From assembly GCF_010119195.1 (NCBI RefSeq), contig NZ_WRXL01000001.1, forward strand, positions 124,001 to 188,000: 64,000 nucleotides of DNA, read 5' to 3'. The position numbers and the translations under genes were made by a program. Positions 1 to 64,000 of this stretch are shown in pieces. This stretch comes from Haloarcula salina. Lineage in GTDB: Archaea; Halobacteriota; Halobacteria; Halobacteriales; Haloarculaceae. The notes below the pieces were generated by a model. That model was not told the DNA's origin, did not search any database, and saw only the letters and a program-made list of their open reading frames with translations. How positions within the stretch are numbered: the first letter of the stretch is position 1; every line of letters begins with the position of its first letter.

Positions 1-1
1 C

Positions 2-991
2 ATCATCGACGTGGGGCTCCAGTCGGCCAACCCGAAGTACGAGTCCAAGCCGGTCGAGATGGAGAAAGACCGGCTCGAAGAGGTCGCGCCGCTCGTCGAC
101 GAACTCGACGCGGACGTGCCCCTCTCGCTGGAGACCCGCTACGCCGAGGTGGCCGAGGCGGCCATCGGCCACGGCTTCGACCTCATCAACGACGTCTGTG
201 GCTTCGCCGACCCGGAGATGAAGGGCGTCGTCGAGGACCACGACGTGCCCGTCGTGAAGATGGCGAGCCCGCCGGACCTCGCCCGCCCGGGCGCGCTGAA
301 GACCATCGACGACCTCTTCGAAGCGATCCAGCGCGACGGCTTCACGGACAAGACCATCATCGACCCGGCCTTCGGCGGCTGGTACGACGGCAAGGAGTTC
401 GAGGACAACTGGGAGCTGTTCCGCCGCCTGCGAGAGTTCCGGGCCTTCGGCCGACCGATGCTCACCGCGACGAACCGCGAGGACTTCCTCGGCGACCTGG
501 CCGACCAGCCCGAGACCGAGAACCAGCTCGCGGTGTCGCTGGCCGCCGCGACGATGGAGGTCGAACGGGGCTCGCACATCGTCCGCACGCACGACACGCG
601 AGAGACCCACGACGTGGTTCGCGTGGCCGACGCGCTCGGCGACGAGCGGACGACCCGCGCCGAGACCGAGCCCGGGCCGACCGTCGCGGAACTGACAGAC
701 GTGACACTGCGGGAGGTCGCGCGCCACCAGTCGGTCGGCGAGACGGTCGCGGGCGGCACCGACGACGGCGCGACGCTCACGTTCCTGCTCGGCGACCTGA
801 CCGACGACGCCCGCGCCAGCCTCCGGGCCGTCGCGAGCGTCACCGACGTTGTGCTGGTCGAGAGGAACGACGGCGGCCAGTACGTCGGCGGCTCAGCCAC
901 CGCGATGAAGGTCGTCGCCGACAGCCTCGCGGAGGACGGCCACCGCGAACTGGCCGGGGAACTGCGCGCGTCGCTGTCGCGGCGCGTCTAA
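2..991 (+). CDS. folP: Dihydropteroate synthase, 3' part (5' end outside window)
   Basis: The gene enters from the left in frame 2, so the N terminus is missing. The visible 329 residues begin in the pterin-binding loop (IIDVGLQSANP, the archaeal form of the DVGGESTRP loop), followed by LSLETRY and NDVCGF near residues 45-65 and IIDPAFGGW near 120, all TIM-barrel strands of dihydropteroate synthase. The enzyme joins hydroxymethyl-dihydropterin diphosphate to p-aminobenzoate in the cytoplasm. About 110 residues after the barrel (from TVAELTD) are not part of a standard synthase and I cannot assign them. The MptE-like kinase gene 3 kb downstream would supply the substrate. In some haloarchaea this domain is the C-terminal half of a FolC-FolP fusion; the cut-off 5' end prevents excluding that. 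Confidence 0.75.
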   Translation: MIDVGLQSANPKYESKPVEMEKDRLEEVAPLVDELDADVPLSLETRYAEVAEAAIGHGFDLINDVCGFADPEMKGVVEDHDVPVVKMASPPDLARPGALKTIDDLFEAIQRDGFTDKTIIDPAFGGWYDGKEFEDNWELFRRLREFRAFGRPMLTATNREDFLGDLADQPETENQLAVSLAAATMEVERGSHIVRTHDTRETHDVVRVADALGDERTTRAETEPGPTVAELTDVTLREVARHQSVGETVAGGTDDGATLTFLLGDLTDDARASLRAVASVTDVVLVERNDGGQYVGGSATAMKVVADSLAEDGHRELAGELRASLSRRV

Positions 992-1006
992 CCGACCGAC
1001 AGCAGG

Positions 1007-1014
1007 CTTATTAG
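1007..1014 (+). promoter_or_regulatory. TATA-like promoter of the M48 protease gene
   Basis: CTTATTAG is centred 27 bases before the ATG at 1037, the spacing expected for a leaderless haloarchaeal transcript. It supports that start codon. Confidence 0.5.
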
Positions 1015-1036
1015 CCCGGCACAGGTCGCACCCGAC

Positions 1037-2011
1037 ATGGACCGGACAGCGGCGTGGGGCTTGCGCCTCCGGATGGTCGCGATTCTCCTCGCCCTCGCGG
1101 TCGCCGTGCTCGCCCTCCCGATTTTCGCGGTCGCCGCCGGACTCCTGGTGACGGTACAGGCGCTGACACTGCTCGCTGCGGCGGTCGGTGCGGTGGTGTC
1201 GCTGTCGGCGATTCCGCCCGAACTGACGGTGGCCGCGGTCGTTCTCGGAACCGCCGTGGGGGCCGTACTCATTCTCCGTGACGTGTGGCGGTTGTCGGTG
1301 AGCGGCGGCCGGGAACTCCTCGACGGCATCGAGACGGAGCCCGCCGGCCCCGCGCTGGTCAGGACCGTCGAACGTCTCGCCCAGCAGGTCGACTGTCTCC
1401 CGCCGGCCGTCCGGGTGACCGACGACGCGGTCGGCGGCGCGATGACCGTCGGAACGCGCCCGTCGTCGTCGACGCTCGTGGTGTCGACGGCCGCGACGGA
1501 CGCGCTCTCCGACCGGGAACTGCGGGCGGTCCTCGCCCACGAACTCGCGCACCTCACGAACCGCGACGCGGCCGTGCTGACCCTGGCGTCGAAGCCGCTC
1601 GTCGTCGAGCGCGGCGAGGCCGAAGGCGTTGGCTCGGGGTCGTCGTGGGCCCGGGCGGTCAGCGCGGTGCTGGTGGCGTGGCTCTCGCGGACGCGCGAAC
1701 TCGCGGCCGACCGGGGAGCCGTCGCGACTACCGGCGACCCCGCCGCGCTCGCGAGCGCCCTGGAGACGCTCTCCGACGGGGTGGCGACGCCCGGCGAGGA
1801 CCTGCGGACGTCCTCACACGCGGCGTTCGGCATCGTACCGCCGAGCGACGAGCGAGAGGTGGGCTACGACCCGTCCTGGCCACGCGAGCCGCTGTTCTGG
1901 TCGGTTCGCAAGCCGATTCGGCGGGTCCGGGCCGCACTCAAGGCGACTCACCCCCGGACGGCGGACCGGATCGAGCGCCTCCGGCGGCTGTCGCGGTCGA
2001 GGGAGCGGTAG
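1037..2011 (+). CDS. M48 family zinc metalloprotease (HtpX-like), membrane-bound
   Basis: A 324-residue protein with two or three hydrophobic helices in the first 80 residues and the zincin motif HELAH at 168-172, followed by NRDA; a downstream RELAADRGA segment (about 215-223) supplies the third zinc ligand glutamate. This is the HtpX/Ste24-like M48 arrangement, in which membrane-embedded proteases degrade damaged membrane proteins with the active site on the cytoplasmic side. Alternating Ala/Val-rich helices and charged segments are normal for the family. It is transcribed alone from a leaderless-type promoter. A second M48 protein is encoded on the minus strand near 38-39 kb; the two share the motif order but this one is shorter. 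Substrates are unknown. Confidence 0.88.
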   Translation: MDRTAAWGLRLRMVAILLALAVAVLALPIFAVAAGLLVTVQALTLLAAAVGAVVSLSAIPPELTVAAVVLGTAVGAVLILRDVWRLSVSGGRELLDGIETEPAGPALVRTVERLAQQVDCLPPAVRVTDDAVGGAMTVGTRPSSSTLVVSTAATDALSDRELRAVLAHELAHLTNRDAAVLTLASKPLVVERGEAEGVGSGSSWARAVSAVLVAWLSRTRELAADRGAVATTGDPAALASALETLSDGVATPGEDLRTSSHAAFGIVPPSDEREVGYDPSWPREPLFWSVRKPIRRVRAALKATHPRTADRIERLRRLSRSRER

Positions 2012-2025
2012 CTCCCGCGCCGTAC

Positions 2026-2709
2026 TCAGTCGACCAGCTCGTCCCGGAGGTCGTGGAACGACGCGATGGTGAGGTCCGGCTCGCCGGCGAAGGAATCCCA
2101 CGGGCCCCCGTCGCGGTTGACCCACACGGCCTGCATCCCGGCGTGCATCGCGCCGTACACGTCGAAGTAGCCGGCGGTGACGTGGGCGAGTTCCTCGATG
2201 TCTGTCCCGATTCGGTCGGCGGCGTGGTGGTACAGTTCGGCCGCCGGCTTGAACGCCTGCACCTCGTCGGCGCTGACCGTGTCCGCGACGAGGCCGCCGA
2301 TGCCGGCGTGGTCGACCATCGACTCCAGCATCTCCGGATTGCCGTTCGAGACGACGTAGAGGTCGTAGCCGGCGTCGTACAGCCGGTTCATCCCCTCGCG
2401 CACGTCGTCGAACACGTCGAGTTCGTGGTAGACCGCGAGGATCTCGTCGCGCTCCTCCGGCGAGATATCGACGCCGTGGGCGTCCAGCGCGAACTGGAGC
2501 GCGTCGCGGTTCATCTCGTAGAACGGCCTGTAGGCGTCGATCTGATTGGCGAGGAAGGTGTAGGCGAGCGAGCGGGAGCGCCACAGCCGCGACACCGGTT
2601 CCGGGTCCGAGACCCGGTCGGCGAGGGCCGTCTCGGCCGCCTCGACGTCGACGATTGTGCTGTACGAGTCGAACGTGAGCGTCGTGACGCGGTCCGGGTC
2701 GAACGGCAT
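2026..2709 (-). CDS. Haloacid dehalogenase, type II family hydrolase
   Basis: This 227-residue HAD-superfamily protein starts MPFDPDRVTTLTFD. Asp14 in FDSYST is the expected nucleophile, VSNGN near 105-110 is motif II, the lysine in FKPAAELY is motif III, and YFDVYGA with VNRDGG are the acidic motif IV and the type II signature. Family members include 2-haloacid dehalogenases and small-molecule phosphatases; the substrate cannot be read from the sequence. I chose the ATG at 2707-2709 because the upstream extension is Arg-rich and untypical and the HAD fold starts directly here. It converges on the M48 gene with 14 bases between the stops. Confidence 0.85.
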   Translation of the reverse strand: MPFDPDRVTTLTFDSYSTIVDVEAAETALADRVSDPEPVSRLWRSRSLAYTFLANQIDAYRPFYEMNRDALQFALDAHGVDISPEERDEILAVYHELDVFDDVREGMNRLYDAGYDLYVVSNGNPEMLESMVDHAGIGGLVADTVSADEVQAFKPAAELYHHAADRIGTDIEELAHVTAGYFDVYGAMHAGMQAVWVNRDGGPWDSFAGEPDLTIASFHDLRDELVD

Positions 2710-2945
2710 GGCACCCCATTGGACCGCGGTGCACAAATAGCTCCGTCGCCGTGGGGTACGGGTCCGTCCGGACACGCGTCAGCCAGAACAGTGAGAATAA
2801 ACGGCGTTCAACGGGCCGCCGTCCCCCTCTCACCCGGATTTATCCCGCCCGCACACCCACAATGACCAATGCGAACGAGACGCACGCTACGGACGCGGTC
2901 GGGAATCGCAAAGCCGACGGCGACGACCGCTCGCGCTCGGGCCGT

Positions 2946-2950
2946 GGAGG
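2946..2950 (+). promoter_or_regulatory. Shine-Dalgarno site deciding the start at 2958
   Basis: GGAGG, a full match to the archaeal anti-SD, lies 7 bases before the ATG at 2958. The earlier in-frame ATG at 2862 is only about 21 bases from a TATA-like ATTTATCC at 2838-2845, so the transcript probably starts after it. Confidence 0.55.
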
Positions 2951-2957
2951 CCGAGCG

Positions 2958-3956
2958 ATGACCGCCAGGGACGTGTTCCTCCCCGTCGCGGCACAGCCCT
3001 CGGTGGACGCCCTGGTCGATATGAGTCGGCAGGCCGAGGAACGGGGCTACGGGCGAGTGTGGCTTCCCGAGACGTGGGGCCGCGACGCCGTGACGACGCT
3101 TACCAGTATCGCCGAGCGAACCGAGGAGGTCGGGATCGGGACCTCGCTGCTGAACGTCTACTCGCGGTCACCGGCGCTGCTTGGTCAGACTGCGGCCACC
3201 CTGCAGGAAGTCTCCGACGGGCGCTTCCGCGCGGGTATCGGTCCCTCCGGTCCCATCGTCATCGAAGCCTGGCACGGCGTCGAGTTCGACAGACCGCTGA
3301 AGCGGACCCGGGAGGCCGTCGAAATCGTGAAGCTGGTCCTCTCCGGCGAGGCGGTCGAGTACGACGGCGACGTGTTCTCGCTCTCGGGCTTTCGCCTGCG
3401 GTGTGATCCGCCGGAGCCCGCCCCCGGCGTGGACGCGGGAGGGCTGGGGCCGAAGTCGGTCGAACTCGCCGGGCGCTTCGCCGACGGCTGGCACGCGCTG
3501 TTGCTCACGCCGGAGGGCCTCAGAGATCGGCTCGAAGACTTCGAACGAGGCTGTTCGCTCGGTGATGGCGACCTGGACGACAAGCGCGTGACGCTGTCGC
3601 TGCCCTGCTGTGCGCTGGCCGACCGTGAGCGGGCCCGCGAACTGGCCCGCCAGCACCTCGCGTTCTACGTCGGCGGCATGGGGACGTTCTACCGCGACGC
3701 GCTGGCTCGCCAGGGGTACGAGGAGACGGCAGACGAGATCTCGGCTCGGTGGGCCTCGGGCGAGAAAGACGCGGCCGTCGCCGCCATCGGCGACGACCTG
3801 CTCGACAGCCTCGCGGCGGCCGGAACGCCCGAGGAGTGCCGCGAGCGCATCGAGACGTTCGAGGCCATCGACGGCGTCGACGCGGTCAGCGTCTCGTTCC
3901 CGCGGGCCGCGGACCGCGCGGTCATCGACGCGACGATGGACGCGCTCGCGCCCTGA
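2958..3956 (+). CDS. F420-dependent luciferase-like oxidoreductase (LLM class, NP1902A-type)
   Basis: A 332-residue TIM-barrel protein of the luciferase-like monooxygenase superfamily, related to methylenetetrahydromethanopterin reductase. It opens MTARDVFLPVAAQPSVD, then carries WLPETWGRDA and the GRFRAGIGPSGP segment near 85-97, which in this superfamily binds the deazaflavin F420. Haloarchaea have a set of such paralogues (the NP1902A family) whose substrates are mostly unknown. I prefer the SD-preceded start at 2958; an in-frame ATG at 2862 would add 32 low-complexity residues. The gene converges with the mptE-like gene, with 12 bases between them. It probably acts in the cytoplasm as an F420H2-linked redox enzyme. 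Confidence 0.82.
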   Translation: MTARDVFLPVAAQPSVDALVDMSRQAEERGYGRVWLPETWGRDAVTTLTSIAERTEEVGIGTSLLNVYSRSPALLGQTAATLQEVSDGRFRAGIGPSGPIVIEAWHGVEFDRPLKRTREAVEIVKLVLSGEAVEYDGDVFSLSGFRLRCDPPEPAPGVDAGGLGPKSVELAGRFADGWHALLLTPEGLRDRLEDFERGCSLGDGDLDDKRVTLSLPCCALADRERARELARQHLAFYVGGMGTFYRDALARQGYEETADEISARWASGEKDAAVAAIGDDLLDSLAAAGTPEECRERIETFEAIDGVDAVSVSFPRAADRAVIDATMDALAP

Positions 3957-3968
3957 TCGGCGCGGTCG

Positions 3969-4673
3969 TCAGTCGGTCGAATCCGGCTCCCCGATCGGGT
4001 CGATGGCCTCGCGTCGCTCGTCGAGCACGTCGAAGCGCTCCCCGCGCCGGCGTTCGAGCCAGTGGAGCAGCCGCTCGGCCCAGCGGAGCTTCCGGCGCTT
4101 CTCGGGGCCGACCGACGGGTCGTCGAAGTCCCAGCCGGGGAACGTGAGCGACGACGCGCCGAAGTGGTCGGCGAAGAAGGCGGCGCGGTCGCCGTCGGTG
4201 AAGCCCCCGAAGTTGCGGACGGCGGCGGTCGGGGCCGCTTGCGTCGTCGGCACGACGAACGCGGCGTCGTACGCGGGGACGTGGCCGTTCAGCGCCGGGA
4301 CGTTGTCGCCGTGGGCGTGGACGACGACGGGCGTGCCGTCGGCCGTCAGCGCCCGCCCGGTCGCGGCGTTCTTGTCCAGATCGGTGACCATACAGTCGAC
4401 GGCGACGCCGGCGTCACGGAGCCGGTCGGCCGCCGTCGAGGCGGCGAGGACCACGTCCGCTTCCGCCGCTCGGTCGGCCTCCGCTTCGAGCGACGGGCCG
4501 GCGCCGGCGACGGCGACCGTCGCGCCGTCGAGTCCGAGCGCCGCGGGGTCGTACGTCTCAGCGCCGTCGAGCAGCGCTTCGAGTCGGTCGCGGGCCCGCT
4601 CGTCGCCGTCGCGGGGATAGCCGAAGTCGTCGAGCACGGCCTCGTAGACGGGTTCCCACGTGTGAAAGTCCAT
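3969..4673 (-). CDS. mptE: 6-hydroxymethylpterin diphosphokinase MptE-like
   Basis: A 234-residue protein starting MDFHTWEPVYEAVLDDFGY. The segment VAVAGAGPSLE near 70-80 and the DCMVTDLDKN motif near 110-120 are those of the DUF115/MptE family, archaeal enzymes that transfer diphosphate from ATP to 6-hydroxymethyl-7,8-dihydropterin for folate or methanopterin synthesis. HAHGDN follows and belongs to the same family pattern. The tail ends in an acidic GEPDSTD. A dihydropteroate synthase gene, the next step of the pathway, lies at the left edge of the window. The ATG at 4671-4673 fits a TATA-like box about 30 bases upstream; longer versions of the frame have no family resemblance. Confidence 0.85.
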   Translation of the reverse strand: MDFHTWEPVYEAVLDDFGYPRDGDERARDRLEALLDGAETYDPAALGLDGATVAVAGAGPSLEAEADRAAEADVVLAASTAADRLRDAGVAVDCMVTDLDKNAATGRALTADGTPVVVHAHGDNVPALNGHVPAYDAAFVVPTTQAAPTAAVRNFGGFTDGDRAAFFADHFGASSLTFPGWDFDDPSVGPEKRRKLRWAERLLHWLERRRGERFDVLDERREAIDPIGEPDSTD

Positions 4674-4698
4674 AGCTGTCGCTGCCAACGTAGGTTCC

Positions 4699-4706
4699 AG
4701 ATAAAC
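4699..4706 (-). promoter_or_regulatory. TATA-like promoter of mptE
   Basis: GTTTATCT on the minus strand is centred 30 bases before the start at 4673, as for leaderless haloarchaeal transcripts. Confidence 0.45.
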
Positions 4707-4786
4707 CGAGTTGAGCCGAAATGGCACGTCCGTGTACCCCTACCCGGGTGCCCTTTCGGCTTTCACGCCTGTGTTTTGGGTCCTCC

Positions 4787-4795
4787 GGTATAAGC
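4787..4795 (+). promoter_or_regulatory. Probable TATA box of otsA
   Basis: GGTATAAGC lies about 125 bases before the otsA ATG, so the transcript would carry a leader of roughly 100 bases, unlike most first genes here. No other good TATA-like box is closer. Confidence 0.35.
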
Positions 4796-4914
4796 TTTCT
4801 CTTACTACCAGCCCGCTGTGGTGTTCGCTTCGGCTGCTTCCGAGGTGGGACAGATACTCTCCGAGCAGGCGCTTCACGACAGTCTCAAGGAGAGCCGGAC
4901 CGTACCGTCGGGGG

Positions 4915-6366
4915 ATGGAAGAGGACCTGTCAGGAGAGCGGACGGTCGGGGCCGGTCCGGCATCGCTGGTGGTCGTCTCGAACCGCGAACCGTACAGCCA
5001 CGAGCGGGGCGCGGACGGCGAGACGCAGGTCCAGTTCGCGACGGGGGGACTGACGAGCGCGCTCGACCCGGTCATGCGCGAGCGCGGCGGGACGTGGGTC
5101 GCGTGGGCCAGCGGCGACGCGGACATGGCCGTCGCCGACGACGGCGTCGTCGAGGTCCCGCCGTCCGACCCGGCCTACCGCCTGAAGCGGCTCCCGCTTT
5201 CCGACGAGGCCGTCGAGGGCTACTACTACGGCTACGCCAATCAGGTGCTCTGGCCCCTCTGTCACGAGGACACGGGACGGATGTGGGCAGAACCGTCCTT
5301 CTGGGAGCAGTACCGCGCCGTCAACGAGCAGTTCGCGGCGGCCGTGAGCGAGGTCGCCGACGACGGCGAGCCGATCTGGTTTCAGGACTACCACCTCGCG
5401 CTCGCGCCCAGACGAGTGCGGGACCGTCGCCCCGACGCGACCTTGCACCACTTCTGGCACATTCCCTGGCCCGCGCCGTCGGTGTTCCGACACTGTCCCC
5501 ACGGCACGGCCATCCTAGACGGGCTCCTGGCCTGTGACGTGATCGGCTTTCACACGCTCGCCTACGCCGAGCGGTTCCTGGGCTGCGTCGACGACGTGCT
5601 CCCCGACGCGTCCGTCGAGACGGGCGACGGGGTCGTCCGATACGACGACGAGACGCGCGTGGTCGCGAACCCGCTCGGCATTGACGCCGACGCCGTCCGA
5701 GCGCGGGCCCGAGCAGCCGACACGACCGCGGTGCGCCGCTCGGTGCTGGGCGACAGCCGCTCGGACCCGTCGATTCGCCTCGCCCTCGGCGTCGAACGGC
5801 TCGATTACTCGAAGGGGATTCCAGAGCGCATCGAGGCGCTGGCGCACCTCTGGGAACGCCGGGCCGCCCTCCGAGGGACGTTCACCTACGTGCAGAAGGC
5901 GAGTCGGACGCGGGAGGGAATCGCGGCCTACCGGCGCTACCGCCGGGACGTGCTCGACGCCGTCGAGCGGGTGAACGACCGCTTCGGCACCGCCGACTGG
6001 CAGCCCGTCGTCTACACGGAAGCGAACCTGAGCGGCGAGAGCCTCGCCGGCCTGTATCGCGCCGCGGACGTCGCGGTCGTGACGCCCCACCGCGACGGGA
6101 TGAACCTCGTGGCCCACGAGTACCCCGCGGCGTGCGTCGACGGCGGCGGTGCGCTGGTCCTGAGCGACCTGGCGGGCGCGGCGTCCCACCTGGACGGCGC
6201 ACTGACGGTCAACCCCCACGACATCGGGGGCATCGCCGACGTTATCGAGCGGGCGCTGGAACTCGACGCGCCCGAGCGAGCCGAGCGGCTGCGGTCGCTC
6301 CGCGAGAGCGTCGAGCGCCTCGACAGTCGACACTGGGTGGCCAGACAGTTCGGTGCGGGAAAATAG
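4915..6366 (+). CDS. otsA: Trehalose-6-phosphate synthase
   Basis: A 483-residue GT20 glycosyltransferase, a normal length for OtsA. VVVSNREPY opens the N-terminal Rossmann domain, FQDYHLAL and HFWHIPWP near 160-185 bind UDP-glucose and glucose 6-phosphate, and the C-terminal domain has ALGVERLDYSKGIPER, a TYVQKASRTR segment and PHRDGMNLVAHEY, all family signatures. It makes trehalose 6-phosphate, a compatible-solute precursor, in the cytoplasm. I see no trehalose-6-phosphatase gene beside it, so OtsB must be elsewhere or the HAD-type hydrolase upstream may not be related. The ATG at 4915 was chosen because the longer frame adds 68 residues without similarity to the family. Confidence 0.93.
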   Translation: MEEDLSGERTVGAGPASLVVVSNREPYSHERGADGETQVQFATGGLTSALDPVMRERGGTWVAWASGDADMAVADDGVVEVPPSDPAYRLKRLPLSDEAVEGYYYGYANQVLWPLCHEDTGRMWAEPSFWEQYRAVNEQFAAAVSEVADDGEPIWFQDYHLALAPRRVRDRRPDATLHHFWHIPWPAPSVFRHCPHGTAILDGLLACDVIGFHTLAYAERFLGCVDDVLPDASVETGDGVVRYDDETRVVANPLGIDADAVRARARAADTTAVRRSVLGDSRSDPSIRLALGVERLDYSKGIPERIEALAHLWERRAALRGTFTYVQKASRTREGIAAYRRYRRDVLDAVERVNDRFGTADWQPVVYTEANLSGESLAGLYRAADVAVVTPHRDGMNLVAHEYPAACVDGGGALVLSDLAGAASHLDGALTVNPHDIGGIADVIERALELDAPERAERLRSLRESVERLDSRHWVARQFGAGK

Positions 6367-6399
6367 CAGAGACGGAGCGAATCGAAATCGGGCCGTCGG

Positions 6400-7242
6400 T
6401 CAGGCGGTCGCCTTCGACAGCCAGTCCGGTTCCTCGACCGTCGTCTCGCCGACCCCGGAGACGGACAGCGTCAGCGTGACGCTGAACGGTCGGCCGTCGC
6501 GCTCCGTGGCGAGCGAGTACCGGAACGAGCGGACGACGCCCCGCTCGTCGACCAGCACCGACGCGCTGACGGCGTCGATCGACTCGCCCTCGGTGACGTT
6601 CGCAGCCACGGCCTCGTCAGCCGCGAAGCCGGTGACGTTGCGCCCGCTCGCCTCGAATCGGGAGACGCGGTCGCCGTCGACGGTCTCGGTCCCGGCGAAC
6701 GTCCAGTCGACGTCCGACCCGAGCGACTGGACCAGCGATCGGTCGAGGACGCTGCTGGCGTTGACCGGGCGGACGGCGCCGTCGTAGGGGGCCGTGTCCG
6801 AACGGTACTCGGTTGCCGTCCGGTTCGGCGTCGAGAGGACCCGTCGCTCGGCCGTCGTCCCGTTCGCGGTGTAAGTCGTCGTCTCCAGTGCGGCCCCGTT
6901 CGCCCGGACCAGCGCGCCAGTGGCGAGCGCGCGATCGTCCGTCCGGTCGACGGCGACGGTTCGGTTGACGAACACGGAGCGGTTCTCGCCGTCGCGGACC
7001 GTCGAGAGCCGGAACGACAGCGACGCGGTGAACGACTCGGTCGACAGCGTCTCGAAGTGGCCGGTCTCGATGGCCGCCGCGTCGAACCCGCTGGTCCCCG
7101 GCGCGGGACCGTTGCCGTCCGTCGGCGTCGCCATCGAACCGCTTGCGCCGGTGTCTGCACCGCCGAAGATACCGCTACAGCCCGCCGTCAGAGCCAGGAG
7201 AACGACCATGACGAGCGAGACGTGAGTTCGTTGGAGAGGCAT
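6400..7242 (-). CDS. Haloarchaeal lipoprotein (DUF7537-like)
   Basis: A 280-residue secreted lipoprotein. A hydrophobic helix (VMVVLLALTAG) ends in the lipobox TAGC with cysteine 22, followed by a Gly/Ser/Thr-rich linker typical of surface proteins of halophiles. The rest looks like a beta-rich fold resembling bacterial LolA/LppX-type lipoproteins: FTASLSFRLSTV, then strands ending in a GVGETTVEEPDWL motif. The lipoprotein at 14441-15277 has the same architecture and a matching end (DETTVSRPVWL), so these are paralogues. Function is unknown; by fold it could bind a lipid or other hydrophobic ligand at the outer face of the membrane. It is transcribed away from the next gene. Confidence 0.75.
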   Translation of the reverse strand: MPLQRTHVSLVMVVLLALTAGCSGIFGGADTGASGSMATPTDGNGPAPGTSGFDAAAIETGHFETLSTESFTASLSFRLSTVRDGENRSVFVNRTVAVDRTDDRALATGALVRANGAALETTTYTANGTTAERRVLSTPNRTATEYRSDTAPYDGAVRPVNASSVLDRSLVQSLGSDVDWTFAGTETVDGDRVSRFEASGRNVTGFAADEAVAANVTEGESIDAVSASVLVDERGVVRSFRYSLATERDGRPFSVTLTLSVSGVGETTVEEPDWLSKATA

Positions 7243-7316
7243 ACCTGAGCCACTTTATACACACAGTAGTGCGTTGTGGCCGTTTCGCTGTCAGGTATCG
7301 CTGGCGACACACCGCG

Positions 7317-7325
7317 CTCTTTTAG
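7317..7325 (+). promoter_or_regulatory. TATA-like promoter before 7350
   Basis: CTCTTTTAG is centred about 28 bases before the ATG at 7350 and indicates a leaderless two-gene transcript. Confidence 0.45.
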
Positions 7326-7349
7326 TCGGAGAACCCCCGACGCTGAGAC

Positions 7350-7874
7350 ATGAGCAAGGTCAACATCGGGCTTCGGGGCTGGCGCTTCGACGAAGACGTG
7401 CTCGGCCCGGACGGGCGGGTCCGGCTGCTCAAGACGATGGAGCCCGACACCCGACAGCGACTCCTGGTGCTCGCGGACCGGGTCGTCGACCCCTGTGACG
7501 CCTGCTGGCTGATCCACGGCGACGAGGACATCTCCCAGTGCAACGTCGCCGAGGTCATCTACGGCGAGCCGATGGGCGAGGTCGTCCTCTGTTCGGCCCA
7601 CGAGCCGGACTTCCTCTACTGGTTCCGCGAGGCCGGCGGCGACGCCTACGCCGGCGAGGCCGACCTCCAGTCCGCGTTCCACGAGTGGTTCGCGGAGGGC
7701 AACCGCGCGCCGGAGGGCTACGAGGGCCTCGAACACGTCGAAGAGGACCCGACCGCGCTGCCCGACGCCCCGGACCCGGACGAGGCGATTCCGGGCCTCG
7801 AAGAGGAGGTCGAAGCGATGGACCAGGACGAGATCGACGCGCTGGACATCGACCTGAGCGACCTCGACGTATGA
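7350..7874 (+). CDS. Conserved haloarchaeal protein with Cys/His cluster
   Basis: I do not recognise a characterised function for this 174-residue acidic protein. It has five possible metal ligands, Cys49, Cys52 (CDAC), Cys64, Cys81 and His84 (CSAHEPDF), in the middle third, which suggests a structural zinc or iron site. The C-terminal 50 residues are nearly all Asp, Glu and Pro with a repeating ALDIDLSDL pattern and are probably disordered. Its stop overlaps the start of the RNA methyltransferase gene by four bases (ATGA), so the two are translationally coupled and may act together, for instance as an accessory factor in RNA modification. That link is inference. Confidence 0.75.
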
Positions 7875-8593
7875 TCTCGGTGGCCGTCGTCGGCGCGGAG
7901 ACGCCCGGCAACGTCGGCACCATCGCCCGCTCGATGAAGAACTTCGGCCTCTCGGAGCTGCTGCTGGTCGATCCGCCGGAACTCGACCCCGACGGCGAGG
8001 CCTACGGCTTCGCGGGGCAGGCCCGCGAGGACGTCCTCCCGAACGCGGAGACGGTGACGTTCGACCACCTCGCCGAGAACTACCACACCGTCGCCTGCAC
8101 GGCGACGACCAACGAGGACCCAGCCAACCACGTCCGGTACCCGGCGACGACGCCGGCCGACCTGGCCGACTCGCTCCGCCGCGTCGACGGCGATATCTGC
8201 GTCGTCTTCGGCCGCGAGCGGGTCGGACTGACGAACGACGAGCTCTCGCGACTCGATGTGATCTGCTCCATTCCCGCCAGCGAGTCCTACCCCGTTCTGA
8301 ACCTCGGGCAGGCGGCGACCATCGTCCTCTACGAGCTTCGGGACCTCACCGTCGCGTCCGACCAGCACCCCGAAGAGCTCCACGCGCTCGCCGAGAAGCC
8401 GGCCGTCGAGGGTCTCCACGAAGAGTTCGGGCGGTTCCTCACGGCCATCGGCCACCCCGAGGAGAAACGGCCGAAGGCCCGGCGGCTGTTCCGCCGGCTG
8501 CTGGGTCGCGCCCAGCCGACCGGGCGTGAGACCAAGACGCTCAGGGGGCTGTTCCGGCGGGCCAGACAGCGCATCGAGCACCGCGACGACTGA
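7871..8593 (+). CDS. TrmH/SpoU (SPOUT) RNA 2'-O-methyltransferase, TrmJ-like
   Basis: A 240-residue SPOUT-class methyltransferase. The three SpoU motifs are visible: [13 protein letters not shown] (about 14-26, catalytic Arg), [15 protein letters not shown] (about 113-127) and [11 protein letters not shown] (about 137-147), which form the trefoil knot binding S-adenosylmethionine. After the domain comes a 70-residue helical tail as in TrmJ, the enzyme that methylates the ribose of tRNA residue 32; archaeal TrmJ prefers cytidine. Exact substrate is inferred from the overall shape. The start ATG overlaps the stop of the preceding gene, and the gene ends 45 bases before the converging regulator gene. 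Confidence 0.88.
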
Positions 8594-8638
8594 CGGAGGC
8601 GGTGTCGGCGTGCGGTGGTCCCGCCGCGGTGCGGGCCG

Positions 8639-11104
8639 TCAGTCCCCGTCGTCGCGCTCGAACAGCGAGGCCATCACGGTGTCGTGTGCCTTGCGTAACC
8701 GGTAGTGGAGCGTCGGGGCCGAGATACCGAGCGTCTCCGCCAGTTCCTCGGCCGAACTCTCGCGCGGCCAGTCGTAGTAGCCGCGGGCGTAGGCGGTCTG
8801 GAGCGCCGTCGCCTGCTTCGGCGTCAGTCTCTCGCGCACCTGCGTCTGGAAGTCGGAGACCGTCGTCACCGGCTGGTCGAGGTACTGCTTGCTCCGCAGT
8901 TCGACCGTGGGTTCGATCTCCCGGATCGCTTCGACGACGGCGCGCACGTCGGTCTCGGGGGCGAGCTCCGCCGAGAACAGCAGGTCGCCGCTCTCCGCCA
9001 CCGCTCGCGTGACCGCGCTACCGTAGTCGCTGAGCACGTCGAGCGGCGACGCGTCGATCGCGTCGAACGTGACTTCGAGCAGCGCCGATCGGTCCGTGGT
9101 CGCCTCCTGGACCACGGCGCAGGCGTCTACCTCGCCTGACGCCGCCAATGCACGACACACCGCCACCGGGTCCGCGTCGTGGACCCGGACGTAGTTGAGC
9201 CTGGTTCCGTCGCTGGTCGGGACCCGTCGCTCCAGCGCGAGGACGCAGTCGAACTCCGCCGAGACGTCGGCGTAGATAGAGTCCGAGTCCGTGATGCGGA
9301 ATTCGAGTTCGATGGCCGTCGCGGACAGCAGCGAGCGCTGGCTGTTGACCCGCTGGATCGCGAGCGCGATCACCTGCCCGAGGTCGCCGAGAATCTCCGC
9401 CTCCCGTTCGCCAATTGCGTCGCCGACGGGAGCGTAGACCAGCAACGCGCCGAAAGTGGTCTCGCCCGTGGTCAACGGGACGGCAGCTACCGACGAGTGG
9501 TCTCGGACGAGCGGCGCGTCCGTCTCGACCGACGACCGCTGTGCGACGGCCGTGAGGTCGTCGACGACTACCACCTCGTCGGTCGCCAGCGCGTCCGTCG
9601 CCAGCCGGTGTTCGTGCGGCGAGACGGTCTCCAGCGAGTCGCCCGGGACGCCGGCTGCCGCGACCGGTTCGACCGTCGACTCGCTCTCGCGTGTCGCGAC
9701 CCACACCGATCTGTACAGGTCCGATCGGGTGAGGTGGTCGCACACAGCCGCCTCGATGGCCTCGCGCGTGGTCGCCCCCTGCAGCGCCTTCATGATCTCA
9801 CGGCCGAGCACGTTGAGCCGCTGGAGCTGTTCGAGCTCGTCTCGCTGGCGTTCGAGGGCCGCCTGGCGCTCCTTGTACTCCGTGATGTCCCGGGCGACGA
9901 CGATAGCGGTGTCCGGGTCGTACTTGCCGCCGTCGAGCGGCGCCACGCGGGCCTCGAACCACAGCTCGCCGGCCGGCGCGTCGAGCCGGTACTCGACGGA
10001 CTGAAAGGAGTCGGTCGAAATCGCGTCGCGGACGGTCGAGAGCAGCGAGTCAGCGGTCGCGTCCGGGAGCACGTCGTGGAGCGTCTTGCCGAGCAGCGAA
10101 TCGGCGTCGTCGACGATCCGGTCCAGCGCCTCGGGAACGGTCAGGCAGTCGAGGTACCGCCCCTCGGCGTCGACGACGAAGCTGGGGTCCGGAAACGCGG
10201 TGTTCAGCGCGTCGAGCTGGTCGGCGTGTCGCCGGCGTTCCAGTTCGTAGCTCGCCCAGTCGGCGAGAATCCGGACGAACGTGAGGTCCCACTGGGTGTA
10301 CTCGCGTGCGGCCGGTTCCTGTCCGTAGAAACAGAACGTCCCGTACACGTCCCCGTCGACGACGATCGGTGCACCGACGTAGTTCGCGATGCCCCACTCT
10401 GGGTCTTCGAGCGCCGGGGCCTGCGCGGCCACGTCGCTGAGCGCGAGCGGTTCGCGGTGGTCGACGACGTGCTGGCACACCGGGAGCGCGTCCGTGAGTG
10501 TGGTCTCGCCGGGTTTCAGGTCCACGCCGGGTGGGGCCGTGACCGCCTCGAAGACGTACTCGTCGCCGTGGACGTGCGAGAGCGTGCCGAAGTCGGTCCC
10601 CAGCACCTCGCATCCGAATTCCAGGAGCGCGTCGACCTGTTCTGCGAACGTCCGGTCAGCGTCGGTACAGATGTCGTGGGCCCGCTGCAGCGCCTCCTCC
10701 CGTGCTTTGCGTTCGGTGATGTCGACGTGGGCGACGGCGACGAACCGCGTTCCGTCGACGGTGAACGGGGCCGCACGCAGGAGGTACCACCGACCGGACG
10801 AGGGGGAGTGGCGGGGATACGCGAGTTCGACCTGCGAGCGCTCGCCCTCGAGTACCGCCCGGAGTCCGTCGGACACCCGTCCGGCGTGGTCGCCGTCAGC
10901 AGCGGCCGCGACTTCGCGGTACGCCACACCGAGCGCGTCCGACTCGGTCGGGCGACCGTCCGGGCCGGCGAACTCCCGCCACGCTCTGTTGGCCGCGAGA
11001 ACCGTCTCCTCCGGGTCGATGACCGCGAACGGAATCGGGAGCGCTTCGATGGCCGGTCCCAGGAGTGACCACTCGTCGTGTCCGTCGGCCACGCTCGGAG
11101 CCAT
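8639..11104 (-). CDS. PAS-GAF-PAS-GAF regulator with bacterio-opsin activator C-terminal HTH
   Basis: An 821-residue multidomain cytoplasmic regulator. From the N terminus I read a PAS domain (about 18-125, with WREFAGPDG), a GAF domain (about 145-295), a second PAS (about 300-420, with RDITEYKER), a second GAF (about 440-590), a bacterio-opsin-activator middle domain, and a C-terminal HTH_10 helix-turn-helix (LTPKQATALQTAY to ETLGISAPTLHYRLRKA, last 65 residues). This is the Bat-like class of haloarchaeal one-component regulators that sense light, oxygen or small ligands. No kinase domain is present. Start chosen at 11104; an alternative ATG is eight codons upstream. Targets are not identifiable; the operon divergently transcribed to the right is a candidate. 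Confidence 0.88.
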   Translation of the reverse strand: MAPSVADGHDEWSLLGPAIEALPIPFAVIDPEETVLAANRAWREFAGPDGRPTESDALGVAYREVAAAADGDHAGRVSDGLRAVLEGERSQVELAYPRHSPSSGRWYLLRAAPFTVDGTRFVAVAHVDITERKAREEALQRAHDICTDADRTFAEQVDALLEFGCEVLGTDFGTLSHVHGDEYVFEAVTAPPGVDLKPGETTLTDALPVCQHVVDHREPLALSDVAAQAPALEDPEWGIANYVGAPIVVDGDVYGTFCFYGQEPAAREYTQWDLTFVRILADWASYELERRRHADQLDALNTAFPDPSFVVDAEGRYLDCLTVPEALDRIVDDADSLLGKTLHDVLPDATADSLLSTVRDAISTDSFQSVEYRLDAPAGELWFEARVAPLDGGKYDPDTAIVVARDITEYKERQAALERQRDELEQLQRLNVLGREIMKALQGATTREAIEAAVCDHLTRSDLYRSVWVATRESESTVEPVAAAGVPGDSLETVSPHEHRLATDALATDEVVVVDDLTAVAQRSSVETDAPLVRDHSSVAAVPLTTGETTFGALLVYAPVGDAIGEREAEILGDLGQVIALAIQRVNSQRSLLSATAIELEFRITDSDSIYADVSAEFDCVLALERRVPTSDGTRLNYVRVHDADPVAVCRALAASGEVDACAVVQEATTDRSALLEVTFDAIDASPLDVLSDYGSAVTRAVAESGDLLFSAELAPETDVRAVVEAIREIEPTVELRSKQYLDQPVTTVSDFQTQVRERLTPKQATALQTAYARGYYDWPRESSAEELAETLGISAPTLHYRLRKAHDTVMASLFERDDGD

Positions 11105-11280
11105 GGGACTGCTGTGGGGCCGAGTCACTTAGTCCCGGCAGTTTCGTTAGAATACCGACAGTACTGGCGTGGGAGGGCACTCACTGCGCTTCTCGTCCGA
11201 TGTGTCCGCGGGCCGAACGGCAGAGTACGGCCGACTCTACCATTAGAGAACAGGGAGAGAAGGGAGCGGAAGCCGGTGTT

Positions 11281-11294
11281 TCTAGGGACCTAGA
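11281..11294. promoter_or_regulatory. CTAG-containing palindrome upstream of the 11354 operon
   Basis: TCTAGG-GA-CCTAGA is a perfect 6-base inverted repeat with a two-base spacer and two CTAG sites, a tetranucleotide that is rare in haloarchaeal DNA. It lies 60 bases before the ATG at 11354, in the 249-base divergent region between the Bat-like regulator gene and the operon, and may be an operator. Confidence 0.35.
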
Positions 11295-11353
11295 GAGAGT
11301 GCTTAGGCGGCTGACAATTGAACTGGAGAATAGGTACCACACCGAATCGATCC

Positions 11354-11857
11354 ATGCCACCAGACACCTATCTCCCGAGCGTCGAACTGTACGTCCGGTC
11401 GCTCTCGCCCGCCGGCGTCTCCCAGCAGCAGGACCACGTCATCGGACAGTTACAAGCCCTCGAAAACGACGGACGCATCGCCGACCTGTCGATCTACGTC
11501 TGGGGCGACCGCCTCGCGCCAGACACCGCCCACCGGACCGAACACGGAGAGTTCCTGCTCGACAGGCTCACCGCCTTCGAACGCTGGGAACGAGCCTCGG
11601 GCGCGTCGCTCGACGCCTTCGGCTGGCGGGACAGTTCGACGACGATAGCGTCCGATCGGACGATCGACGTGATCTCGCTCCCCCTGATGGGGCTCGCCGA
11701 GTTCGTCGACGGGGAGTTGCGACACGTCGCGCCGTGTACGCGCGACGGAACGGTCCAGTGCGTTCGGGATCGCGTCGCCGCCCTCTCCGCGCCGACGCCG
11801 TCGAGCGAGCGCGAGGCGGAGAGCGAGCGCGCGCCCGCAGTCCCGGGAGACCGATGA
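11354..11857 (+). CDS. Haloarchaeal HTH-associated protein, unknown function
   Basis: A 167-residue protein beginning MPPDTYLPSVELYVRSLSPAG. The first 60 residues read as a beta-alpha-beta unit (LYVRSL, HVIGQLQALENDGRI, LSIYVWGD), and the middle holds FDAF-type aromatic segments. The C terminus is an Arg/Glu/Ser-rich tail. I recognise it only as a type of protein found in haloarchaea beside small winged-helix genes; no enzyme motif is visible. It is the first gene of a three-gene operon: its stop overlaps the start at 11854 (ATGA). An in-frame ATG 12 codons upstream is possible but adds residues unlike the rest. It is divergent from the PAS/GAF regulator. Confidence 0.7.
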   Translation: MPPDTYLPSVELYVRSLSPAGVSQQQDHVIGQLQALENDGRIADLSIYVWGDRLAPDTAHRTEHGEFLLDRLTAFERWERASGASLDAFGWRDSSTTIASDRTIDVISLPLMGLAEFVDGELRHVAPCTRDGTVQCVRDRVAALSAPTPSSEREAESERAPAVPGDR

Positions 11858-12066
11858 CCGAGCGAACGACGCTGTCGGCGCGAACGCGACTGGCCGAGGC
11901 CGAGACGCACCTCCGGCGCGCCCGCGAGGAACTCGACGGTGGTGACGACGCCTTAATCGCGCTCGTCGACGAAACCCTTCGCGACGTAACGACGCTTCGG
12001 GCCGTGCTCGAATCGCAGGGAACCGACGCAAAGTGGCTCGACGACACGCACGCACTCACGCAATGA
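11854..12066 (+). CDS. Small helical protein (70 aa) in regulatory operon
   Basis: A 70-residue protein (MTERTTLSARTRLAEAETHLRRA...) predicted to be almost entirely helical and probably coiled-coil, with heptad-like spacing of Leu and Ala. It overlaps both neighbours by four bases (ATGA at 11854 and at 12063), so translation of the three genes is coupled and the reading frame is very likely real. It has no recognised domain. Its size and place between a conserved protein and a winged-helix protein suggest an adaptor or antitoxin-like partner, but that is only inference from position. Confidence 0.65.
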   Translation: MTERTTLSARTRLAEAETHLRRAREELDGGDDALIALVDETLRDVTTLRAVLESQGTDAKWLDDTHALTQ

Positions 12067-12473
12067 CTATCAAGTCCCCGCAGGAACCGACGGAGTCCGA
12101 ACCGCTCAGCGTCGACAAACGATTGTCGCTCCTCTCCTCACGCTTCCGTCGCTACCTCCTCTATACGCTCTCGATGTATCCGACGCCGCTCTCGCTGCCG
12201 GACGTCGCAGACGCGGTCACGGCCCTGGAATACGGCACGCCGGCCGGAGAGTATCCCGACGAACGCCTCGAGATCTACACCTCGCTGTATCACCATCACC
12301 TGCCGCAGCTCGTCGAGGCCGGCGTCGTCCGCTACGACCAATCGGACGACTCGGTGTGTGTGGGTCCGAACGCAGGCGAACTGGTATCGCTGCTCGAACT
12401 GACGATCGCGCACGACCGCCCGGCGGAAAACGGAGTGGCACCGCGTGAGCCGGACCTCGACTCGCTGTCGTGA
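12063..12473 (+). CDS. DUF7344-like winged-helix protein
   Basis: A 136-residue protein with a winged-helix core: LSLLSSRFRRYLLYTLSMYP, then LPDVADAVTALE (recognition-helix region), YTSLYHHHLPQLVEAGVVRYD near 80-105 and VCVGPNAGELVSLL. The pattern (R/K)-R-R-Y-x-L-Y-x-L followed by SLYHxHLPxLxxAGVVxYD is characteristic of the large haloarchaeal DUF7344 family of DNA-binding proteins. A second member, with two membrane helices added, is encoded at 54115. As last gene of the operon it ends directly before the oppositely oriented gatE stop, with no base between. It is likely a transcription regulator; its site is unknown. Confidence 0.75.
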   Translation: MTIKSPQEPTESEPLSVDKRLSLLSSRFRRYLLYTLSMYPTPLSLPDVADAVTALEYGTPAGEYPDERLEIYTSLYHHHLPQLVEAGVVRYDQSDDSVCVGPNAGELVSLLELTIAHDRPAENGVAPREPDLDSLS

Positions 12474-14351
12474 TCAGGCCCGCTTCTGGATCTCCGAGCG
12501 CAGCACGTCGCTGACCACGTCGCCGTCGGCCTTGCCGCGGAGCGCGCCCATGCACTCGCCCATCAGCGCCGAGAACGCGCCCATCCCTTCCTCTTCGACC
12601 TGGTCTTCGTGGCGCTCGACGACCTCAGCCACGGCCTCCTGGACGGCCGCCTCGTCGACGCCACCGAGGTCCTCTTGCTCGACCGCCTCCTCGGCCGAGA
12701 GCGACGGATCCTCTGCGAGCGCCGTCAGCAGGTCCTCGATGCCCTCCCGGGGCACGTCCCCGCCGTCGACCAGCAGGATCGCCGCCCGGAGGTGGTCGTC
12801 GGTGAGGTTCTCGACGGGCACGTCGTCGCGGCGGAGTTCGGTCAGCGTCGACTCCAGCGTCCCGGCGGCCAGCGTCGGGTCGACGCCCTCGTCGTCGACC
12901 AGCGTCTCGAACAGCGGCCACCGCTGGCCGTAGGCGACCTGGTCGGCGAGACCGGCACCGAGGCCGAACTCGGACTGGTAGCGCTCGACCTTCTCGGTGA
13001 GCAGTTCCGGCGTCTCCACCTCGGTCACGTCGGGCTCGACCGGCGGCACGTCGGTCTCGGGGTACATCCGCGCCGCGCCGGGGAGCGGACGGAGGTAGCG
13101 CGAGGTGGCGTCCTCGTTGGCGTCTCGGGTCTCCTCGGGCACGCCGTCGAGCGCCGTCTCCGCGCGTTCGACGACGGCCTCGATGGCGAGTTCGGCGGTC
13201 TCGGGGTCGTCGGCGACGAGCGCGACGGCGTCCTCGGGACCGGCGTCGATCGCCTTCCGCAGGGCCTCGACCTCGGCCTCGGTGACGCCGTAGGCCGGCA
13301 GTTCGTCGGTGTGGAAGATGCCGCCGGCCCCGTGGCGCTTGGCGTGGTCCGAGAGCTCCGTGCCGAGCCGTCGGTCCGGCTGGATCTCCCGGCCGACGAG
13401 GCCGTCGAAGCCTTCCAGTAGGACCGCCTGCACTCGTCCGCCGCTATCGAGCGCGCCGCCGATGACGCCCGAGTCCGTGCCCTCGAACACCGCGGTCACG
13501 TCCCGGGGCTCGCCGACAGTGGCCTCGCGCTCGCCGAGTTCCTCGGCGATGTCCAGCAGCTCGACCTGCCGGCGGACCTCGTTGCGGACCAAGTCGTCGA
13601 TGTCGTCGAGGCTCTGGACCCCCTTCAGTTCGATGCGCGCGCCCTCGGCGATGGAGACGTTCACGTCCTGGCGGATGGTCCCGAGGCCGCGCTTGACCTT
13701 CCCCGTCGAGCGCAACAGCATGCCGATGCGCTCTGCGGCCTCACGGGCCTGCTCGGGCGAGCTGATGTCGGGCTTGGTCCCGATTTCGACCAGCGGGATG
13801 CCCAGCCGATCGAGCGAGAAGCGCACGCCGTCGTCGGTCTCCTCGACGCGCTGGCAGGACTCCTCCTCCAGGAGCATGTCCTCGACGCCGACCGCGCCGT
13901 CGCTCGTCTCGATCTCGCCGTCGTTGGCGACCAGCATCGACCGCTGGAACCCCGTGGTGTTCGAGCCGTCGACGACGATCTTGCGCATGACGTTGACCTG
14001 GTCGACGACGTTCATGTCGAGCAACTGCGCGATCTCCAGGGTCGTCTCCGTCGCCTCGCGGTCGACGCGGTGGGGCGGCTCGTCGTCTTCTTCGACGAGG
14101 CAGGTGGTGTCGTACGAGAGGTACTCGAACTCCCGGTCGACCATGCTCTCCTCCAGGGCGGCCTCGTCGATCTCGCCCAGTTCGCTCTTCGTCGGGTGGA
14201 GATAGCGGGTGAACGACCGCCCGGACTCCTCGGGCTCGCGAAGCTGCGTCGGGCAGTCACAGAACAGCTTCGTGTCGGTGTCGAGCTGCTGGTGGATCTC
14301 CAGGCCGGCCACCAGTCCCAGATCCTCGTAGTCGAAGTCGGCGGCAGTCAT
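12474..14351 (-). CDS. gatE: Glu-tRNA(Gln) amidotransferase subunit E
   Basis: A 625-residue protein, the expected length for archaeal GatE. It starts MTAADFDYEDLGLVAGLEIHQQLDT (GLEIHQQL is the family signature), has the FCDCP zinc motif near 31-35, and a GatB-like body with VNVMRKIVVDGSNTTGFQRS near 120-140. The AspRS-like insertion lies around 290-430 and a YqeY-type helical tail ends ALRGKADGDVVSDVL, which contacts the tRNA. With GatD (not in this window) it converts Glu-tRNA(Gln) to Gln-tRNA(Gln), since haloarchaea lack a glutaminyl-tRNA synthetase. The stop lies immediately next to that of the converging DUF7344 gene. Confidence 0.97.
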   Translation of the reverse strand: MTAADFDYEDLGLVAGLEIHQQLDTDTKLFCDCPTQLREPEESGRSFTRYLHPTKSELGEIDEAALEESMVDREFEYLSYDTTCLVEEDDEPPHRVDREATETTLEIAQLLDMNVVDQVNVMRKIVVDGSNTTGFQRSMLVANDGEIETSDGAVGVEDMLLEEESCQRVEETDDGVRFSLDRLGIPLVEIGTKPDISSPEQAREAAERIGMLLRSTGKVKRGLGTIRQDVNVSIAEGARIELKGVQSLDDIDDLVRNEVRRQVELLDIAEELGEREATVGEPRDVTAVFEGTDSGVIGGALDSGGRVQAVLLEGFDGLVGREIQPDRRLGTELSDHAKRHGAGGIFHTDELPAYGVTEAEVEALRKAIDAGPEDAVALVADDPETAELAIEAVVERAETALDGVPEETRDANEDATSRYLRPLPGAARMYPETDVPPVEPDVTEVETPELLTEKVERYQSEFGLGAGLADQVAYGQRWPLFETLVDDEGVDPTLAAGTLESTLTELRRDDVPVENLTDDHLRAAILLVDGGDVPREGIEDLLTALAEDPSLSAEEAVEQEDLGGVDEAAVQEAVAEVVERHEDQVEEEGMGAFSALMGECMGALRGKADGDVVSDVLRSEIQKRA

Positions 14352-14440
14352 TGTCGGATGGTCCGGGACCGGGGGCCAAAAAACGCTCCCTTCCGCCGCC
14401 TCGGCGCTGTCCTTTTGGGTCTCTGCTCCGCAGAACAGGT

Positions 14441-15277
14441 ATGCGCTGGCTGTCCGCGGCGCTGCTCGCCTGCCTCCTGACGACAGCCGGCTGCAGCGCG
14501 CTGGTCGGGCCCGACGAGGCGGGGCAGACGACCGTCACGCCGGCACCGGTCCCGACGGCGCAACCGAGCGCCACGGGTCCGGAGTACCCGCCGGGCGTCG
14601 CGCGCGACGGCCTCCACAGCGTGTCGCGCCTCTCTGTAGCACACCGGGAGGCCCTCGAAAACACGTCGTACACGCTCAGAGAAGAAGATCGGGCGTTCAG
14701 CGCCGCCAACGGGTCGGAATCCGTTCGGCGGGCGGCCGCCATCGCGGTGGCGTCGCCCACCCGCTACCGCGACGAGATGGTCCAAGTGCGAACCGCGGCG
14801 AACGGGAGCGTCGCCCGCTTCGAGCAGTCGACGTACGCGGACGGGACACGCTGGTACGAGCGCCGCGACGACGGCACCGTCGAGTATCGGCGCGGGCGAC
14901 TGGAGTTCACACGGGACAAGTTCGCCGCCCGGACGGCGTTCTACCTGGGGCGATACGGCGTCGTCGACCGGAGCGAGACGGCGGTCGTCGTCAGGAACGG
15001 GACGCGATTCTACCGGATCCGCGGAACCGGCGGCGAAGTCCCCTCGACGGAGCGACTTGAGGAGTACCGCGTCGAGTTCCTCGTCGCTCCTGACGGACTC
15101 GTCCGGCGCTTCGAGGTCCGCTACCGGACCGAGACTGACATCGTGAGCTACCGGTTCCGATACGAGGAGGTCGACGAGACGACCGTTTCCCGTCCGGTGT
15201 GGCTCGAAAACGCGACGAACGAGTCGGGGTCGCCAGTGGGCCAGACGCCGGCAGGACGACCGACCGGCGGCGCGTGA
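14441..15277 (+). CDS. Haloarchaeal lipoprotein (DUF7537-like), second copy
   Basis: A 278-residue secreted lipoprotein with a short hydrophobic signal (LSAALLACLLTTAGCSA) and lipobox cysteine 20, followed by a Thr/Pro/Ala linker. The body opens LSVAHREALENTSYTLREED and closes with VSYRFRYEEVDETTVSRPVWL, the same arrangement and end motif as the lipoprotein at 6400-7242. I count these as paralogues of a haloarchaeal family with a LolA-like beta fold. Start chosen at 14441 because the lipobox then sits at a normal distance; the upstream in-frame extension is not signal-like. It is divergent from gatE with 89 bases between. Function unknown. Confidence 0.75.
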   Translation: MRWLSAALLACLLTTAGCSALVGPDEAGQTTVTPAPVPTAQPSATGPEYPPGVARDGLHSVSRLSVAHREALENTSYTLREEDRAFSAANGSESVRRAAAIAVASPTRYRDEMVQVRTAANGSVARFEQSTYADGTRWYERRDDGTVEYRRGRLEFTRDKFAARTAFYLGRYGVVDRSETAVVVRNGTRFYRIRGTGGEVPSTERLEEYRVEFLVAPDGLVRRFEVRYRTETDIVSYRFRYEEVDETTVSRPVWLENATNESGSPVGQTPAGRPTGGA

Positions 15278-15283
15278 CGGCCC

Positions 15284-15580
15284 TTACAGCATGTCCACGT
15301 CGGACCGGACAGTCTTCGTTCCCGACGTGCTCCCGGCCCGGTCGTCGTAGTACTTCCGTCCGATAAAGGGGTCGCCGAGGTTACCGACCAGCGACGTGTA
15401 CAGTTCTTCCGACGTGTGATACGTACTCTCGTCGGTCAGCGTCAGTATCTCGCGGACTGTGACCGAATCGCCCGTCTGTGACGTCAGTTCCACGTCCCCG
15501 AGCTGTCGGACGACCGTCTCGTGGTCGGCGGGGAAGTCACACGCCTGCTCGAACAGCTGGTGGGTCTCGGAGTAGCGCAT
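15284..15580 (-). CDS. DUF5789 family small protein
   Basis: A 98-residue acidic protein. ACDFPADHETVVRQLGDVELTSQ, SEELYTSLVGNLGDPFIGRKYYDDR are the conserved stretches of the haloarchaeal DUF5789 family, which have no assigned function. The start at 15580 (MRYSETHQLFEQ) is supported by a TATA-like TTTAATTA centred 27 bases upstream; an ATG at 15604 would lie inside that box and is rejected. It ends six bases after the converging lipoprotein stop. A DUF2795-like fold is possible but not demonstrable here. Confidence 0.75.
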   Translation of the reverse strand: MRYSETHQLFEQACDFPADHETVVRQLGDVELTSQTGDSVTVREILTLTDESTYHTSEELYTSLVGNLGDPFIGRKYYDDRAGSTSGTKTVRSDVDML

Positions 15581-15603
15581 CGGTGTCTGCACCCAGACAT
15601 CCA

Positions 15604-15611
15604 TAATTAAA
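15604..15611 (-). promoter_or_regulatory. TATA box deciding the DUF5789 start
   Basis: TTTAATTA on the minus strand is centred 27 bases before 15580 and overlaps the alternative upstream ATG, so it decides for the shorter protein. Confidence 0.5.
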
Positions 15612-15686
15612 GAATGTTATGAATTTTGACCGACTGTTCTTGCGGTCGTCAGCACTTGGCTGTCGATGCGCCGCTGCCTGCGCCCG

Positions 15687-15920
15687 TCAGGAGAGTCGCG
15701 TGACCAGTTCGGTGACCCGACCGCCTGGGTACTCTACCTCGTCCACTTCCTGTTCGACCACGTCGCCGGCGACGCCCGCGACGTTCCCGAGCGGAATCAC
15801 GCGCTCGCCGCCGTCGCCGTCGGCGACCGCCCAGACGACGTTGCCCATGATCTTCGCCGTCTCGCACTCGATTCGGGACTCGTCGCCCATCGGACTGTCG
15901 AGGAACACTGTCGCTCCCAT
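15687..15920 (-). CDS. Small conserved haloarchaeal protein, unknown function
   Basis: A 77-residue acidic, beta-rich protein starting MGATVFLDSPMGDESRIECE. The middle reads as strands (MGNVVWAVADGD, RVIPLGNVAGVAGDVVEQE), reminiscent of a small barrel with an IPLxNVAGV hydrophobic core. No family is recognised with certainty. The start at 15920 is supported by TTATGCTA about 28 bases upstream; ten more codons are open upstream but lie in the promoter. It is a single gene, separated by about 100 bases from the DUF5789 gene, and faces the fumC intergenic repeat region on its 5' side. Confidence 0.6.
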   Translation of the reverse strand: MGATVFLDSPMGDESRIECETAKIMGNVVWAVADGDGGERVIPLGNVAGVAGDVVEQEVDEVEYPGGRVTELVTRLS

Positions 15921-16236
15921 TGTATGAGACCGTTTAGCACAGAGTAGCATAACCGGTTCGGGGGTTCGAGGGAAACCGCCCTCCCGTTCGCCCCGTCACC
16001 CACGTTCAACGCCTCGGACACACGCAGCGGTCGTCTACTCTCACGCGTCGCGACGCTCCCCCATCGAGAGCCGCTCCCTTCGGTCGTCCCGCCGCGGCTC
16101 ACGGCTTCGCCGTTCGCACCATCGAGGGCCGCTCCCTTCGGTCGCGCCCCTCGCGCCCCTCGCGTCCCCCGCTACTCGCGTGTCGCTATCGCTCCCGCTC
16201 GCTCTATCGAGGGCCCTCACTTCGTTCGGCCCCTCG
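15921..16236. other. Intergenic region with repeated TCGAGGGC / CTTCGGTCG modules
   Basis: These 316 bases hold no convincing gene. From 16063 they carry three imperfect copies of a module beginning ATCGAG(A/G)GCC and continuing through CCCTTCGGTCG-like hairpins (starts near 16063, 16121 and 16205), with shorter runs of cgcgcccct between them. They sit just 3' of fumC. This looks like decayed low-complexity sequence or a repeated hairpin element rather than a gene; it may act as a transcription end zone. Confidence 0.5.
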
Positions 16237-17640
16237 CTACTCTCCGAGTATCCCCCGCTCCGTCATCTTCGCGGGGTCCAGCACCTCGTCGACCTCGTCT
16301 TCGTCCAGGTAGCCCTCTTCGAGGACGACCTCGCGGATCGTCTTGTCCTCGGCGAGGGCCTTCTTCGCGACCTTGCTGGCCTTGTCGTAGCCGATGGCGG
16401 GGTTGAGCGCCGTCGCGAGCGCCATGCTCTGCTGGACGCGCTCGGCGCAGTGCTCCGCGTCGGCTTCGAGTTTGGCGACGAACTTCTCGCCGAACACCTC
16501 GCTCCCGTTGGCGATGAGGCGGGCGGACTGCAGGAAGTTCGAGGCCAGCACGGGCTTGTAGAGGTTCAGGTCGATCTGTCCCTCGGCCGCGCCGGCCGAG
16601 ACGGCGGCGTCGTTGCCGACGACCTGCTTGTGGACCTGATTGACCGCTTCGGCGACGACGGGGTTGATCTTCCCGGGCATGATCGAGGAGCCGGGCTGGT
16701 TCTCCGGCTGGTCGATCTCGCCGAGGCCGTTGCGCGGGCCGGAGGCGAGCAGGCGGAGGTCGTTGGCGATCTTGTTCAGCGAGCCGGCGACGGTCCGGAG
16801 CGCGCCGTGGGCCTCGGACATCGCGTCGTGTGCGGCCTGCGCCTCGAAGTGGTTGTCGGCCTCGCGGAACTCGATGCCCGTCTCCTCGCTGATGTACTCC
16901 GCGGCCTTCGCCGGGAAGTCGGGGTGGGTGTTCAGCCCGGTCCCGACGGCGGTGCCGCCCAGCGCGAGTTCGGCCAGGCGGCCGTGGGTGTCCTGCACGC
17001 GGGAGATGCCCTTCTCGACCTGCGTGCGGTAGCCCGAGAACTCCTGGCCGAGCGTCACCGGCGTCGCGTCCTGGAGGTGCGTGCGACCGGTCTTGACCAC
17101 GTCGGCGAACTCGTCTTCCTTGGCTTCGAGTTCGTCGCGCAGCGTTTTCAGGCCGGGGATCACGTCCTTCTCGACCGCTTCGAGGGCGGCGACGTGCATC
17201 GCCGTCGGGATCACGTCGTTGCTCGACTGGCCGAAGTTGACGTGGTCGTTCGGGTGGATCTCGCGGGTCCCGATCTCGCCGCCGTACAGTTCGGTCGCGC
17301 GGTTCGAGATGACCTCGTTCGCGTTCATATTCGAGGACGTGCCCGACCCGGTCTGGAACACGTCGACGGGGAACTGGTCGTCGTGCTCGCCGGCGATGAC
17401 CTCGTCGGCGGCCTCGACGATGCAGTCGGCCTTGTCCTCCGGAATCGTCCCGAGGTCGCGATTGGCCTGTGCGGCGGCTTTCTTGACCACCCCGAGCGCG
17501 CGAACGAACCGCCGTCCGAATGTCACGTCGCTGATGGGGAAGTTCTCGACGGCGCGCTGGGTCTGGGCTCCCCAGTACGCGTCGGCTGGCACCTGCATTT
17601 CACCGAGGCTGTCCCGCTCCGTCCGGTACTCATCGGTCAT
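16237..17640 (-). CDS. fumC: Fumarate hydratase class II
   Basis: A 467-residue fumarase of the aspartase/fumarase superfamily. The signature GSSIMPGKIN lies at 317-326 with the catalytic Ser318, the TGRTHLQDATP segment holds the conserved His188 near 184-193, and FQTGSGTSSNMNANEV near 95-110 and HPNDHVNFGQSSND near 129-142 are further conserved blocks. It interconverts fumarate and malate in the citric acid cycle as a homotetramer. Length and motifs match class II fumarases rather than argininosuccinate lyase or adenylosuccinate lyase. A TATA-like GTTTTAC 30 bases upstream of the ATG at 17640 marks a single-gene transcript. Confidence 0.95.
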   Translation of the reverse strand: MTDEYRTERDSLGEMQVPADAYWGAQTQRAVENFPISDVTFGRRFVRALGVVKKAAAQANRDLGTIPEDKADCIVEAADEVIAGEHDDQFPVDVFQTGSGTSSNMNANEVISNRATELYGGEIGTREIHPNDHVNFGQSSNDVIPTAMHVAALEAVEKDVIPGLKTLRDELEAKEDEFADVVKTGRTHLQDATPVTLGQEFSGYRTQVEKGISRVQDTHGRLAELALGGTAVGTGLNTHPDFPAKAAEYISEETGIEFREADNHFEAQAAHDAMSEAHGALRTVAGSLNKIANDLRLLASGPRNGLGEIDQPENQPGSSIMPGKINPVVAEAVNQVHKQVVGNDAAVSAGAAEGQIDLNLYKPVLASNFLQSARLIANGSEVFGEKFVAKLEADAEHCAERVQQSMALATALNPAIGYDKASKVAKKALAEDKTIREVVLEEGYLDEDEVDEVLDPAKMTERGILGE

Positions 17641-17666
17641 ACGTGCGGGGGGTCGACCCCGTGGTC

Positions 17667-17673
17667 GTAAAAC
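17667..17673 (-). promoter_or_regulatory. TATA-like promoter of fumC
   Basis: GTTTTAC on the minus strand is centred 30 bases before the fumC ATG. Confidence 0.45.
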
Positions 17674-18158
17674 CCATCGGTACGGACTGGCACGGATGGG
17701 TCGGTCGACGACGACTGACGACTCCAGGTCGGGGAATCGCCGGCCACAACCCCCGTGACCTCAATAAACGTGTGTTATCATTCGGAAATGTTAAGTAGAA
17801 TCTCTCTCCACTTAGCATGAGTTCGACGCCACAACGACGTTGGTGACTGACGACCCCGCTCGGTCCGCTGACTGCGGTCCACCGACCCCGGACGAGCGGG
17901 ACAGACCGGACGTCGACGGACGACGTGAACGCAGGCTTCGCAATCGGCCAGACGGCCGCGCTGCTCGCTGGTGCACGCGCTCGACGGAATGGCACACCCG
18001 TCGACGACGCGACCGCCGCGGTCCGATCGGCTGTCTGTCTCGGTGTGACAGGCCTTCGAGACCGCGGGCGACCGTTCCGGTCCCGCAGCGAATCCCCTGA
18101 TGACGCGTCCGTCGACTGACGGACGGCGAACTCACGTCGGCGAACGACTGACACAACC
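17674..18158. other. Gap before the ABC importer; possible relic of a Tat-signal gene
   Basis: No intact gene is seen here. An AT-richer promoter-like stretch (TTATCATT to AAGTAGAATC, 17775-17802) precedes ATG 17817, which encodes only MSSTPQRRW before a TGA at 17844. The twin arginine recalls the Tat leaders of haloarchaeal solute-binding lipoproteins. The same frame then stays open to 18119 (LTTPLGPL... to a GFAIGQTAALLAGAR segment), so this could be a gene broken by one stop. The downstream body does not resemble a binding protein, so I list it as a possible relic only. Confidence 0.3.
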
Positions 18159-19223
18159 ATGCGCGAGATACTCAGCAGACTCCGCGCCGCCGGAGGCGGG
18201 CTCCGGGCGGCGATATCGAGAGACGAATCGAACGGAGACCAACTGGCGACAGACGGCGGAACGACGGTGACGACGGCCGGGGACGACACCCTGCGGAAGT
18301 CGCTCCCGGTCGAGTGGGAACTCGTCGAGTCGGCCCCGTTCTGGCTGCCGCCGGTCCTGCTGGCGGGCTTTTTCGTCTACGGCGCAATCGCCTGGAACTT
18401 CCTCCTGTCGCTGACGGACTACAACGGGCTGGGCGGGGCGACGTACGCGAACTTCGATTTCAGCATGTACGCCCGCATGCTGAACGACGGGGCGTTCTGG
18501 CACGCGGCCCAGAACACGGTCGTGTTACTGGTCGTGTTCACCGTCCTCTGTCTGGCGCTCGGATTGCTGGTGGCGATTCTCATCGACCAGAACATCCGCT
18601 TCGAGAACTCCTTCCGGACGATCTACCTGCTCCCGATGAGCCTCTCGTTCGTCGTCACCGCGACGATGTGGGCCTGGGTGTACAACGCCCGCAGCGGGGT
18701 GTTCAATCAGCTCCTCCGACTGTTCAACCTCGAAGGGCTGCTGGTCGGACTCCTCCGGCCGGCCGGGGTCAACGCCGAGGTCATCCAGTGGCTCTCGTGG
18801 AACACCACCGCGCTCGCCGCGGTCATCTTCGCGCTCATCTGGCAGTTCAGCGGCTACGCGATGGTCGTGTTCCTCGCGGGACTGCGCGCGATTCCGCAGG
18901 CCCACTACGAGGCCGCGCGCGTCGACGGGGCCACGACCGTCCGGATGTACATGCGCGTCATCATCCCCCAGCTCCGGGCTTCCGCCGTGTCGGCGTCCGT
19001 GGTCCTGATGGTGTTCGCGCTGAAAGCGTTCGACTTCATCTACGCGCTGCGGGGCTCCCAGCCGGGGGCGAACATGGACATCCTGGCGACGATGATGTAC
19101 CGGGTCGCCTTCGACAGCCTGCAGTGGGCGTACGGCTCCGCCATCGCCATCGTGCTGTTCGCCCTCGCGCTGCTGGTGATCGGACCGTACCTCTACAGCG
19201 AGTACCGACGGGGTGAACTATGA
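18159..19223 (+). CDS. Carbohydrate-type ABC transporter permease 1 (MalF/UgpA family)
   Basis: A 354-residue membrane protein with a 45-residue hydrophilic N-terminal extension and six hydrophobic helices from about residue 58. The EAA loop that docks the ATPase is YEAARVDGATTVRMYMRVIIPQL near 249-271. FLLSLTDYNG after the first helix is characteristic of CUT1 family permeases that import sugars or glycerol phosphates. It is the first gene of an operon: the stop overlaps the start of the second permease by four bases, and the ATPase follows. Normally a binding-protein gene stands in front; none is present here. Substrate is unknown. Confidence 0.88.
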   Translation: MREILSRLRAAGGGLRAAISRDESNGDQLATDGGTTVTTAGDDTLRKSLPVEWELVESAPFWLPPVLLAGFFVYGAIAWNFLLSLTDYNGLGGATYANFDFSMYARMLNDGAFWHAAQNTVVLLVVFTVLCLALGLLVAILIDQNIRFENSFRTIYLLPMSLSFVVTATMWAWVYNARSGVFNQLLRLFNLEGLLVGLLRPAGVNAEVIQWLSWNTTALAAVIFALIWQFSGYAMVVFLAGLRAIPQAHYEAARVDGATTVRMYMRVIIPQLRASAVSASVVLMVFALKAFDFIYALRGSQPGANMDILATMMYRVAFDSLQWAYGSAIAIVLFALALLVIGPYLYSEYRRGEL

Positions 19224-20152
19224 GCACCGGAACCCGCGACTACGTCGAGGAACTGCGCGACATGGACAACAGCCGTATCGGGCTGTACGCCGTGTTGCTG
19301 TTCGGTATCGTCTTCTACCTCTTCCCGGTCGAGACGGCCGTGATGACGATGTTCAAGACGCAGGGCGAGTTCGCGCGGACGCTCCCGTTCGCGCCGCCGA
19401 GCGCCGACGGCTTCACGCTGTCGGCGCTCGCCACCGCCTGGAACACGCTCAGGCCCGGCCTGCTGAACTCGCTAGTGATGGCGATTCCGGCGACGATCAT
19501 GTCGGCGCTGCTCGGCAGCCTGACCGCGTACGGGCTGACGACCATCAGCTGGCGCGGCCAGGTCGGCGTCGTCGTCTTCATCATCGCCGGCATCTTCATC
19601 CCGTATCAGGCCGTTCTGGTCCCGCTCGCGCAGTTCTGGTACCAGATCCTGCCGGGGCTGCTCAACGGCTTCGTCAACACGGTCTTCGGCTTTATCACGG
19701 GTGGCGACTGGGCGTACCCGAGCCGCAACGGCTACGTCCAGCTCTTCCAGTTGTCGATCACCCACGGCGCGTACGGGATTCCGATCTGTACCCTGCTGTT
19801 CCGGTCGTACTACCAGGCCATCTCCGACGAGATGATCGAAGCGGCCCGCCTCGACGGCGCGAGCGCGTTCAGTATCTACCGCAACATCATCCTGCCGCTG
19901 TCGCTTCCGATGTTCGCGGTGACGCTCATCTACCAGTTCACGCAGGTGTACAACGACCTGCTGTTCGCGCTGGTCCTCGTCAACGAGCCGGCGGCGCAGG
20001 TCGCGACGCAGCGACTCGCCGCCCTGACCGGCGGTGTCGTCCAGTCGTTCAACACCACGATGGCGGGAGCCATCGTCGCGGCGTTCCCGACGCTGCTGGT
20101 GTACATCGTGTTCGGCGAACAGTTCGCGAAAGGCGTCGCAGGCGAAAACTGA
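19220..20152 (+). CDS. Carbohydrate-type ABC transporter permease 2 (MalG/UgpE family)
   Basis: A 310-residue membrane protein with about six helices (the first at 20-38, FGIVFYLFPVETAVMT) and the EAA motif MIEAARLDGASAFSIYRNIILPL near 205-227. GGDWAYPSRNGYVQLFQLS is an unusual periplasmic-side loop. With the first permease it would form the heterodimeric channel of a CUT1-type importer. It begins inside the stop of the first permease (ATGA at 19220) and ends 11 bases before the ATPase ATG, which has a GAGGAG ribosome-binding sequence in that gap. Confidence 0.88.
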   Translation: MSTGTRDYVEELRDMDNSRIGLYAVLLFGIVFYLFPVETAVMTMFKTQGEFARTLPFAPPSADGFTLSALATAWNTLRPGLLNSLVMAIPATIMSALLGSLTAYGLTTISWRGQVGVVVFIIAGIFIPYQAVLVPLAQFWYQILPGLLNGFVNTVFGFITGGDWAYPSRNGYVQLFQLSITHGAYGIPICTLLFRSYYQAISDEMIEAARLDGASAFSIYRNIILPLSLPMFAVTLIYQFTQVYNDLLFALVLVNEPAAQVATQRLAALTGGVVQSFNTTMAGAIVAAFPTLLVYIVFGEQFAKGVAGEN

Positions 20153-20163
20153 GGAGATTCACA

Positions 20164-21303
20164 ATGGCACAACTCACTCTCGACAACGTAACGAAGACGT
20201 TCCAGGACGACGACGGCGAGATCATCGCCGTCGACAACGTATCGGTCGATATCGAAGACGGCGAGTTCCTCTGTGTCGTCGGTCCGTCAGGCTGTGGCAA
20301 GTCGACGACGCTGCGGATGATCGCCGGGCTCGAAGACATCACGAGCGGCGAGATCCGGCTCGGCGGCCAGATCATCAACGACCAGCCGCCGGCCCGCCGG
20401 AACGTGGCGATGGTGTTCCAGTCCTACGCGCTGTACCCGCACATGACCGTGCGAGAGAACATGGCGTTCGGGCTGGAGGAGTCCACGGACATGCCCGACT
20501 CGGAGATCGACCAGCGGGTCGAGGAGGCGACGAAGATGCTCGGCATCTTCGACCTCATCGACCGCAAACCGGGCGAACTCTCGGGCGGCCAGCAACAGCG
20601 CGTCGCGCTCGGCCGCGCCATCGTCCGTGACCCCGAAGTGTTCCTGATGGACGAGCCGCTGGCCAATCTGGACGCCAAGCTCAAGGCCGAGATGCGGACG
20701 GAGCTCCAGCACCTCCAGGAGGACCTCGACGTGACGACGGTGTACGTCACCCACGACCAGACCGAGGCGATGACGATGTCCGACCGCATCGCCATCCTCA
20801 ACGACGGCATTCTCCAGCAGTGCGCGACGCCGCTCGAGTGCTACCACGAACCGAACAACCTCTTCGTCGCGGGCTTCATCGGCGAGCCCTCGATGAACTT
20901 CTTCCCGACGACCCGCGAGGGGACGACGCTGCGCGCGGACCGGTTCGAGTACGAACTCGGCGACGAGACGGCCGCCGCCGTGAGCGAGACCACGAACGTC
21001 ACGCTGGGCATCCGCCCCGAGGACATCGAACTCGCGGACTCGACCGCCGCCGTGAACACCTTCGAAGCGGTGGTCGACGTGGTCGAGCCGCGCGGGAACG
21101 AGAACACGGCCCACCTGCAGTTCGACGCGGACGCCGACGAGCAGTTCACCATGACCGTCGACGGCATGACGAGCCTCAAATCCGGACAGCGAATCTCCGT
21201 CGCGTTCCCCGAGGAAGCGATCCACCTCTTCGACACCGGGAGCGGCGAGGCGATCCGAAACCGGACGCTCGACGAGATCGAAACCGTCGAGTCGGTCGTC
21301 TGA
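20164..21303 (+). CDS. ABC transporter ATP-binding protein, MalK/UgpC type
   Basis: A 379-residue ATPase with the full set of motifs: Walker A GPSGCGKST (40-48), Q loop VFQSYAL, signature LSGGQQQR (139-146), Walker B LMDEP (161-165) and the switch histidine in YVTHDQTEAM. The C-terminal 130 residues form the TOBE/OB regulatory domain of MalK and UgpC proteins (GEPSMNFFP, LGIRPEDIEL). It energises the two permeases encoded just upstream. UgpC/MalK-type subunits are often shared between several importers in one cell, so the complex may use binding proteins encoded elsewhere. SD GAGGAG precedes the ATG. Confidence 0.92.
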   Translation: MAQLTLDNVTKTFQDDDGEIIAVDNVSVDIEDGEFLCVVGPSGCGKSTTLRMIAGLEDITSGEIRLGGQIINDQPPARRNVAMVFQSYALYPHMTVRENMAFGLEESTDMPDSEIDQRVEEATKMLGIFDLIDRKPGELSGGQQQRVALGRAIVRDPEVFLMDEPLANLDAKLKAEMRTELQHLQEDLDVTTVYVTHDQTEAMTMSDRIAILNDGILQQCATPLECYHEPNNLFVAGFIGEPSMNFFPTTREGTTLRADRFEYELGDETAAAVSETTNVTLGIRPEDIELADSTAAVNTFEAVVDVVEPRGNENTAHLQFDADADEQFTMTVDGMTSLKSGQRISVAFPEEAIHLFDTGSGEAIRNRTLDEIETVESVV

Positions 21304-21396
21304 CGGGGTTCGCGGTTCGGTTTCCATAGTTCTGGTCCAAGAGATTCGGCGCGTCGAGTAGCGGCCGGACCGCGTCCGTGCCGGTTCGTGAACAGC

Positions 21397-21404
21397 ATTT
21401 AGTA
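21397..21404 (+). promoter_or_regulatory. TATA-like promoter of 21429 gene
   Basis: ATTTAGTA is centred about 29 bases before the ATG at 21429; it separates this gene from the ABC operon. Confidence 0.45.
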
Positions 21405-21428
21405 TCACGCCCACTGACACTAGTTCGC

Positions 21429-21986
21429 ATGGACGAGAACAATCCGTTCAGACCCGCGTTCGAACTCCAGCGCCAGACGATAGAGGGCGGTCGGCAGGCG
21501 ATCTCGACCGGACTCGCCTTTCAGCAGCGCCTCAATCGCGCCCTGTTGCAGGGGATGGAACAGGGCGCGGAACTGAACGAGCAGGGGGCCGAGACGACAC
21601 GGGAGACGATGCACCGGACGCTCGACGCCATCGAGGAGGCCGTCCCCGGTGCGTCACCGGGGATGGAGCAGGTACGACAAGCGATCGACGACCAGTTCGA
21701 CGCGGCCGCGGAGGCTGGCCAGCAGGCGGTCGAAGCGGCCGACCAGGGCGTCGAGGAGTTCGAGGACGCGTCGGAGGCGTACTTAGAGACCGTCGAAGAA
21801 CAGACGGAGATGCTGCTGTCGACCCACGAGGACTTCGAGGCACAGACGATGTCGTTCGTCGAGGAGACCGAAGCGCAACTCGACGAGCTACAGGCGGCGA
21901 GCGAGGGGCAACTCGACGAGCAGATCGAGCGGCTGCAAGATCAGATGCAACGCCTGCGCGACCAGCTTGATCACGAGTCCGAGTAA
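21429..21986 (+). CDS. Acidic coiled-coil protein, phasin-like
   Basis: A 185-residue, almost fully helical acidic protein. It starts MDENNPFRPAFELQRQTIEGG and continues with Gln/Glu-rich heptads (LNRALLQGMEQGAELNEQ, QLDEQIERLQDQMQRLRDQL at the end). The NPFxxxFELQRxTI opening followed by amphipathic helices resembles phasins, which coat polyhydroxyalkanoate granules; the match is by pattern only. No PHA synthase gene is in view. It could instead be a general coiled-coil structural protein. It has its own leaderless-type promoter and converges with the FEN1 gene. Confidence 0.6.
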   Translation: MDENNPFRPAFELQRQTIEGGRQAISTGLAFQQRLNRALLQGMEQGAELNEQGAETTRETMHRTLDAIEEAVPGASPGMEQVRQAIDDQFDAAAEAGQQAVEAADQGVEEFEDASEAYLETVEEQTEMLLSTHEDFEAQTMSFVEETEAQLDELQAASEGQLDEQIERLQDQMQRLRDQLDHESE

Positions 21987-22020
21987 TCGCGGCAGTCGGG
22001 AACGCGGGCGCGTTGCCGGC

Positions 22021-23001
22021 TCAAGCCCAGCGGTCGAGTCCCGTCTGGACGACGGACTCCTCGATGCGTTCGAACCCGCGGGCCACCTCGTCGGCGTCGA
22101 CCTCCCACTGGTCGGTGACGAACGCGCGGGCCGCGTCGACGTCCGGCTCGATCGCGTCGGGAATCTCGTACTCGTCGGTGACCGCCGGGTCGAGGAACAG
22201 GTCGCGGATGCGGTCGGCGTGGTCGATGTGCTCGCCCCTGGCCTCGAGCACCGCGTAGAGGTCGCCGTGTTCGTGAATCTCCGAGACGGCGGTCTTGGGT
22301 CCGATACCGGAGATGCCCTCGTTGAAGTCGGTCCCCATCAGGATGGCGGCGTCGACGAGCTGCTCCCAGGTGAGGTCGTGGCGTTCGAGCGTCGCCTCGA
22401 AGTCCATCAGTTCGGGGTCGCCCTTCGACGTGAGTTGCCGGAGCGTCAGCGGCGCGCCAAAGAGCAGTGCGTCGTAGTCTTCGGTCCCGACGTAGTCAAC
22501 GTCGCCGCGGCGGGCCATCACCGACGCCTGCCCCTCGCCCTCGGCCGGCGCGTCGACCACCGGCACGTCGAGCAGAGAGAGCAGTTCGCGGGTCGTGTCC
22601 ACGATGGTGTCGGTCAGGCGCTGGGACCGCGAGTCCAGTTTCGCGACGCGGGCGGCGTCGCCGGCCTCGCGGGCGTCCGCCAGTTCCGACTCGTACTTCT
22701 CTCGCTGGGCGCGGCGCTTCTCCACCTCGTCGTCTTTGAGGTCAGTCACCGCGCCGTCGAAGACGAACACCGGCGTCAGGTCGTGTTCGAAGAACTTCGG
22801 CAGCCCCTGGACGACGCCGATGAGGTTCGCGACCTCCTCGCCGTCGCCGGTGGTGTACTTGGCGTCGCCGGTGAACTTCACCGTCGTCGTGAGGTAGCGA
22901 TAGAGCCAGTTGTGGGCGTCGACGGCGACGACGCTTCCGTCGAGGTCGCCGAACGACACGTCTTCGAGCGCCGCGAGCGAGCGGAGGTCTGCGTTTCCCA
23001 T
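22021..23001 (-). CDS. fen: Flap structure-specific endonuclease 1
   Basis: A 326-residue FEN1/RAD2-family nuclease, the normal archaeal length. It starts [15 protein letters not shown]; the N domain has [14 protein letters not shown] (metal ligand Asp in DAHNWLY near 27), [12 protein letters not shown] near 77-88, the I domain has [29 protein letters not shown] near 154-181 (several metal-binding acidic residues), and an H3TH segment [12 protein letters not shown] near 238-249. It removes 5' flaps during Okazaki fragment maturation and repair. The C-terminal PCNA-binding peptide is presumably in the last residues ([15 protein letters not shown]). It lies 48 bases from the GNAT gene and is transcribed in the same direction. 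Confidence 0.95.
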
Positions 23002-23049
23002 TGGCAGTCGTTGGGCGGACAGCGGTTTGAATCTCCCGGAGCGGGGCAA

Positions 23050-23595
23050 TCACTCGGACGACGTGGGCGGGTCGGTCCAGGTGTCGAGGACCGGCGGCGG
23101 GTCGACGTCGGCCTTCGCCGCGAGAAACGACTCCTCCTCGGCGGAGAGGTCGCGCTCGCGGAACAGGTCGAGGCCGGCCTGATACCGCGTCGCGCTGCGG
23201 TCGCCGGGCCAGACGAGGTCGAGTTCGGCCAGCCCCGACTCCGCGCCGCTGAAACAGAAGCCGGCGCGATACGCCGCCTGGTACGAGAAGGGATTGTTGA
23301 CGCCGATGGAGACGCGGTCGAAGCCCCGTTCGGCCGCGCGCTCGCGGACGAACCGGAGCAGTCGCGGACCGAGCCCCTCGCCCTGTCGGTCCCGGCGGAC
23401 GGTGACGTAGCGGACCCGTAGCGTGTCCGGGTCCGTCCGGTCGGCGTCAAAGGCCGCGGCCGCCGCGACGCCGTCGTCGCCGGCGACGGCCTTGCCGGTC
23501 GACGTCATCACGAACTTGCCCGCGTAGGCGAACCGTTCGTGGTCGAGGCGGAGCCGGTGGCCGTCCTCGGCCCAGCCCAGCAGCGAGAACTCCAT
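23050..23595 (-). CDS. GNAT family N-acetyltransferase
   Basis: A 181-residue acetyltransferase. RYVTVRRDRQGEGLGPRLLRFV near 62-83 is the GNAT motif A, where RQGEGLG binds the acetyl-CoA pyrophosphate, and RVSIGVNNPFSYQAAYRAGF near 95-114 is motif B. The start MEFSLLGWAEDGHRLRLDHERFAYAGKF is typical of a haloarchaeal subgroup. The C-terminal 45 residues are charged and ill-defined. Substrate is unknown. It is followed in the same direction by the FEN1 gene 48 bases on, so they may be cotranscribed. Confidence 0.82.
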   Translation of the reverse strand: MEFSLLGWAEDGHRLRLDHERFAYAGKFVMTSTGKAVAGDDGVAAAAAFDADRTDPDTLRVRYVTVRRDRQGEGLGPRLLRFVRERAAERGFDRVSIGVNNPFSYQAAYRAGFCFSGAESGLAELDLVWPGDRSATRYQAGLDLFRERDLSAEEESFLAAKADVDPPPVLDTWTDPPTSSE

Positions 23596-23647
23596 GTCCC
23601 GGTCTGGGCTCCGCGCCCTCTAAGCCGTGGTGGTCTCGGCCACCCAG

Positions 23648-23655
23648 CTATATCC
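23648..23655 (+). promoter_or_regulatory. TATA-like promoter of the methyltransferase gene
   Basis: CTATATCC is centred about 28 bases before the ATG at 23679. Confidence 0.45.
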
Positions 23656-23678
23656 CCGCTCGTCGCGATGGTCGGGGC

Positions 23679-24284
23679 ATGAGCGGCGACGTGAGCGCCT
23701 TCGATCGCTTCGCCACGGCGTACGACCTCGTGATGCCGCCCGCCCGAGCCGGGAAGCTCCGGGCCGGGCTGGCCGTCGCCGAGCGGGACGTGGCGCGAAT
23801 CGTCGACATCGGCGGGGGATCGGGACGGGGAATCAGACGGCTGGACGTGCCGGAGCGGCTCGTCGTCGACGCGGCTCCCGGAATGCTCCGGCGGGCACGC
23901 GACCAGGGATTGGACGCCATCGCCGGAGACGCGGCGCGACTCCCGCTGTGCCAGAACTCAGTCGACGCGGCCATCATCGTCGACGCCCTGCACCACATGC
24001 ACGACGTGGACGCGGTGTTTCGCGCGGCCGCCTCGGTCGTCCGACCGGGCGGCGTGCTCGTGGTCCGGGAGTTCGACCCGACGACGCTCCTCGGGCGGGT
24101 CCTGGTGGCGTCCGAGCACCTGGTCGGCTTCGAGTCCGAATTTCACACCCCGGACGAGCTGGTCGCTCGCCTCGCGGACGCGGGGCTCGCCGGGACCGTC
24201 GTCGAGCGGGGCTTCGGCTACACGGTCGCCGGGGTCGCCGAATCCGAGGGAGCAAAGTACCCCGCGGGTCAAGAGCGAGTATGA
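23679..24284 (+). CDS. Class I SAM-dependent methyltransferase
   Basis: A 201-residue enzyme of the methyltransferase-11 type. VDIGGGSGRGIR near 42-53 is the SAM-binding motif I, VDAAPGML near 62-69 the acidic residue of motif II, DAARLPLCQNSVDAAIIVDALHHM near 83-106 is motif III/IV, and RPGGVLVVREFD near 121-132 follows. Its start MSGDVSAFDRFATAYDLVMPP is that of small menaquinone-type methyltransferases; the substrate is not readable. Its last bases overlap the start of the DUF3054 gene (ATGA at 24281), so the two form an operon. Confidence 0.88.
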   Translation: MSGDVSAFDRFATAYDLVMPPARAGKLRAGLAVAERDVARIVDIGGGSGRGIRRLDVPERLVVDAAPGMLRRARDQGLDAIAGDAARLPLCQNSVDAAIIVDALHHMHDVDAVFRAAASVVRPGGVLVVREFDPTTLLGRVLVASEHLVGFESEFHTPDELVARLADAGLAGTVVERGFGYTVAGVAESEGAKYPAGQERV

Positions 24285-24730
24285 GCGTCTCGACGGTCGG
24301 GAACGGTCGTGTCGAACTGTCCGGTCGGAGCGCGCTGTTGGCCGTCGGCGACCTGCTGGCCATCGGCACGTTCGTCGCCGTCGGCGAGTTCACTCACGGT
24401 ATCAATCCGTTTCTGAATCCCGGACGGTTCGCCGGTACGCTGACGCCGTTCCTCCTCGGTTGGGTCCTCGTGGCGGCTATCGGCGGTCTGTACACCAGCG
24501 ACGGAATCGGAACGCTCCGCGCGGCCGTCTCCCGAACCGCCGTCGCCTGGGTCCTCGCGGTCGGTATCGCACAGGCGCTTCGCGCGACCGAGCTATTCCC
24601 CGGTAACGCGGCGCTCACCTTCGCGCTGGTCTCGATTCTCGTCGGCGGGACGCTGCTCGTCTGCTGGCGCAGCGTGGCGGCGACGCTGTTGCACCGATAC
24701 GTCGACAGGAAAGAGGGTCTGTTGCGGTAG
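24281..24730 (+). CDS. DUF3054 family membrane protein
   Basis: A 149-residue membrane protein with four hydrophobic helices (about 17-35, 50-68, 85-104 and 110-128). LLAVGDLLAIGTFVAVGEFTHG and INPFLNPGRFAGTLTPFLLGW near the start are the conserved stretches of DUF3054, shared by haloarchaea and actinobacteria. It overlaps the methyltransferase gene by four bases. Function unknown; there is no catalytic motif. It faces the small gene on the opposite strand with 36 bases between. Confidence 0.85.
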   Translation: MSVSTVGNGRVELSGRSALLAVGDLLAIGTFVAVGEFTHGINPFLNPGRFAGTLTPFLLGWVLVAAIGGLYTSDGIGTLRAAVSRTAVAWVLAVGIAQALRATELFPGNAALTFALVSILVGGTLLVCWRSVAATLLHRYVDRKEGLLR

Positions 24731-24766
24731 CGGCCTACCCGTCCGCCCCGCACCGCGGGCGAAGGC

Positions 24767-24922
24767 CTACCGAAGCTCCGCTACTTCGATCGAGACTGTC
24801 GACTGGATCCACGCCTGATGGTTCTCTCGATCGTAGATGACGAATTCCTCGTCCCCGATGTTGAGTTCGGCGTACTGTCGTGCTTGCTCGTCCGTCGTGT
24901 TGTCCGTAGCGTTCGTACTCAT
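24767..24922 (-). CDS. DUF7331-like small protein
   Basis: A 51-residue acidic protein that is too small for most gene finders. It starts MSTNATDNTTDEQARQYAEL, then GDEEFVIYDRENHQAWIQSTVSIEVAEL, a pattern that recurs in very small haloarchaeal proteins of the DUF7331 type: a flexible acidic head and a single beta hairpin. No function is known. An in-frame ATG 41 codons upstream is possible but reads through an AT-rich promoter-like region, so I take the later start. Confidence 0.7.
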   Translation of the reverse strand: MSTNATDNTTDEQARQYAELNIGDEEFVIYDRENHQAWIQSTVSIEVAELR

Positions 24923-25285
24923 AGTCTCGGATGGAGTTCGGCTGTGCCTTCTGTCTCCGAATACGGGTATCGGACCACACGTAATAAGCGCACGGACCCA
25001 GTTATCACGATAGAGAACAGAGGGTTTAGTATCGACCCATGCCACACGAACTAGTTCTCATAATTAATAAATTTCCCGCAGCAGCCTCCTATCGTCCGTT
25101 TTGATTCGGCCCGGAATGAATCAGCATGTCTGTCGGTAACAAGGGTCGCACAATTGCTCGCAGAATACATCGCAAGTATTCGTAGAATACGTTTCGTGAC
25201 GATCGGTGTGCGAACCACTCGATATCCGGATTTCTTGTGACTACTCTACAAGAATTTTTGTATATATACTTTGGGGCAATATCCT

Positions 25286-25302
25286 ACTCATAAGTTATGA
25301 GT
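25286..25302. promoter_or_regulatory. Perfect palindrome, possible operator
   Basis: ACTCATAA and its complement TTATGAGT around a single G form an exact inverted repeat, 16 bases after a TATATATA run, in an AT-rich gap 108 bases before the small membrane protein gene. Confidence 0.35.
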
Positions 25303-25373
25303 TGGATTTGTTGGGGGTTCAGAGCAAATTTGAAAAGGCCATTCAATGTATTATCTGGAAGAACGGGGAAAGG

Positions 25374-25380
25374 TTAATAA
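25374..25380 (+). promoter_or_regulatory. TATA-like box of 25410 gene
   Basis: TTAATAA is centred 33 bases before the ATG at 25410 and is preceded by GAAAGG, a plausible BRE. It supports the short protein. Confidence 0.4.
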
Positions 25381-25409
25381 GCAATTACCCCATAGTATTA
25401 TCCATACTT

Positions 25410-25643
25410 ATGACGGGTTACTACGACGTTGTTCTGGGACTCATCCCGCTCGCAATGGCAGGAATCACCGGCTCGCTGTTCGCAGCGGGCTTCGAACTGA
25501 CCACCGCGATTCCGATGGCCTCCGTCGTGGCCGTCGGTCTCATCGGCCACGCGATGTTCGTCCGCGCCCCCGTGGACCCGACGCCGACCGACGCGGGGAC
25601 GCAGCGGAACGCACAGTCTGAGCCGCTCCAGACCGCCGATTAG
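25410..25643 (+). CDS. Small haloarchaeal membrane protein, two helices
   Basis: A 77-residue protein with two membrane helices (VVLGLIPLAMAGITGSLFAA, then IPMASVVAVGLIGHAMFV) and a hydrophilic tail ending SEPLQTAD. The start MTGYYDVVLGLIPLA is a pattern I associate with a common haloarchaeal small membrane protein of unknown role. The longer open frame from 25206 adds 68 residues of AT-rich, Cys-containing sequence that does not look coding. It stands alone, between an AT-rich gap and the cyclodeaminase-family gene. Confidence 0.7.
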   Translation: MTGYYDVVLGLIPLAMAGITGSLFAAGFELTTAIPMASVVAVGLIGHAMFVRAPVDPTPTDAGTQRNAQSEPLQTAD

Positions 25644-25739
25644 GGACCCTTCGACCCGTCTTTCCCTCCGACGTTTACTTCCCCGGCAAGCGACAGCGCC
25701 GTCACCGCTGTTAAGGGCGCGTCGGTCGAAGGGCGGGAT

Positions 25740-26747
25740 ATGACATCCGACGCGAAAGCGCTGTTTCTCCGGAGCGACGAAGTCTCCGACCTCGCCGAGC
25801 CCGCCGAGTACGTCGACGCGGTGCGCGCGGGCTACCGCGAGCGGGGCGAGGGCGCGCCCGCGACGCCCCGGACGACGCTGTTCTCCGACGACCCCGCGGG
25901 GATGCTGACGGGCTATCTGGCGATCCTCCCCGAGACCGGCGCGATGGGCGGGTACACCTACGCGGCCGGATTCGGCGGGCGCGACGCCCACTTCTCGCTG
26001 CCGATCTTCGACGCAGAGAGCGGCGACCCGCTCGCCGTCCTCGACGGCGCGAGCATGAACCCGCACAAGACCGGAGCGGCCGGGGCGGTCGGCGTCGACG
26101 CGCTCGCCCGCCGGGACGCGAGCGACCTCGCCGTCATCGGGAGCGGGGCGCAGGCCCGCGGGCAGGTCCGGGCGACGGCGACCGTGCGCTCGTTCGACCG
26201 CGTCGAGGTGTACTCGCCGACCGCGGAGCACCGAGAGTCCTTCGCCGCGGAGATGAACGACGCGCTCGACGCCACCGTCGCGGCCGTCGCCTCCTCGGCG
26301 GCGGCCGTCGAAGGGGCCGACGTGGTCATCACCGCGACCGACGCGAGCGAACCCGTGTTCGACGGCGACCTGCTCGAAGACGGGACGCACGTGACCGCGA
26401 TGGGCCAGTATCACCCCGAGAAGAACGAACTCGACGCGACCACCATCGAACGGGCGAAGTACGTCCCGGACCTCCGCGAGCGCGTCACCAAGGACGCGGG
26501 GTCGTTCATCAACGCGCTCGACGAGGGCGTCGTCGACGAGGACCACGTCCACGCCGAACTGGGCGACGTCGTCGCCGGGACCGCCCCCGGCCGGGAGTCG
26601 CCCGAGGAGATCACGGTCTTCGACTCCGGCGGCACGGCCATCGAGACGGTCGCCGCCGGATACCTGCTGTACGAGCGTGCGAAGGCCGAGAACCGCGGCG
26701 AGGAAATCGAGTTCGCGCCGGCGAGCGAAGCCCTGACCGGCCGCTAG
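25740..26747 (+). CDS. Ornithine cyclodeaminase/mu-crystallin family dehydrogenase
   Basis: A 335-residue NAD-dependent protein. The opening LFLRSDEV and the DGASMNPHKTGAAGAVGVDAL block near 103-123 (with the Lys of HKTGA) are family signatures, and VIGSGAQARGQVRA near 135-148 is the Rossmann dinucleotide loop. AVITATDASEPVFDG and SGGTAIETVAAGYLLYE follow. Members include ornithine cyclodeaminase and archaeal alanine dehydrogenase; this one is nearer to the archaeal alanine dehydrogenase group by general form, but substrate specificity cannot be read. The stop codon shares a CTAG with the stop of the converging protease gene. A TATA-like TGTTAAG lies 28 bases upstream. Confidence 0.85.
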   Translation: MTSDAKALFLRSDEVSDLAEPAEYVDAVRAGYRERGEGAPATPRTTLFSDDPAGMLTGYLAILPETGAMGGYTYAAGFGGRDAHFSLPIFDAESGDPLAVLDGASMNPHKTGAAGAVGVDALARRDASDLAVIGSGAQARGQVRATATVRSFDRVEVYSPTAEHRESFAAEMNDALDATVAAVASSAAAVEGADVVITATDASEPVFDGDLLEDGTHVTAMGQYHPEKNELDATTIERAKYVPDLRERVTKDAGSFINALDEGVVDEDHVHAELGDVVAGTAPGRESPEEITVFDSGGTAIETVAAGYLLYERAKAENRGEEIEFAPASEALTGR

Positions 26748-27811
26748 AGGTACGGCGCGAGTCCGAGCGCGTCGACGAGGCCGATTCCCGCGACGAGCGC
26801 GCCGAGCACGTAGCCCGCGATGGTCCCGCCGTTGAGCAGGGGGAGCCCCGCGTGTGCGCGCCCTTTCAGTACCATCCAGAGGAGGACCGCCAGCCCGAGG
26901 TAGGTCCCGATCATGGCGGTGACGGCCGGCAGCGGCACGCCCAGGATGCTCTGGACGCCCGACGGGGCGAAAAAGGCCGCGCTCGCGACGAGCACGGAAG
27001 GAATGATGGCGTCGCCGAGACCGATGAACAGCGCGTCGCGGTCGAGCGGGTCGGCGTGGCCGTCCGCGCCGGACTCGTCTCCGTCGCCGCCCTCAGTGGC
27101 CGACTCACTGCCGTCGGCGACCGCGGTCTCGCCGTCACCGGCTGTGGGCTCGGCCCCCTCGGCGGACTCACCCTCGTCCGCGTCGTCGGTCGGGTCCGGC
27201 ATCGTCGCGTCGAGGTACGAGTACGACAGGGACAGCGGAATCACGAGCACGACGGGGACCTTGAGGTCCATCACGCCCGAGGCGAGCGTCAGCATGTGTT
27301 CGGTGCCGTAGACGCTGATGGCGTCGTAGACGGCGAGGACGGTCAGCAGGACGAGCGCGGGCAGGATGCCGAAGCTGATCCCGAACAGCCCGGCGGCGGC
27401 GGCCCCCATCACGGCTCCCGAGGCGTCGATGACGTACCATTCGGGGTAGAGGAGTAGCGCCCCACCGAGCGCGAGCGCGAGCGCGACGGCGACGACGTTG
27501 AGCCCGGCGTAGGTCAGGACCGGCGGGACGAGCACCTGGAACACGTACAGCGAGAGCCAGGCGGCCGAGAACACGATGAGGCCGCGAATGAGCTGATCCA
27601 CGTCGTAGCGGAAGGCCAGCAGCATGACGGCCGTGGCGACGAGAATCGCGCCGACGTACATGAGGCTGTTCGTCGGGTCCGAGGGGTCCTCGACCGCCTG
27701 GTAGCCGGCCGATTCGAACGGCTGGACGAGCGCCAGCGCACCGAGCTGGACGAACAGGAAGATGCCAGCGATGAGTCCACAGCCACCGACGAGCCGCCAC
27801 CGTCTCTCCAT
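26744..27811 (-). CDS. Presenilin-family intramembrane aspartyl protease PSH
   Basis: A 355-residue polytopic membrane protein with nine probable helices. The two catalytic aspartates are Asp163 in VYDAISVY and Asp267 in GLGDAIIP (the GxGD motif), and PLLNGG at 324-329 takes the place of the PAL motif. The cytosolic loop between them (about 205-257) is an acidic low-complexity stretch typical of halophile versions. Such proteases cut transmembrane segments of other proteins. The true start is ATG 27811; a much longer frame upstream is an artefact. gar1 and srp19 lie upstream in the same orientation, a common haloarchaeal order. Confidence 0.92.
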   Translation of the reverse strand: MERRWRLVGGCGLIAGIFLFVQLGALALVQPFESAGYQAVEDPSDPTNSLMYVGAILVATAVMLLAFRYDVDQLIRGLIVFSAAWLSLYVFQVLVPPVLTYAGLNVVAVALALALGGALLLYPEWYVIDASGAVMGAAAAGLFGISFGILPALVLLTVLAVYDAISVYGTEHMLTLASGVMDLKVPVVLVIPLSLSYSYLDATMPDPTDDADEGESAEGAEPTAGDGETAVADGSESATEGGDGDESGADGHADPLDRDALFIGLGDAIIPSVLVASAAFFAPSGVQSILGVPLPAVTAMIGTYLGLAVLLWMVLKGRAHAGLPLLNGGTIAGYVLGALVAGIGLVDALGLAPYL

Positions 27812-27924
27812 GCACACACGTCCGACAGGGACCGGTTTGAGGGTTACGGAGCCGACACGAGGAGGAGTGAAACAGCCGCACGGCGGCGGGGTCGTGACGT
27901 GATCGACCGAAGCCGGTCCGCGAC

Positions 27925-28152
27925 TTACCGCGCGTACAGCACCGCGCCCACCAGCCCCGGCAGGTGAACGTCGTCGTCGGGCGAGACCGCGAGGTACGGT
28001 CTGTCCACCGGGCCGAACACGTCGACGACGGAACCGACCGTGTCGAGGGCCTCGTCGACGACCGTCGTCCCCACGTCGGCGTACTCGTCGTCCGGGGCCC
28101 GGACGATAGCGAGTCCCTGTGCGACCCGCGAGACGGTTCCGATGCGCTTCAT
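27925..28152 (-). CDS. gar1: H/ACA ribonucleoprotein protein Gar1
   Basis: A 75-residue archaeal Gar1. [28 protein letters not shown], then [29 protein letters not shown] is the beta-barrel core of the family; GxVxDVFGPVxxPY is its signature. Gar1 joins Cbf5, Nop10 and L7Ae in the H/ACA particle that guides pseudouridylation of RNA, and regulates the thumb loop of Cbf5. The ATG overlaps the srp19 stop by four bases (ATGA), so the two genes are coupled. Confidence 0.9.
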
Positions 28153-28427
28153 TCCCGGAGCGCCTGTACGTAGGCCGCGACGGCCCCGAGCAGGTCGCTC
28201 TTCGTGGCGTCGTCCGCGTTCCTGACGAGGACGCGCCCTCGCGCCTCGTACTCGCGCGGATACGTCTTTTCGCGTTCGATGACCGCGTCGTAGCCGACCT
28301 GCTGGACGGCCTTCGCGATCTCGTCCACGGTCGGGTCCTCGACGGCGAGGTCGCGGGAGACGCGCCGCCCGTCACTGCGCGAACAGCCGGCGTCGAGCGC
28401 CACCGGCCAGATTACGTTCTCGACCAT
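28149..28427 (-). CDS. srp19: Signal recognition particle protein SRP19
   Basis: A 92-residue SRP19. It starts [26 protein letters not shown] (WP at the start and SRSxGRRV are conserved), then [43 protein letters not shown], the RNA-binding segment with the YPR motif. It binds helices 6 and 8 of 7S RNA and helps load SRP54 in cotranslational targeting. The start at 28427 is supported by a CATATATG box about 25 bases upstream. gar1 follows with a four-base overlap. Confidence 0.93.
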
Positions 28428-28448
28428 ACCGGACGTGGTCACCGGCGG

Positions 28449-28456
28449 CATATATG
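28449..28456 (-). promoter_or_regulatory. TATA-like promoter of srp19-gar1
   Basis: CATATATG is centred about 25 bases before the srp19 ATG, and is the only TATA-like box near it. Confidence 0.45.
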
Positions 28457-28513
28457 GGTTGTCGTCACCGGACGGGGAACCGATCCGTCGCTATGTGTCG
28501 TACTCAAGCAAGT

Positions 28514-28523
28514 AACTTACATA
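28514..28523 (+). promoter_or_regulatory. TATA-like promoter of the CAP-domain gene
   Basis: A weak ACTTACATAC box is centred about 28-30 bases before the ATG at 28549. Confidence 0.35.
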
Positions 28524-28548
28524 CATCTGTGCTCTAAAAAAGATAGAG

Positions 28549-29322
28549 ATGGCAAAGAAAGCACTACTCGGGGTCGCAGCAGTCGCCCTGCTCGTGGTCC
28601 TCGGAACGGGCATCCTCATCGGGACCCAGTTCGCCGGTGGGCCGGCTGAAACACCGTCACAGACGGGGGCGGATCAGGGTGACGGGAGCGACGGCGATGA
28701 CGGGGGAACGGCCTCGACGCCGGCGGCGAACAACAGCACCACGCCGACACCAGCGCCGAACGTGACGGCCACCCCGACTGCGACTGCCACGCCGGAAGAG
28801 CGATCGGTCCCGGCCCGGAAGTTCAACGAACAGAACATCTCGAAGTACGTCAAACAGTACCTCAACGAAGAGCGCGAGGCCGCTGGCGTACCGGCGTTCG
28901 AGTCCGGCCTGAAGACCGAGGACGACCTCGACGAGATGGCACAGGGCCACAGCGAACAGATGGCGATCGAAGGCAAAGCCATCCACAAGATCGACGGGGT
29001 GTCGAGCAAGAAGCGATACGAGAATAGCGGCCTCTACGACCGCTGTACCTTCTCCTCGTCGGAGGGCGACTACATCGAAACCCCGGCCCGAACCCGCTTC
29101 GAGGCCGTCGAGAAGACGGTGGCCGGACAGGTGTACGAACAGGACGGCGAGGAGCAGTTCAACGCGAACGACAAGGAGGTCGCGCGGACCATCGTCGACG
29201 CGTGGATGGACTGGCCGGACTACCGCGAGCGCCTCACGCTCAGGAACGCGAACCTCGTCGGAATCGGTATCGAGGTCACCGACACCGGAAACGTGTACGC
29301 GACCGCGAATATCTGCGGCTAG
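28549..29322 (+). CDS. Secreted CAP-domain (SCP/PR-1-like) protein
   Basis: A 257-residue secreted or membrane-anchored protein. Residues 1-28 are a signal anchor (KKALLGVAAVALLVVLGTG). Residues 35-90 form an acidic and Thr/Pro/Ala-rich linker. The CAP domain covers about 95-257: LNEEREAAGVPAFE, GHSEQMA with the conserved histidine near 131-135, and the final strand GIGIEVTDTGNVYATANIC. CAP proteins lack a general enzymatic role; in archaea and bacteria they are extracellular and sometimes bind calcium or lipid. It is a single gene with its own TATA-like box. Confidence 0.8.
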   Translation: MAKKALLGVAAVALLVVLGTGILIGTQFAGGPAETPSQTGADQGDGSDGDDGGTASTPAANNSTTPTPAPNVTATPTATATPEERSVPARKFNEQNISKYVKQYLNEEREAAGVPAFESGLKTEDDLDEMAQGHSEQMAIEGKAIHKIDGVSSKKRYENSGLYDRCTFSSSEGDYIETPARTRFEAVEKTVAGQVYEQDGEEQFNANDKEVARTIVDAWMDWPDYRERLTLRNANLVGIGIEVTDTGNVYATANICG

Positions 29323-29336
29323 GCGGCTTTCGCTCG

Positions 29337-29341
29337 TTTTT
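29337..29341 (+). terminator. T-tract terminator after CAP-domain gene
   Basis: TTTTT lies 14 bases after the TAG stop of the CAP-domain gene. Archaeal polymerase commonly stops at such tracts without a hairpin. Confidence 0.35.
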
Positions 29342-29553
29342 CAGTCGGGCGTTGATTCGCCGTCCTTTTCGAAACGCAACTGCTGACAGCACCATCCGAG
29401 AGACAGCGCGTGGGGTCTGCGCGACGAATCCGGTTCTCGCACGTGTTCTCCCGTCGGCCCACTCGAACGGGGATCTAGGACGTGAGCGGCCGTCGCGCGA
29501 TTAGGCAGTCAGTTGACCGGGAACACGGAATCAATCGTTCACCAGCTGTCGAA

Positions 29554-29637
29554 TATAGTAGCCATTGAAAGTCAGTGCACACCCGATCGCACTGCTGTCG
29601 TGCGATCGGTGTGTAAACCGTTTCAATTGTTACTATA
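29554..29637. repeat. 84-base imperfect palindrome, MITE-like
   Basis: TATAGTAGCCATTGAAA at 29554-29570 matches the complement of 29621-29637 with two mismatches, and CACACCCGATCGCAC at 29578-29592 matches the complement of 29600-29613 with one extra base. A 7-base loop, TGCTGTC, lies in the centre. Such hairpins in haloarchaea can be solo mobile palindromes or termini of lost insertion sequences. No transposase is nearby and I cannot test for other copies. Confidence 0.6.
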
Positions 29638-29983
29638 GTAATATCAGGAGCGACCCGCGCCGATGGAGGGCTGGGTACGCTGGGGCGTGCCGGTCACCAG
29701 TCACAGTGCGATGGTGGTTGTGGTGCTTCCGTGAGAACGGCTAGAAATCGCCGGCGAGGATTCCGGCGACGCGTTTCGCGATCGAACAGCGTTACACCCT
29801 CGAAGGCGTCCGGATAGATGTTCAGTGCCGCCTGTTCGGTGTGGTGGGAGTTGGCGACCGGACCCTGATCGAGAGACCCCAGCCCGGTAGACGGTCTCGG
29901 GACCAGAGAAGAACCGCTGAGGCGACCAGTAGGAAGGCGTCGACGAGACGAATCGGAAAAGGACCGGAAGCGAACCGCGACCG

Positions 29984-30760
29984 TCAGTTGCTACTCGTGC
30001 TGTTGTTCTGTGCGCCACCGCTCCCGCCGCTCGACTGCTGCTCGGAGAGCCACTGGTCGTACTCGTCCTGGGGGACGACTTCGACGGTTCCGAGCATGTT
30101 AGAGTGACCGGAGCCGCAGTACTCGGCGCAGTAGAGCTGGTACGTCCCGGGGTTGTTGACGTTCGTGCGAAGCCGGTTGTACTGGCCGGGGAAGGCGTCG
30201 GACTTCAGCCCGAGCCCGGGGACGTGGAACGCGTGGAGCCAATCGACCGATGTGATGCGTAAGACGATGTCCTGGTTCGCCGGGAGTTTCAGGGTGCCGG
30301 TCGTCGTCGCGGCCGCCTCGCCGTCCCAACTGGACTCGTTGTGGTAGAACGTCCAGCCGTAGCGCTGGGCCTCGACGGTTACGAGTTCGGGGTTCTCGTC
30401 GGACAACTGGGCCTGATCGGCGGCCGACGCGGTGACGTACGGGCTGGCCATCACCTGATACGACGCGACGCCCACGAACAGGAGGATGATCGCCGTCGCG
30501 ATGGTCCACGTGATCTCCAGTCGACGGTTCTCCTGGGTCGGAAGGGGGTCTTCCTGATTACGGAACCGCCAGACGGTATAGATGAGGATTCCCTCGACGA
30601 GCACCGTAATCGGGATGGCGACGTACAGCAGATTCTGATTGAGTCCCCAGATGAGGGTCTCAGTCGCCGAGTCCGTGGTCTGGGCAGCGGCCGGTTCGAC
30701 AGCCAGCGCGAGCAGCGCAGCGCCGAAGAGAGCGACCAGACCGGCACGTTTCCGGGTCAT
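29984..30760 (-). CDS. coxB: Cytochrome c oxidase subunit II
   Basis: A 258-residue precursor with a signal sequence (about 1-26, ending AVEPAAAQ), two membrane helices (about 44-63 and 84-104) and the CuA domain on the outside. Copper ligands are His176 in DWLHAFH, Cys211 and Cys215 with Glu213 in CAEYCGSGH, His219 and Met222. A Ser/Gly/Asn-rich tail follows. It receives electrons for the haem-copper oxidase core. The other subunits are not in this window. A TATA-like TTATTTAT lies 28 bases upstream, in the divergent region shared with the haem A gene. Confidence 0.95.
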   Translation of the reverse strand: MTRKRAGLVALFGAALLALAVEPAAAQTTDSATETLIWGLNQNLLYVAIPITVLVEGILIYTVWRFRNQEDPLPTQENRRLEITWTIATAIILLFVGVASYQVMASPYVTASAADQAQLSDENPELVTVEAQRYGWTFYHNESSWDGEAAATTTGTLKLPANQDIVLRITSVDWLHAFHVPGLGLKSDAFPGQYNRLRTNVNNPGTYQLYCAEYCGSGHSNMLGTVEVVPQDEYDQWLSEQQSSGGSGGAQNNSTSSN

Positions 30761-30783
30761 AGATGCGGCTTAGGATTTCGGGG

Positions 30784-30791
30784 ATAAATAA
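30784..30791 (-). promoter_or_regulatory. TATA-like promoter of coxB
   Basis: TTATTTAT on the minus strand is centred 28 bases before the coxB ATG. The divergent ctaAB gene begins 140 bases away. Confidence 0.5.
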
Positions 30792-30902
30792 CTGCTGTCT
30801 TCGCCGCAGTCGCCTGATTTCGGTGGCCCCGACCCGTGAAATTGCGGGCGTGACGACGGCGGAATCGCGGGGTCTAAGTGCACAGCACCGAAGCCTAGGA
30901 CA

Positions 30903-32297
30903 ATGGCAGAGAGCAGGACGTTCACCGGGCTGCTCGCCGCGACGGCGGTCGGCGTCTACCTGCTGGTGCTCGCGGGCGCGACGACGACGCTCACGGACGC
31001 GGCGTCAGCCTGCACCACCTGGCCCCTGTGTGACGGCCCCGTCGCGATGACGAACACGGCGCTGCTGGTCGCCTGGGGCCACCGCCTGACCGCGGCGGCC
31101 GTCGGCCTGTTGGCCGCGGCGACGGTGGTCGTCGGTCTTCGATCCGACTGCCGCCGCCGCGTGAAGGCGACTTTGCTCGCCGGCGCGGTGCTGTACCCGG
31201 TACAGATCGGACTCGGCGCGTTCGTCGCGACGACGGCGGGAGACAGTATCTTCCCCGGTCTGCACCTCGCGGTCGGGATGGGAATCTTCGGCTCGTTCGT
31301 CCTGGGACTCGCCTGGCACCTCGAGGCCGAGACCGGGAGCGACGACGAGGACCCGGTCAAGAACCCGACGCTCGCGCCCGAACCGGTCGCCGACGAGAGC
31401 GACGGAGCGCCGGTCGACCTCTCGTTCGGCGAGCGACTCACCGCCACCGCGGCGGCGTACTTCCGGCTGATGAAGCCCCGACTGATGTGGCTGCTGTGTC
31501 TGGTCGCCGCCGCGGGGATGGCGCTGGCCGTCGGCCCCGACCTCACCGTCCGGACGGTGCTCCTGACTCTCGGGGGCGGCGTCCTCTCTATCGGCGCGTC
31601 GGGGACGTTCAACCACGTGCTCGAACGCGACATCGACAAGCGGATGGACCGCACGTCCGACCGCCCCATCGCGACCCACCAGATCCCGGTCCGGAACGCG
31701 CTCGCGTTCGGCGGCTTCCTGTCGCTCGCCTCGCTGTGGCTGTTCTGGCAGGTCAACGCCCTCGTGGCGGTGCTCGGCCTGACGGCCATCCTGTTCTACA
31801 GCGTCGTCTACACGCTCCTGTTGAAGCCGAACACGGTCCAGAACACCGTCATCGGTGGGGCCGCCGGCGCGCTGCCGGCCCTCATCGGCTGGGCGGCCGC
31901 CGAGGGCACCATCGGGCTCCCCGGCGTGGTGCTCGCGGGCGTCATCTTCCTGTGGACGCCGGCGCACTTCTACAATCTCGCGCTCGCGTACAAGGACGAC
32001 TACGAGGCGGGCGGCTTCCCGATGATGCCCGTCGTCCGCGGCGAGACCGAGACCCGAAAGCACATCGTCTACTACCTCGGCGCGACGCTCGTCTCGGCCG
32101 GCGTCCTCGGCGTGTTGACTGACCTCGGCTGGCTGTACGCCGTCACGTCGGTGTCGCTCGGCGCGGTGTTCCTCTGGACGGTCATCAGGCTCCACCGCGA
32201 ACAGACCGAGGCGGCGGCCTTCCGCGCCTTCCACGCGTCGAACGCGTACCTCGGTGCGGTGCTGGTCGCCGTGGTCGTCGACGCACTCGTCCTATGA
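30903..32297 (+). CDS. CtaA-CtaB fusion: haem A synthase domain and haem O synthase
   Basis: A 464-residue protein with about a dozen membrane helices. Residues 1-145 are like one half of a COX15/CtaA haem A synthase (TTWPLCDGPV and AWGHRLTAAAVG, with conserved histidines). A charged linker of about 35 residues follows. From 180 on is a UbiA-family haem O synthase (protohaem farnesyltransferase): YFRLMKPRLMWLL, NHVLERDIDKRMDRTSDRPI with the metal-binding aspartates, and YKDDYEAGGFPMMPVV. It makes haem O and probably haem A for the oxidase. The fused form is characteristic of haloarchaea. The stop overlaps the next start. Confidence 0.9.
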   Translation: MAESRTFTGLLAATAVGVYLLVLAGATTTLTDAASACTTWPLCDGPVAMTNTALLVAWGHRLTAAAVGLLAAATVVVGLRSDCRRRVKATLLAGAVLYPVQIGLGAFVATTAGDSIFPGLHLAVGMGIFGSFVLGLAWHLEAETGSDDEDPVKNPTLAPEPVADESDGAPVDLSFGERLTATAAAYFRLMKPRLMWLLCLVAAAGMALAVGPDLTVRTVLLTLGGGVLSIGASGTFNHVLERDIDKRMDRTSDRPIATHQIPVRNALAFGGFLSLASLWLFWQVNALVAVLGLTAILFYSVVYTLLLKPNTVQNTVIGGAAGALPALIGWAAAEGTIGLPGVVLAGVIFLWTPAHFYNLALAYKDDYEAGGFPMMPVVRGETETRKHIVYYLGATLVSAGVLGVLTDLGWLYAVTSVSLGAVFLWTVIRLHREQTEAAAFRAFHASNAYLGAVLVAVVVDALVL

Positions 32298-32980
32298 GCA
32301 CGACAGCGTTCGACCTCGGCGAGCACGTCCCGGACACACGGTCGCTCGTCACGTGGGCGGCCGTTCTGAACGCCGAACTGTTGCTTATCTTCGGGTACGT
32401 TCTGCTGACGCCGCGGCCGGCGACCGACCCGTTTCTCCTCACGTTCCCGTTCGTCTGGCTCAACGTCGCGGCGCTCGTGTTCCTTCGGGTCCGCCCCGCG
32501 CCGGCGGACCGACGGCGAACGGTGCTCGCCGCCGCGCTCGCGGTCGGGTACGCGCTGCTCCTGGGCTACGTCGGCGGCGTCTTCGGTACCGGCGGGCAGG
32601 GGACCGGCCTCCGACTGGTCACGCAGGCCCCGCCGGGTTTCGCGCCGACGGTGGTGTTCAGCGGGGCGACACTCAGCGCCGTCCTCATCCCGTGGAAGGT
32701 CGCCGGCTACCTGGCGCTCACCTACCTGGTGTTCGTCACCGTCGTCGACGCGAGCGGCGGCGCGCTCGGCGGCGTCCTCGGACTGTTCTCCTGCGTGAGT
32801 TGCGTCCTCCCGGTCGTCGCCTCGCTCCTCGGCGGGTTCGCCGGCGTCGGCGCGACGCTGTATCAGGCGGCCCTCTACCAGTCCTACGGCGTCTCGACCG
32901 CGGTGTTTCTCGTCTCCGTCGGCCTGCTGTACGGCGTCCACCGGTTCGACGTGACGGTCGTGGGGCGACTCCGGTCGTAG
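32294..32980 (+). CDS. Haloarchaeal membrane protein linked to haem A synthesis genes
   Basis: A 228-residue protein with about six membrane helices and short loops. Notable is CVSCVLPVVASLLGG near 165-180 with two cysteines in a helix (CVSC), which resembles a redox or metal-binding site, and a GGxxGTGGQGTG loop. I do not know a function. It overlaps the CtaA-CtaB gene by four bases (ATGA), so it is probably needed for oxidase assembly; that is inference. It has no homology I can name beyond a haloarchaeal conserved family found in this position. Confidence 0.7.
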   Translation: MSTTAFDLGEHVPDTRSLVTWAAVLNAELLLIFGYVLLTPRPATDPFLLTFPFVWLNVAALVFLRVRPAPADRRRTVLAAALAVGYALLLGYVGGVFGTGGQGTGLRLVTQAPPGFAPTVVFSGATLSAVLIPWKVAGYLALTYLVFVTVVDASGGALGGVLGLFSCVSCVLPVVASLLGGFAGVGATLYQAALYQSYGVSTAVFLVSVGLLYGVHRFDVTVVGRLRS

Positions 32981-33018
32981 GGGCGCAGGCCTTTCCCGCT
33001 CGCGGACGTAGCGAGGGT

Positions 33019-33252
33019 ATGCACACTGTCGAAATCGAGTACTGCGTTCCGTGTGGCTTCCGAGACAGAGCGCTGGACGTACAGCGGGCGATCCTGGGCG
33101 GACTGGAGGGGCAACTGGACCGCATCGCCCTCGTGACGGGCGACCACGGCGTGTTCCGCGTCAGCGTCGACGGCGAACCGGTGTTCGACAAGGACGACGA
33201 CGAGTTCGACGTCGACGAAATCGTCAGAGCGGTTCGAACGAGACTCCGATAG
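33019..33252 (+). CDS. SelW/Rdx family protein (thioredoxin-like selenoprotein W homologue)
   Basis: A 77-residue protein of the Rdx family: HTVEIEYCVPCGF, with a CxxC redox motif at Cys9 and Cys12, then EGQLDRIALVTGDHGVFRVSVDGEPVFDKDD, the conserved second half (VxGDxGxFxVxVDGexVF). Homologues are cysteine forms of selenoprotein W, with a thioredoxin-like fold. The gene lies 38 bases after the membrane protein gene, in the same direction, and is probably cotranscribed. The start is ATG 33019, inside a longer uninformative frame. Confidence 0.85.
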   Translation: MHTVEIEYCVPCGFRDRALDVQRAILGGLEGQLDRIALVTGDHGVFRVSVDGEPVFDKDDDEFDVDEIVRAVRTRLR

Positions 33253-33354
33253 CGGTCGCTGGTCCGCTCCTCTCAACGTGGCCGGCGTCTCCTCGTGAGT
33301 GGTCCAAACGTCTATATTTATCACCCAGAGTCCGACAGGAGATTCACGACAAAC

Positions 33355-33363
33355 TATTTATCC
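33355..33363 (+). promoter_or_regulatory. TATA-like promoter of the 35-aa zinc protein
   Basis: TATTTATCC is centred about 29 bases before ATG 33387, as for a leaderless transcript. A further TATATTTATC lies 42 bases upstream at 33313-33322, so the region may have two start points. Confidence 0.45.
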
Positions 33364-33386
33364 TTCTGGTGTGACACTCATGTCAA

Positions 33387-33494
33387 ATGGCTACGAAGAC
33401 TGAGTTCTGTGACAACTGCGAGGACACCCAACCGGTAATGGAAGACAAGCCGTGGCTTCCAGTGGTCTGTCTGGAGTGCGGCCGGAACGTGTAG
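33387..33494 (+). CDS. Zinc-ribbon mini-protein, 35 residues
   Basis: A 35-residue protein beginning MATKTEFCDNCEDT, with two CxxC pairs (Cys8, Cys11 and Cys28, Cys31) separated by 16 residues: a classical single zinc finger. The sequence PWLPVVCLECGRNV closes it. This is the size and form of the zinc-finger micro-proteins known from haloarchaea, several of which affect cell adhesion or growth. No ORF finder limit is met, but the TATA-like box 29 bases upstream and the conserved shape support it. It is a single gene between the SelW-like gene and the ABC transporter. Confidence 0.65.
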   Translation: MATKTEFCDNCEDTQPVMEDKPWLPVVCLECGRNV

Positions 33495-33599
33495 CCGCTG
33501 GCGCAAGACTTCGTGGCAGAACGGTAACCAGACACCGAGACCGACCGACGACGCGACGAGAACGGAACTGCTTTCGGCGCGCCGGCCGGACCTGCGCGC

Positions 33600-34538
33600 A
33601 TGGACGAGGTACTGGTCGCGTCGGACGTACGGCGGGCGTACGGCGACACCGTCGCGCTCGACGGCGTCTCGCTTTCGGTCACTGCGGGGGAGGTGCTGGC
33701 GCTCGTCGGTCCCAACGGCGCGGGGAAGACGACGCTCGTACGTGCGCTGACGGGCACGACGGACGCGTCGGGCACGGTCGAACTGTTCGGCGTGCCGCCC
33801 GAAGCGGTCGACCGCGACAGAATCGGCCTGCTCCCGCAGTCGTTCGATCCCCACGAGCGACTGACCGCACGGGAACTCGTCAGTTACTACGCCGGCCTGT
33901 ACGACGACACGCGCGACGTGGACAGAGTTCTGGACGACGTGGGACTCTCCGACACCGCGGCGACGACCTACGAGAACCTCTCCGGCGGGCAGCAGCGCCG
34001 GACCTGCGTCGCGACGGCGCTCGTCAACGACCCCGACCTGCTCGTGCTCGACGAGCCGACGACCGGCATCGACCCGGCCGGCCGGCGCGACCTCTGGGCG
34101 CTGCTCGAAGGCCTGGCCGACCGAGGCGTGACCATTCTCGTCACCACGCACTACATGGAAGAGGCACAACAGCTCGCGGACCGCGTCGGCCTGCTCGCCG
34201 ACGGCCGGCTGGCGGCGCTCGACTCGCCGGAGCGCCTGATCGGCGAGCACGGCGGCGACAGCCGGCTGCTGGTCGACGGGACCTTCGACGACTCGGCCGT
34301 CTCGGCCATCGACTACCCGGCCGAGATGCGGGTCCTGGACGAGCGACTCGTCGTCTACGGCATCCGCCCGGAATCCATCGGGAGCGTCGTCGAAGCACTC
34401 GAACTCGCGGGGCTGGACTACGACAGCCTCACGTGGAAGGAACCGGACCTGGAGGACGTGTACCTCGAACTCACGGGCACCGCTGTCGGCCGCCCCGGCG
34501 GCGAGCGCGCCGCGGCGACGGCAGGTGATTCGCAGTGA
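33600..34538 (+). CDS. ABC exporter ATP-binding protein
   Basis: A 312-residue ATPase of the ABC-2 class: Walker A GPNGAGKTT at 37-45, signature NLSGGQQRR near 126-134, Walker B LLVLDEPTTGID near 144-155 and the H-loop TTHYMEEAQQLADR. The C-terminal 90 residues (from LLVDGTFDD) follow the pattern of drug or copper-type exporters and end in an Arg/Ala-rich tail. It overlaps the permease start by four bases and forms an ABC-2 exporter with it. Being beside cox genes, it may help transport haem or copper, but that is only a guess. Confidence 0.88.
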   Translation: MDEVLVASDVRRAYGDTVALDGVSLSVTAGEVLALVGPNGAGKTTLVRALTGTTDASGTVELFGVPPEAVDRDRIGLLPQSFDPHERLTARELVSYYAGLYDDTRDVDRVLDDVGLSDTAATTYENLSGGQQRRTCVATALVNDPDLLVLDEPTTGIDPAGRRDLWALLEGLADRGVTILVTTHYMEEAQQLADRVGLLADGRLAALDSPERLIGEHGGDSRLLVDGTFDDSAVSAIDYPAEMRVLDERLVVYGIRPESIGSVVEALELAGLDYDSLTWKEPDLEDVYLELTGTAVGRPGGERAAATAGDSQ

Positions 34539-35275
34539 GCCGGCTCGGTCGCCTCAGAGCCGAGACCCGCGCGGCGTCGCTGTCGTTCCTGCGGCGGCGG
34601 ACCGCGGTCTTCTTCACGTTCTTCTTCCCGGTCATCATCGTCGTCATCTTCGGCGTGCTGGTCCAGACCCAGCCCGGCGGTGGCGGCCTGTTCACGGAGG
34701 AACCGGCCTTCTACGCGCCGGGCTACCTCGCCGTGGTCGTCCTGTTCACGCCGCTGTCGCGGGTGGGCAGCGAGGTGGCGCGCCACCGCGACGGGAACCG
34801 CTTCGAGAAGCTGGCGACGACGCCGCTGTCGCGGACGGAGTGGCTGCTGGCTCAGACCGTGGTCAACGTCGTCATCATCGGCATCGCCGGCTTGCTCATC
34901 CTCGGGCTGATGGTGTGGCTGACCGGGGCGGTGATCCGGCCCTCGGTCCTCCTGGTCCCGTTCGTCGTCCTCGGCGTGGCGCTGTTCTGTGCCGTCGGGG
35001 CGATGCTCGGCAGCCTCGCGGACTCCCAGGACGGCGTCATCGCGGCGAGCAACGGACTCGCCCTGCCGCTGCTCTTTCTCTCCGAGACGTTCGTCCCCCA
35101 GTCGCTCCTCCCGGCGTGGCTCCCGACGTGGCTGTCGCCGCTGACGTACTTCTCGCGGGGCGTTCGGGCGGCGACGACGGGCGCTGGCGACGCCGTCACG
35201 CCGCTCGTGATTCTCACGGCCTGTGCAGTCGTCGGATTCGCCGTCGGGGCCCGGCTCCTGCCGCGAACGGACTGA
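34535..35275 (+). CDS. ABC-2 type transporter permease
   Basis: A 246-residue permease with six hydrophobic helices. The first is FFTFFFPVIIVVIFGVLV near 28-45, followed by a large loop (HRDGNRFEKLATTPLSRTEWLLAQ, near 90-113, the coupling segment), and the last helices contain FVPQSLLPAWLPTWLSPLTYFSRGVRA, a recognisable ABC-2 pattern. The start overlaps the ATPase stop (ATGA). Together the pair is a complete half-transporter exporter. Substrate unknown. The DUF420 gene converges on it. Confidence 0.87.
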   Translation: MSRLGRLRAETRAASLSFLRRRTAVFFTFFFPVIIVVIFGVLVQTQPGGGGLFTEEPAFYAPGYLAVVVLFTPLSRVGSEVARHRDGNRFEKLATTPLSRTEWLLAQTVVNVVIIGIAGLLILGLMVWLTGAVIRPSVLLVPFVVLGVALFCAVGAMLGSLADSQDGVIAASNGLALPLLFLSETFVPQSLLPAWLPTWLSPLTYFSRGVRAATTGAGDAVTPLVILTACAVVGFAVGARLLPRTD

Positions 35276-35298
35276 GGGCGACGGAGTCCGGGTCCCGT

Positions 35299-35880
35299 TC
35301 AGCGCGGGACCCAGCCGTAGACGTGGTTCAGCATGACGTAGGTGACGAGACCGAGAAAGAGGCTCAGGCTCCAGGCGGCGACGGCGATCCGGCCGACGCG
35401 GGCGTGGATCGTCTCCCTGAGTTCCGCGGGCGAGTGCGTCAGCCCGAGGACGACCGCGTGGACGACGACGGGCACCGACACCGCGGAGAGGAGGATGTGG
35501 ACCGCGAGCATGATAATGTACGCGCCCCAGACGATCCCCTCGGCGACGATTTCCTTCTCGAAGCCGCCCCCGACCTTGAGGATGTACAGGGCCAGAAACG
35601 CCATGATGAGACCGAAGGCGGTCAGCATCGCGGCTCGGTGCTTTTGGACTTCGCCGTTCCTGATGTAGTAGACGCCGACGAGAATCGTGACGAGCGCGAC
35701 GCTGTTGACGGCGGCGATGGCGTCACCGAGGAGGATGACGGTCTCTCGCGAGAGATCTGGGAGGGGTAACACGCCGCCGAACGCGCCGAAGACGAGCGCG
35801 TAACCGACGACCGAGACGGCGGCGGTGACGAGGCGCGGTCGAGCGCGGGCGCGCGACTGGAGCGAATCTGCGACGGCCAT
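35299..35880 (-). CDS. DUF420 membrane protein, cytochrome oxidase assembly type
   Basis: A 193-residue protein with five hydrophobic helices and conserved histidines in the membrane (KHRAAMLTAFGLI, with HR at about 80-81, then LAVHILLSAVSVPVVVHAVVLGLTHSPAE). These are the features of DUF420, which includes the CtaM-type assembly factors of haem-copper oxidases in Bacillus. Being on the minus strand 4.5 kb from coxB, it fits an oxidase role. A second possible alternative is a general haem-binding membrane protein. It faces the ABC permease gene, stop to stop, with 23 bases between. Confidence 0.85.
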   Translation of the reverse strand: MAVADSLQSRARARPRLVTAAVSVVGYALVFGAFGGVLPLPDLSRETVILLGDAIAAVNSVALVTILVGVYYIRNGEVQKHRAAMLTAFGLIMAFLALYILKVGGGFEKEIVAEGIVWGAYIIMLAVHILLSAVSVPVVVHAVVLGLTHSPAELRETIHARVGRIAVAAWSLSLFLGLVTYVMLNHVYGWVPR

Positions 35881-35969
35881 ACCCCGATTCGGGCCCGGAG
35901 CGGTAACTGTGTTCTGAAAACGGCACGGAGGTACGCGGCTCGAAATCGAGTGAGAACGGACCGCGAGCG

Positions 35970-37184
35970 TCAGGCGAAGGTGCGAGAGATGTCGTCGTCT
36001 TCCGACTCTTCCTGTTGTATCTTCTCCCAGGCGTTGCGGAAGTCGTCCATCGTGACCTCGGTCCGATCGTCGCGGATGGCGAACATCCCGGCCTCGGTGC
36101 AGACGGCCTTCACGTCCGCCCCGGAGGCGTCCTGGACCTCCTCGGCCAGCACCTCGAAGTCCACGTCGTCTGAGACGTTCATGTTCCGCGTGTGGATCTG
36201 GAAGATCTGCTTGCGGCCCTCGAAGTCGGGGTTCGGCACCTCGATGAGGCGGTCGAAGCGGCCGGGGCGGAGGATGGCGCGGTCGAGCATGTCGAAGCGG
36301 TTCGTCGCCGCGATGATGCGGATCTCGCCGCGGTCGTCGAAGCCGTCCATCTCCGAGAGCAACTGCATCATCGTCCGCTGGACCTCGGCGTCGCCGGAGG
36401 TCTTCGACTCCGTCCGCTTGGCCGCGATAGCGTCGATCTCGTTGATGAAGACGACGGCGGGCTCCTCCTGCCGGGCGAGTTCGAACAGGTCGCGGACGAG
36501 CTTCGCGCCCTCGCCGATGAACTTGTGGACCAGTTCGGAGCCGGCCATCTTGATGAACGTCGCGTCGGTCTCGTTGGCGACGGCCTTCGCCAGCATCGTC
36601 TTGCCCGTCCCGGGCGGGCCGTGCAGCAGCACCCCGCTCGGCGGGTCGATGCCCACGTCCTCGAACATCTCGGGGCTCTTGAGGGGCATCTCGACGGTCT
36701 CGCGGACCTCGTCCATCTGCGCTTCGATGCCGCCGATGTCGGCGAAGGTCACGTCCGGCGACTGGTCGACCTGCATCACGCGGGCGCGGACGTCGGTCTC
36801 GTCGTCCAGTTGCTTGACGATGGAGAGAGAGTTGTTGACGGCGACGCGGTCGTCGGGTTCGAGGTCCTCGCGCATCTCGTCGGTGACCTCGGTCAGCGCC
36901 TCCTGGTTGTTGCCGTGCTGCTTGATGATGACGCCGTCTTCGGACAGTTCCTGCACCGTTGCGACGAACAGCGGCGACTGCTTGAGCTTCTTGTTCTCGT
37001 GGGTGAGTCGTTCGAGCTTCTGCTGGTACTTGTTGTTCTCCGCGTTGGCGTCCAGCAGTTTGTCGCGCATCTCCTCGTTCTGGGCTTCGAGCACCTCGAG
37101 CCGTTCCTGCAGCGCCTCGATTTTCTGTTGCTGAGAGGCGTCGTCGTCGTACGGCAGGTCGACCTCGTCGACGGTGTCGGTCAT
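35970..37184 (-). CDS. pan: Proteasome-activating nucleotidase (PAN)
   Basis: A 404-residue AAA ATPase. An N-terminal coiled coil (about 18-68, ERLEVLEAQNEEMRDKL) and an OB domain (about 70-140) precede the ATPase. Walker A is GPPGTGKT (189-196), the pore loop is KFIGEG (221-226), the second Walker segment reads FINEIDA (246-252), and the second region of homology is near 295-312. The last residues, RTFA, correspond to the HbYX-type tail that opens the 20S gate. Most related proteins have Asp at position 248; here it is Asn. The start at 37184 follows a TATA-like CATAACG. It unfolds substrates for the proteasome. Confidence 0.93.
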   Translation of the reverse strand: MTDTVDEVDLPYDDDASQQQKIEALQERLEVLEAQNEEMRDKLLDANAENNKYQQKLERLTHENKKLKQSPLFVATVQELSEDGVIIKQHGNNQEALTEVTDEMREDLEPDDRVAVNNSLSIVKQLDDETDVRARVMQVDQSPDVTFADIGGIEAQMDEVRETVEMPLKSPEMFEDVGIDPPSGVLLHGPPGTGKTMLAKAVANETDATFIKMAGSELVHKFIGEGAKLVRDLFELARQEEPAVVFINEIDAIAAKRTESKTSGDAEVQRTMMQLLSEMDGFDDRGEIRIIAATNRFDMLDRAILRPGRFDRLIEVPNPDFEGRKQIFQIHTRNMNVSDDVDFEVLAEEVQDASGADVKAVCTEAGMFAIRDDRTEVTMDDFRNAWEKIQQEESEDDDISRTFA

Positions 37185-37205
37185 TACGAAACGTGTAGTA
37201 GGTGT

Positions 37206-37215
37206 ATCGTTATGA
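37206..37215 (-). promoter_or_regulatory. TATA-like promoter of pan
   Basis: CATAACGATA on the minus strand is centred about 27 bases before the pan ATG. Confidence 0.35.
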
Positions 37216-37338
37216 GGCTTCGGGTAGCGCCAGATACCGATATCGCCCGCCGTGGGCCCCGAGGTCGCCGATACGTCGGGCGAGCCCCGGCGGTTCCGAA
37301 TCGGCATCCTTCTTGAGATGGGCCGGAAACGGCCACCC

Positions 37339-38082
37339 ATGGCAGACGAACCCGAAGACGTGCTGATCGTCGGCGGCGGCGTCGCCGGACTCTCGGCGGC
37401 GATCTTCACCGCCCGCGCTGACATGTCGACGCGAATCATCTCGACCGGGGAATCGATACTGAATCGCAACGCGCACCTCGAGAACTTCCCCGGATTCCCA
37501 GCGGGGATCAATCCGCGACTTCTGCTCGAACTCATGCGCGCGCAGGCCCGACGAGCCGGCGTGTGGTTCATCGACGGGAGGGCGGAGTCCGTCGAACGGA
37601 CGGGCGACGGCTTCGACGTGACCTGCGACGACGGGGAGACCTACGACGCGACGTACCTCGTCGCGTCGTCCTGGTCCGACCCCTCCTATCTCGACGGGCT
37701 GGACCTCCCGCTGATCGACCGGGGCTCGAAACAGTTCATCGGGACCGACGACCGCGGCCGGACGGAGGTCCCGGGCCTGTACGCGGCGGGTCGGCTGGCC
37801 GAGCAGCACCACCAGGCAATCGTCGCCGCGGGCCACGGCGCGCAGGTCGGGCTGACGCTCGTCGAGGACTCCGACGTGGACTTCTACCACGACTGGACCG
37901 CGCCGGAGGGGTACTTCACCGAGCGCGGGCGGGAGGTCCCGCCGGGCTGCGAGGAGATCGACGAGGACGAGCGAACGCGCCGCGAGGAGGAGTCCCTAGA
38001 GGTCATGCGGCGCTACTTCGAACAGCCGATGCCGGGCGAGCCGACGATGCACCCGAGCGTCGCGGACGACGACTCAGACTGA
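37339..38082 (+). CDS. Small TrxB-like FAD flavoprotein lacking the NADPH/CxxC domain
   Basis: A 247-residue FAD-dependent protein. DVLIVGGGVAGLSAAIF near 7-23 is the FAD-binding motif, ENFPGFPAGINPRLLLELM near 48-66 is close to thioredoxin reductase, and GLYAAGRLAEQHHQAIVAAGHGAQVGL near 148-174 is the second FAD site (AAGD-like). The 120-residue domain that in thioredoxin reductase binds NADPH and holds the CxxC is absent, with a direct jump near residue 115. A unique charged tail of about 70 residues ends the protein. It could take electrons from ferredoxin or serve another partner. Divergent from pan, so coregulation is possible. Start ATG 37339; an ATG 7 codons upstream is an option. Confidence 0.8.
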   Translation: MADEPEDVLIVGGGVAGLSAAIFTARADMSTRIISTGESILNRNAHLENFPGFPAGINPRLLLELMRAQARRAGVWFIDGRAESVERTGDGFDVTCDDGETYDATYLVASSWSDPSYLDGLDLPLIDRGSKQFIGTDDRGRTEVPGLYAAGRLAEQHHQAIVAAGHGAQVGLTLVEDSDVDFYHDWTAPEGYFTERGREVPPGCEEIDEDERTRREEESLEVMRRYFEQPMPGEPTMHPSVADDDSD

Positions 38083-39138
38083 GCGCGCCTCGATCTCGCG
38101 GGCCACGGCCCGCAGCCGCTCGATTCGCTCGTCCGTCGGCGGATGCGAGCGCGTCTCCGTGACGACGCTCGAGGTCCCGTCCGACGCGGCCCCGAATCCG
38201 TGAGGGAGGAAGCACAGTCCCTGCACGCTCGCGTACGCGCGACGCTTGTCGGCCGTCGGTCGGTCGTCTCCCGATCCGTCGAGGGCTTCCAGGGCCCTGA
38301 CCAGCGCGGCCGGGTCGCCGGTCAGTCGCGCCGCGCTCCGGTCGGCGGCGAACTCCCGAGCGCGAGAGAGCGACCGACCGAGGACCACGACGGGGGCGGT
38401 GAGCGCCCCGAGCGCGACGCCGCCGACGAGGGCGGTGCAGGCGAACAGGAACAGGAAGCCCAGCGTGAACGAGAGGCTCCCGAGCGGGGCGTCGAGCAGT
38501 CGCGCGCTGCCAGCGTACGCCGCGACAAGCGCCACCGCACCGACCGCGTAGCGGCCGCCGCCGGGGAGATGGTCGGCGAGCGGGTCGTACCCGCCGTCGG
38601 TCAGCGACGGGAGGAAGCTCGCGAGCGTCATCACGGTCGCGTCGCGGTTCGCGACGTGCGCGAGTTCGTGGGCCAGCACGGCGTCGAGTTCGTCGCCGTC
38701 GAGCGCCGAGAGCAGGCCCTCGCTGACGACGACGGTCGCGCCGCCGAGCGTGCCGAGCGCGAAGCTGTTCGGGACGGCGCTGTCGGCGACGGCGAGCCGC
38801 GGCGGCTCCACGTCGGCGAGCTGTGCGAGCCGCCGGACGCGCTCGTGGAGATCAGGGTACGCCTCGGGACCGACCTCGCGGGCGTCGACCTCGGCCATCG
38901 TCTGGGCCCGCGTGTACCGCAGTTGCGCCCAGACGAAGGCGACCAGCGCCGGCAGGAGGACCGCGAGCCACCAGGCGATCCGCGTCGACGCGTCCCCGAA
39001 GGGTAACTGGGCGGCGACGGCGTCGCGAACCGGGACGAGCCACGGCGTCAGGAGGAACGCCGCCGTGGCGACCACGGCGAGGTCGACGGCGAGGAGGAGG
39101 ACGAGTGTACGGAGGATGCGGCGAGTGAGCGTCCGCAT
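38074..39138 (-). CDS. M48 family zinc metalloprotease (HtpX), membrane-bound
   Basis: A 354-residue protease with membrane helices near 11-31 and 57-73, and two more around 190-240. The zinc motif is HELAH at 157-161 followed by NRDA, and AREFAADRSAARL near 267-279 has the third ligand. ELGTLGG-like SFALGTLGGATVVVSEGLL near 125-143 is the HtpX signature for substrate-facing loops. Compared with the shorter M48 protein at 1037, this one has the usual HtpX layout. It controls membrane protein quality. The last nine bases overlap those of the converging flavoprotein gene. ATG 39138 fits the first helix. Confidence 0.88.
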   Translation of the reverse strand: MRTLTRRILRTLVLLLAVDLAVVATAAFLLTPWLVPVRDAVAAQLPFGDASTRIAWWLAVLLPALVAFVWAQLRYTRAQTMAEVDAREVGPEAYPDLHERVRRLAQLADVEPPRLAVADSAVPNSFALGTLGGATVVVSEGLLSALDGDELDAVLAHELAHVANRDATVMTLASFLPSLTDGGYDPLADHLPGGGRYAVGAVALVAAYAGSARLLDAPLGSLSFTLGFLFLFACTALVGGVALGALTAPVVVLGRSLSRAREFAADRSAARLTGDPAALVRALEALDGSGDDRPTADKRRAYASVQGLCFLPHGFGAASDGTSSVVTETRSHPPTDERIERLRAVAREIEARSV

Positions 39139-39219
39139 AGGGCGTGTCCAGCTATCCGTACAGCGAACGAAAGGTCTTCTGGTGGGGCGAGTCTCGCGGT
39201 CGGATCCCACGGGGGAGGA

Positions 39220-39228
39220 AAGTATTTA
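39220..39228 (+). promoter_or_regulatory. TATA-like promoter of the DUF4129-DUF58 operon
   Basis: AAGTATTTA is centred about 30 bases before GTG 39255. It makes the ATG at 39144, which lies before the box, unlikely. Confidence 0.45.
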
Positions 39229-39254
39229 CTCTGCTGGGCGGAAACCGTGAGACA

Positions 39255-40349
39255 GTGTCAGCGAGCCCCGCTCGCGCCGCCCTCGCCCTCCTCTGTGCCG
39301 TCGCGGTCCTGTTCGGCACCGCGCTGTTCCCCGGCGCGCTCGGCGTCGGACTGGACGCCGGTAGTCCGCTCGACGGACGGAGCGGCGGCCCGGTCGGCCC
39401 CGACGGAGCGCCTGCCGACGGCCAGCACCGCCAACCCGGATCGACCCCGGTCGACGCGTCGACGGCGGCCCCGGCCGAGCAGACCGAGTCGACGACGGCG
39501 ACACCGGACCCGACCGACACCGAGACCACGGGTGCGGACCCCGACACCGGCGGTCGGGTCTCGCTCGTCGGAACCGTCGTCGGCCTGTTGCTGATGGTCG
39601 GGATCGGCATCGTCGCCGCCGGCGTGTATCGGTCGGCGAGATCGGGGCCTTCCGACGCCGGCGTGCTGGTCGGTCTCCTCCCGGCGACGGTCGCGCGGGC
39701 CGTCGAGACGGCGTTATCCGCGCTCTCCGGGGCATCCGCGGGCCGCGCGTTCTCGCGCATTCCGCAGTTGACGACCACCGCTTTGCTCGCCGGGTCGTCG
39801 GCCATGGCGCGTGTCGCTCACGGCGTGGAGGCCGTGGCGAGCGGCGTGCTTGACGGCCTGGCCGCCGGCGTCGTCCCCATCGCGAAGCTGTCCGGTCGGG
39901 GGCTCGTGCAGTTCCCGCAGGCGCTCGGCGCGCTGACGGTCGCGCCGTTCCGGGCCCTCGGCGGCCTCGGCGGTGGCGACGGCCTCCTGTCGTCGCTCCG
40001 TGACGGTGTCGAGCGACCGTCGCTGTTCGGCTCGGCGGCCGACGAGCGCGGCCCGTCGACCGAACCTGCCGGGACCACGGACGACGGCGGTCTCGACGTC
40101 GACTCCCTGTCGGTGCGGGACGCCTGGGCGGCGATGACCGAGCGCGTCCCGGTGTCGAACCCGTCGGCGACGACGCCCGGCGAGTACGCCCGCGCCGCCA
40201 TCGAACGCGGGCTGCCCGCGGAGCCGGTCCTGCGGCTGACGGATCTGTTCCGCGATGTCGAGTACGGCGGCCGCTCGGAGAACGAGGGCCGAACCGCGGC
40301 CGCCCGTGCCGCCGTCGAGCGCCTGCTTCGAGGGGGTGACGAGCGGTGA
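39255..40349 (+). CDS. DUF4129 domain membrane protein
   Basis: A 364-residue protein if it starts at GTG 39255. It has a hydrophobic signal anchor (ALALLCAVAVLFGTALFPG), a Thr/Pro/Ala-rich external segment, a second helix near 110-130 (VSLVGTVVGLLLMVGIG) and a long cytoplasmic half. The C-terminal domain, VRDAWAAMTERVPVS through TPGEYARAAIERG and ENEGRTAAARAAVERLL, is the DUF4129 pattern found in bacterial and archaeal operons with DUF58 and MoxR ATPases. It overlaps the next gene by four bases. Role: probably part of a membrane complex for maturation or stress; not established. Confidence 0.75.
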   Translation: MSASPARAALALLCAVAVLFGTALFPGALGVGLDAGSPLDGRSGGPVGPDGAPADGQHRQPGSTPVDASTAAPAEQTESTTATPDPTDTETTGADPDTGGRVSLVGTVVGLLLMVGIGIVAAGVYRSARSGPSDAGVLVGLLPATVARAVETALSALSGASAGRAFSRIPQLTTTALLAGSSAMARVAHGVEAVASGVLDGLAAGVVPIAKLSGRGLVQFPQALGALTVAPFRALGGLGGGDGLLSSLRDGVERPSLFGSAADERGPSTEPAGTTDDGGLDVDSLSVRDAWAAMTERVPVSNPSATTPGEYARAAIERGLPAEPVLRLTDLFRDVEYGGRSENEGRTAAARAAVERLLRGGDER

Positions 40350-41068
40350 CCGAGGGCGAGCGGAGCGACGAGACGCCCGACGGCGTCGGTCGAGCGACCG
40401 TCGACGCCAGCGTCGAGCGGCCCGAGCCGGGGCGGCGATTCCTCGCGCTCACGTTCGCGGGCCTCGCCTCGCTCGCCGCCGCGGTGCTGGTCGTCACCGT
40501 CCCGTCGCTGGTCCCGGCGTCGGAGTCCGTCGATCCGGCGGCGCTCCGCACGCTCGCCAGCGCCGGCGCGGTCGCGGTCGGACTGGTCGGGCTGTACACC
40601 ATCTGCTTCGAGCCCGTCCCCGACGGACGAGCCCAGCGCGAGGCTGACGACGAGTCCCACGACGACCTGCTCCGCGACATCGAGTCGACGGAGCGACCGA
40701 GCGGCGGCAGTGCCGACCTGGTCGGCGGCGACATCGACTACAAACTCGAACGGATCGGTGGTCGCGTCGACCCCGCCAGCGGGCTCGAAGCGAGCTACGC
40801 GGCCGACGTCAGGGGCGACCTCCGGGCGGCGGCCAGACGGGCGCTCGTCCGGCGGACCGAGCGGACACGCGACGAGGCGGTCGAGGCAGTCGAAACGGGA
40901 ACCTGGACGGACGACCGGCGGGCGGCCGCGCTCCTCGGAGGAGACGCCGCGCCGGACCCGCCGATCGCCGTGCAGGTGCGCGACTGGGCCAGCGGCGAGG
41001 GGTTCGACCGTCGGGTGGAAGCCGCGACGGCGGAGATCCACGCGCTGTCCGAGGAGGGCGATAGATGA
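40346..41068 (+). CDS. Haloarchaeal DUF7269-like membrane protein
   Basis: A 240-residue protein with two membrane helices (about 32-54 and 69-86) and a cytoplasmic C-terminal half of about 140 residues that is acidic and helical: DYKLERIGGRVDPASGLEASY, then RGDLRAAARRALVRRTERTRDEAVEAVETGTWTDD. It is known to me only as a member of a haloarchaeal family located between DUF4129 and DUF58 genes. It overlaps both neighbours by four bases (ATGA). It has no catalytic motif and may be a structural partner of the DUF58 protein. Confidence 0.72.
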   Translation: MTEGERSDETPDGVGRATVDASVERPEPGRRFLALTFAGLASLAAAVLVVTVPSLVPASESVDPAALRTLASAGAVAVGLVGLYTICFEPVPDGRAQREADDESHDDLLRDIESTERPSGGSADLVGGDIDYKLERIGGRVDPASGLEASYAADVRGDLRAAARRALVRRTERTRDEAVEAVETGTWTDDRRAAALLGGDAAPDPPIAVQVRDWASGEGFDRRVEAATAEIHALSEEGDR

Positions 41069-42387
41069 GCACCCGCGAGACCTCGCGGCGGAACGTCGGC
41101 GTCTCGGCCGCGCTCGTCGCCGGCGGCGCGGGCGTCGTCACCGGGAATCCGGCGGTGTTCATGGTCTCGGTCCTCGGCCTGGCGTACGCGGCCTACCAGG
41201 CCGCCATCGGCGACCCGGAGCCGACGCTGACCGTCGAGCGCGAGGTCGAGACGACGGAGCCGCTCCCGGGCGCGGAACTGGGCGTGACCGTGACGCTCCG
41301 AAACGACGGCGACGCGACGCTGCCCGACGTGCGCGTCCGCGACGGCGTCCCCGAACGCCTCGACGTGGTGGACGGCTCGCCGCGGTTCGGCACGCACCTC
41401 GAACCCGGCGGGAGCGACTCGTTCACCTACACCATCCGGGCCCGGCGGAGCGACCACGCCTTCGCGGAGACGACCGTCGTCTGCCGGAATCTCACCGGGA
41501 CTGTCGAGTTCGCCGAGCGGGTCGGCATCGAGACGCCGATCGAGTGCAGCGCGCCGGTCGACCGCTTCGAGCTCTCGGCACAGACGCTCGCCCAGACCGG
41601 GCGCGTCCCGACGGACGCGGGCGGCGACGGCGTCTCGTTCTACGCCATCCGGGAGCACCAGTCTTCGGACCCGATGAGCCGGGTCGACTGGAACCGGCTG
41701 GCCAAGACGAACGAACTGGCGACCGTCGAGTTCCGCGAGTCGCGGGCGGCCAGCGTCGTCGTCCTGGTCGACGCCCGCCACCGGGCGGCGAGCGAGGCGG
41801 GCGCGCCAACGGCGGTCCAGTACAGCGGGTACGCGGCCGAACAGGTCGCCACGGCGCTGCTCGACGAGGACAACCGCGTCGGGGCCGCGGTGTACGACGA
41901 CTGCTCGTACCTCCGGCCGTCGGCGAGCCGGGAACAGGCCCGCCGCCTCCGGTCGTTCCTCGCCGAGATCGGCGACGGGTCCACCTCCTCGGAACGCCGG
42001 GGCACGGGACCGCTCTCGGACGGGTCGCGGCACTCGTTCTTCCAGTCGGTCGACGAGGTCGAACGGCGCTACGGCCTCACCGACGGCGGCGACCCGGTCG
42101 CGACGCTCGACCGAACGATTCCGGGCGAGGCGCAGGTCGTCTTCTGTACCCCCCTGCTCGACGACCGGGCGGTCGACGCGGCGACGCGACTGTCCGCGCA
42201 CGGCCACGACGTCACCGTCGTCAGCCCGGACCTGACCTCGACGGAGACGCCGGGGGCGACGCTCGAACACGTCGAGCGGAGCGAGCGCGTCGGCGACCTC
42301 AGAGGAACGGTCCGCGTCGTCGACTGGCCGCGAACGGAGCCGCTCGCGAAAGCGCTCGTCCGGTCGACGGAGCGGTGGTCGCGATGA
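41065..42387 (+). CDS. DUF58 domain protein
   Basis: A 440-residue protein with two short hydrophobic helices at the N terminus (VSAALVAGGAGVVTGNPAVFMVSVLG), a beta-rich domain of about 130 residues (ELGVTVTLRNDGDATLPDVRVRD) and the DUF58 core, with REHQSSDPMSRVDWNRLAKTNELATVEFRE near 196-225 as signature, followed by a von Willebrand A-like segment (VVVLVDARHR). DUF58 proteins act with MoxR-type ATPases in bacteria; here no ATPase gene lies in the operon. The start and the end overlap the neighbours by four bases. Confidence 0.88.
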   Translation: MSTRETSRRNVGVSAALVAGGAGVVTGNPAVFMVSVLGLAYAAYQAAIGDPEPTLTVEREVETTEPLPGAELGVTVTLRNDGDATLPDVRVRDGVPERLDVVDGSPRFGTHLEPGGSDSFTYTIRARRSDHAFAETTVVCRNLTGTVEFAERVGIETPIECSAPVDRFELSAQTLAQTGRVPTDAGGDGVSFYAIREHQSSDPMSRVDWNRLAKTNELATVEFRESRAASVVVLVDARHRAASEAGAPTAVQYSGYAAEQVATALLDEDNRVGAAVYDDCSYLRPSASREQARRLRSFLAEIGDGSTSSERRGTGPLSDGSRHSFFQSVDEVERRYGLTDGGDPVATLDRTIPGEAQVVFCTPLLDDRAVDAATRLSAHGHDVTVVSPDLTSTETPGATLEHVERSERVGDLRGTVRVVDWPRTEPLAKALVRSTERWSR

Positions 42388-43934
42388 GCCGAGACGACGC
42401 GTCGACGCTCGACAGGCGACCCGCCGAGTCGAGTTCGGCGCTGGCCGGCGCGGTGGCCACCGTGACCGCGCTCGGACTCGGCCTGGCCGTGGGAGAGCCG
42501 GTCCCGGCGCTGGTCAGCCTGCTGGGCGGCCTGACGGTCGCCGCGGGCGTCTGGTCGCTCCGGGAGTCGTCTCACGCGCGCGTCGCGGTCGGCAGCGCGA
42601 GCGTGGTGCTCGGAACGGCCGCCTTCACCGGGAGCGCCTGGCTGACGGGGGACGCGTGGCTGCTTGCGACCTACCTCGGGTTCGCCCTCGGCGCGACGTT
42701 CGTCGTCGTGGACGCGACGAGTGGGCTGGTCCCGGACGACGCGGACGCGGACCCCCTCCCGCGGATGTTACGCGCGGCCTCCGCGGCGACGGCCGTCGGC
42801 GTCGGCGTCGCGGCCCTGCTGACCGTCGCCGCGTACGTCGACCTGCTGTCGGTCGCGCTCGGAGCCGTCGAGAGCGGGATTCACCCCCTCGTGGGCTTCG
42901 CGACGCTCCAGGCCGGCGTCGTCGCCGGCCTCCTGTTGCTCGATCGCGCCGTCCCGATACTCGACTCGTGGCTCCCGTCACCGGCGGCGACCACCGACAG
43001 GGCGCTCGACGGGCTGGCCGCCGTCGGGACGGACTGGTGGGAGATCGACCGGTCCATCCGCGTCGCCGTCGCGATCCAGCTCGTCGTCGCGTTCGCGCCC
43101 GTCGCACAGCGGCTCTTCGACCGGTTCCTCGCGAGCGTTCCGGTCGTGGGACGAGTGCTCCGCGTCGCGCTCTCCGGTCCGCTGCACGTCCCGCTCGCGG
43201 CCTGTCTCCTGCTGTTGCTCGGCGTCGTCGCCGCGGACGTGGTCCGGAGGTGGACGGTTCGCTCCCTCGGCGACGACCCGGCGATCACGCTGGCGCTCGC
43301 GGCGGGCGGCATCGTCGTCCCGGCGCTGGCGCTCCTCGGCGGGACCGCCCTCGCCGCGGTCGGCGTCACGGTGCCCGTCGGAGACTCGCTGGCCGGAACC
43401 GGCAACTACGCGGCCGCCACCGCCGCGCTGCTCGGCGTGCTGGTGGCGCTGACCGCGTGCCGGGCGGTCGTCCACGTCCTCAGTGCAGTGGCCCGCGAGG
43501 GGACGCTCCCGCGGCGCACCGCCGGGTTCGCGACCGGGAGCGCGCTGTTGTTCGTGACGACGCTGGTCGCGGCCGAACTCGGGCTCGCGCCGCTGCTCGT
43601 GCTCGCCGGCGCGGCGGCGGCGCTGCTTGTCTGGGACACCGGCGCGCACGCGAGCAGCGTCGGCGCGCAACTGGGGCGCGACGCCGAGACGACCGACAGC
43701 GAGTTCGTCCACGTCACGGGGACTGCGGCCGTCCTCGGCGTGGGCGTCGTCGCGGTCCTGCTCGTCAGGTACGCCCTGTTCCCGTTCGTCGTCCCGACCG
43801 CGGCCGCGGGCCTGTCGCCCGCCACGGTGATCGCGCTGGGACTCGTTCTGCTGTCGGTTCTGCTCGTCACCGTCGCGCTCCTCTCGCACCGCGAGCGGCC
43901 GCGGCAGCGCGAACGGGCCGGCGGCGAGGGGTGA
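42384..43934 (+). CDS. Haloarchaeal polytopic membrane protein (DUF7519-like)
   Basis: A 516-residue protein with about 13 predicted membrane helices and almost no soluble domain. It follows the DUF58 gene with an ATGA overlap and is the last gene of the operon. Sequences such as VGEPVPALVSLLGGLTVAAGVW, and a cytoplasmic segment GDDPAIT, have no recognised motif. Homologues occur only in haloarchaea at this position. A channel or scaffold role for the DUF58-DUF4129 complex is conceivable, but I cannot support a function. The long upstream open frame from 40710 is a shadow; the start at 42384 is chosen by the overlap. Confidence 0.72.
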   Translation: MSRDDASTLDRRPAESSSALAGAVATVTALGLGLAVGEPVPALVSLLGGLTVAAGVWSLRESSHARVAVGSASVVLGTAAFTGSAWLTGDAWLLATYLGFALGATFVVVDATSGLVPDDADADPLPRMLRAASAATAVGVGVAALLTVAAYVDLLSVALGAVESGIHPLVGFATLQAGVVAGLLLLDRAVPILDSWLPSPAATTDRALDGLAAVGTDWWEIDRSIRVAVAIQLVVAFAPVAQRLFDRFLASVPVVGRVLRVALSGPLHVPLAACLLLLLGVVAADVVRRWTVRSLGDDPAITLALAAGGIVVPALALLGGTALAAVGVTVPVGDSLAGTGNYAAATAALLGVLVALTACRAVVHVLSAVAREGTLPRRTAGFATGSALLFVTTLVAAELGLAPLLVLAGAAAALLVWDTGAHASSVGAQLGRDAETTDSEFVHVTGTAAVLGVGVVAVLLVRYALFPFVVPTAAAGLSPATVIALGLVLLSVLLVTVALLSHRERPRQRERAGGEG

Positions 43935-43985
43935 GCGGCGGTCGCCATCTGCACCGGTCGAGACGCGCCGGCCGAGAGTCGGGTG

Positions 43986-43993
43986 CTTTTACT
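43986..43993 (+). promoter_or_regulatory. TATA-like promoter of coaBC
   Basis: CTTTTACT is centred about 27 bases before ATG 44016 and indicates a leaderless transcript. Confidence 0.5.
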
Positions 43994-44015
43994 CCCGCAC
44001 TGCGAATCGAGGCGT

Positions 44016-45173
44016 ATGCTGGACGGTGTCAACGTCGTGCTGGGGGTCTCGGGGTCTATCGCCGCGGTGAAGACGGTCGAACTCGCCCACGAACTCCGCC
44101 GCGAGGGGGCCTCGGTCCGGGCCGTGATGACCGACAGCGCCGCGGGCATCATCCACCCGTGGGCGCTCGAGTTCGCGACCGAGCACGAGGTGGTGACGGA
44201 GCTGACCGGGAGCGTCGAGCACGTCGACCTCTGCGGGCGGACCGGCTGGGGCGACGTGCTCCTGCTCGCGCCGGCGACGGCCAACACCGTCGGCAAGGTC
44301 GCCGCGGCCGTCGACGACACGCCGGTGACGACCTGTGCCACCACCGCTCTCGGAGCGGACCTGCCGGTCGTCGTCGCGCCGGCGATGCACGAACCGATGT
44401 ACGACCACCCCGGCGTGCTGGACGCAATCGACCGCGTCGAGTCCTGGGGCGTCGACTTCGTCGACCCGCGCGTCGAGGAGGGAAAGGCGAAGATCGCGAC
44501 CGAGGAGGCCATCGTGACCGCCACGGCCAGAGCGGCGGGCGAGACGCCGCTCGCCGGCAAGCGCGTGGTCGTGACCGCGGGCGCGACGACGGAATCGGTC
44601 GACCCCGTGCGGACGCTCTCGAACCGTGCCTCCGGGAAGACCGGGCGCGCGGTCGCGCGGGCCTGTCACGTTCGAGGCGCGGACGTGACGCTCCTCCACG
44701 ACGGGCCGGACGTGCCGTACGCGACCGTCGAGCGGGTCGAGTCCGGGGCGGAGATGACGGCGGCGGCGACGGGCGTGGCCGACGAGGCCGACGCGCTGGT
44801 CTCCGCCGCCGCCATCTCGGACTACACGGTCGAGCGGGCCCCCGAGAAGATCAAGAGCGGACAGGAGGGGCTAACGCTCTCGCTCGAACCGACGCCGAAG
44901 CTCATCGACGCCGTTCGAGAACGCCACCCCGACCTCCCCATCGTCGGCTTCAAGGTCGAGACCGAGGGCGACGACGAGACGCTCGTCGCCCGTGCGCGGG
45001 AGATCCGCGACCGCGCGGGCCTCGCCTTCGTCGTGGCCAACGACGCGAGCGTGATGGGCGCGGCCGAGACGCGCGCCCTGCTCGTCGACGACGACGCGAC
45101 GGAATACGTCGGCGACAAGCAGGGGCTGGGAATCGCCGTCGCCGACGAACTGGCCGAGCGATTGACGGATTGA
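44016..45173 (+). CDS. coaBC: Bifunctional phosphopantothenoylcysteine decarboxylase/phosphopantothenate-cysteine ligase
   Basis: A 385-residue bifunctional CoA biosynthesis enzyme. The decarboxylase domain (about 1-175) has GVSGSIAAVK near 10-19, the catalytic His69 in SVEHVDL, the TCATTALGADLPVVVAPAMH block near 106-125 with FMN contacts and the Asn/Gly region. The ligase domain starts near 181: VVVTAGATTESVDPVRTLSN, SNRASGK at 202-208, and ISDYTVERAPEKIKS near 266-280 with the conserved lysine. It makes 4'-phosphopantetheine from phosphopantothenate and cysteine. It is a single gene after the DUF58 operon. Confidence 0.93.
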   Translation: MLDGVNVVLGVSGSIAAVKTVELAHELRREGASVRAVMTDSAAGIIHPWALEFATEHEVVTELTGSVEHVDLCGRTGWGDVLLLAPATANTVGKVAAAVDDTPVTTCATTALGADLPVVVAPAMHEPMYDHPGVLDAIDRVESWGVDFVDPRVEEGKAKIATEEAIVTATARAAGETPLAGKRVVVTAGATTESVDPVRTLSNRASGKTGRAVARACHVRGADVTLLHDGPDVPYATVERVESGAEMTAAATGVADEADALVSAAAISDYTVERAPEKIKSGQEGLTLSLEPTPKLIDAVRERHPDLPIVGFKVETEGDDETLVARAREIRDRAGLAFVVANDASVMGAAETRALLVDDDATEYVGDKQGLGIAVADELAERLTD

Positions 45174-45282
45174 ACCCACGCCGTGTCCGATTACGAAATA
45201 GTTTTGCGTGTCCCGTTGTTCGGGACCGATAACGACAGTAACGCTCGTCAAACAGCTACAAACAGGATTTTCAAGGAACACC

Positions 45283-46368
45283 GTGACTGCATCCCAACCC
45301 CGTCGTCTGCTGGTGCCACTCGACGACTCGGTGACGGTCCGGAATACCGTCGCTTACGCCGTCGAACAGGCCGAGACGACGGCTCGCGACAGTCAGCAGC
45401 AGGTAGCGCTCCACCTCGTCGTGGTTGCGAGCACGCGCGCGGTCGACCCCGAGGCGCAGGCGGAACTCGGGGATGCCAAGTCGCTGCTCGACCGCGCCGA
45501 GGTCTGGGTCGAAGAGGACCTGGGCGCGGACCCGCCGACGAACCTCGACGTGACGTTCGAGATCACCGGCGCGGACCGCTATCTGTTCAGCCCGGGCGAC
45601 TACGCCGACGCGATACTGGCCTACGCGGCCGACAACGACATCGGGCAGGTCGTCCTCGACCCCGAGTTCAATCCCGGCGGGACCACGCCGATGCTCCGGC
45701 CGCTGGAAGTCGAACTCGCACGCGACGACGTGACGGTCGTGACGGCACCGGTCGAGCGACCGGCGCGGTCGACCGCCCTCGCTCGGGCGGCGACGCTCCC
45801 CAAGTACGGCACCGTATTCGGCATATCGTACCTGTTTTACCTCCTGTTGAGCACCTACAAGCCGCTCGACTTCCTGACCGGCGCGATCACCGCGGCCATC
45901 GTCTCCGGGCTGCTCGCACCGATCGCGTTCAGCCGGCAGCCCTCGCTGACCCGCATCCCGAAACAGCTCGCGCGGCTCGCGATCTACGTCCCCTACCTCA
46001 TAAAGGAGATCGCGGTGGCGAACGTCCAGATCGCCTACGTCGTCTTGCACCCCTCGCTGCCGATCGACCCGAAGATCGTCAAGTTCGAGGCGGCCGTCTG
46101 GGGCGACGCCCCCGTGACGACGCTCGCGAACTCGATCACGCTGACGCCCGGGACGCTCACCGTCAGCGTCTCAGAGCGGGCGTTCGACATCCACTCGCTC
46201 ACCGCCGACGTGCGCGGAGACCTCTTCGAGGGCGGCCTGGAGCGGGCCGTCCGGTTCGTCTTCTACGGCCGCGAGGCCGCTGCGATCCCCTCGCCGCGCG
46301 AGCGCGGCCAGGGCGAGGACGAGGACGCCGGGAGCAGCGGCGACCCGGAGGTGCCAGCGGATGGTTGA
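45283..46368 (+). CDS. mnhE: MnhE antiporter subunit with N-terminal universal-stress-like domain
   Basis: A 361-residue protein if started at GTG 45283, which has an AAGGA site before it. The first 150 residues (RRLLVPLDDSVTVRNTVAYAVEQAE ... GQVVLDPEFNPG) have a universal stress protein-like fold. From about 165 the MnhE domain begins: KYGTVFGISYLFYLLLSTYKPLDFLTG, LARLAIYVPYLIKEIAVANVQIAYVVLHP and FEAAVWGDAPVTTLANSITLTPGT, with three helices. MnhE is a small subunit of the Mrp Na+/H+ antiporter; typical size is only about 160 residues, so this one is enlarged by the fused domain. First gene of the operon; its end overlaps mnhF. Confidence 0.88.
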   Translation: MTASQPRRLLVPLDDSVTVRNTVAYAVEQAETTARDSQQQVALHLVVVASTRAVDPEAQAELGDAKSLLDRAEVWVEEDLGADPPTNLDVTFEITGADRYLFSPGDYADAILAYAADNDIGQVVLDPEFNPGGTTPMLRPLEVELARDDVTVVTAPVERPARSTALARAATLPKYGTVFGISYLFYLLLSTYKPLDFLTGAITAAIVSGLLAPIAFSRQPSLTRIPKQLARLAIYVPYLIKEIAVANVQIAYVVLHPSLPIDPKIVKFEAAVWGDAPVTTLANSITLTPGTLTVSVSERAFDIHSLTADVRGDLFEGGLERAVRFVFYGREAAAIPSPRERGQGEDEDAGSSGDPEVPADG

Positions 46369-46636
46369 ATTCGAGACGGCGCTGCTCGCCATCGCGGCCG
46401 CGTTCGTCGTCTTCGCCGTCGTCTCGCTGTACCGTGTGATCGCCGGTCCGACCGACCACGACCGAGTCATCGCGGTCAACGTGATGGGGACGAACACGGT
46501 CATCGCCATCGCGCTCGTCTCCAGCGCGCTCGACGCGCCGCTGTTCCTCGACATCGCGCTCGTGTACGCCCTGTTGAACTTCCTGCTCTCGATCGCGTTC
46601 TCGAAGTTCAACGTCGAGCACGGAGGTGTGCTATGA
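46361..46636 (+). CDS. mnhF: Na+/H+ antiporter subunit F
   Basis: A 91-residue membrane protein with three helices (about 6-25, 38-58 and 62-80). The motif YRVIAGPTDHDRVIAVNVMGT near 23-43 is the MnhF/MrpF family signature. The start lies eight bases inside the mnhE gene and the end overlaps mnhG by four bases. It is a small accessory subunit of the Mrp complex and needs the others for ion transport. Confidence 0.92.
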   Translation: MVEFETALLAIAAAFVVFAVVSLYRVIAGPTDHDRVIAVNVMGTNTVIAIALVSSALDAPLFLDIALVYALLNFLLSIAFSKFNVEHGGVL

Positions 46637-46953
46637 CGCCGACCGAGTGGGCCATCGTCGCGCTCGCGCTCGTCGGCGCGTTCTTCGGCGGCGTCGCCGC
46701 CGTCGGTATCGTCCGGCTACCGGACGTGTACACGCGCGCCCACGCCGCGTCGAAGAGCGACACGCTCGGAGCCGTCCTCACGATCAGCGCGGCGGCGCTG
46801 GCGCTTCAGACCGACCTCTCGACCATCAAGGCCGTCTTCCTGCTCGCGTTCATGTTCCTGACGAACCCGACGGCCGCCCACGCCATCGCCCGGGCGGCCC
46901 AGGACCAGGGAATCGAGCCGTGGACCGCCGGCGACGAGGAGGGAGAGCGATGA
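46633..46953 (+). CDS. mnhG: Na+/H+ antiporter subunit G
   Basis: A 106-residue protein with three helices. VGIVRLPDVYTRAHAASKSDTLGAVL near 26-51 is the MnhG/MrpG pattern, with LPDxYTRxHAxxKxDTLG. It overlaps mnhF at its start and the next gene at its end by four bases each. As the last of the small subunits before the MrpA-type pieces it helps assemble the complex. Confidence 0.92.
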   Translation: MTPTEWAIVALALVGAFFGGVAAVGIVRLPDVYTRAHAASKSDTLGAVLTISAAALALQTDLSTIKAVFLLAFMFLTNPTAAHAIARAAQDQGIEPWTAGDEEGER

Positions 46954-47495
46954 CGCTGACGCTCATCGAGGGGGCGCTGCTGGTGTTCGTCCTCGGGTGC
47001 GCGCTGGGCGCGGCGCTCCTCAAGGACGTGCTGGCGTCGGTGATGGCCTTCGCCGCCTACAGCCTCGGCGTCTCCATCATCTGGGTGATACTGGAAGCGC
47101 CCGACGTGGGGCTGACCGAGGCCGCCGTCGGGGCCGGCATCATGACCATCCTGTTCCTGCTGGCGCTGGCGAACACCGTCCGCCCGCAGGAAGACCAGAT
47201 CCTCGAACGGGTCCGGTTTCGGACCGTCGCGTTCGTCGGGGCGTTCGTCCTCGTGATGCTGGCGACGGTCCCTTCGCTCCCCGCCATCGGTGCCGATGGG
47301 GCGGCGAATCCGGTCGTCAGCGGCGAGGTCACGCAGTACTACCTCGCGAACGCCTACGAGCAGACGGAGGTCCACAACGCCGTGACCGCCGTGCTCGCGG
47401 CCTACCGCGGATTCGACACGCTGGGGGAGGCCGTCGTGGTCTTCTCGGCCGGCGTCGCCGCGCTGACCGTCCTCAGGCAGGAGGTGTTCGCATGA
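46950..47495 (+). CDS. MrpA C-terminal/MbhD-MbhE-like subunit (DUF4040)
   Basis: A 181-residue membrane protein with about five helices. The first 90 residues, ALLKDVLASVMAFAAYSLGVSIIWVILEAPDVGLTEAAVGAG, are the DUF4040 domain that forms the tail of MrpA in bacteria and MbhD in membrane hydrogenases, and the second half (VRFRTVAFVGAFVLVMLA, then YEQTEVHNAVTAVLAAYRGFDTLGEAVVVFSAG) is MbhE-like. In haloarchaea the large MrpA is split, so this gene supplies its C-terminal part. It overlaps both neighbours by four bases. Confidence 0.88.
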   Translation: MTLTLIEGALLVFVLGCALGAALLKDVLASVMAFAAYSLGVSIIWVILEAPDVGLTEAAVGAGIMTILFLLALANTVRPQEDQILERVRFRTVAFVGAFVLVMLATVPSLPAIGADGAANPVVSGEVTQYYLANAYEQTEVHNAVTAVLAAYRGFDTLGEAVVVFSAGVAALTVLRQEVFA

Positions 47496-47965
47496 GCGGC
47501 GAGGACCGGCCGGGACTGTACGTCGAGAGCACCATCATCATGACGACCGTCCGGGTCGTCGCGCCGTTCGTCCTCACGTTCGCGCTGTTCGTCATGTTCC
47601 ACGGGGCGAACTCCCCCGGCGGCGGATTCCAGGGCGGCGTCATCGCCGGGTCCGTGATCATGATGCTCGCGTTCGCGTACGGCATCGACTCGACGCGCGA
47701 GTGGGTCGACGTGCGCGTCGTCGCGACCCTCGCGTCCGGCGGCGTGCTCCTGTTCGCCGCCATCGGCCTGGGCACGATCCTGCTCGGGGGGAACTTCCTC
47801 GAGTACCACCTGTACGAGCGGTTCATCTCGCACGCGACCGCGTACGGGATCGAACTCGTCGAACTGGGCATCGGCGGTATCGTCGCAAGCGTCGTCATCG
47901 GGCTGTTCTTCCTGCTGGCGGCGGGCTACGGCCACGCGGTCGACACACCGGAGGCTGAAGAGTAA
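47492..47965 (+). CDS. mnhB: Na+/H+ antiporter subunit B
   Basis: A 157-residue protein with four helices. RVVAPFVLTFALFVMFHGANSPGGGFQGGVIAGSVIMMLAFAYG near 21-64 is the MnhB domain, where HGxNxPGGGFxGG is the signature. The start overlaps the DUF4040 gene by four bases and the stop shares a base with the mnhC start codon. It is part of the proton-conducting membrane arm. Confidence 0.92.
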   Translation: MSGEDRPGLYVESTIIMTTVRVVAPFVLTFALFVMFHGANSPGGGFQGGVIAGSVIMMLAFAYGIDSTREWVDVRVVATLASGGVLLFAAIGLGTILLGGNFLEYHLYERFISHATAYGIELVELGIGGIVASVVIGLFFLLAAGYGHAVDTPEAEE

Positions 47966-48321
47966 TGTTGGGACTGCTCGATTCGCACTACAACTACGTC
48001 GCGGTCATGCTGTTGCTGGGTATCGGCCTGTACATGCTCGTCGAGTCCCGGAACCTCGTGAAGAAAGTCATCGGGATGAACGTCTTCCAGACGGGCATCT
48101 TCCTGTTTTTCATCACGCTCGCGTTCCGGGCGGGCGGCAATCCGCCGATCATCGAGGACGGCGGCGGCCCCTACGTCAGCCCGCTCCCGCACGTCCTCAT
48201 CCTGACCGCCATCGTCGTCGGGGTGAGCCTGACCGCGGTCGCGCTGGCGCTGCTCATCCGCATCTACACCGAGTACGGCACGCTGGACGAAGACAAACTC
48301 AAACAGCTCTACTATGATTGA
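47965..48321 (+). CDS. mnhC: Na+/H+ antiporter subunit C (NuoK-like)
   Basis: A 118-residue protein with three helices, homologous to NuoK. YVAVMLLLGIGLYMLVESRNLVKKVIGMNVFQTGIFLFFI near 11-50 contains the typical KxxIGxxxxQxG, and LPHVLILTAIVVGVSLTAVALAL near 74-96 carries TAIVVGxxxxA of the MnhC family. The end overlaps the next gene by eight bases. It connects the antiporter-like subunits. Confidence 0.92.
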   Translation: MLGLLDSHYNYVAVMLLLGIGLYMLVESRNLVKKVIGMNVFQTGIFLFFITLAFRAGGNPPIIEDGGGPYVSPLPHVLILTAIVVGVSLTAVALALLIRIYTEYGTLDEDKLKQLYYD

Positions 48322-49834
48322 TCACCTCCCCGTCCTGCTGGTCGTCCTGCCGATACTCGGCGGCGCGGTGCCGCTGGTGGTCAGCCTGCTCCACGAACGG
48401 GCCGGCTGGGCCGTCGCGACGCTGACCGTCGCCGGGCAGGTCGCCCTCGCGGGACTGCTGGCCTGGACTGTCGAAACGAGCGGCACAGTGAGCTACGAGG
48501 TGGGCGGCTTCGCCGCCCCGTACGGCATCGAACTCGTCGTCGACGGGCTCTCGGCGGCGGTCGCGCTGCTCGTCGCCGTCGTCGCGCTGGGCGTGCTCGC
48601 GTACGCGCGCCACGCCGGCCCGCGGTCGAACTCCTTCTACAGCCTGTACTTGCTGCTGGTCGCCGGGCTGACCGGCATGAGCGTCACCGGCGACGTGTTC
48701 AATCTGTACGTCTTCCTCGAGATCACCGGGCTCGCGGCCTACGGGCTGGTCGCAAGCGGCGACGAGGCGAAGTCCGCTGTCGCCGCGCTGAAGTACCTCA
48801 TCATCGGGACCGTCGGCGCGTCGCTGTACCTCCTCGGCGTCGGCTACCTGCTGGCGGCGACGGGGACGCTCAACATGGCCGACCTGGCCGGGAAGCTCGG
48901 GTCGATGGCGGCCTACGACTCCACGCTGGTCCTGACCGCGTTCGGGCTGATGGTCGGCGGGCTGACGGTGAAGGTCGCGCTGTTCCCGCTGCACACCTGG
49001 CAGCCCGACGCCTACGCGAACGCGCCCGACACGGTCAGCGCGTTCATCTCAGCGCTCGTCTCGACCGTCTCCGCGTACGCGCTCGCGAGACTGCTGTTCT
49101 CGGTGTTCACCGTCGAGTTCCTGTCGGCCGTGCCAATCGCGCGCTGGGCGCTGCTCGGCCTGGCCTGCGTGAGCGTCGTCACCGGCAGCGCGCTCGCCGT
49201 CTCCCAGAGCAGCGTCCAGCGGATGCTCGCGTACTCCTCGGTGTCGCAGTTCGGCCTCGTCGTCGCCGGCTTCACCGTCGGGACGCCGATGGCCGTCGTC
49301 GGCGCGAGCGTCCACCTGCTCGGACACGCGGTGATGAAAGGCGGACTGTTCGCCGCGACGGGCGTCATCGAGCGCAAGACCGGCGCGACGACGCTGAACG
49401 GCTACGCCGGAATGGGCAGTCGCGTCCCGGTGACCGCCGGCGCGTTCTCCGTCCTCGCCCTCGCGATGGTCGGCGTCCCGCCGGCGATCGGCTTCGTGGG
49501 CAAGTGGTTCATCGTCTTCGGCGCGGTCAAGGCCGAGATCTGGCCCGTCGTCGTCGTCCTGCTCGCGAGCACGCTGCTGACGCTCGCGTACTTCGCGCGC
49601 CTCGTCGAGCGACTCTACTTCGCCGAGGCGACCATCCACGCGGATGAACAGGCCGACGCGACCGCGGACGTACCGGCCGACGCCACCGTCGCCGACGGCA
49701 GCGGTCGAGCGGTCTCGACGGGGATGGTCGCCGTCGTCGTCGCCGCGGCCGTGCTCGCCGTCGCGCTGACCGCGGCAGTCCCGGCGTTCGAACAGGTTCT
49801 GAACGAGACGCTTCCGCAACTCCTCACCCAATGA
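48314..49834 (+). CDS. mnhD: Na+/H+ antiporter subunit D, first copy
   Basis: A 506-residue antiporter-like subunit (NuoN/MrpD type) with about 14 helices. The conserved glutamate of TM5 is at 136 in FLEITGL, and the TM7 lysine is Lys220 in LTVKVALFPLHTW. SSVQRMLAYSSVSQFG near 297-312 is the family pattern around TM10. The last 60 residues contain an acidic loop (ADATADVPADATVADG). It is the first of three antiporter-like proteins in the operon and overlaps the second by four bases. Confidence 0.92.
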   Translation: MIDHLPVLLVVLPILGGAVPLVVSLLHERAGWAVATLTVAGQVALAGLLAWTVETSGTVSYEVGGFAAPYGIELVVDGLSAAVALLVAVVALGVLAYARHAGPRSNSFYSLYLLLVAGLTGMSVTGDVFNLYVFLEITGLAAYGLVASGDEAKSAVAALKYLIIGTVGASLYLLGVGYLLAATGTLNMADLAGKLGSMAAYDSTLVLTAFGLMVGGLTVKVALFPLHTWQPDAYANAPDTVSAFISALVSTVSAYALARLLFSVFTVEFLSAVPIARWALLGLACVSVVTGSALAVSQSSVQRMLAYSSVSQFGLVVAGFTVGTPMAVVGASVHLLGHAVMKGGLFAATGVIERKTGATTLNGYAGMGSRVPVTAGAFSVLALAMVGVPPAIGFVGKWFIVFGAVKAEIWPVVVVLLASTLLTLAYFARLVERLYFAEATIHADEQADATADVPADATVADGSGRAVSTGMVAVVVAAAVLAVALTAAVPAFEQVLNETLPQLLTQ

Positions 49835-51528
49835 CCGACATCACCTCACTTCGACCCCTGTTCGCGATCCTCGTCTCGGCGCTTGCCATCCCCGTCATCC
49901 TCTCGCTCGAGCGGCGGCCGAACGTTCGGGAGGGCGTGACCATCGCCGTGGCGCTCGCGAAGTTCGCCATCGTCGCGAGCATGGTGCCCGGCGTGCTCTC
50001 GGGCACGCGCTACGTGTTCTCGCTCGGGAAATTCGGTCCCGGCATCGAACTGACCTTCCGGGTCGACCCGCTCGGCCTCCTCTTTGGCCTGCTCGCGAGC
50101 CTGCTGTGGATCGTCACGAGCTTCTACAGCATCGGCTACATGCGCGGGCTCGACGAACACGCCCAGACGCGCTACTTCGCCTCCTTCGCGGCGAGCCTCG
50201 CGTCGGCGGTCGGCGTCGCGTTCGCGTCGAACCTGCTCACGCTGTTCGTCTGCTACGAGCTGCTGACCGTCTCGACGTACCCGCTGGTCACCCACGACGA
50301 GACCGACGAGGCCCGCGCCGCCGGTCGGAAGTACCTCGCGTACACGTTCGGCGGCGGCGTCGCAGTGCTGGGCGGGACCGTCCTCGTCTTCGTCCTCACC
50401 GGGACGACGGCGTTCACCCCGGGCGGCATTGAAGCGCTCGCGACGGCCGACCCGACGCTCGCGCGGGCGGCGTTCGCGCTGCTCGCGGCCGGGTTCGGTG
50501 TCAAGGCTGCACTCATGCCGGCACACTCCTGGCTCCCGGACGCGATGGTCGCGCCGACGCCCGTGTCTGGCCTGCTCCACGCCGTCGCCGTCGTCAAGAG
50601 CGGCGTGTTCGGCATCGCTCGCGTGGTCCTCGACGTGTACGGAACCGGGACGATGGAGCAACTCGGCGTCGGCCTGCCGCTGGCCGCCGTCGCGGCCTTC
50701 ACCCTCTTGACCGCGAGCGTCATCGCGCTGAGACAGGACAACCTCAAGCGCCGGCTCGCGTACTCGACGATCAGCCAGCTCTCGTACATCGTGTTAGGAC
50801 TGGCGCTGCTGAAGGGCGACGCGCTCATCGGCGGCCTGCTCCACATCCCCGCCCACGCGTTCATGAAGCTCACGCTGTTCTTCTGTGCCGGCGCGATCCA
50901 CGTCGAGACGCACACCGACGACATCAGCGACATGGCGGGTATCGGGAAGCGGATGCCGCTGACGATGGCCGCGTTCGGCGTCGCCGCGGCCGGGATGGCC
51001 GGCATCCCGCTCGTGGCCGGGTTCGTCAGCAAGTGGTACCTCGTCATCGGCGCGCTGGACGGCGGCGGCCTCGTCTTCGCCGCCGCCCTGCTGGTCTCCG
51101 GGGTCCTGAACATCGCGTACTTCTGGCCGATCGTCTACCAGGCGTACTTCGAGTCGCCGGAGGGCCACGACGAGAAGCCCCTCCTCGAAGGCCCGCTCGG
51201 CGGGCGCGACGTCGTGCGGACCGACGGCGGCGACGCGGACGACGACACGGCCGAATCGTCTCCGGTCGAGTCGAGCGAGGACATTCCCGAGCCCCAGCAC
51301 GTCGACCACCTCGGCAAGCACCACGAGGACGACGAACACCACGGCGGCCCGCCGGCGGGCGGCTGGACGAAATCCGGGTGGCGCGGCGGCGAGAGCACGT
51401 GGTTCATGCTGGGGCCGATACTGACCGCGGCGACGCTGTCCCTGCTGCTGGGGACCGTCCCCAACTCCGTCGTCTTCCTCCGCATCGTGACGACGATCGT
51501 CGGTAACCTCCCGGGGGTGACGCTCTGA
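49831..51528 (+). CDS. Na+/H+ antiporter subunit D-like, second copy, His-rich loop
   Basis: A 565-residue antiporter-like subunit with about 14 helices. FVCYELLTVSTYPLVTHDE near 139-157 holds the conserved glutamate, GVKAALMPAHSWLPDAMVAPTPVSGLLHAVAVVKSG near 223-258 holds the TM7 and TM8 lysines and QDNLKRRLAYSTISQLSY follows. A cytoplasmic loop near 485-510 is rich in histidine and acids (HVDHLGKHHEDDEHH) and is unusual; it could bind a metal or be a pH sensor. It overlaps the first and third copies by four bases and one base. Confidence 0.9.
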   Translation: MTDITSLRPLFAILVSALAIPVILSLERRPNVREGVTIAVALAKFAIVASMVPGVLSGTRYVFSLGKFGPGIELTFRVDPLGLLFGLLASLLWIVTSFYSIGYMRGLDEHAQTRYFASFAASLASAVGVAFASNLLTLFVCYELLTVSTYPLVTHDETDEARAAGRKYLAYTFGGGVAVLGGTVLVFVLTGTTAFTPGGIEALATADPTLARAAFALLAAGFGVKAALMPAHSWLPDAMVAPTPVSGLLHAVAVVKSGVFGIARVVLDVYGTGTMEQLGVGLPLAAVAAFTLLTASVIALRQDNLKRRLAYSTISQLSYIVLGLALLKGDALIGGLLHIPAHAFMKLTLFFCAGAIHVETHTDDISDMAGIGKRMPLTMAAFGVAAAGMAGIPLVAGFVSKWYLVIGALDGGGLVFAAALLVSGVLNIAYFWPIVYQAYFESPEGHDEKPLLEGPLGGRDVVRTDGGDADDDTAESSPVESSEDIPEPQHVDHLGKHHEDDEHHGGPPAGGWTKSGWRGGESTWFMLGPILTAATLSLLLGTVPNSVVFLRIVTTIVGNLPGVTL

Positions 51529-53324
51529 TGAGCGAGTTCCTGACGCTCGTCCCGCCGGTGGCCGTCCTGCTCCCCGTGGCGGTCCTCGTCGCGCTGTTGC
51601 CGCGTCGGAGCGGGCACGCCCTCGGGGCGCTCGTTCCCGCGCTCGCGGTGGCCTGGGTCTGGTTCGTGCCGACCGGCGCGCACCTCCAGACGACGTTCCT
51701 CGGCTTCGACGCGGTGCTGTTCAACGTCGACGACTTCTCGCGGTTGATGGGGCTCATCTTCGGCCTCATCGCCGCCGTCGCGGTGCTGTACTCCTACGCC
51801 AGCGAGGCCGACACCACGCAGACCGGCTTCGCCCTCTCCTACGTCGCGACCAGCTTCGGGGCCGTCTTCGCCGGCGACTGGCTCTCGCTGCTGTTCTTCT
51901 GGGAGCTGATGGCCGTCACCAGCACGCTACTGGTGTGGCATTACGGCGGCAAGGCCGTCAGAGCGGGCTTTCGCTACGCGCTCCTCCACGGCCTCGGGGG
52001 CACGCTCCTGATGGCCGCGATCCTCCAGACGTACGTGGCGAAGGGGACGTTCCTGTTCGCGTCGGTCCCGAACGGCCCCGAGACGGCCGGTATCGCGGCG
52101 GGACTTCCCGCTGCGCTCGCGGCGGTCGGGATCGGGGTCAACGTCGGCTTCATCGGCCTGCACGCCTGGCTCCCCGACACCTACCCGCGCCCGCACGTCG
52201 CCGCCAGCGTGTTCCTCTGTGTGTTCACCACGAAGACCGGCGTTTACGGGATGTACCGCGCGTTCCCGGACGGGCACGTCGCGGTCGCGTACATGGGCGG
52301 CGGGATGGCCGTCTTCGGCGCGATGTTCGCGCTGTTCCAGAACGACATGCGCCGCCTGCTGTCCTACCACATCCAGTCGCAGGTCGGCTACATGGTGGCC
52401 GGCGTCGGCATCGGCGGTGCGCTCGCGCAGGCCGGCGCGTTCGCGCACGTCTTCAACCACATCCTCTACAAGGGACTGCTGTTCATGACCGCGGGCGTCG
52501 TGATCTACCGGACCGGCACGGAGAGCCTGAAGAAGCTCGGCGGCCTCTGGCGGGAGATGCCACTTACTGCGGGGGCGTTCTCCGTCGCGGCGCTCTCTAT
52601 CGCGGGCTTCCCCGGCTTCAACGGCTTCGTCAGCAAGGGCATCGTCATCTCGGCGAGCCACTACAGCTTCTCGAAGGGGCCGCTGCCCGTCGGGGAGTTC
52701 TACACGCTCGAATGGCTGCTACTGCTCGGCGGCGTGGGCACGTTCATGTCGTTCATCAAGTTCGGCTACTACGCCTTCTTCCACGGCGAGTACGAGGGGA
52801 GCGTGCCGGACGCCAACCGCCTCCAGAGCGTCGCCATGCTGACCGTCGCCGCGCTGTGTGTCGCCTACGGCATCTTCGATAGCGCGCTGTTCGCCATCCT
52901 GCCCTTCGACGTGACCAACGAGGCGGTCGTCGACCACGTCTACAAGACCTACACGGTCCCCCACATCGTCGAAGGCGTCGCACTCGCCGCGCTCGGACTC
53001 GTCGGGTTCGCGGCGACGAAAAAGCCCCTGTCGAAGCTCGGCCGCGTCCCCGACGTCGACCGACTGTACAACCCCGTCGTCTTCTACGGGACCCGCGCCC
53101 TCGTCGTCGGCGTAACGGAACTGTACGCGGCCGTCGACCGTGCTGTGGTCCGGGCAACGGCAGTAGTCGTGCGGACGGCCACGGAGCCAGACGAACTCCT
53201 GGCGCAACTCCGTGACACGTCGGCGGGCGACGACGGGCTGGCCCATCCGCTTCGGGCCGGTATCGGGTTCAGCGTCCTGATTCTCGCGGTGTTCGTGACG
53301 GTGGCGTTGTTATTGCTCTCGTAG
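51528..53324 (+). CDS. Antiporter-like subunit D, third copy, TM7 lysine missing
   Basis: A 598-residue antiporter-like subunit with about 15 helices. The TM5 glutamate is present (Glu126 in FFWELMA), as is the TM8 lysine (Lys236 in TTKTGVYG). The TM7 position that normally reads GVKxxxxPLHxWLPxA reads GIGVNVGFIGLHAWLPDTYPRPH here, with Asn205 in place of the lysine. NDMRRLLSYHIQSQVGYMVAG follows. The C-terminal part after 450 resembles the extra helices of subunit A or NuoL-like proteins. Its first base is the last base of the preceding stop. Last gene of the operon. Confidence 0.9.
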   Translation: MSEFLTLVPPVAVLLPVAVLVALLPRRSGHALGALVPALAVAWVWFVPTGAHLQTTFLGFDAVLFNVDDFSRLMGLIFGLIAAVAVLYSYASEADTTQTGFALSYVATSFGAVFAGDWLSLLFFWELMAVTSTLLVWHYGGKAVRAGFRYALLHGLGGTLLMAAILQTYVAKGTFLFASVPNGPETAGIAAGLPAALAAVGIGVNVGFIGLHAWLPDTYPRPHVAASVFLCVFTTKTGVYGMYRAFPDGHVAVAYMGGGMAVFGAMFALFQNDMRRLLSYHIQSQVGYMVAGVGIGGALAQAGAFAHVFNHILYKGLLFMTAGVVIYRTGTESLKKLGGLWREMPLTAGAFSVAALSIAGFPGFNGFVSKGIVISASHYSFSKGPLPVGEFYTLEWLLLLGGVGTFMSFIKFGYYAFFHGEYEGSVPDANRLQSVAMLTVAALCVAYGIFDSALFAILPFDVTNEAVVDHVYKTYTVPHIVEGVALAALGLVGFAATKKPLSKLGRVPDVDRLYNPVVFYGTRALVVGVTELYAAVDRAVVRATAVVVRTATEPDELLAQLRDTSAGDDGLAHPLRAGIGFSVLILAVFVTVALLLLS

Positions 53325-53352
53325 CCAGCCCGTATATCTGAGCTGATAACAG

Positions 53353-53357
53353 TTTTT
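53353..53357 (+). terminator. T-tract terminator after mnh operon
   Basis: TTTTT 29 bases after the last stop codon of the antiporter operon, at the end of a GC-poor stretch. Confidence 0.35.
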
Positions 53358-53416
53358 GCGATCTGTGTATCAGGCCGCACTTGTACACGTTTGATCGACT
53401 TGAATATTCCCAGAGA

Positions 53417-53452
53417 TTACAGGCTCTGATAATACAGGTGCAAGCTTAAATA
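53417..53452 (+). promoter_or_regulatory. Promoter region of the first pilin gene
   Basis: TTAAATA at 53446-53452 is a TATA-like box about 93 bases before ATG 53542, so the transcript has a leader of around 65 bases. TTACAGGCTCT at 53417-53427 recurs upstream of the second pilin (54768-54778). Confidence 0.35.
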
Positions 53453-53541
53453 GCTCCATATCCACTCCCGAAGTAAGCACAACGTACCGGGACATCTCCA
53501 CGGCGGTGGCCGTCCCGTCCGCGTGTGCCGGATAGACAACC

Positions 53542-54003
53542 ATGGAATTCAAACGGTTCTTCAACGACGACGACGCTGTATCGCCCGTCATCGGGGTCAT
53601 CCTGATGGTCGCGATCACGGTCATCCTCGCGGCCGTCATCGCGACGTTCGTGCTCGGTCTGGGAGACCAGGTCAGCAACACGGCCCCGCAGGCAAGTTTC
53701 AGTACGGAATACGATTCCGGCGCGAACGATGTTGATGTCACCCACGACGGCGGTGATTCAATTAAGGCGAGCAATCTCTATTTCCGGGGAACTGGCTTCG
53801 GAAGTGATAGCAGCGACGATATCGATGGCAACAACCAGAACTGGCCTGACTCCGCTACTAGTGGGTCCAACAGCAAAGTCGTGGCCGGTGACCGCGTCGT
53901 GGTCTCCGTAACGGGCGGCAGCTACGACTTCAACGTCGTCTACGAGTCGGCGACCGGCGACAACTCCGCGACCCTCGCAACGGCGACCGGGCCGAACGCG
54001 TAA
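53542..54003 (+). CDS. Haloarchaeal type IV pilin, first copy
   Basis: A 153-residue pilin. The class III signal peptide [18 protein letters not shown] is followed by the hydrophobic stalk [24 protein letters not shown], the hallmark of haloarchaeal pilins (pilin N-terminal domain), with processing by the prepilin peptidase before or near Val13. The C-terminal 110 residues are a beta-rich adhesive domain. The middle is AT-richer and less conserved than the ends, and the protein ends GPNA. Surface filament for adhesion. A paralogue lies 0.95 kb downstream with a winged-helix membrane protein between. Confidence 0.85.
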
Positions 54004-54114
54004 TCTCGGCTCTTTGCCTTTCATTACGCCGCCGATATCAGTGATATTATAACCGATGGACCACCTGACATTCGCTATAATGCACGGACAGGGTGGTGGA
54101 TCGGAGGCGATCGC

Positions 54115-54690
54115 ATGAGCAAGCAAGTACATGGAGACGGCTCTGACGACGAGCAACACATCTCCAAAGGGGAGATCTTCGACGTGCTCCAGAACGAGCG
54201 GCGTCGACACACCCTCCAATATCTCCGGGAGAACGGCGGGCCGGTGTCGCTCGGTGATCTCGCGTCGCACGTCGCGGCCCAGGAGTACGATTGCCCCGAC
54301 GCCGACGTGACGAGCGCACAGCGAAAGCGCGTCTACACCACGTTACAGCAGTCACACCTCCCTCGGATGGACGAAGCCGGCATCGTCGAGTACGACGACG
54401 AGACCGGAACGATCGAACGGACCGAGCAGACGGAAGAGCTCACCGTCTATCTCGAAATCGTTCCCGGGAGCGAGTTTCCTTGGCGGGAGTACTACCTCTC
54501 GCTGGGAGCGGTGAGTCTGGCAATCGTCACCATCCTCTGGGTCGGCGTCTATCCGTTCACGCTCATTTCGCCGCTGGTCTGGTGGGCGGTGCTCTCCATC
54601 GTCCTCTGTATCTCGGCCGGATACCACACGTATATCGGTCGGGAGATGACCCTCACCGAGTTTACCGAGCAATCCGACTGCGACGACTGA
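54115..54690 (+). CDS. DUF7344 winged-helix protein with two membrane helices
   Basis: A 191-residue protein. Residues 15-115 are the DUF7344 winged helix: KGEIFDVLQNERRRHTLQYLREN, SLGDLASHVAAQE, then RKRVYTTLQQSHLPRMDEAGIVEYDDETG. The last 65 residues carry two hydrophobic helices (LGAVSLAIVTILWVGVYPF and PLVWWAVLSIVLCISAGY), so the DNA-binding domain is attached to the membrane. It is preceded by a strong ribosome site (GGAGG, 54103-54107) and lies between two pilin genes, so it is a good candidate for a membrane-tethered regulator of pilin genes; that is inference. Confidence 0.82.
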   Translation: MSKQVHGDGSDDEQHISKGEIFDVLQNERRRHTLQYLRENGGPVSLGDLASHVAAQEYDCPDADVTSAQRKRVYTTLQQSHLPRMDEAGIVEYDDETGTIERTEQTEELTVYLEIVPGSEFPWREYYLSLGAVSLAIVTILWVGVYPFTLISPLVWWAVLSIVLCISAGYHTYIGREMTLTEFTEQSDCDD

Positions 54691-54710
54691 ATCGGGCCTC
54701 GAAGGAGCGC

Positions 54711-54715
54711 TTTTT
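54711..54715 (+). terminator. T-tract terminator after the DUF7344 gene
   Basis: TTTTT begins 21 bases after the stop of the DUF7344 gene. Confidence 0.35.
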
Positions 54716-54786
54716 GACTCAGCCTCGACCGCCCATTATATATCCAGTACGCTCGGGAAAAATGGATTTACAGGCTCTCTTGAAGG

Positions 54787-54815
54787 GTTTCAGGCCGCCA
54801 TTGAACGCCTGAAAC
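54787..54815. promoter_or_regulatory. 9-base inverted repeat upstream of the second pilin promoter
   Basis: GTTTCAGGC at 54787-54795 and GCCTGAAAC at 54807-54815 are exact inverted copies separated by 11 bases, immediately upstream of the TATA-like GTGTTTAAG (54823-54831). Position and symmetry suggest an operator for a dimeric regulator. Confidence 0.45.
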
Positions 54816-54822
54816 GTACTAC

Positions 54823-54831
54823 GTGTTTAAG
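54823..54831 (+). promoter_or_regulatory. TATA-like box of the second pilin gene
   Basis: GTGTTTAAG lies about 126 bases before ATG 54953, implying a leader of about 100 bases. Confidence 0.35.
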
Positions 54832-54952
54832 TGGATCCCTCCCATGTGCCTGAATCAGCGCACCGCCGTGAGTCAGTAAGCATCCCTTTCGATGCGTAGG
54901 ATGTTGTTACTCGGGTCGTACTCGCGGTGTGCGACGAAAGGCAACCGAAACA

Positions 54953-55408
54953 ATGGATATCAAACGTCTCATTCAAGACGACGACGCAGTCTCGCCGGTC
55001 ATCGGGGTCATCCTGATGGTCGCAATCACGGTCATCCTGGCGGCCGTTATCGCCTCCTTCGTCCTCGGGCTCGGGGACCAGGCACAGCAGGCGACCCCGC
55101 AGGCCAGCTTCTCGTGGGAATACGAGGGCGGTGGCACGGATACGGTCACCATTACGCACGACGGTGGGGACTCCATCGAAGCACAGGAACTCTACGTCCG
55201 CGGTGACTTCGATAGTGGTGGAGACTCTGCAGACACTTGGGGAGGAGGGACTTTTGATGGGACCTCAATCTCAGGTGCTTCAGAAGTCACTGCAGGTAAC
55301 TCGATAGATGTTGACGCAGGACCTGCGTACGAACTCCGCGTCGTCTACGAGCCCGTCGAGGGCGACACCTCCGCGACGCTCTCCGAAGACTCTGGACCGA
55401 ACGCGTAA
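54953..55408 (+). CDS. Haloarchaeal type IV pilin, second copy
   Basis: A 151-residue pilin beginning [18 protein letters not shown] with a stalk [25 protein letters not shown], nearly the same as in the first copy. The DNA is also close to identical over this part, with 26 identical bases in a row within it. The mid domain (about residues 80-125, DFDSGGDSADTWGGGTFDG) is Gly/Ser-rich and unrelated to the first copy, while the end (VYEPVEGDTSATLSEDSGPNA) again matches. The start ATG 54953 follows a long leader. Surface adhesion filament; a T-tract at 55428-55432 follows the gene. Confidence 0.85.
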   Translation: MDIKRLIQDDDAVSPVIGVILMVAITVILAAVIASFVLGLGDQAQQATPQASFSWEYEGGGTDTVTITHDGGDSIEAQELYVRGDFDSGGDSADTWGGGTFDGTSISGASEVTAGNSIDVDAGPAYELRVVYEPVEGDTSATLSEDSGPNA

Positions 55409-55427
55409 TCCGACCGCCGCTTCTTCA

Positions 55428-55432
55428 TTTTT
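55428..55432 (+). terminator. T-tract terminator after the second pilin
   Basis: TTTTT lies 20 bases after the stop codon of the second pilin gene. Confidence 0.35.
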
Positions 55433-55464
55433 CGGCCGGTGAGCGACAGCACTGCGCCACGATG

Positions 55465-55473
55465 CTTTTATTT
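55465..55473 (+). promoter_or_regulatory. TATA-like promoter of 55498 gene
   Basis: CTTTTATTT is centred about 29 bases before ATG 55498. Confidence 0.45.
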
Positions 55474-55497
55474 CCGCGCATCCAGTGAGCGAATACG

Positions 55498-55986
55498 ATG
55501 GATGTGACCCGGGGCGTCGTCGCCGTCGTGACGCTGATCATCGTCGGCGTCACGCTGCTCTCCGGGCCGCTCGTTCCCGGTGTGACGCTCGCGTCCGAAC
55601 CCGAACCGCTGACGCTGGAGACGGGGACCGTCACGGTCGGCGACGCGCGGTTACCCGCCAACGCGACGCTGGAGAAGGGGGCCTACGGCGCGGCGAGCTA
55701 CTACCTCGACGTGCCGCCGGCGACGGTCCAACTCTCGTCGCTCGACGGCAATCCGACGCTGGTCTACCGGTTCGCGATCGACGAACTGGGCTACACGCGG
55801 ACGACGAACCACTTTCTGAACGACGACACTGCCGAGACGTACGAACTGACGCTGGCGTCGGACACGTTCGAAGCGGACGAGATCGATCGAGAGCGATACG
55901 ACGGCACCGTGAGCGTGAGCAAGCGCGACGGCGAGGGCCACGCCGAGGTCGCGTCGCGGAACGTCACGGTCAGGGTGATCGAATGA
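55498..55986 (+). CDS. Secreted beta-rich haloarchaeal protein, unknown function
   Basis: A 162-residue protein with an N-terminal signal-like helix (GVVAVVTLIIVGVTLLSGPLV) and an extracellular beta-rich remainder: TLETGTVTVGDARLPANATLE, SYYLDVPPATVQLSSLDGNPTLVYRF and YDGTVSVSKRDG. No lipobox cysteine is visible. I do not recognise the family. It overlaps the polytopic membrane protein gene by four bases (ATGA at 55983), so the two are made together; the external domain probably sits beside that protein. It has its own leaderless-type promoter. Confidence 0.7.
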   Translation: MDVTRGVVAVVTLIIVGVTLLSGPLVPGVTLASEPEPLTLETGTVTVGDARLPANATLEKGAYGAASYYLDVPPATVQLSSLDGNPTLVYRFAIDELGYTRTTNHFLNDDTAETYELTLASDTFEADEIDRERYDGTVSVSKRDGEGHAEVASRNVTVRVIE

Positions 55987-57893
55987 GCGCCGAATCGCTC
56001 GCCGTCGAACTCCGGGACCGGTCGACGGTACTCGCGGGCGCCCGCCGAACCGCGGTCTCGGTCCTGTTCGGCGACCGCCTCGGCCTGACGGTGTTCCTCG
56101 CGGCTGTCTGTCTGTTCGGGCTGGTGTGGCGGACGACGTTTCTCATCAACGACTCCGTCACGCTGGCGAACGGGTTATACAGCCTCTCGAACGGACAGGT
56201 CGCGCTGCTGGAGCCGGCCTACGGCGGGACGCTCAACACCCCCGGCGTGAACAGCTACGGCGGCCGGGAGTTCGCGCGGAACTACGGCGTGATCGCGCTC
56301 TCGCTCCCGTACCTGCTCGGGCTACAGGCGCTCGCTGCGGTGGTCGAACTCCGAATCGCACTGGTCGGGATCTGGTCGCTCGCGCTGTTGGCGCTCGTCG
56401 TCCAGAGCGGGCGACTCACCGACAGCGACGGCGTAACCGTCGGCGGCAGCCTCGCGGTCCTCGGCCTGTTCGGCCTCAACGTGGCGCTGGCGCGGCCGCT
56501 CGACCCCAGCGCCGTCCACCTCTACGCCCTACAGCTGTTCCACCTCACCGTGGCCGCCTTCGTCCCCGTCTTCTGCTATCGGCTGCTCGCGCTCGCGGAG
56601 ACCCGGCGGCTGGGATTACTGGCCGCGGTCGCGGTAACGGCGGGGACGCCACTGGCGTTTTGGGCCTCCGTCCCCAAGCGGCACGTCGTCACCGCCACAG
56701 TGGTGATGGGCGTCGCGTACTGCCTCTACCGCAGTCGCCGCGAGGCCGACGGACCGCTCGTCTCGCGCCCCCGGACCTTCCGGGCGCTTGCCTACGCGCT
56801 GGTCGGCCTGTACGCGTGGGTTCACGCACCCGAGGCGTTGCTCCTCTGCGTGACGCTGGCGCTCGTCGACGTACCGACCGCCCCGGAGAACAGCCCGCGG
56901 ACGCTGGCGCTCGTCGGTGCCGCGTTCCTGCTGTCGCTCGTTCCGTTCGTCCTGACGAACGTCGCGATTACCGGCTCGCCCGTCGAGCCGCCGCGGTTGC
57001 TCTCCGGCGGGTACTCGGCCGGGGGCGACGCCGCTGCCGGCGGCGGAAGCAACGGCGGCTCCGGCGGCGGGTCAGCGAGCGGCTCGGTGGGGATACTCGC
57101 ACCGCTCCAACCGGTCCTCGGCGTCGTCGAGAGCGGGGCTCGCCCGCTCCTGATACTCGTCGACCAGCTCCTCGTCGGATTCAGGGCGTTCCGGGCGGAG
57201 CCCGCCGACGTGTACCACACCTTCGTCCGCTCCGGGAGCGCGCAGTCGACGCTCAGCGACACCGACGCGGAGTCGGTGAACCTCTCACTGCTTGAGTCGG
57301 TCCCCCTGCTGGCGGCGTTCGCCAGCGCCGTCCCGGCACTCGTCCGCCGTCGTTCGTCGCTGTCGATACCGGATCGCCGACTCGGTCCGGGTCGCGTCGC
57401 GGATCTGTTCGCCGCGACGACCGTTCTCGGGATCGTCCTGCTGTACACGAGCCGGCTGCCGACCCACGCGCAAGTGACCGCAAGATACCTGTTCCCGCTG
57501 TGTCCGCTCGGGGTGTACCTCATCGTGCGACTGCCGCCGATACGAGACGCACTCCAGAAACACTGGCGGACGTACTGCTGGACAGTCGCCGGGACGATAC
57601 TCGTCGGCGGCCAGCTCGCGCTCGTCGCCGTCGCGCTGACGGTGAGCGGCATCGGCGAGGCGTTCCAGTTCCACGCCCTCGTCGGGCTGGGAACGGCGCT
57701 GCCGCTGGGACTCTGGTCGCTGAGGGGCCGGAACGAGGGAACAGCGGGGCGGCTCGGCGCGGCACTGCTCGGCCTCACGACCGGCGTCACGCTCGTCTTC
57801 GTCCTGCTGACGACGGTAGAGTACTACGCGCTCGGCGATTCGCACGCGCTCCCGATGATGCGAGCGCTCGGCGAACTGCTGACGCTGTACTGA
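55983..57893 (+). CDS. Polytopic membrane protein, GT-C-like
   Basis: A 636-residue protein with about 13-14 membrane helices. LTVFLAAVCLFGLVWRTTFLIND opens it, followed by an external loop SLSNGQVALLEPAYGG. An external Gly/Ser-rich low-complexity stretch (about 348-368) interrupts the sequence before the second half. General layout, with a large first external loop and many helices, resembles GT-C glycosyltransferases, but the catalytic Asp motif is not clear, so I keep the name broad. Its gene follows the secreted protein gene with a four-base overlap. Its position near hpt carries no functional hint. Confidence 0.7.
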   Translation: MSAESLAVELRDRSTVLAGARRTAVSVLFGDRLGLTVFLAAVCLFGLVWRTTFLINDSVTLANGLYSLSNGQVALLEPAYGGTLNTPGVNSYGGREFARNYGVIALSLPYLLGLQALAAVVELRIALVGIWSLALLALVVQSGRLTDSDGVTVGGSLAVLGLFGLNVALARPLDPSAVHLYALQLFHLTVAAFVPVFCYRLLALAETRRLGLLAAVAVTAGTPLAFWASVPKRHVVTATVVMGVAYCLYRSRREADGPLVSRPRTFRALAYALVGLYAWVHAPEALLLCVTLALVDVPTAPENSPRTLALVGAAFLLSLVPFVLTNVAITGSPVEPPRLLSGGYSAGGDAAAGGGSNGGSGGGSASGSVGILAPLQPVLGVVESGARPLLILVDQLLVGFRAFRAEPADVYHTFVRSGSAQSTLSDTDAESVNLSLLESVPLLAAFASAVPALVRRRSSLSIPDRRLGPGRVADLFAATTVLGIVLLYTSRLPTHAQVTARYLFPLCPLGVYLIVRLPPIRDALQKHWRTYCWTVAGTILVGGQLALVAVALTVSGIGEAFQFHALVGLGTALPLGLWSLRGRNEGTAGRLGAALLGLTTGVTLVFVLLTTVEYYALGDSHALPMMRALGELLTLY

Positions 57894-57908
57894 GTCGGTG
57901 ACGGAGAA

Positions 57909-57916
57909 TTTTAGTA
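57909..57916 (+). promoter_or_regulatory. TATA-like promoter of hpt
   Basis: TTTTAGTA is centred about 26 bases before ATG 57938. Confidence 0.5.
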
Positions 57917-57937
57917 TGGCCTCGCAGTACCGACGGC

Positions 57938-58507
57938 ATGGACCGACTCAAGGAGTCCCTCCTCGAGGCCCCGATCATCGAGAAAGAAGGGTACCACTAT
58001 TTCGTCCACCCCATCAGCGACGGGGTCCCGATGCTTCGACCGGAGCTCCTGCGCGAGATCGTCATCAAGATCATCCGCAAGGCGGAACTGGAAGACGTCG
58101 ACAAGATCGTCACACCGGCGGCGATGGGCATACACATCTCGACGGCGGTGTCGCTGATGACCGACATCCCGCTCGTCGTCGTCCGCAAGCGCCAGTACGG
58201 CCTGGACGGCGAAGTGTCGCTCTCGCAGGTGACGGGCTACTCCGAGAGCGAGATGTACGTCAACGACGTCTACGAGGGCGACAGCGTGCTCGTTCTCGAC
58301 GACGTGCTCTCGACGGGCGGCACGCTGGCCGGCCTCACCGGCGCGCTCGAAGACATCGGCGCGGACATCCGCGACATCGTCTGCGTCATCAAGAAGGCCG
58401 ACGGGACGAACAAGCTCGACGAGGCAGGCTACGACGCCAAGACGCTCATCAACGTCGAAGTCGTCGACGGCGAGGTCGTCATCGTCGACGAACACGGGGA
58501 CGATTAA
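57938..58507 (+). CDS. hpt: Hypoxanthine/guanine phosphoribosyltransferase, archaeal type
   Basis: A 189-residue enzyme, the usual length for archaeal Hpt. [31 protein letters not shown] is the family start, [16 protein letters not shown] near 58-73 is conserved, and the PRPP-binding loop is DDVLSTGGT at 121-129 preceded by the hydrophobic VLVL strand. It salvages hypoxanthine and guanine (perhaps adenine) to nucleotides. An APRT assignment is excluded by the archaeal HPT start. It is transcribed alone from a leaderless-type promoter. Confidence 0.93.
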
Positions 58508-58570
58508 GTCGGCCGGTACTCGGAGTCTTGTAGAGAGTCGAACGCACACCGTCGAGAATTGACAGAAGGA

Positions 58571-58578
58571 TTATAAAA
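58571..58578 (+). promoter_or_regulatory. TATA box of the 58601 gene
   Basis: TTATAAAA is centred 26 bases before GTG 58601, an excellent match that supports the GTG start. Confidence 0.55.
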
Positions 58579-58600
58579 CTCCGAACCGATACTGGCTGTT

Positions 58601-59077
58601 GTGTCTCCCTCCATTCGCTCTCTCACAGGGAATTTCGCCGCCCTGTTCAGTTCGCTTGTTCTGCTGGGGCCCCTAACGTTCGGATTACTCGTCGGCGCGG
58701 GCAGGATTATTATCGGAGCGGCCGGAGTCACGGTTCCGAACGCGCTCGGAATCGTCGGCTTCTGCGTCGCCGTGTTGCTGGCGCTCTGGATGGCGCTCGA
58801 AGGGGCGCTGGTCCAGCGGCACGGACTCGCCGCGATTGACCGCGGCGGCCCGGTGCAGCGCAGTGGCCGATACCTATTGGCCGGTGTTACCACTGTCGCT
58901 GGATTCGTTGTCTCTGCCGGGGTCCTTGTGCTGGCGCTCCCGTGGGCAGTCGAGACGCGAAACACACCTGCACAGGTACTCGGCGTCCTGCTCGTCGTTG
59001 CATTGGCCGCCGCACTGTACCGGACACTCACGGCGGCCAGAGACGGGTATCGGAACACCGGTGAACGTCGGGGGTGA
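58601..59077 (+). CDS. Small polytopic membrane protein, unknown function
   Basis: A 158-residue protein with four hydrophobic helices (about 13-33, 45-66, 90-110 and 124-140) and a charged C terminus (RDGYRNTGERRG). It starts with GTG at 58601; the strong TATA box 26 bases upstream decides this. I see no family motif. It is the last gene before the tRNA region and may be strain-specific; its codon use is not strange. Confidence 0.65.
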   Translation: MSPSIRSLTGNFAALFSSLVLLGPLTFGLLVGAGRIIIGAAGVTVPNALGIVGFCVAVLLALWMALEGALVQRHGLAAIDRGGPVQRSGRYLLAGVTTVAGFVVSAGVLVLALPWAVETRNTPAQVLGVLLVVALAAALYRTLTAARDGYRNTGERRG

Positions 59078-59140
59078 GCCTACCGAGGACGGTCGCCGAT
59101 ACGCTACCTTTGCGACTCACGATCAGTTCGCAGCAACATG

Positions 59141-59165
59141 ATAGCGGGCGGTAGATTTGAACTAC
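59141..59165. repeat. Partial copy of the tRNA-Met 3' end (att-like repeat)
   Basis: The 25 bases 59141-59165 match 59252-59276 (the last 24 bases of the tRNA gene and one base after) with a single mismatch at 59149. The repeat covers the 3' acceptor strand and most of the T arm, which is the part duplicated when an integrative element inserts at a tRNA gene. Only 86 bases separate the two copies. Confidence 0.6.
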
Positions 59166-59252
59166 GCGAACACCTCGCTGACGCTCGGCGTTCTCTCGTT
59201 CAAACTCCCTCGCAAAGAATGTGCTTCTCACGTCGATGTTCGAAGCAAAATA

Positions 59253-59327
59253 TAGCGGGAGGTAGATTTGAACTACCGATCTGCGGGTTATGAGCCCGCC
59301 GGAATCTCCTGGCTATCCCATCCCGCT
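59253..59327 (-). tRNA. Initiator tRNA-Met (CAT)
   Basis: The 75-base minus-strand sequence folds into a cloverleaf: acceptor AGCGGGA pairs with TCCCGCT plus discriminator A, anticodon loop CTCATAA in a stem GCGGG/CCCGC, and T loop TTCAAAT in GGTAG/CTACC. The A1-U72 pair and the three consecutive G-C pairs next to the anticodon loop are the marks of an initiator tRNA. No CCA is encoded. CCTTAATG 28 bases upstream of the 5' end is a TATA-like box. Confidence 0.93.
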
Positions 59328-59350
59328 ACCTTCTGGTAGTCCGGTCCCCT

Positions 59351-59359
59351 CATTAAGGG
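59351..59359 (-). promoter_or_regulatory. TATA-like promoter of the tRNA
   Basis: CCCTTAATG on the minus strand is centred about 28 bases before the tRNA 5' end at 59327. Confidence 0.4.
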
Positions 59360-59395
59360 TTGTGATTCGAGTGCCGTCCGTGACTTTGTGACGCG

Positions 59396-59887
59396 CTACA
59401 GGGAGTCGTCCCGGTGGACCTGCCACGTGAAGACGCTCTCGGCGACGTAGTTGACGAACATGGCGATGCCGATGGCGATGGGGCTGGCTGCGATGAACCA
59501 GAGGTCCGTGCCCGCGATCACGAGTTCGAACGCGAGGCGCTGGGTCAGGAGCCAGTAGACGGAGAGTTGGACCGCGACGCCACCCGACCGGACGAGGTGG
59601 GACTTCGCGAGGCGCTTGGCGAACGACCGGCGGCCGGTGTCGCCCTCGTCCGCGAACGTCCAGTGTTCGTTGACGATGAACATCACCAGAATCGCCGTCT
59701 CGATGCCCGCGGCCTTGGCCGCCATGTCGCCGACCCCGAATCCCAGGCCCAATATGGCGAGGACCGTGTTGTCGCTGATCGCGCCGACGACGCCGACGGA
59801 GACGAACTGCCCGAACCGAACGCCCGAGACGAGCGACTCGAAGCGGTCGGGCACGTACCGCCGGACCTGCCGTTCGAGGTCGCTCAT
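59396..59887 (-). CDS. GtrA family membrane protein
   Basis: A 163-residue protein with four hydrophobic helices. FGQFVSVGVVGAISDNTVLAILG near 25-47 starts the GtrA domain and IVNEHWTFAD near 70-79 and FVNYVAESVFTWQ near 143-155 are its conserved ends. GtrA proteins are flippases or helpers for lipid-linked sugars. The gene overlaps the glycosyltransferase gene by four bases, which gives the usual GT2-GtrA pair. It probably helps move a polyprenyl-linked sugar across the membrane. Confidence 0.87.
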   Translation of the reverse strand: MSDLERQVRRYVPDRFESLVSGVRFGQFVSVGVVGAISDNTVLAILGLGFGVGDMAAKAAGIETAILVMFIVNEHWTFADEGDTGRRSFAKRLAKSHLVRSGGVAVQLSVYWLLTQRLAFELVIAGTDLWFIAASPIAIGIAMFVNYVAESVFTWQVHRDDSL

Positions 59888-60651
59888 CGGTCCTTCTCGA
59901 CGAGCGCCGTCGGTTCGTCGAGGTGTTCGGCGAGGGCCGTGTGGAAGCTATCGTTGCGCAGTTGTTTCGAACGGTGGCGAGCCGTCAGGAGCGCCTGGAA
60001 CAGGTCGATCGAGGTGCGTATCGGCGACACCGTCGAGCCGGGCTGGTCCTCCCACGCGATGGGGACCTCCTCGATGCGCTGATCCAGCGCCGCGGCGATA
60101 GCGATGAGTTCCACGTCCCAGGCGAAGCCGGGCTCGTAGAGGTGGTCGCGGACGCGCTCCCAGGCGGTCGCGTCGATTGCCTTCGCGCCGCACTGGTAGT
60201 CGTACAGGCTAGCGTCGAGCAACTGTCCCGCGAGCCACGCGAAGCCGTCGCCGAGGAAGCGCCGGGCGAAGGTCTGGTGGCTGGCGACCTCGGCGTCGGG
60301 GTGGCGGCGCGACCCCACGGCGAGGTCCGCGCGACGGGATCGGACCGGGTCTAGCACCTCGTCGAGCGACGCGACGGGCGTCGACCCGTCGGCGTCGGCG
60401 AACGCCAGTACGTCGGTGTCGAGGCGCTCGAAGCCGGCGGTGATCGCCGCGCCCTTTCCGCGGCGGTACGGGACCGTCTCCACGTCGACAGAGAGGGAGG
60501 CGAGCTTCGCGGGGACTCCGTCGCGCGGCGCGTCGAGCTCGACGACGACGGTTTCCGGGGTGAGAGCGTTCTGGATGTCGGTGATGTAGGTCCCGAGCTG
60601 GGAAACGTCGGGACGATAGGCGGGGAGGACGACGCCGACGGAACGCGACAT
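59884..60651 (-). CDS. Family 2 glycosyltransferase, DPM/AglD-like
   Basis: A 255-residue GT2 enzyme without membrane helices. VGVVLPAYRPDV near 5-16 opens the nucleotide-binding fold, RRGKGAAITAGF near 63-74 is the conserved loop, and the DxD motif is Asp86-Asp88 in FADADGS. CGAKAID near 176-182 and the C-terminal VPIAWEDQPGSTVSP are typical of dolichyl-phosphate sugar synthases. With GtrA it probably makes dolichol- or polyprenyl-phosphate sugar for protein N-glycosylation or lipid glycosylation. TATA-like GTTTTTAC 29 bases upstream. Confidence 0.88.
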   Translation of the reverse strand: MSRSVGVVLPAYRPDVSQLGTYITDIQNALTPETVVVELDAPRDGVPAKLASLSVDVETVPYRRGKGAAITAGFERLDTDVLAFADADGSTPVASLDEVLDPVRSRRADLAVGSRRHPDAEVASHQTFARRFLGDGFAWLAGQLLDASLYDYQCGAKAIDATAWERVRDHLYEPGFAWDVELIAIAAALDQRIEEVPIAWEDQPGSTVSPIRTSIDLFQALLTARHRSKQLRNDSFHTALAEHLDEPTALVEKDR

Positions 60652-60675
60652 TGGTAGCGTGTCCGACTGGAAGGA

Positions 60676-60683
60676 GTAAAAAC
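60676..60683 (-). promoter_or_regulatory. TATA-like promoter of the GT2-GtrA operon
   Basis: GTTTTTAC on the minus strand is centred about 29 bases before the ATG at 60651. Confidence 0.45.
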
Positions 60684-60743
60684 AGTTCGAAGCTACTCAC
60701 CAGAGCAGTTGATACGCCGGCGGGAGCCGCCCAACGAAAAGAC

Positions 60744-60750
60744 GTATAGG
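60744..60750 (+). promoter_or_regulatory. TATA-like promoter of the DUF2298 gene
   Basis: GTATAGG is centred about 27 bases before ATG 60774. Confidence 0.4.
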
Positions 60751-60773
60751 CCAGCGAACCGGTCCCCCTACTG

Positions 60774-63092
60774 ATGGAATACGGGGTCCTCGCCCTCTGG
60801 CTCGCGCTCTATCTGCTGTTGCTCTATGCCGGCGGAACCGTCGCGACGGCGCTGTTCCCCCGGTTCGCCGACCGCGGCGTTTCCCTCGGCGTCCCGGTTG
60901 CAGTGTCGGTCCTGTGGCTCGTGACCTACTTCGTCGGTCGCCTCTCGCTGACAGTCGGCGTCTGGCTCGGCGTCGCGGTGCTCGCCGCGAGCGCCGTGGC
61001 CGCGGGCCGGTCGAACGGCACAGTCGACCCGCGCGCGTACGCCGAGACGGCCGGTGTCTTCGCACTCGCCTTCCTGTTTCTCGTGTGGATCCGAGCGCTA
61101 GATCCGGCCATCGTCCCGCTCGGCGGCGAGAAGTTCCTCGACTTCGGCCTCCTGCAGTCGCTGTTGCGCGCCGACAGCCTCCCGCTGGAGGACGTGTGGT
61201 TCGCGGGCGAGCCGGTCGCGTATTACTACGGCGGCCACCTCGCGGCCGCGATACTCACCAGAATCACGGGGACGGCCGGACAGTACGCCTACAACCTCGC
61301 GCTGGCGGGCTTCTACGCGACGCTCGTGACGGCGGCGTACGGGCTGGCCGGAGCGATCGCGAGCGACCGCGGGCTCCCTCGGCGACTCGCCGCCGGCCTG
61401 ACCGCCTTCTTCGTCGGATTCGCGAGCAATCTCTCGACGCCAGCCCGGTTCGTCATCTGGCTCCTGCCCGACGGCCTCAGTCAGACTGTCGCGACGCGGG
61501 CCGGCTACGAACTGGAGGGGCTGGCGAGCGGACCGGACTCGTTCAGCTACTGGGACGCGAGCCGCGTCATCGACGACACGGCGGCGGACTTCGCGACCTA
61601 CGAGCCCGGAGCGGCGCTGGTCATCGACGAGTTCCCGCTGTTCGCCTGGCTCAACGGCGACCTCCACGCCCACATGATGAGCACGGGCTTTCTGCTCTTC
61701 GCCGCCGCGCTCTGTTTCAGCTACTACCAGACGCCGGCCAGCGAGCGGCGGCGGCGACTCGCGCTGCTGTTCGGCGCGCTCCCGGCCGTCGGCGGCGTCA
61801 TGGCCGTCACCAACACCTGGTCGTTCCCCTCGATAGGCGGGCTCGCCCTCCTGACGGTGACGGTCGCGCCGGCCGACCCGACGACGCTGCTTCCCGGCGG
61901 CATCGGCCGAAAGCTCCGACTCGACAGCGCCGGACAGGAGGGCGTTCGAATCGGGATGGGGCTCGCCGTCGCGGTCGGCGTGCTGGCGCTCGGGCTCCTC
62001 TGGTCGCTCCCGTTCTGGCTCGGCCCGGCGAGCGGCCGCGAAATCGCGGTGCTTCCCGACCGAACGTCGCTGCTGGAACTGCTCGCCATCCACGGCGTGT
62101 TCGTCGCCCCGTTCTGGCTGTACCTCTACGCCCAGACCGGCCGCGCCGTCGGGCGGGAGTCGGCCCGCGTCGTCGGCCTGCTGGCGGTGGCCGCGGCGGC
62201 CCTCACCGCGTCGCTCGACGCTGCCGCGGTCGGCCTCCTCCTGCCGCTCTTGCTCGGCGCCTGGGTGTTCGCGCGCTCGCCCGCGCTCGGGCGAACGGTC
62301 GAGAGGGTCCCCGCGATCGCCGACGGCGGCGACCGCCCCGTCGGCTTCGAGGCGGTGCTCCTTCTCGCGGGCGCGGGGCTGGTCCTCCTCGTCGAGTTCG
62401 TCTTCGTCAGGGAGAACATCGGCCGGATGAACACCGTCTTCAAGACGTACATGCAGGTCTGGGTGCTCTGGGGCGTCGCCGTCGGGCCGGTGCTGGCGTG
62501 GCTGATGACTCGCTGGCGGCCGAGCGGCGAGCGCGCGCGAACGTTGACCCGAACGGGGGCGCGGGCGCTCGTCGTCCTATTGGTCTGCTCGTCGTCGCTG
62601 TACGGCGCGTTCGCGCTCTCGAACCACGTCGAGTACGCGGACGACCCCACGCTGGACGGACTGGCCTACCTGGACGAGGAACACCCCGCCGAGGCGGAGG
62701 CGATCAGGTGGCTCGACGCGACGGTCGAGGGGCGACCGAACATCGTCACGGCCGCACCCGCCGGATACCACTGGAATCCATCCGATGGCGAGGGCGCGAG
62801 CGCGCCGGCGAGCCTGACCGGCCTCCCGACCGTGGCGGGCTGGCACCACGAGGCGCAGTACCGCAACGACACGGTGTACGACCGCCGGGTCGATGACGTG
62901 GAGACGATATACACGGGCGAGCCGGCCGCTCAGCGGCGACTCCTCCGCGAGTACGACGTGCGCTACGTCTACGTCGGCCCGGCGGAACGGAAACGCTACG
63001 GTGAGATAACCACCGACCGGGCGGACGGCGTCACCATCGCGATGCAAACCGAGGGCGTAACCATCTATCGCGTGCACCCGGAACGGCTCTGA
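60774..63092 (+). CDS. DUF2298 (Chlor_Arch_YYY) membrane protein, GT-C-like
   Basis: A 772-residue protein with about 16 membrane helices. The YYY motif lies at 150-155 (YYYGGH), preceded by GGEKFLDFGLLQSLLRAD near 117-134, and DGDLHAHM-like LNGDLHAHMMSTGFLLF near 298-314 is conserved, along with a long soluble C-terminal part after 620 (YADDPTLDGLAYLDEEHPAEAEAIRWLD...). Chlor_Arch_YYY proteins occur in archaea and Chloroflexi and are presumed lipid-linked sugar transferases. It is divergent from the GT2-GtrA pair by 122 bases, so the three probably serve the same surface glycosylation. Function is still inference. Confidence 0.88.
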   Translation: MEYGVLALWLALYLLLLYAGGTVATALFPRFADRGVSLGVPVAVSVLWLVTYFVGRLSLTVGVWLGVAVLAASAVAAGRSNGTVDPRAYAETAGVFALAFLFLVWIRALDPAIVPLGGEKFLDFGLLQSLLRADSLPLEDVWFAGEPVAYYYGGHLAAAILTRITGTAGQYAYNLALAGFYATLVTAAYGLAGAIASDRGLPRRLAAGLTAFFVGFASNLSTPARFVIWLLPDGLSQTVATRAGYELEGLASGPDSFSYWDASRVIDDTAADFATYEPGAALVIDEFPLFAWLNGDLHAHMMSTGFLLFAAALCFSYYQTPASERRRRLALLFGALPAVGGVMAVTNTWSFPSIGGLALLTVTVAPADPTTLLPGGIGRKLRLDSAGQEGVRIGMGLAVAVGVLALGLLWSLPFWLGPASGREIAVLPDRTSLLELLAIHGVFVAPFWLYLYAQTGRAVGRESARVVGLLAVAAAALTASLDAAAVGLLLPLLLGAWVFARSPALGRTVERVPAIADGGDRPVGFEAVLLLAGAGLVLLVEFVFVRENIGRMNTVFKTYMQVWVLWGVAVGPVLAWLMTRWRPSGERARTLTRTGARALVVLLVCSSSLYGAFALSNHVEYADDPTLDGLAYLDEEHPAEAEAIRWLDATVEGRPNIVTAAPAGYHWNPSDGEGASAPASLTGLPTVAGWHHEAQYRNDTVYDRRVDDVETIYTGEPAAQRRLLREYDVRYVYVGPAERKRYGEITTDRADGVTIAMQTEGVTIYRVHPERL

Positions 63093-63148
63093 GAAGAGGA
63101 CGGAGAGAAGCGTGCCGGTCGGCCGACAGTGTGCTGGCGCTCGCTGGC

Positions 63149-63421
63149 TTACGATTCGGCGTTCGCCGTCCCGCGCTCGCGGAGCACGGTGACGGCCTCG
63201 GCGTCGGCGTCGATGGTGTCGAGGTGCATCGGGATGTACTCCTGTGTCTTGAACGTCTCTTCCTCGTCCTCCGAGCCGACGGTACACCACAGCTGGGGCC
63301 GGTCGGGGCCGTGCCAGTCGCCCTGGCGGTTGACCGAGAACACCTCGTACTCCTCGCCGTCGTACTCGATGCGGCCGCCCTTGCGGAGCCCCGGGTCGCC
63401 GTGGATGATGAGCTTCTTCAT
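63149..63421 (-). CDS. HAH_0734 family small protein
   Basis: A 90-residue acidic protein starting MKKLIIHGDPGLRKGGRIEYDGEEYEVF, then GDWHGPDRPQLWCTVGSEDEEETFKTQEYIPMHLDTIDADAEAV. I recognise the pattern as the haloarchaeal HAH_0734 family, of unknown function. The central HGPDRPQLWCTVGSEDE is its signature. A TATA-like CTAAGTA about 26 bases upstream (63444-63450) supports the start. It is a single gene. Confidence 0.78.
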   Translation of the reverse strand: MKKLIIHGDPGLRKGGRIEYDGEEYEVFSVNRQGDWHGPDRPQLWCTVGSEDEEETFKTQEYIPMHLDTIDADAEAVTVLRERGTANAES

Positions 63422-63579
63422 ACCCGCTCCTTTACCAACTGCGTACTTAGTGACTTCGAAGGCGACTGCGCTGTCGGTGGAATCGACGGCTGCGACTCCC
63501 GTGACGAGGTGCCAACGACCTAATGTGACCTTATATCATTCCGAACAGTGTTTAGATGCTTAACATCCTGATAGCCGAC

Positions 63580-63588
63580 CTTTATGTA
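63580..63588 (+). promoter_or_regulatory. TATA-like promoter of the last gene
   Basis: CTTTATGTA is centred about 27 bases before ATG 63611, so transcription would start almost at that codon. Confidence 0.4.
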
Positions 63589-63610
63589 TCGAAATCGCTG
63601 ACAGTCATGT

Positions 63611-63877
63611 ATGTTGAAACAACAGCAGCGGTCGTGCGAGCGGGCCTCCGTCGTGACCTCTCCGATGGACGAGAGTGGCAAGATGGAACTCCGAGACGTC
63701 GAAACCAACGAGAGGTACGAGGTCGTGGACTACGTCGACGAAGAACTGGCGGCGAAACTGGGCGCGCTCTCGGCGGGCGAAGCGGTGAATCTCGAACTGT
63801 TCGCGGGGTCCGGCGAGTCCGACGTGTTCGGCGCGGTCCGAATCGAGTCGAGCGGGCCGTCGGCGCGGTTCAAGTAA
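63611..63877 (+). CDS. Small haloarchaeal protein, unknown function
   Basis: An 88-residue protein if started at 63611, which fits the TATA-like box 27 bases upstream. The conserved part is MELRDVETNERYEVVDYVDEELAAKLGAL (from residue 25) followed by GEAVNLELFAGSGES and VRIESSGPSARFK. It is an acidic beta-rich mini-protein; I do not know a function. Later in-frame ATGs at 63665 and 63683 would give 70 or 64 residues and cannot be excluded. It is the last gene of the window. Confidence 0.6.
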   Translation: MLKQQQRSCERASVVTSPMDESGKMELRDVETNERYEVVDYVDEELAAKLGALSAGEAVNLELFAGSGESDVFGAVRIESSGPSARFK

Positions 63878-63991
63878 GGTCACGGGAGAGAAACGGTATT
63901 CGGAGGGGCCGAGGTGCGGGCCAATGTCACGCGGTTCGGACGCACGGAGCGGTGAATCCGCCCGGCGGGCGGTCGGTGCGAACCAAACGGG

Positions 63992-63997
63992 TTTTAA
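63992..63997 (+). promoter_or_regulatory. TATA-like box at the right edge
   Basis: TTTTAA within gggttttaagcg at the very end looks like the promoter of a gene or tRNA just outside the window. The preceding 114 bases hold no convincing gene; an ATG at 63924 opens a frame to the edge that I do not call. Confidence 0.3.
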
Positions 63998-64000
63998 GCG

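Follow-up and report, generated by a model that had tools for sequence, protein, structure and literature searches.

Directly behind the initiator tRNA-Met gene of Haloarcula salina lies an ordinary member of an unusual and apparently undescribed, class-wide haloarchaeal family of tRNA-tail cassettes. These units are gene-less, measure about 105 to 155 nt, and close with a near-exact copy of the tail of their cognate tRNA. We hold the chances to be evenly balanced that they are recombining hairpin cassettes bounded by tRNA tails, a reading in which we infer both the recombination step and its enzyme.

The window, that is, the whole 64,000-nt stretch of DNA analyzed, contains a direct repeat of 25 nt (59141-59165 and 59252-59276; 24/25 identical, 111 nt from start to start), to which a sequence-only reading had drawn attention. 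ARAGORN and Rfam place an initiator tRNA-Met(CAT) gene at 59252/59253-59327/59328 on the minus strand (feature 59253-59327; RF00005, 58.5 bits), and its A1:U72 acceptor, AGCGGGA...TCCCGCT, can be read directly. As the tRNA is on the minus strand, the other copy of the repeat is located 86 bp downstream of the tRNA 3′ end, where, in tRNA sense, the copied segment begins at the T-loop and ends with the discriminator base (59162 down to 59142). The sequence-only reading had reported one mismatch, in the acceptor stem; there is indeed only one, but it falls at the acceptor/T-stem boundary, where A changes to C at 59149 (plus strand). The genes around the tRNA, which encode an HPRT-like protein, GtrA, and a glycosyltransferase, are in synteny with those of Haloarcula relatives. 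Elsewhere in the window, a DUF7344 gene (54115-54690) lies between genes for two archaeal type IV pilins (Pilin_N; 53542-54003 and 54929-55408) that are paralogs of each other.

All parts of the cassette are on the minus strand. The segment copied is the end of the tRNA gene from the T-loop onward (59253-59273), our reference tail, as judged from the repeat match and a comparison of 192 units. Layout comparison delimits a complete cassette of 111 bp (59142-59252), composed of a trailer, a long hairpin, and the tail copy. The trailer hairpin (59222-59247), TGCTTC-gaacatcgacgtga-GAAGCA with GA/GA mismatches, appears in the fold and has counterparts in other cassettes. The long hairpin (59151-59209) is recognized by R1, our covariance model of this structure, as a divergent family member (34.9 bits, E 9.8e-6). 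By fold and arm tally, it contains an inverted T-arm copy, AGTTTGAAC (59198-59206), which pairs with the T-arm copy GTTCAAATC that forms the 3′ arm (59154-59162; repeat match and fold); the terminal loop (59179-59182) is GTCA, of the GNNA type and closed by C-G within GAGC-GTCA-GCGAG (sequence and loop tally). The tail copy itself (59142-59162) is the core of the repeat at 59141-59165, and it is supported by the repeat match and by a test on 40 tRNA genes.

In that test, a copy of the gene's own tail (19 nt, at most 2 mismatches) was found within 420 nt downstream of 16 of the 40 tRNA genes of this genome, with 10 of the copies exact. None of the 40 had such a copy upstream, where the best candidate showed 6 mismatches, and a cross-control using the segment of another tRNA gave a single match at this threshold in 1106 tests. 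Taken together, these counts mean that the tail copies are not due to chance, and the repeat that was first noticed in the window is real. First copies are mostly 81 to 116 nt downstream, with 270 nt at Leu-CAA. The layout seen in the window recurs behind about 18 tRNAs of the H. salina genome, tandem pairs of units are found at Gly-TCC, Lys-CTT, Thr-GGT, and Leu-TAA, and all the R1 matches listed for this genome adjoin tRNAs.

Read in tRNA sense, a unit opens with a stretch rich in T and a short trailer hairpin that contains GA/GA mismatches, continues with the long hairpin, and ends with the tail copy. The 5′ arm of the long hairpin is an inverted T-arm (for example, GATTTGAACC), followed by a short internal loop, an inner stem, a tip, and the T-arm copy, after which comes the acceptor strand up to the discriminator base. 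The copy starts at the T-loop and leaves the 5′ strand of the T-stem uncopied. No CCA end is present in the tail copies, which stop at the gene end; thus, their source is the DNA of the gene and not the mature tRNA, and an element copied from mature tRNA is ruled out. Between the penultimate base and the start of the T-loop, the 192 units show an identity of 0.89-1.00 to their cognate tRNA, although these were picked at 4 mismatches or fewer, and the unbiased figure is the 16/40 of the test above. Cassette tails of 29 tRNA species were found.

The hairpin fold is, as far as the alignments tell, under selection. When 40 long-type units, drawn from many tRNAs and genera, were aligned without gaps, the covariation score was 0.322, compared with 0.108 ± 0.009 after shuffling (0/500), with 97.9% of cells paired and 10 pairs showing double changes, and the signal was lost when the partner was slid by one column. 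The units had been picked for arm complementarity, which favors helix 1, whereas helices 2 and 3 were unselected, and it is in the latter two that compensation is strongest (for example, GC/CG/UA at columns 17-56). Moreover, the inverted arm varies with the T-loop of the tRNA to which it belongs (A:T in 132 cases, G:C in 36, mismatched in 7). G-U pairs are more frequent in the arms than A-C mismatches, 69 against 22, or 40 against 15 when counted as events of tRNA type and position, an excess which suggests that the tRNA-sense strand is the one that folds, as RNA or as single-stranded DNA. The tip is usually C-GNA-G or C-GNNA-G, with C-GNA-G in 67 of 106 triloops; GNA and GNNA loops cannot firmly tell the two kinds of nucleic acid apart, and they offer only a hint of a DNA-specific minihairpin.

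In the main rival explanation, the cassette acts at the RNA level: as a structured 3′ trailer on the tRNA transcript, it would serve in processing, stability, or regulation or as a decoy, and the hairpin would be selected as RNA. The sense-strand fold, the compensatory changes, and the G-U excess all agree with this possibility, as does the MFE z-score of the window region (-3.2). Cassettes are also always downstream of the tRNA and in its orientation, a placement that would likewise be expected from RNA-level selection. Nevertheless, a role as RNA leaves unexplained why the copy is identical to the cognate tRNA along the whole unpaired acceptor strand, the final base included, and it gives no reason for the uncopied 5′ strand of the T-stem or for reordering at the tail. 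Furthermore, no Rfam family fits the cassette, with only the tRNA family RF00005 reaching the cut-off, and over half of the H. salina tRNAs lack a cassette. We regard this explanation as somewhat unlikely. A part of a promoter or a transcription terminator was rejected separately, since the cassette is not conserved as such and its T-rich stretch lies before the hairpin. The sequence-only reading had named an invariant promoter or terminator part, shared by relatives without any element, as what would count against integration; relatives do carry the duplicate without an element, but copy number and order vary, and no such invariant part is seen.

Genome-wide counts with R1 are lower bounds. 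Matches were found in at least 282 of 292 Halobacteria genomes (about 97%), representing at least 71 of 76 genera. In a phylum-wide draw, at least 28 of 30 Halobacteria genomes were matched, and the matches listed included none from the 127 genomes that represented the other classes of the phylum. All 32 Haloarcula genomes were matched, with at least 4-39 matches each. The best Haloarcula loci were directly behind a tRNA in 28 of 30 cases, most of the best loci across the class have the same position, and the few exceptions away from tRNAs that we looked at are tRNA copies that have been displaced or interrupted. We found no description of this hairpin family in the openly searchable literature.

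Such a distribution bears on the possibility that these are repeats similar to REP/BIME or PATE, moved without target duplication by a hairpin-recognizing single-strand transposase (Y1/HUH, IS200/IS605-type). Like those repeats, the cassettes are short, gene-less, imperfect palindromes outside genes, and their fold is strand-specific; in addition, Haloquadratum is known to harbor small palindrome-associated elements that are related to IS605 (PMC3119063). However, nearly all the best matches adjoin tRNAs instead of being scattered, each unit carries a tRNA-specific copy, and the cassettes are independent of a genomic Y1 transposase (PF01797), which was undetected in the cassette-rich genomes G063, G227, and G278. 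REP elements are not known to bear a copy of a neighboring tRNA, which also counts against this explanation, and we consider it quite improbable.

The number of cassettes per locus varies from none to four or more in tandem. The longest array comprises four cassettes with differing modules (tRNA-Asp, genome G021), and up to five are counted at 4 mismatches. At the initiator tRNA-Met loci of 30 Haloarcula genomes, we found zero, one, or two full cassettes, and their order differs: A-B in G003, B-A in G024, B-B in G023, and A in G029. The first three of these genomes end in one variant tail, CTTCTGGGA (in G029, CTCATGGGA), and the flank is common to all four. Given that the last tail and flank stay the same despite the change in order, the exchange point lies within the tail. 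Mixing at this tRNA also affects the modules, both trailers and hairpins (G005, G012, G018, and G020). The order changes could also come from homologous unequal crossing-over, and the whole family could in principle be an old array altered by plain tandem duplication, gene conversion, and homologous recombination between tRNA 3′-end repeats, with no dedicated mobility or function. Repeated unequal crossing-over fits the order changes, and near-identical tandem units exist, for instance, at tRNA-Glu(CTC), with a period of 122 nt. Nonetheless, the fold must be under selection for compensatory changes to occur in 29 tRNA species, as neutral copies would lose it, and we find an explanation by duplication alone scarcely credible.

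Cassettes are found on plasmids as well. In Haloarcula halophila, a 69-nt cassette splits a plasmid tRNA-Cys at the junction of T-stem and T-loop; ARAGORN finds no tRNA in the sequence as it stands and a tRNA-Cys once the flanks are joined in silico. This split gene is part of a 22-tRNA array followed by a gene for a TROVE-domain (Ro60-like) protein (NZ_CP119561, 237657-242714). A plasmid of Haloferax gibbonsii carries an initiator tRNA-Met gene with a perfect unit. As a separate observation, haloarchaeal megaplasmids bear tRNA-Met(CAT) genes that are closely related to the initiator tRNA-Met, and a direct repeat of the 3′ end immediately adjoins the one in Halomicrobium urmianum.

The sequence-only reading had recognized the copied segment as the kind used by tyrosine integrases, and this holds. 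The H. salina genome contains a 13-kb element at tRNA-Arg(TCT) (C8:262955-276112, with the tRNA at C8:276008-276112), and the virus SNJ2 is known to target tRNA-Met (PMC5867852), which removes the novelty that had been seen in an initiator tRNA as a target. The tRNA-Arg(TCT) element is bounded by 13-nt copies of the 3′ end of that tRNA; a 350-aa integrase-like ORF ends about 50 bp from the far copy (C8:262955), with a cassette immediately beyond. At tRNA-Val(CAC) in genome G017, behind a 7-kb element whose integrase is supported by Pfam, the tail of the displaced cassette is the variant GTGAGAATCC; since this tail is directly behind tRNA-Val in H. salina too, the two loci constitute a filled/empty pair. 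In genome G015, a cassette with a tRNA-Ala tail is displaced likewise. In the three cases read, the element has inserted at the true tRNA end, pushing the cassette away, and the cassette hairpin is absent from inside the element's own ends. Thus, the hairpin is a chromosomal companion of the tRNA and not the attP of the integrases.

Elements of this type, SNJ2-like and others (PMC8371274, PMC5867852), resemble the cassettes in being bounded by tRNA 3′-end copies and in restoring the tRNA gene, and in Haloarcula they occupy cassette sites too. The cassettes differ in being gene-less and about 100-fold smaller, in having a covarying hairpin, and in forming tandem arrays throughout the class; their copies begin at the T-loop, whereas the att copies of the genuine elements analyzed here are 13-20 nt. 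It had been proposed from the sequence alone that the repeat in the window may be what is left of a single large integrative element that lost its interior or was imprecisely excised. The tail is an att-type segment, elements do exist at tRNA 3′ ends in this genome, and partial tRNAs beside full ones are called remnants in Haloferax gibbonsii (PMC7921747). However, the 86-bp spacer and the copy together make up one full member of a hairpin family that recurs, conserved, covarying, and regularly sized, behind dozens of tRNAs in at least 282 of 292 genomes; random deletion cannot yield such a unit, and a genuine attR has only 13-20 nt and no hairpin inside. A relic, largely refuted by these facts, is very improbable. 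A search for an element at this tRNA in relatives had also been suggested, and none of the 30 Haloarcula loci read shows an integrase element there.

No recombinase appears to be linked to the cassettes, judging from integrase counts and the three elements read, which counts against the preferred explanation. There was no PF00589 match near the initiator tRNA-Met of H. salina, nor within 20 kb downstream of it in the five genomes searched that had this sequence. As for a dedicated host recombinase, the only PF00589-like protein kept in every Haloarcula genome checked looks like a regulator by its sequence, with a C-terminal helix-turn-helix; the number of tyrosine integrases fails to separate cassette-rich from cassette-free genomes, and the presence of Y1 does not track cassettes either. 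An origin as a viral or plasmid attP was also rejected. A strict palindrome pattern gave no haloarchaeal match in 2.9 million viral contigs, blastn with nine cassettes found none in phage records, and plasmid matches are whole tRNA copies or a tRNA-linked cassette. Some of the viral contigs, whose GC content is bacterial, carry inverted repeats, nearly perfect, of an acceptor end like that of a tRNA (TAGCGGGGCATGGATTTGAACC...GGTTCAAATCCATGCCCCGCTA), which may be connected with tmRNA, and a separate T-arm palindrome was seen in bacteria.

If the cassettes recombine, as in the reading we prefer, the tRNA 3′-end copies would serve as crossover sites, and recombination between tails would insert, delete, and reorder cassettes; the tRNA would stay intact because every cassette brings its own tail. 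The hairpin formed by the tRNA-sense strand might be engaged by a putative recombinase or by ordinary short-repeat recombination. The cassette would then be a non-autonomous passenger of the tRNA locus, in an array of att-type cassettes, and not the remnant of a virus or plasmid. In the last tails of the tRNA-Val(CAC) and tRNA-Arg(TCT) cassettes of H. salina and at two further loci, the T-loop sequence GTTCGAA is changed to GTGAGAA; these tails, common to two tRNA families, are perhaps disabled crossover sites.

A bolder version would be a gene-less, integron-like system in which tRNA genes are the platforms and cassettes of about 110 nt enter and change order via one-strand DNA hairpins whose outer stem is the T-arm of the host. 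We know of no earlier folded-strand cassette recombination in Archaea, and we consider this version unlikely. Integron cassettes with attC (PMC2727003) are likewise arranged in tandem behind a fixed site and shuffled in order, and attC, like the cassette hairpin, is an imperfect inverted repeat of 55-100 nt with an outer stem, an unpaired spacer, an inner stem, and a variable tip. The resemblance is architectural only, given that the cassettes have no gene, no IntI, a core of GTTCAAATC and not GTTRRRY, and a tRNA as platform. The integron R boxes RYYYAAC / GTTRRRY are absent from the cassettes, whose arms are GATTTGAAC / GTTCAAATC and tRNA-specific variants, and no PF00589 match marks an intI-type platform beside the initiator tRNA-Met in H. 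salina.

Short tRNA duplicates have been noticed before. In Escherichia coli, the tyrT tandem repeats (rtT RNA) are located downstream of a tRNA gene, each with the tRNA 3′ end; they concern one tRNA locus in enterobacteria, whereas the cassettes concern 29 tRNA species across a class, and the tyrT repeats are not known to have an inverted T-arm hairpin. For Haloferax gibbonsii LR2-5, 11 partial tRNAs, several directly adjacent to a full copy, are listed as remnants (PMC7921747). It is very likely that the haloarchaeal partial tRNAs, in this species and in Haloquadratum, are in part the same objects as the cassettes; the accessible portions of these publications (PMC7921747, PMC3119063) do not describe the hairpin, the T-arm complement, the order of arrays, or a class-wide family. 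True att duplicates have also been described, in Haloquadratum (PMC3119063) and in HF1-group viruses (PMC7230728).

A structured repeat tuned to individual tRNAs thus seems to have been overlooked until now, taken for "partial tRNAs" or for remnants. Searches for viral att sites could be misled, as a short duplicate of a tRNA end in a haloarchaeon is usually a cassette and not the scar of a virus. If the cassettes act as RNA, they would represent a trailer element that had not been described before and that a large proportion of Halobacteria tRNA genes carry, and if the integron-like system were true, it would be a class-wide companion of tRNA genes. If they recombine, they would constitute a new kind of gene-less cassette array, one that would account for the frequent duplication of tRNA 3′ ends in Halobacteria.
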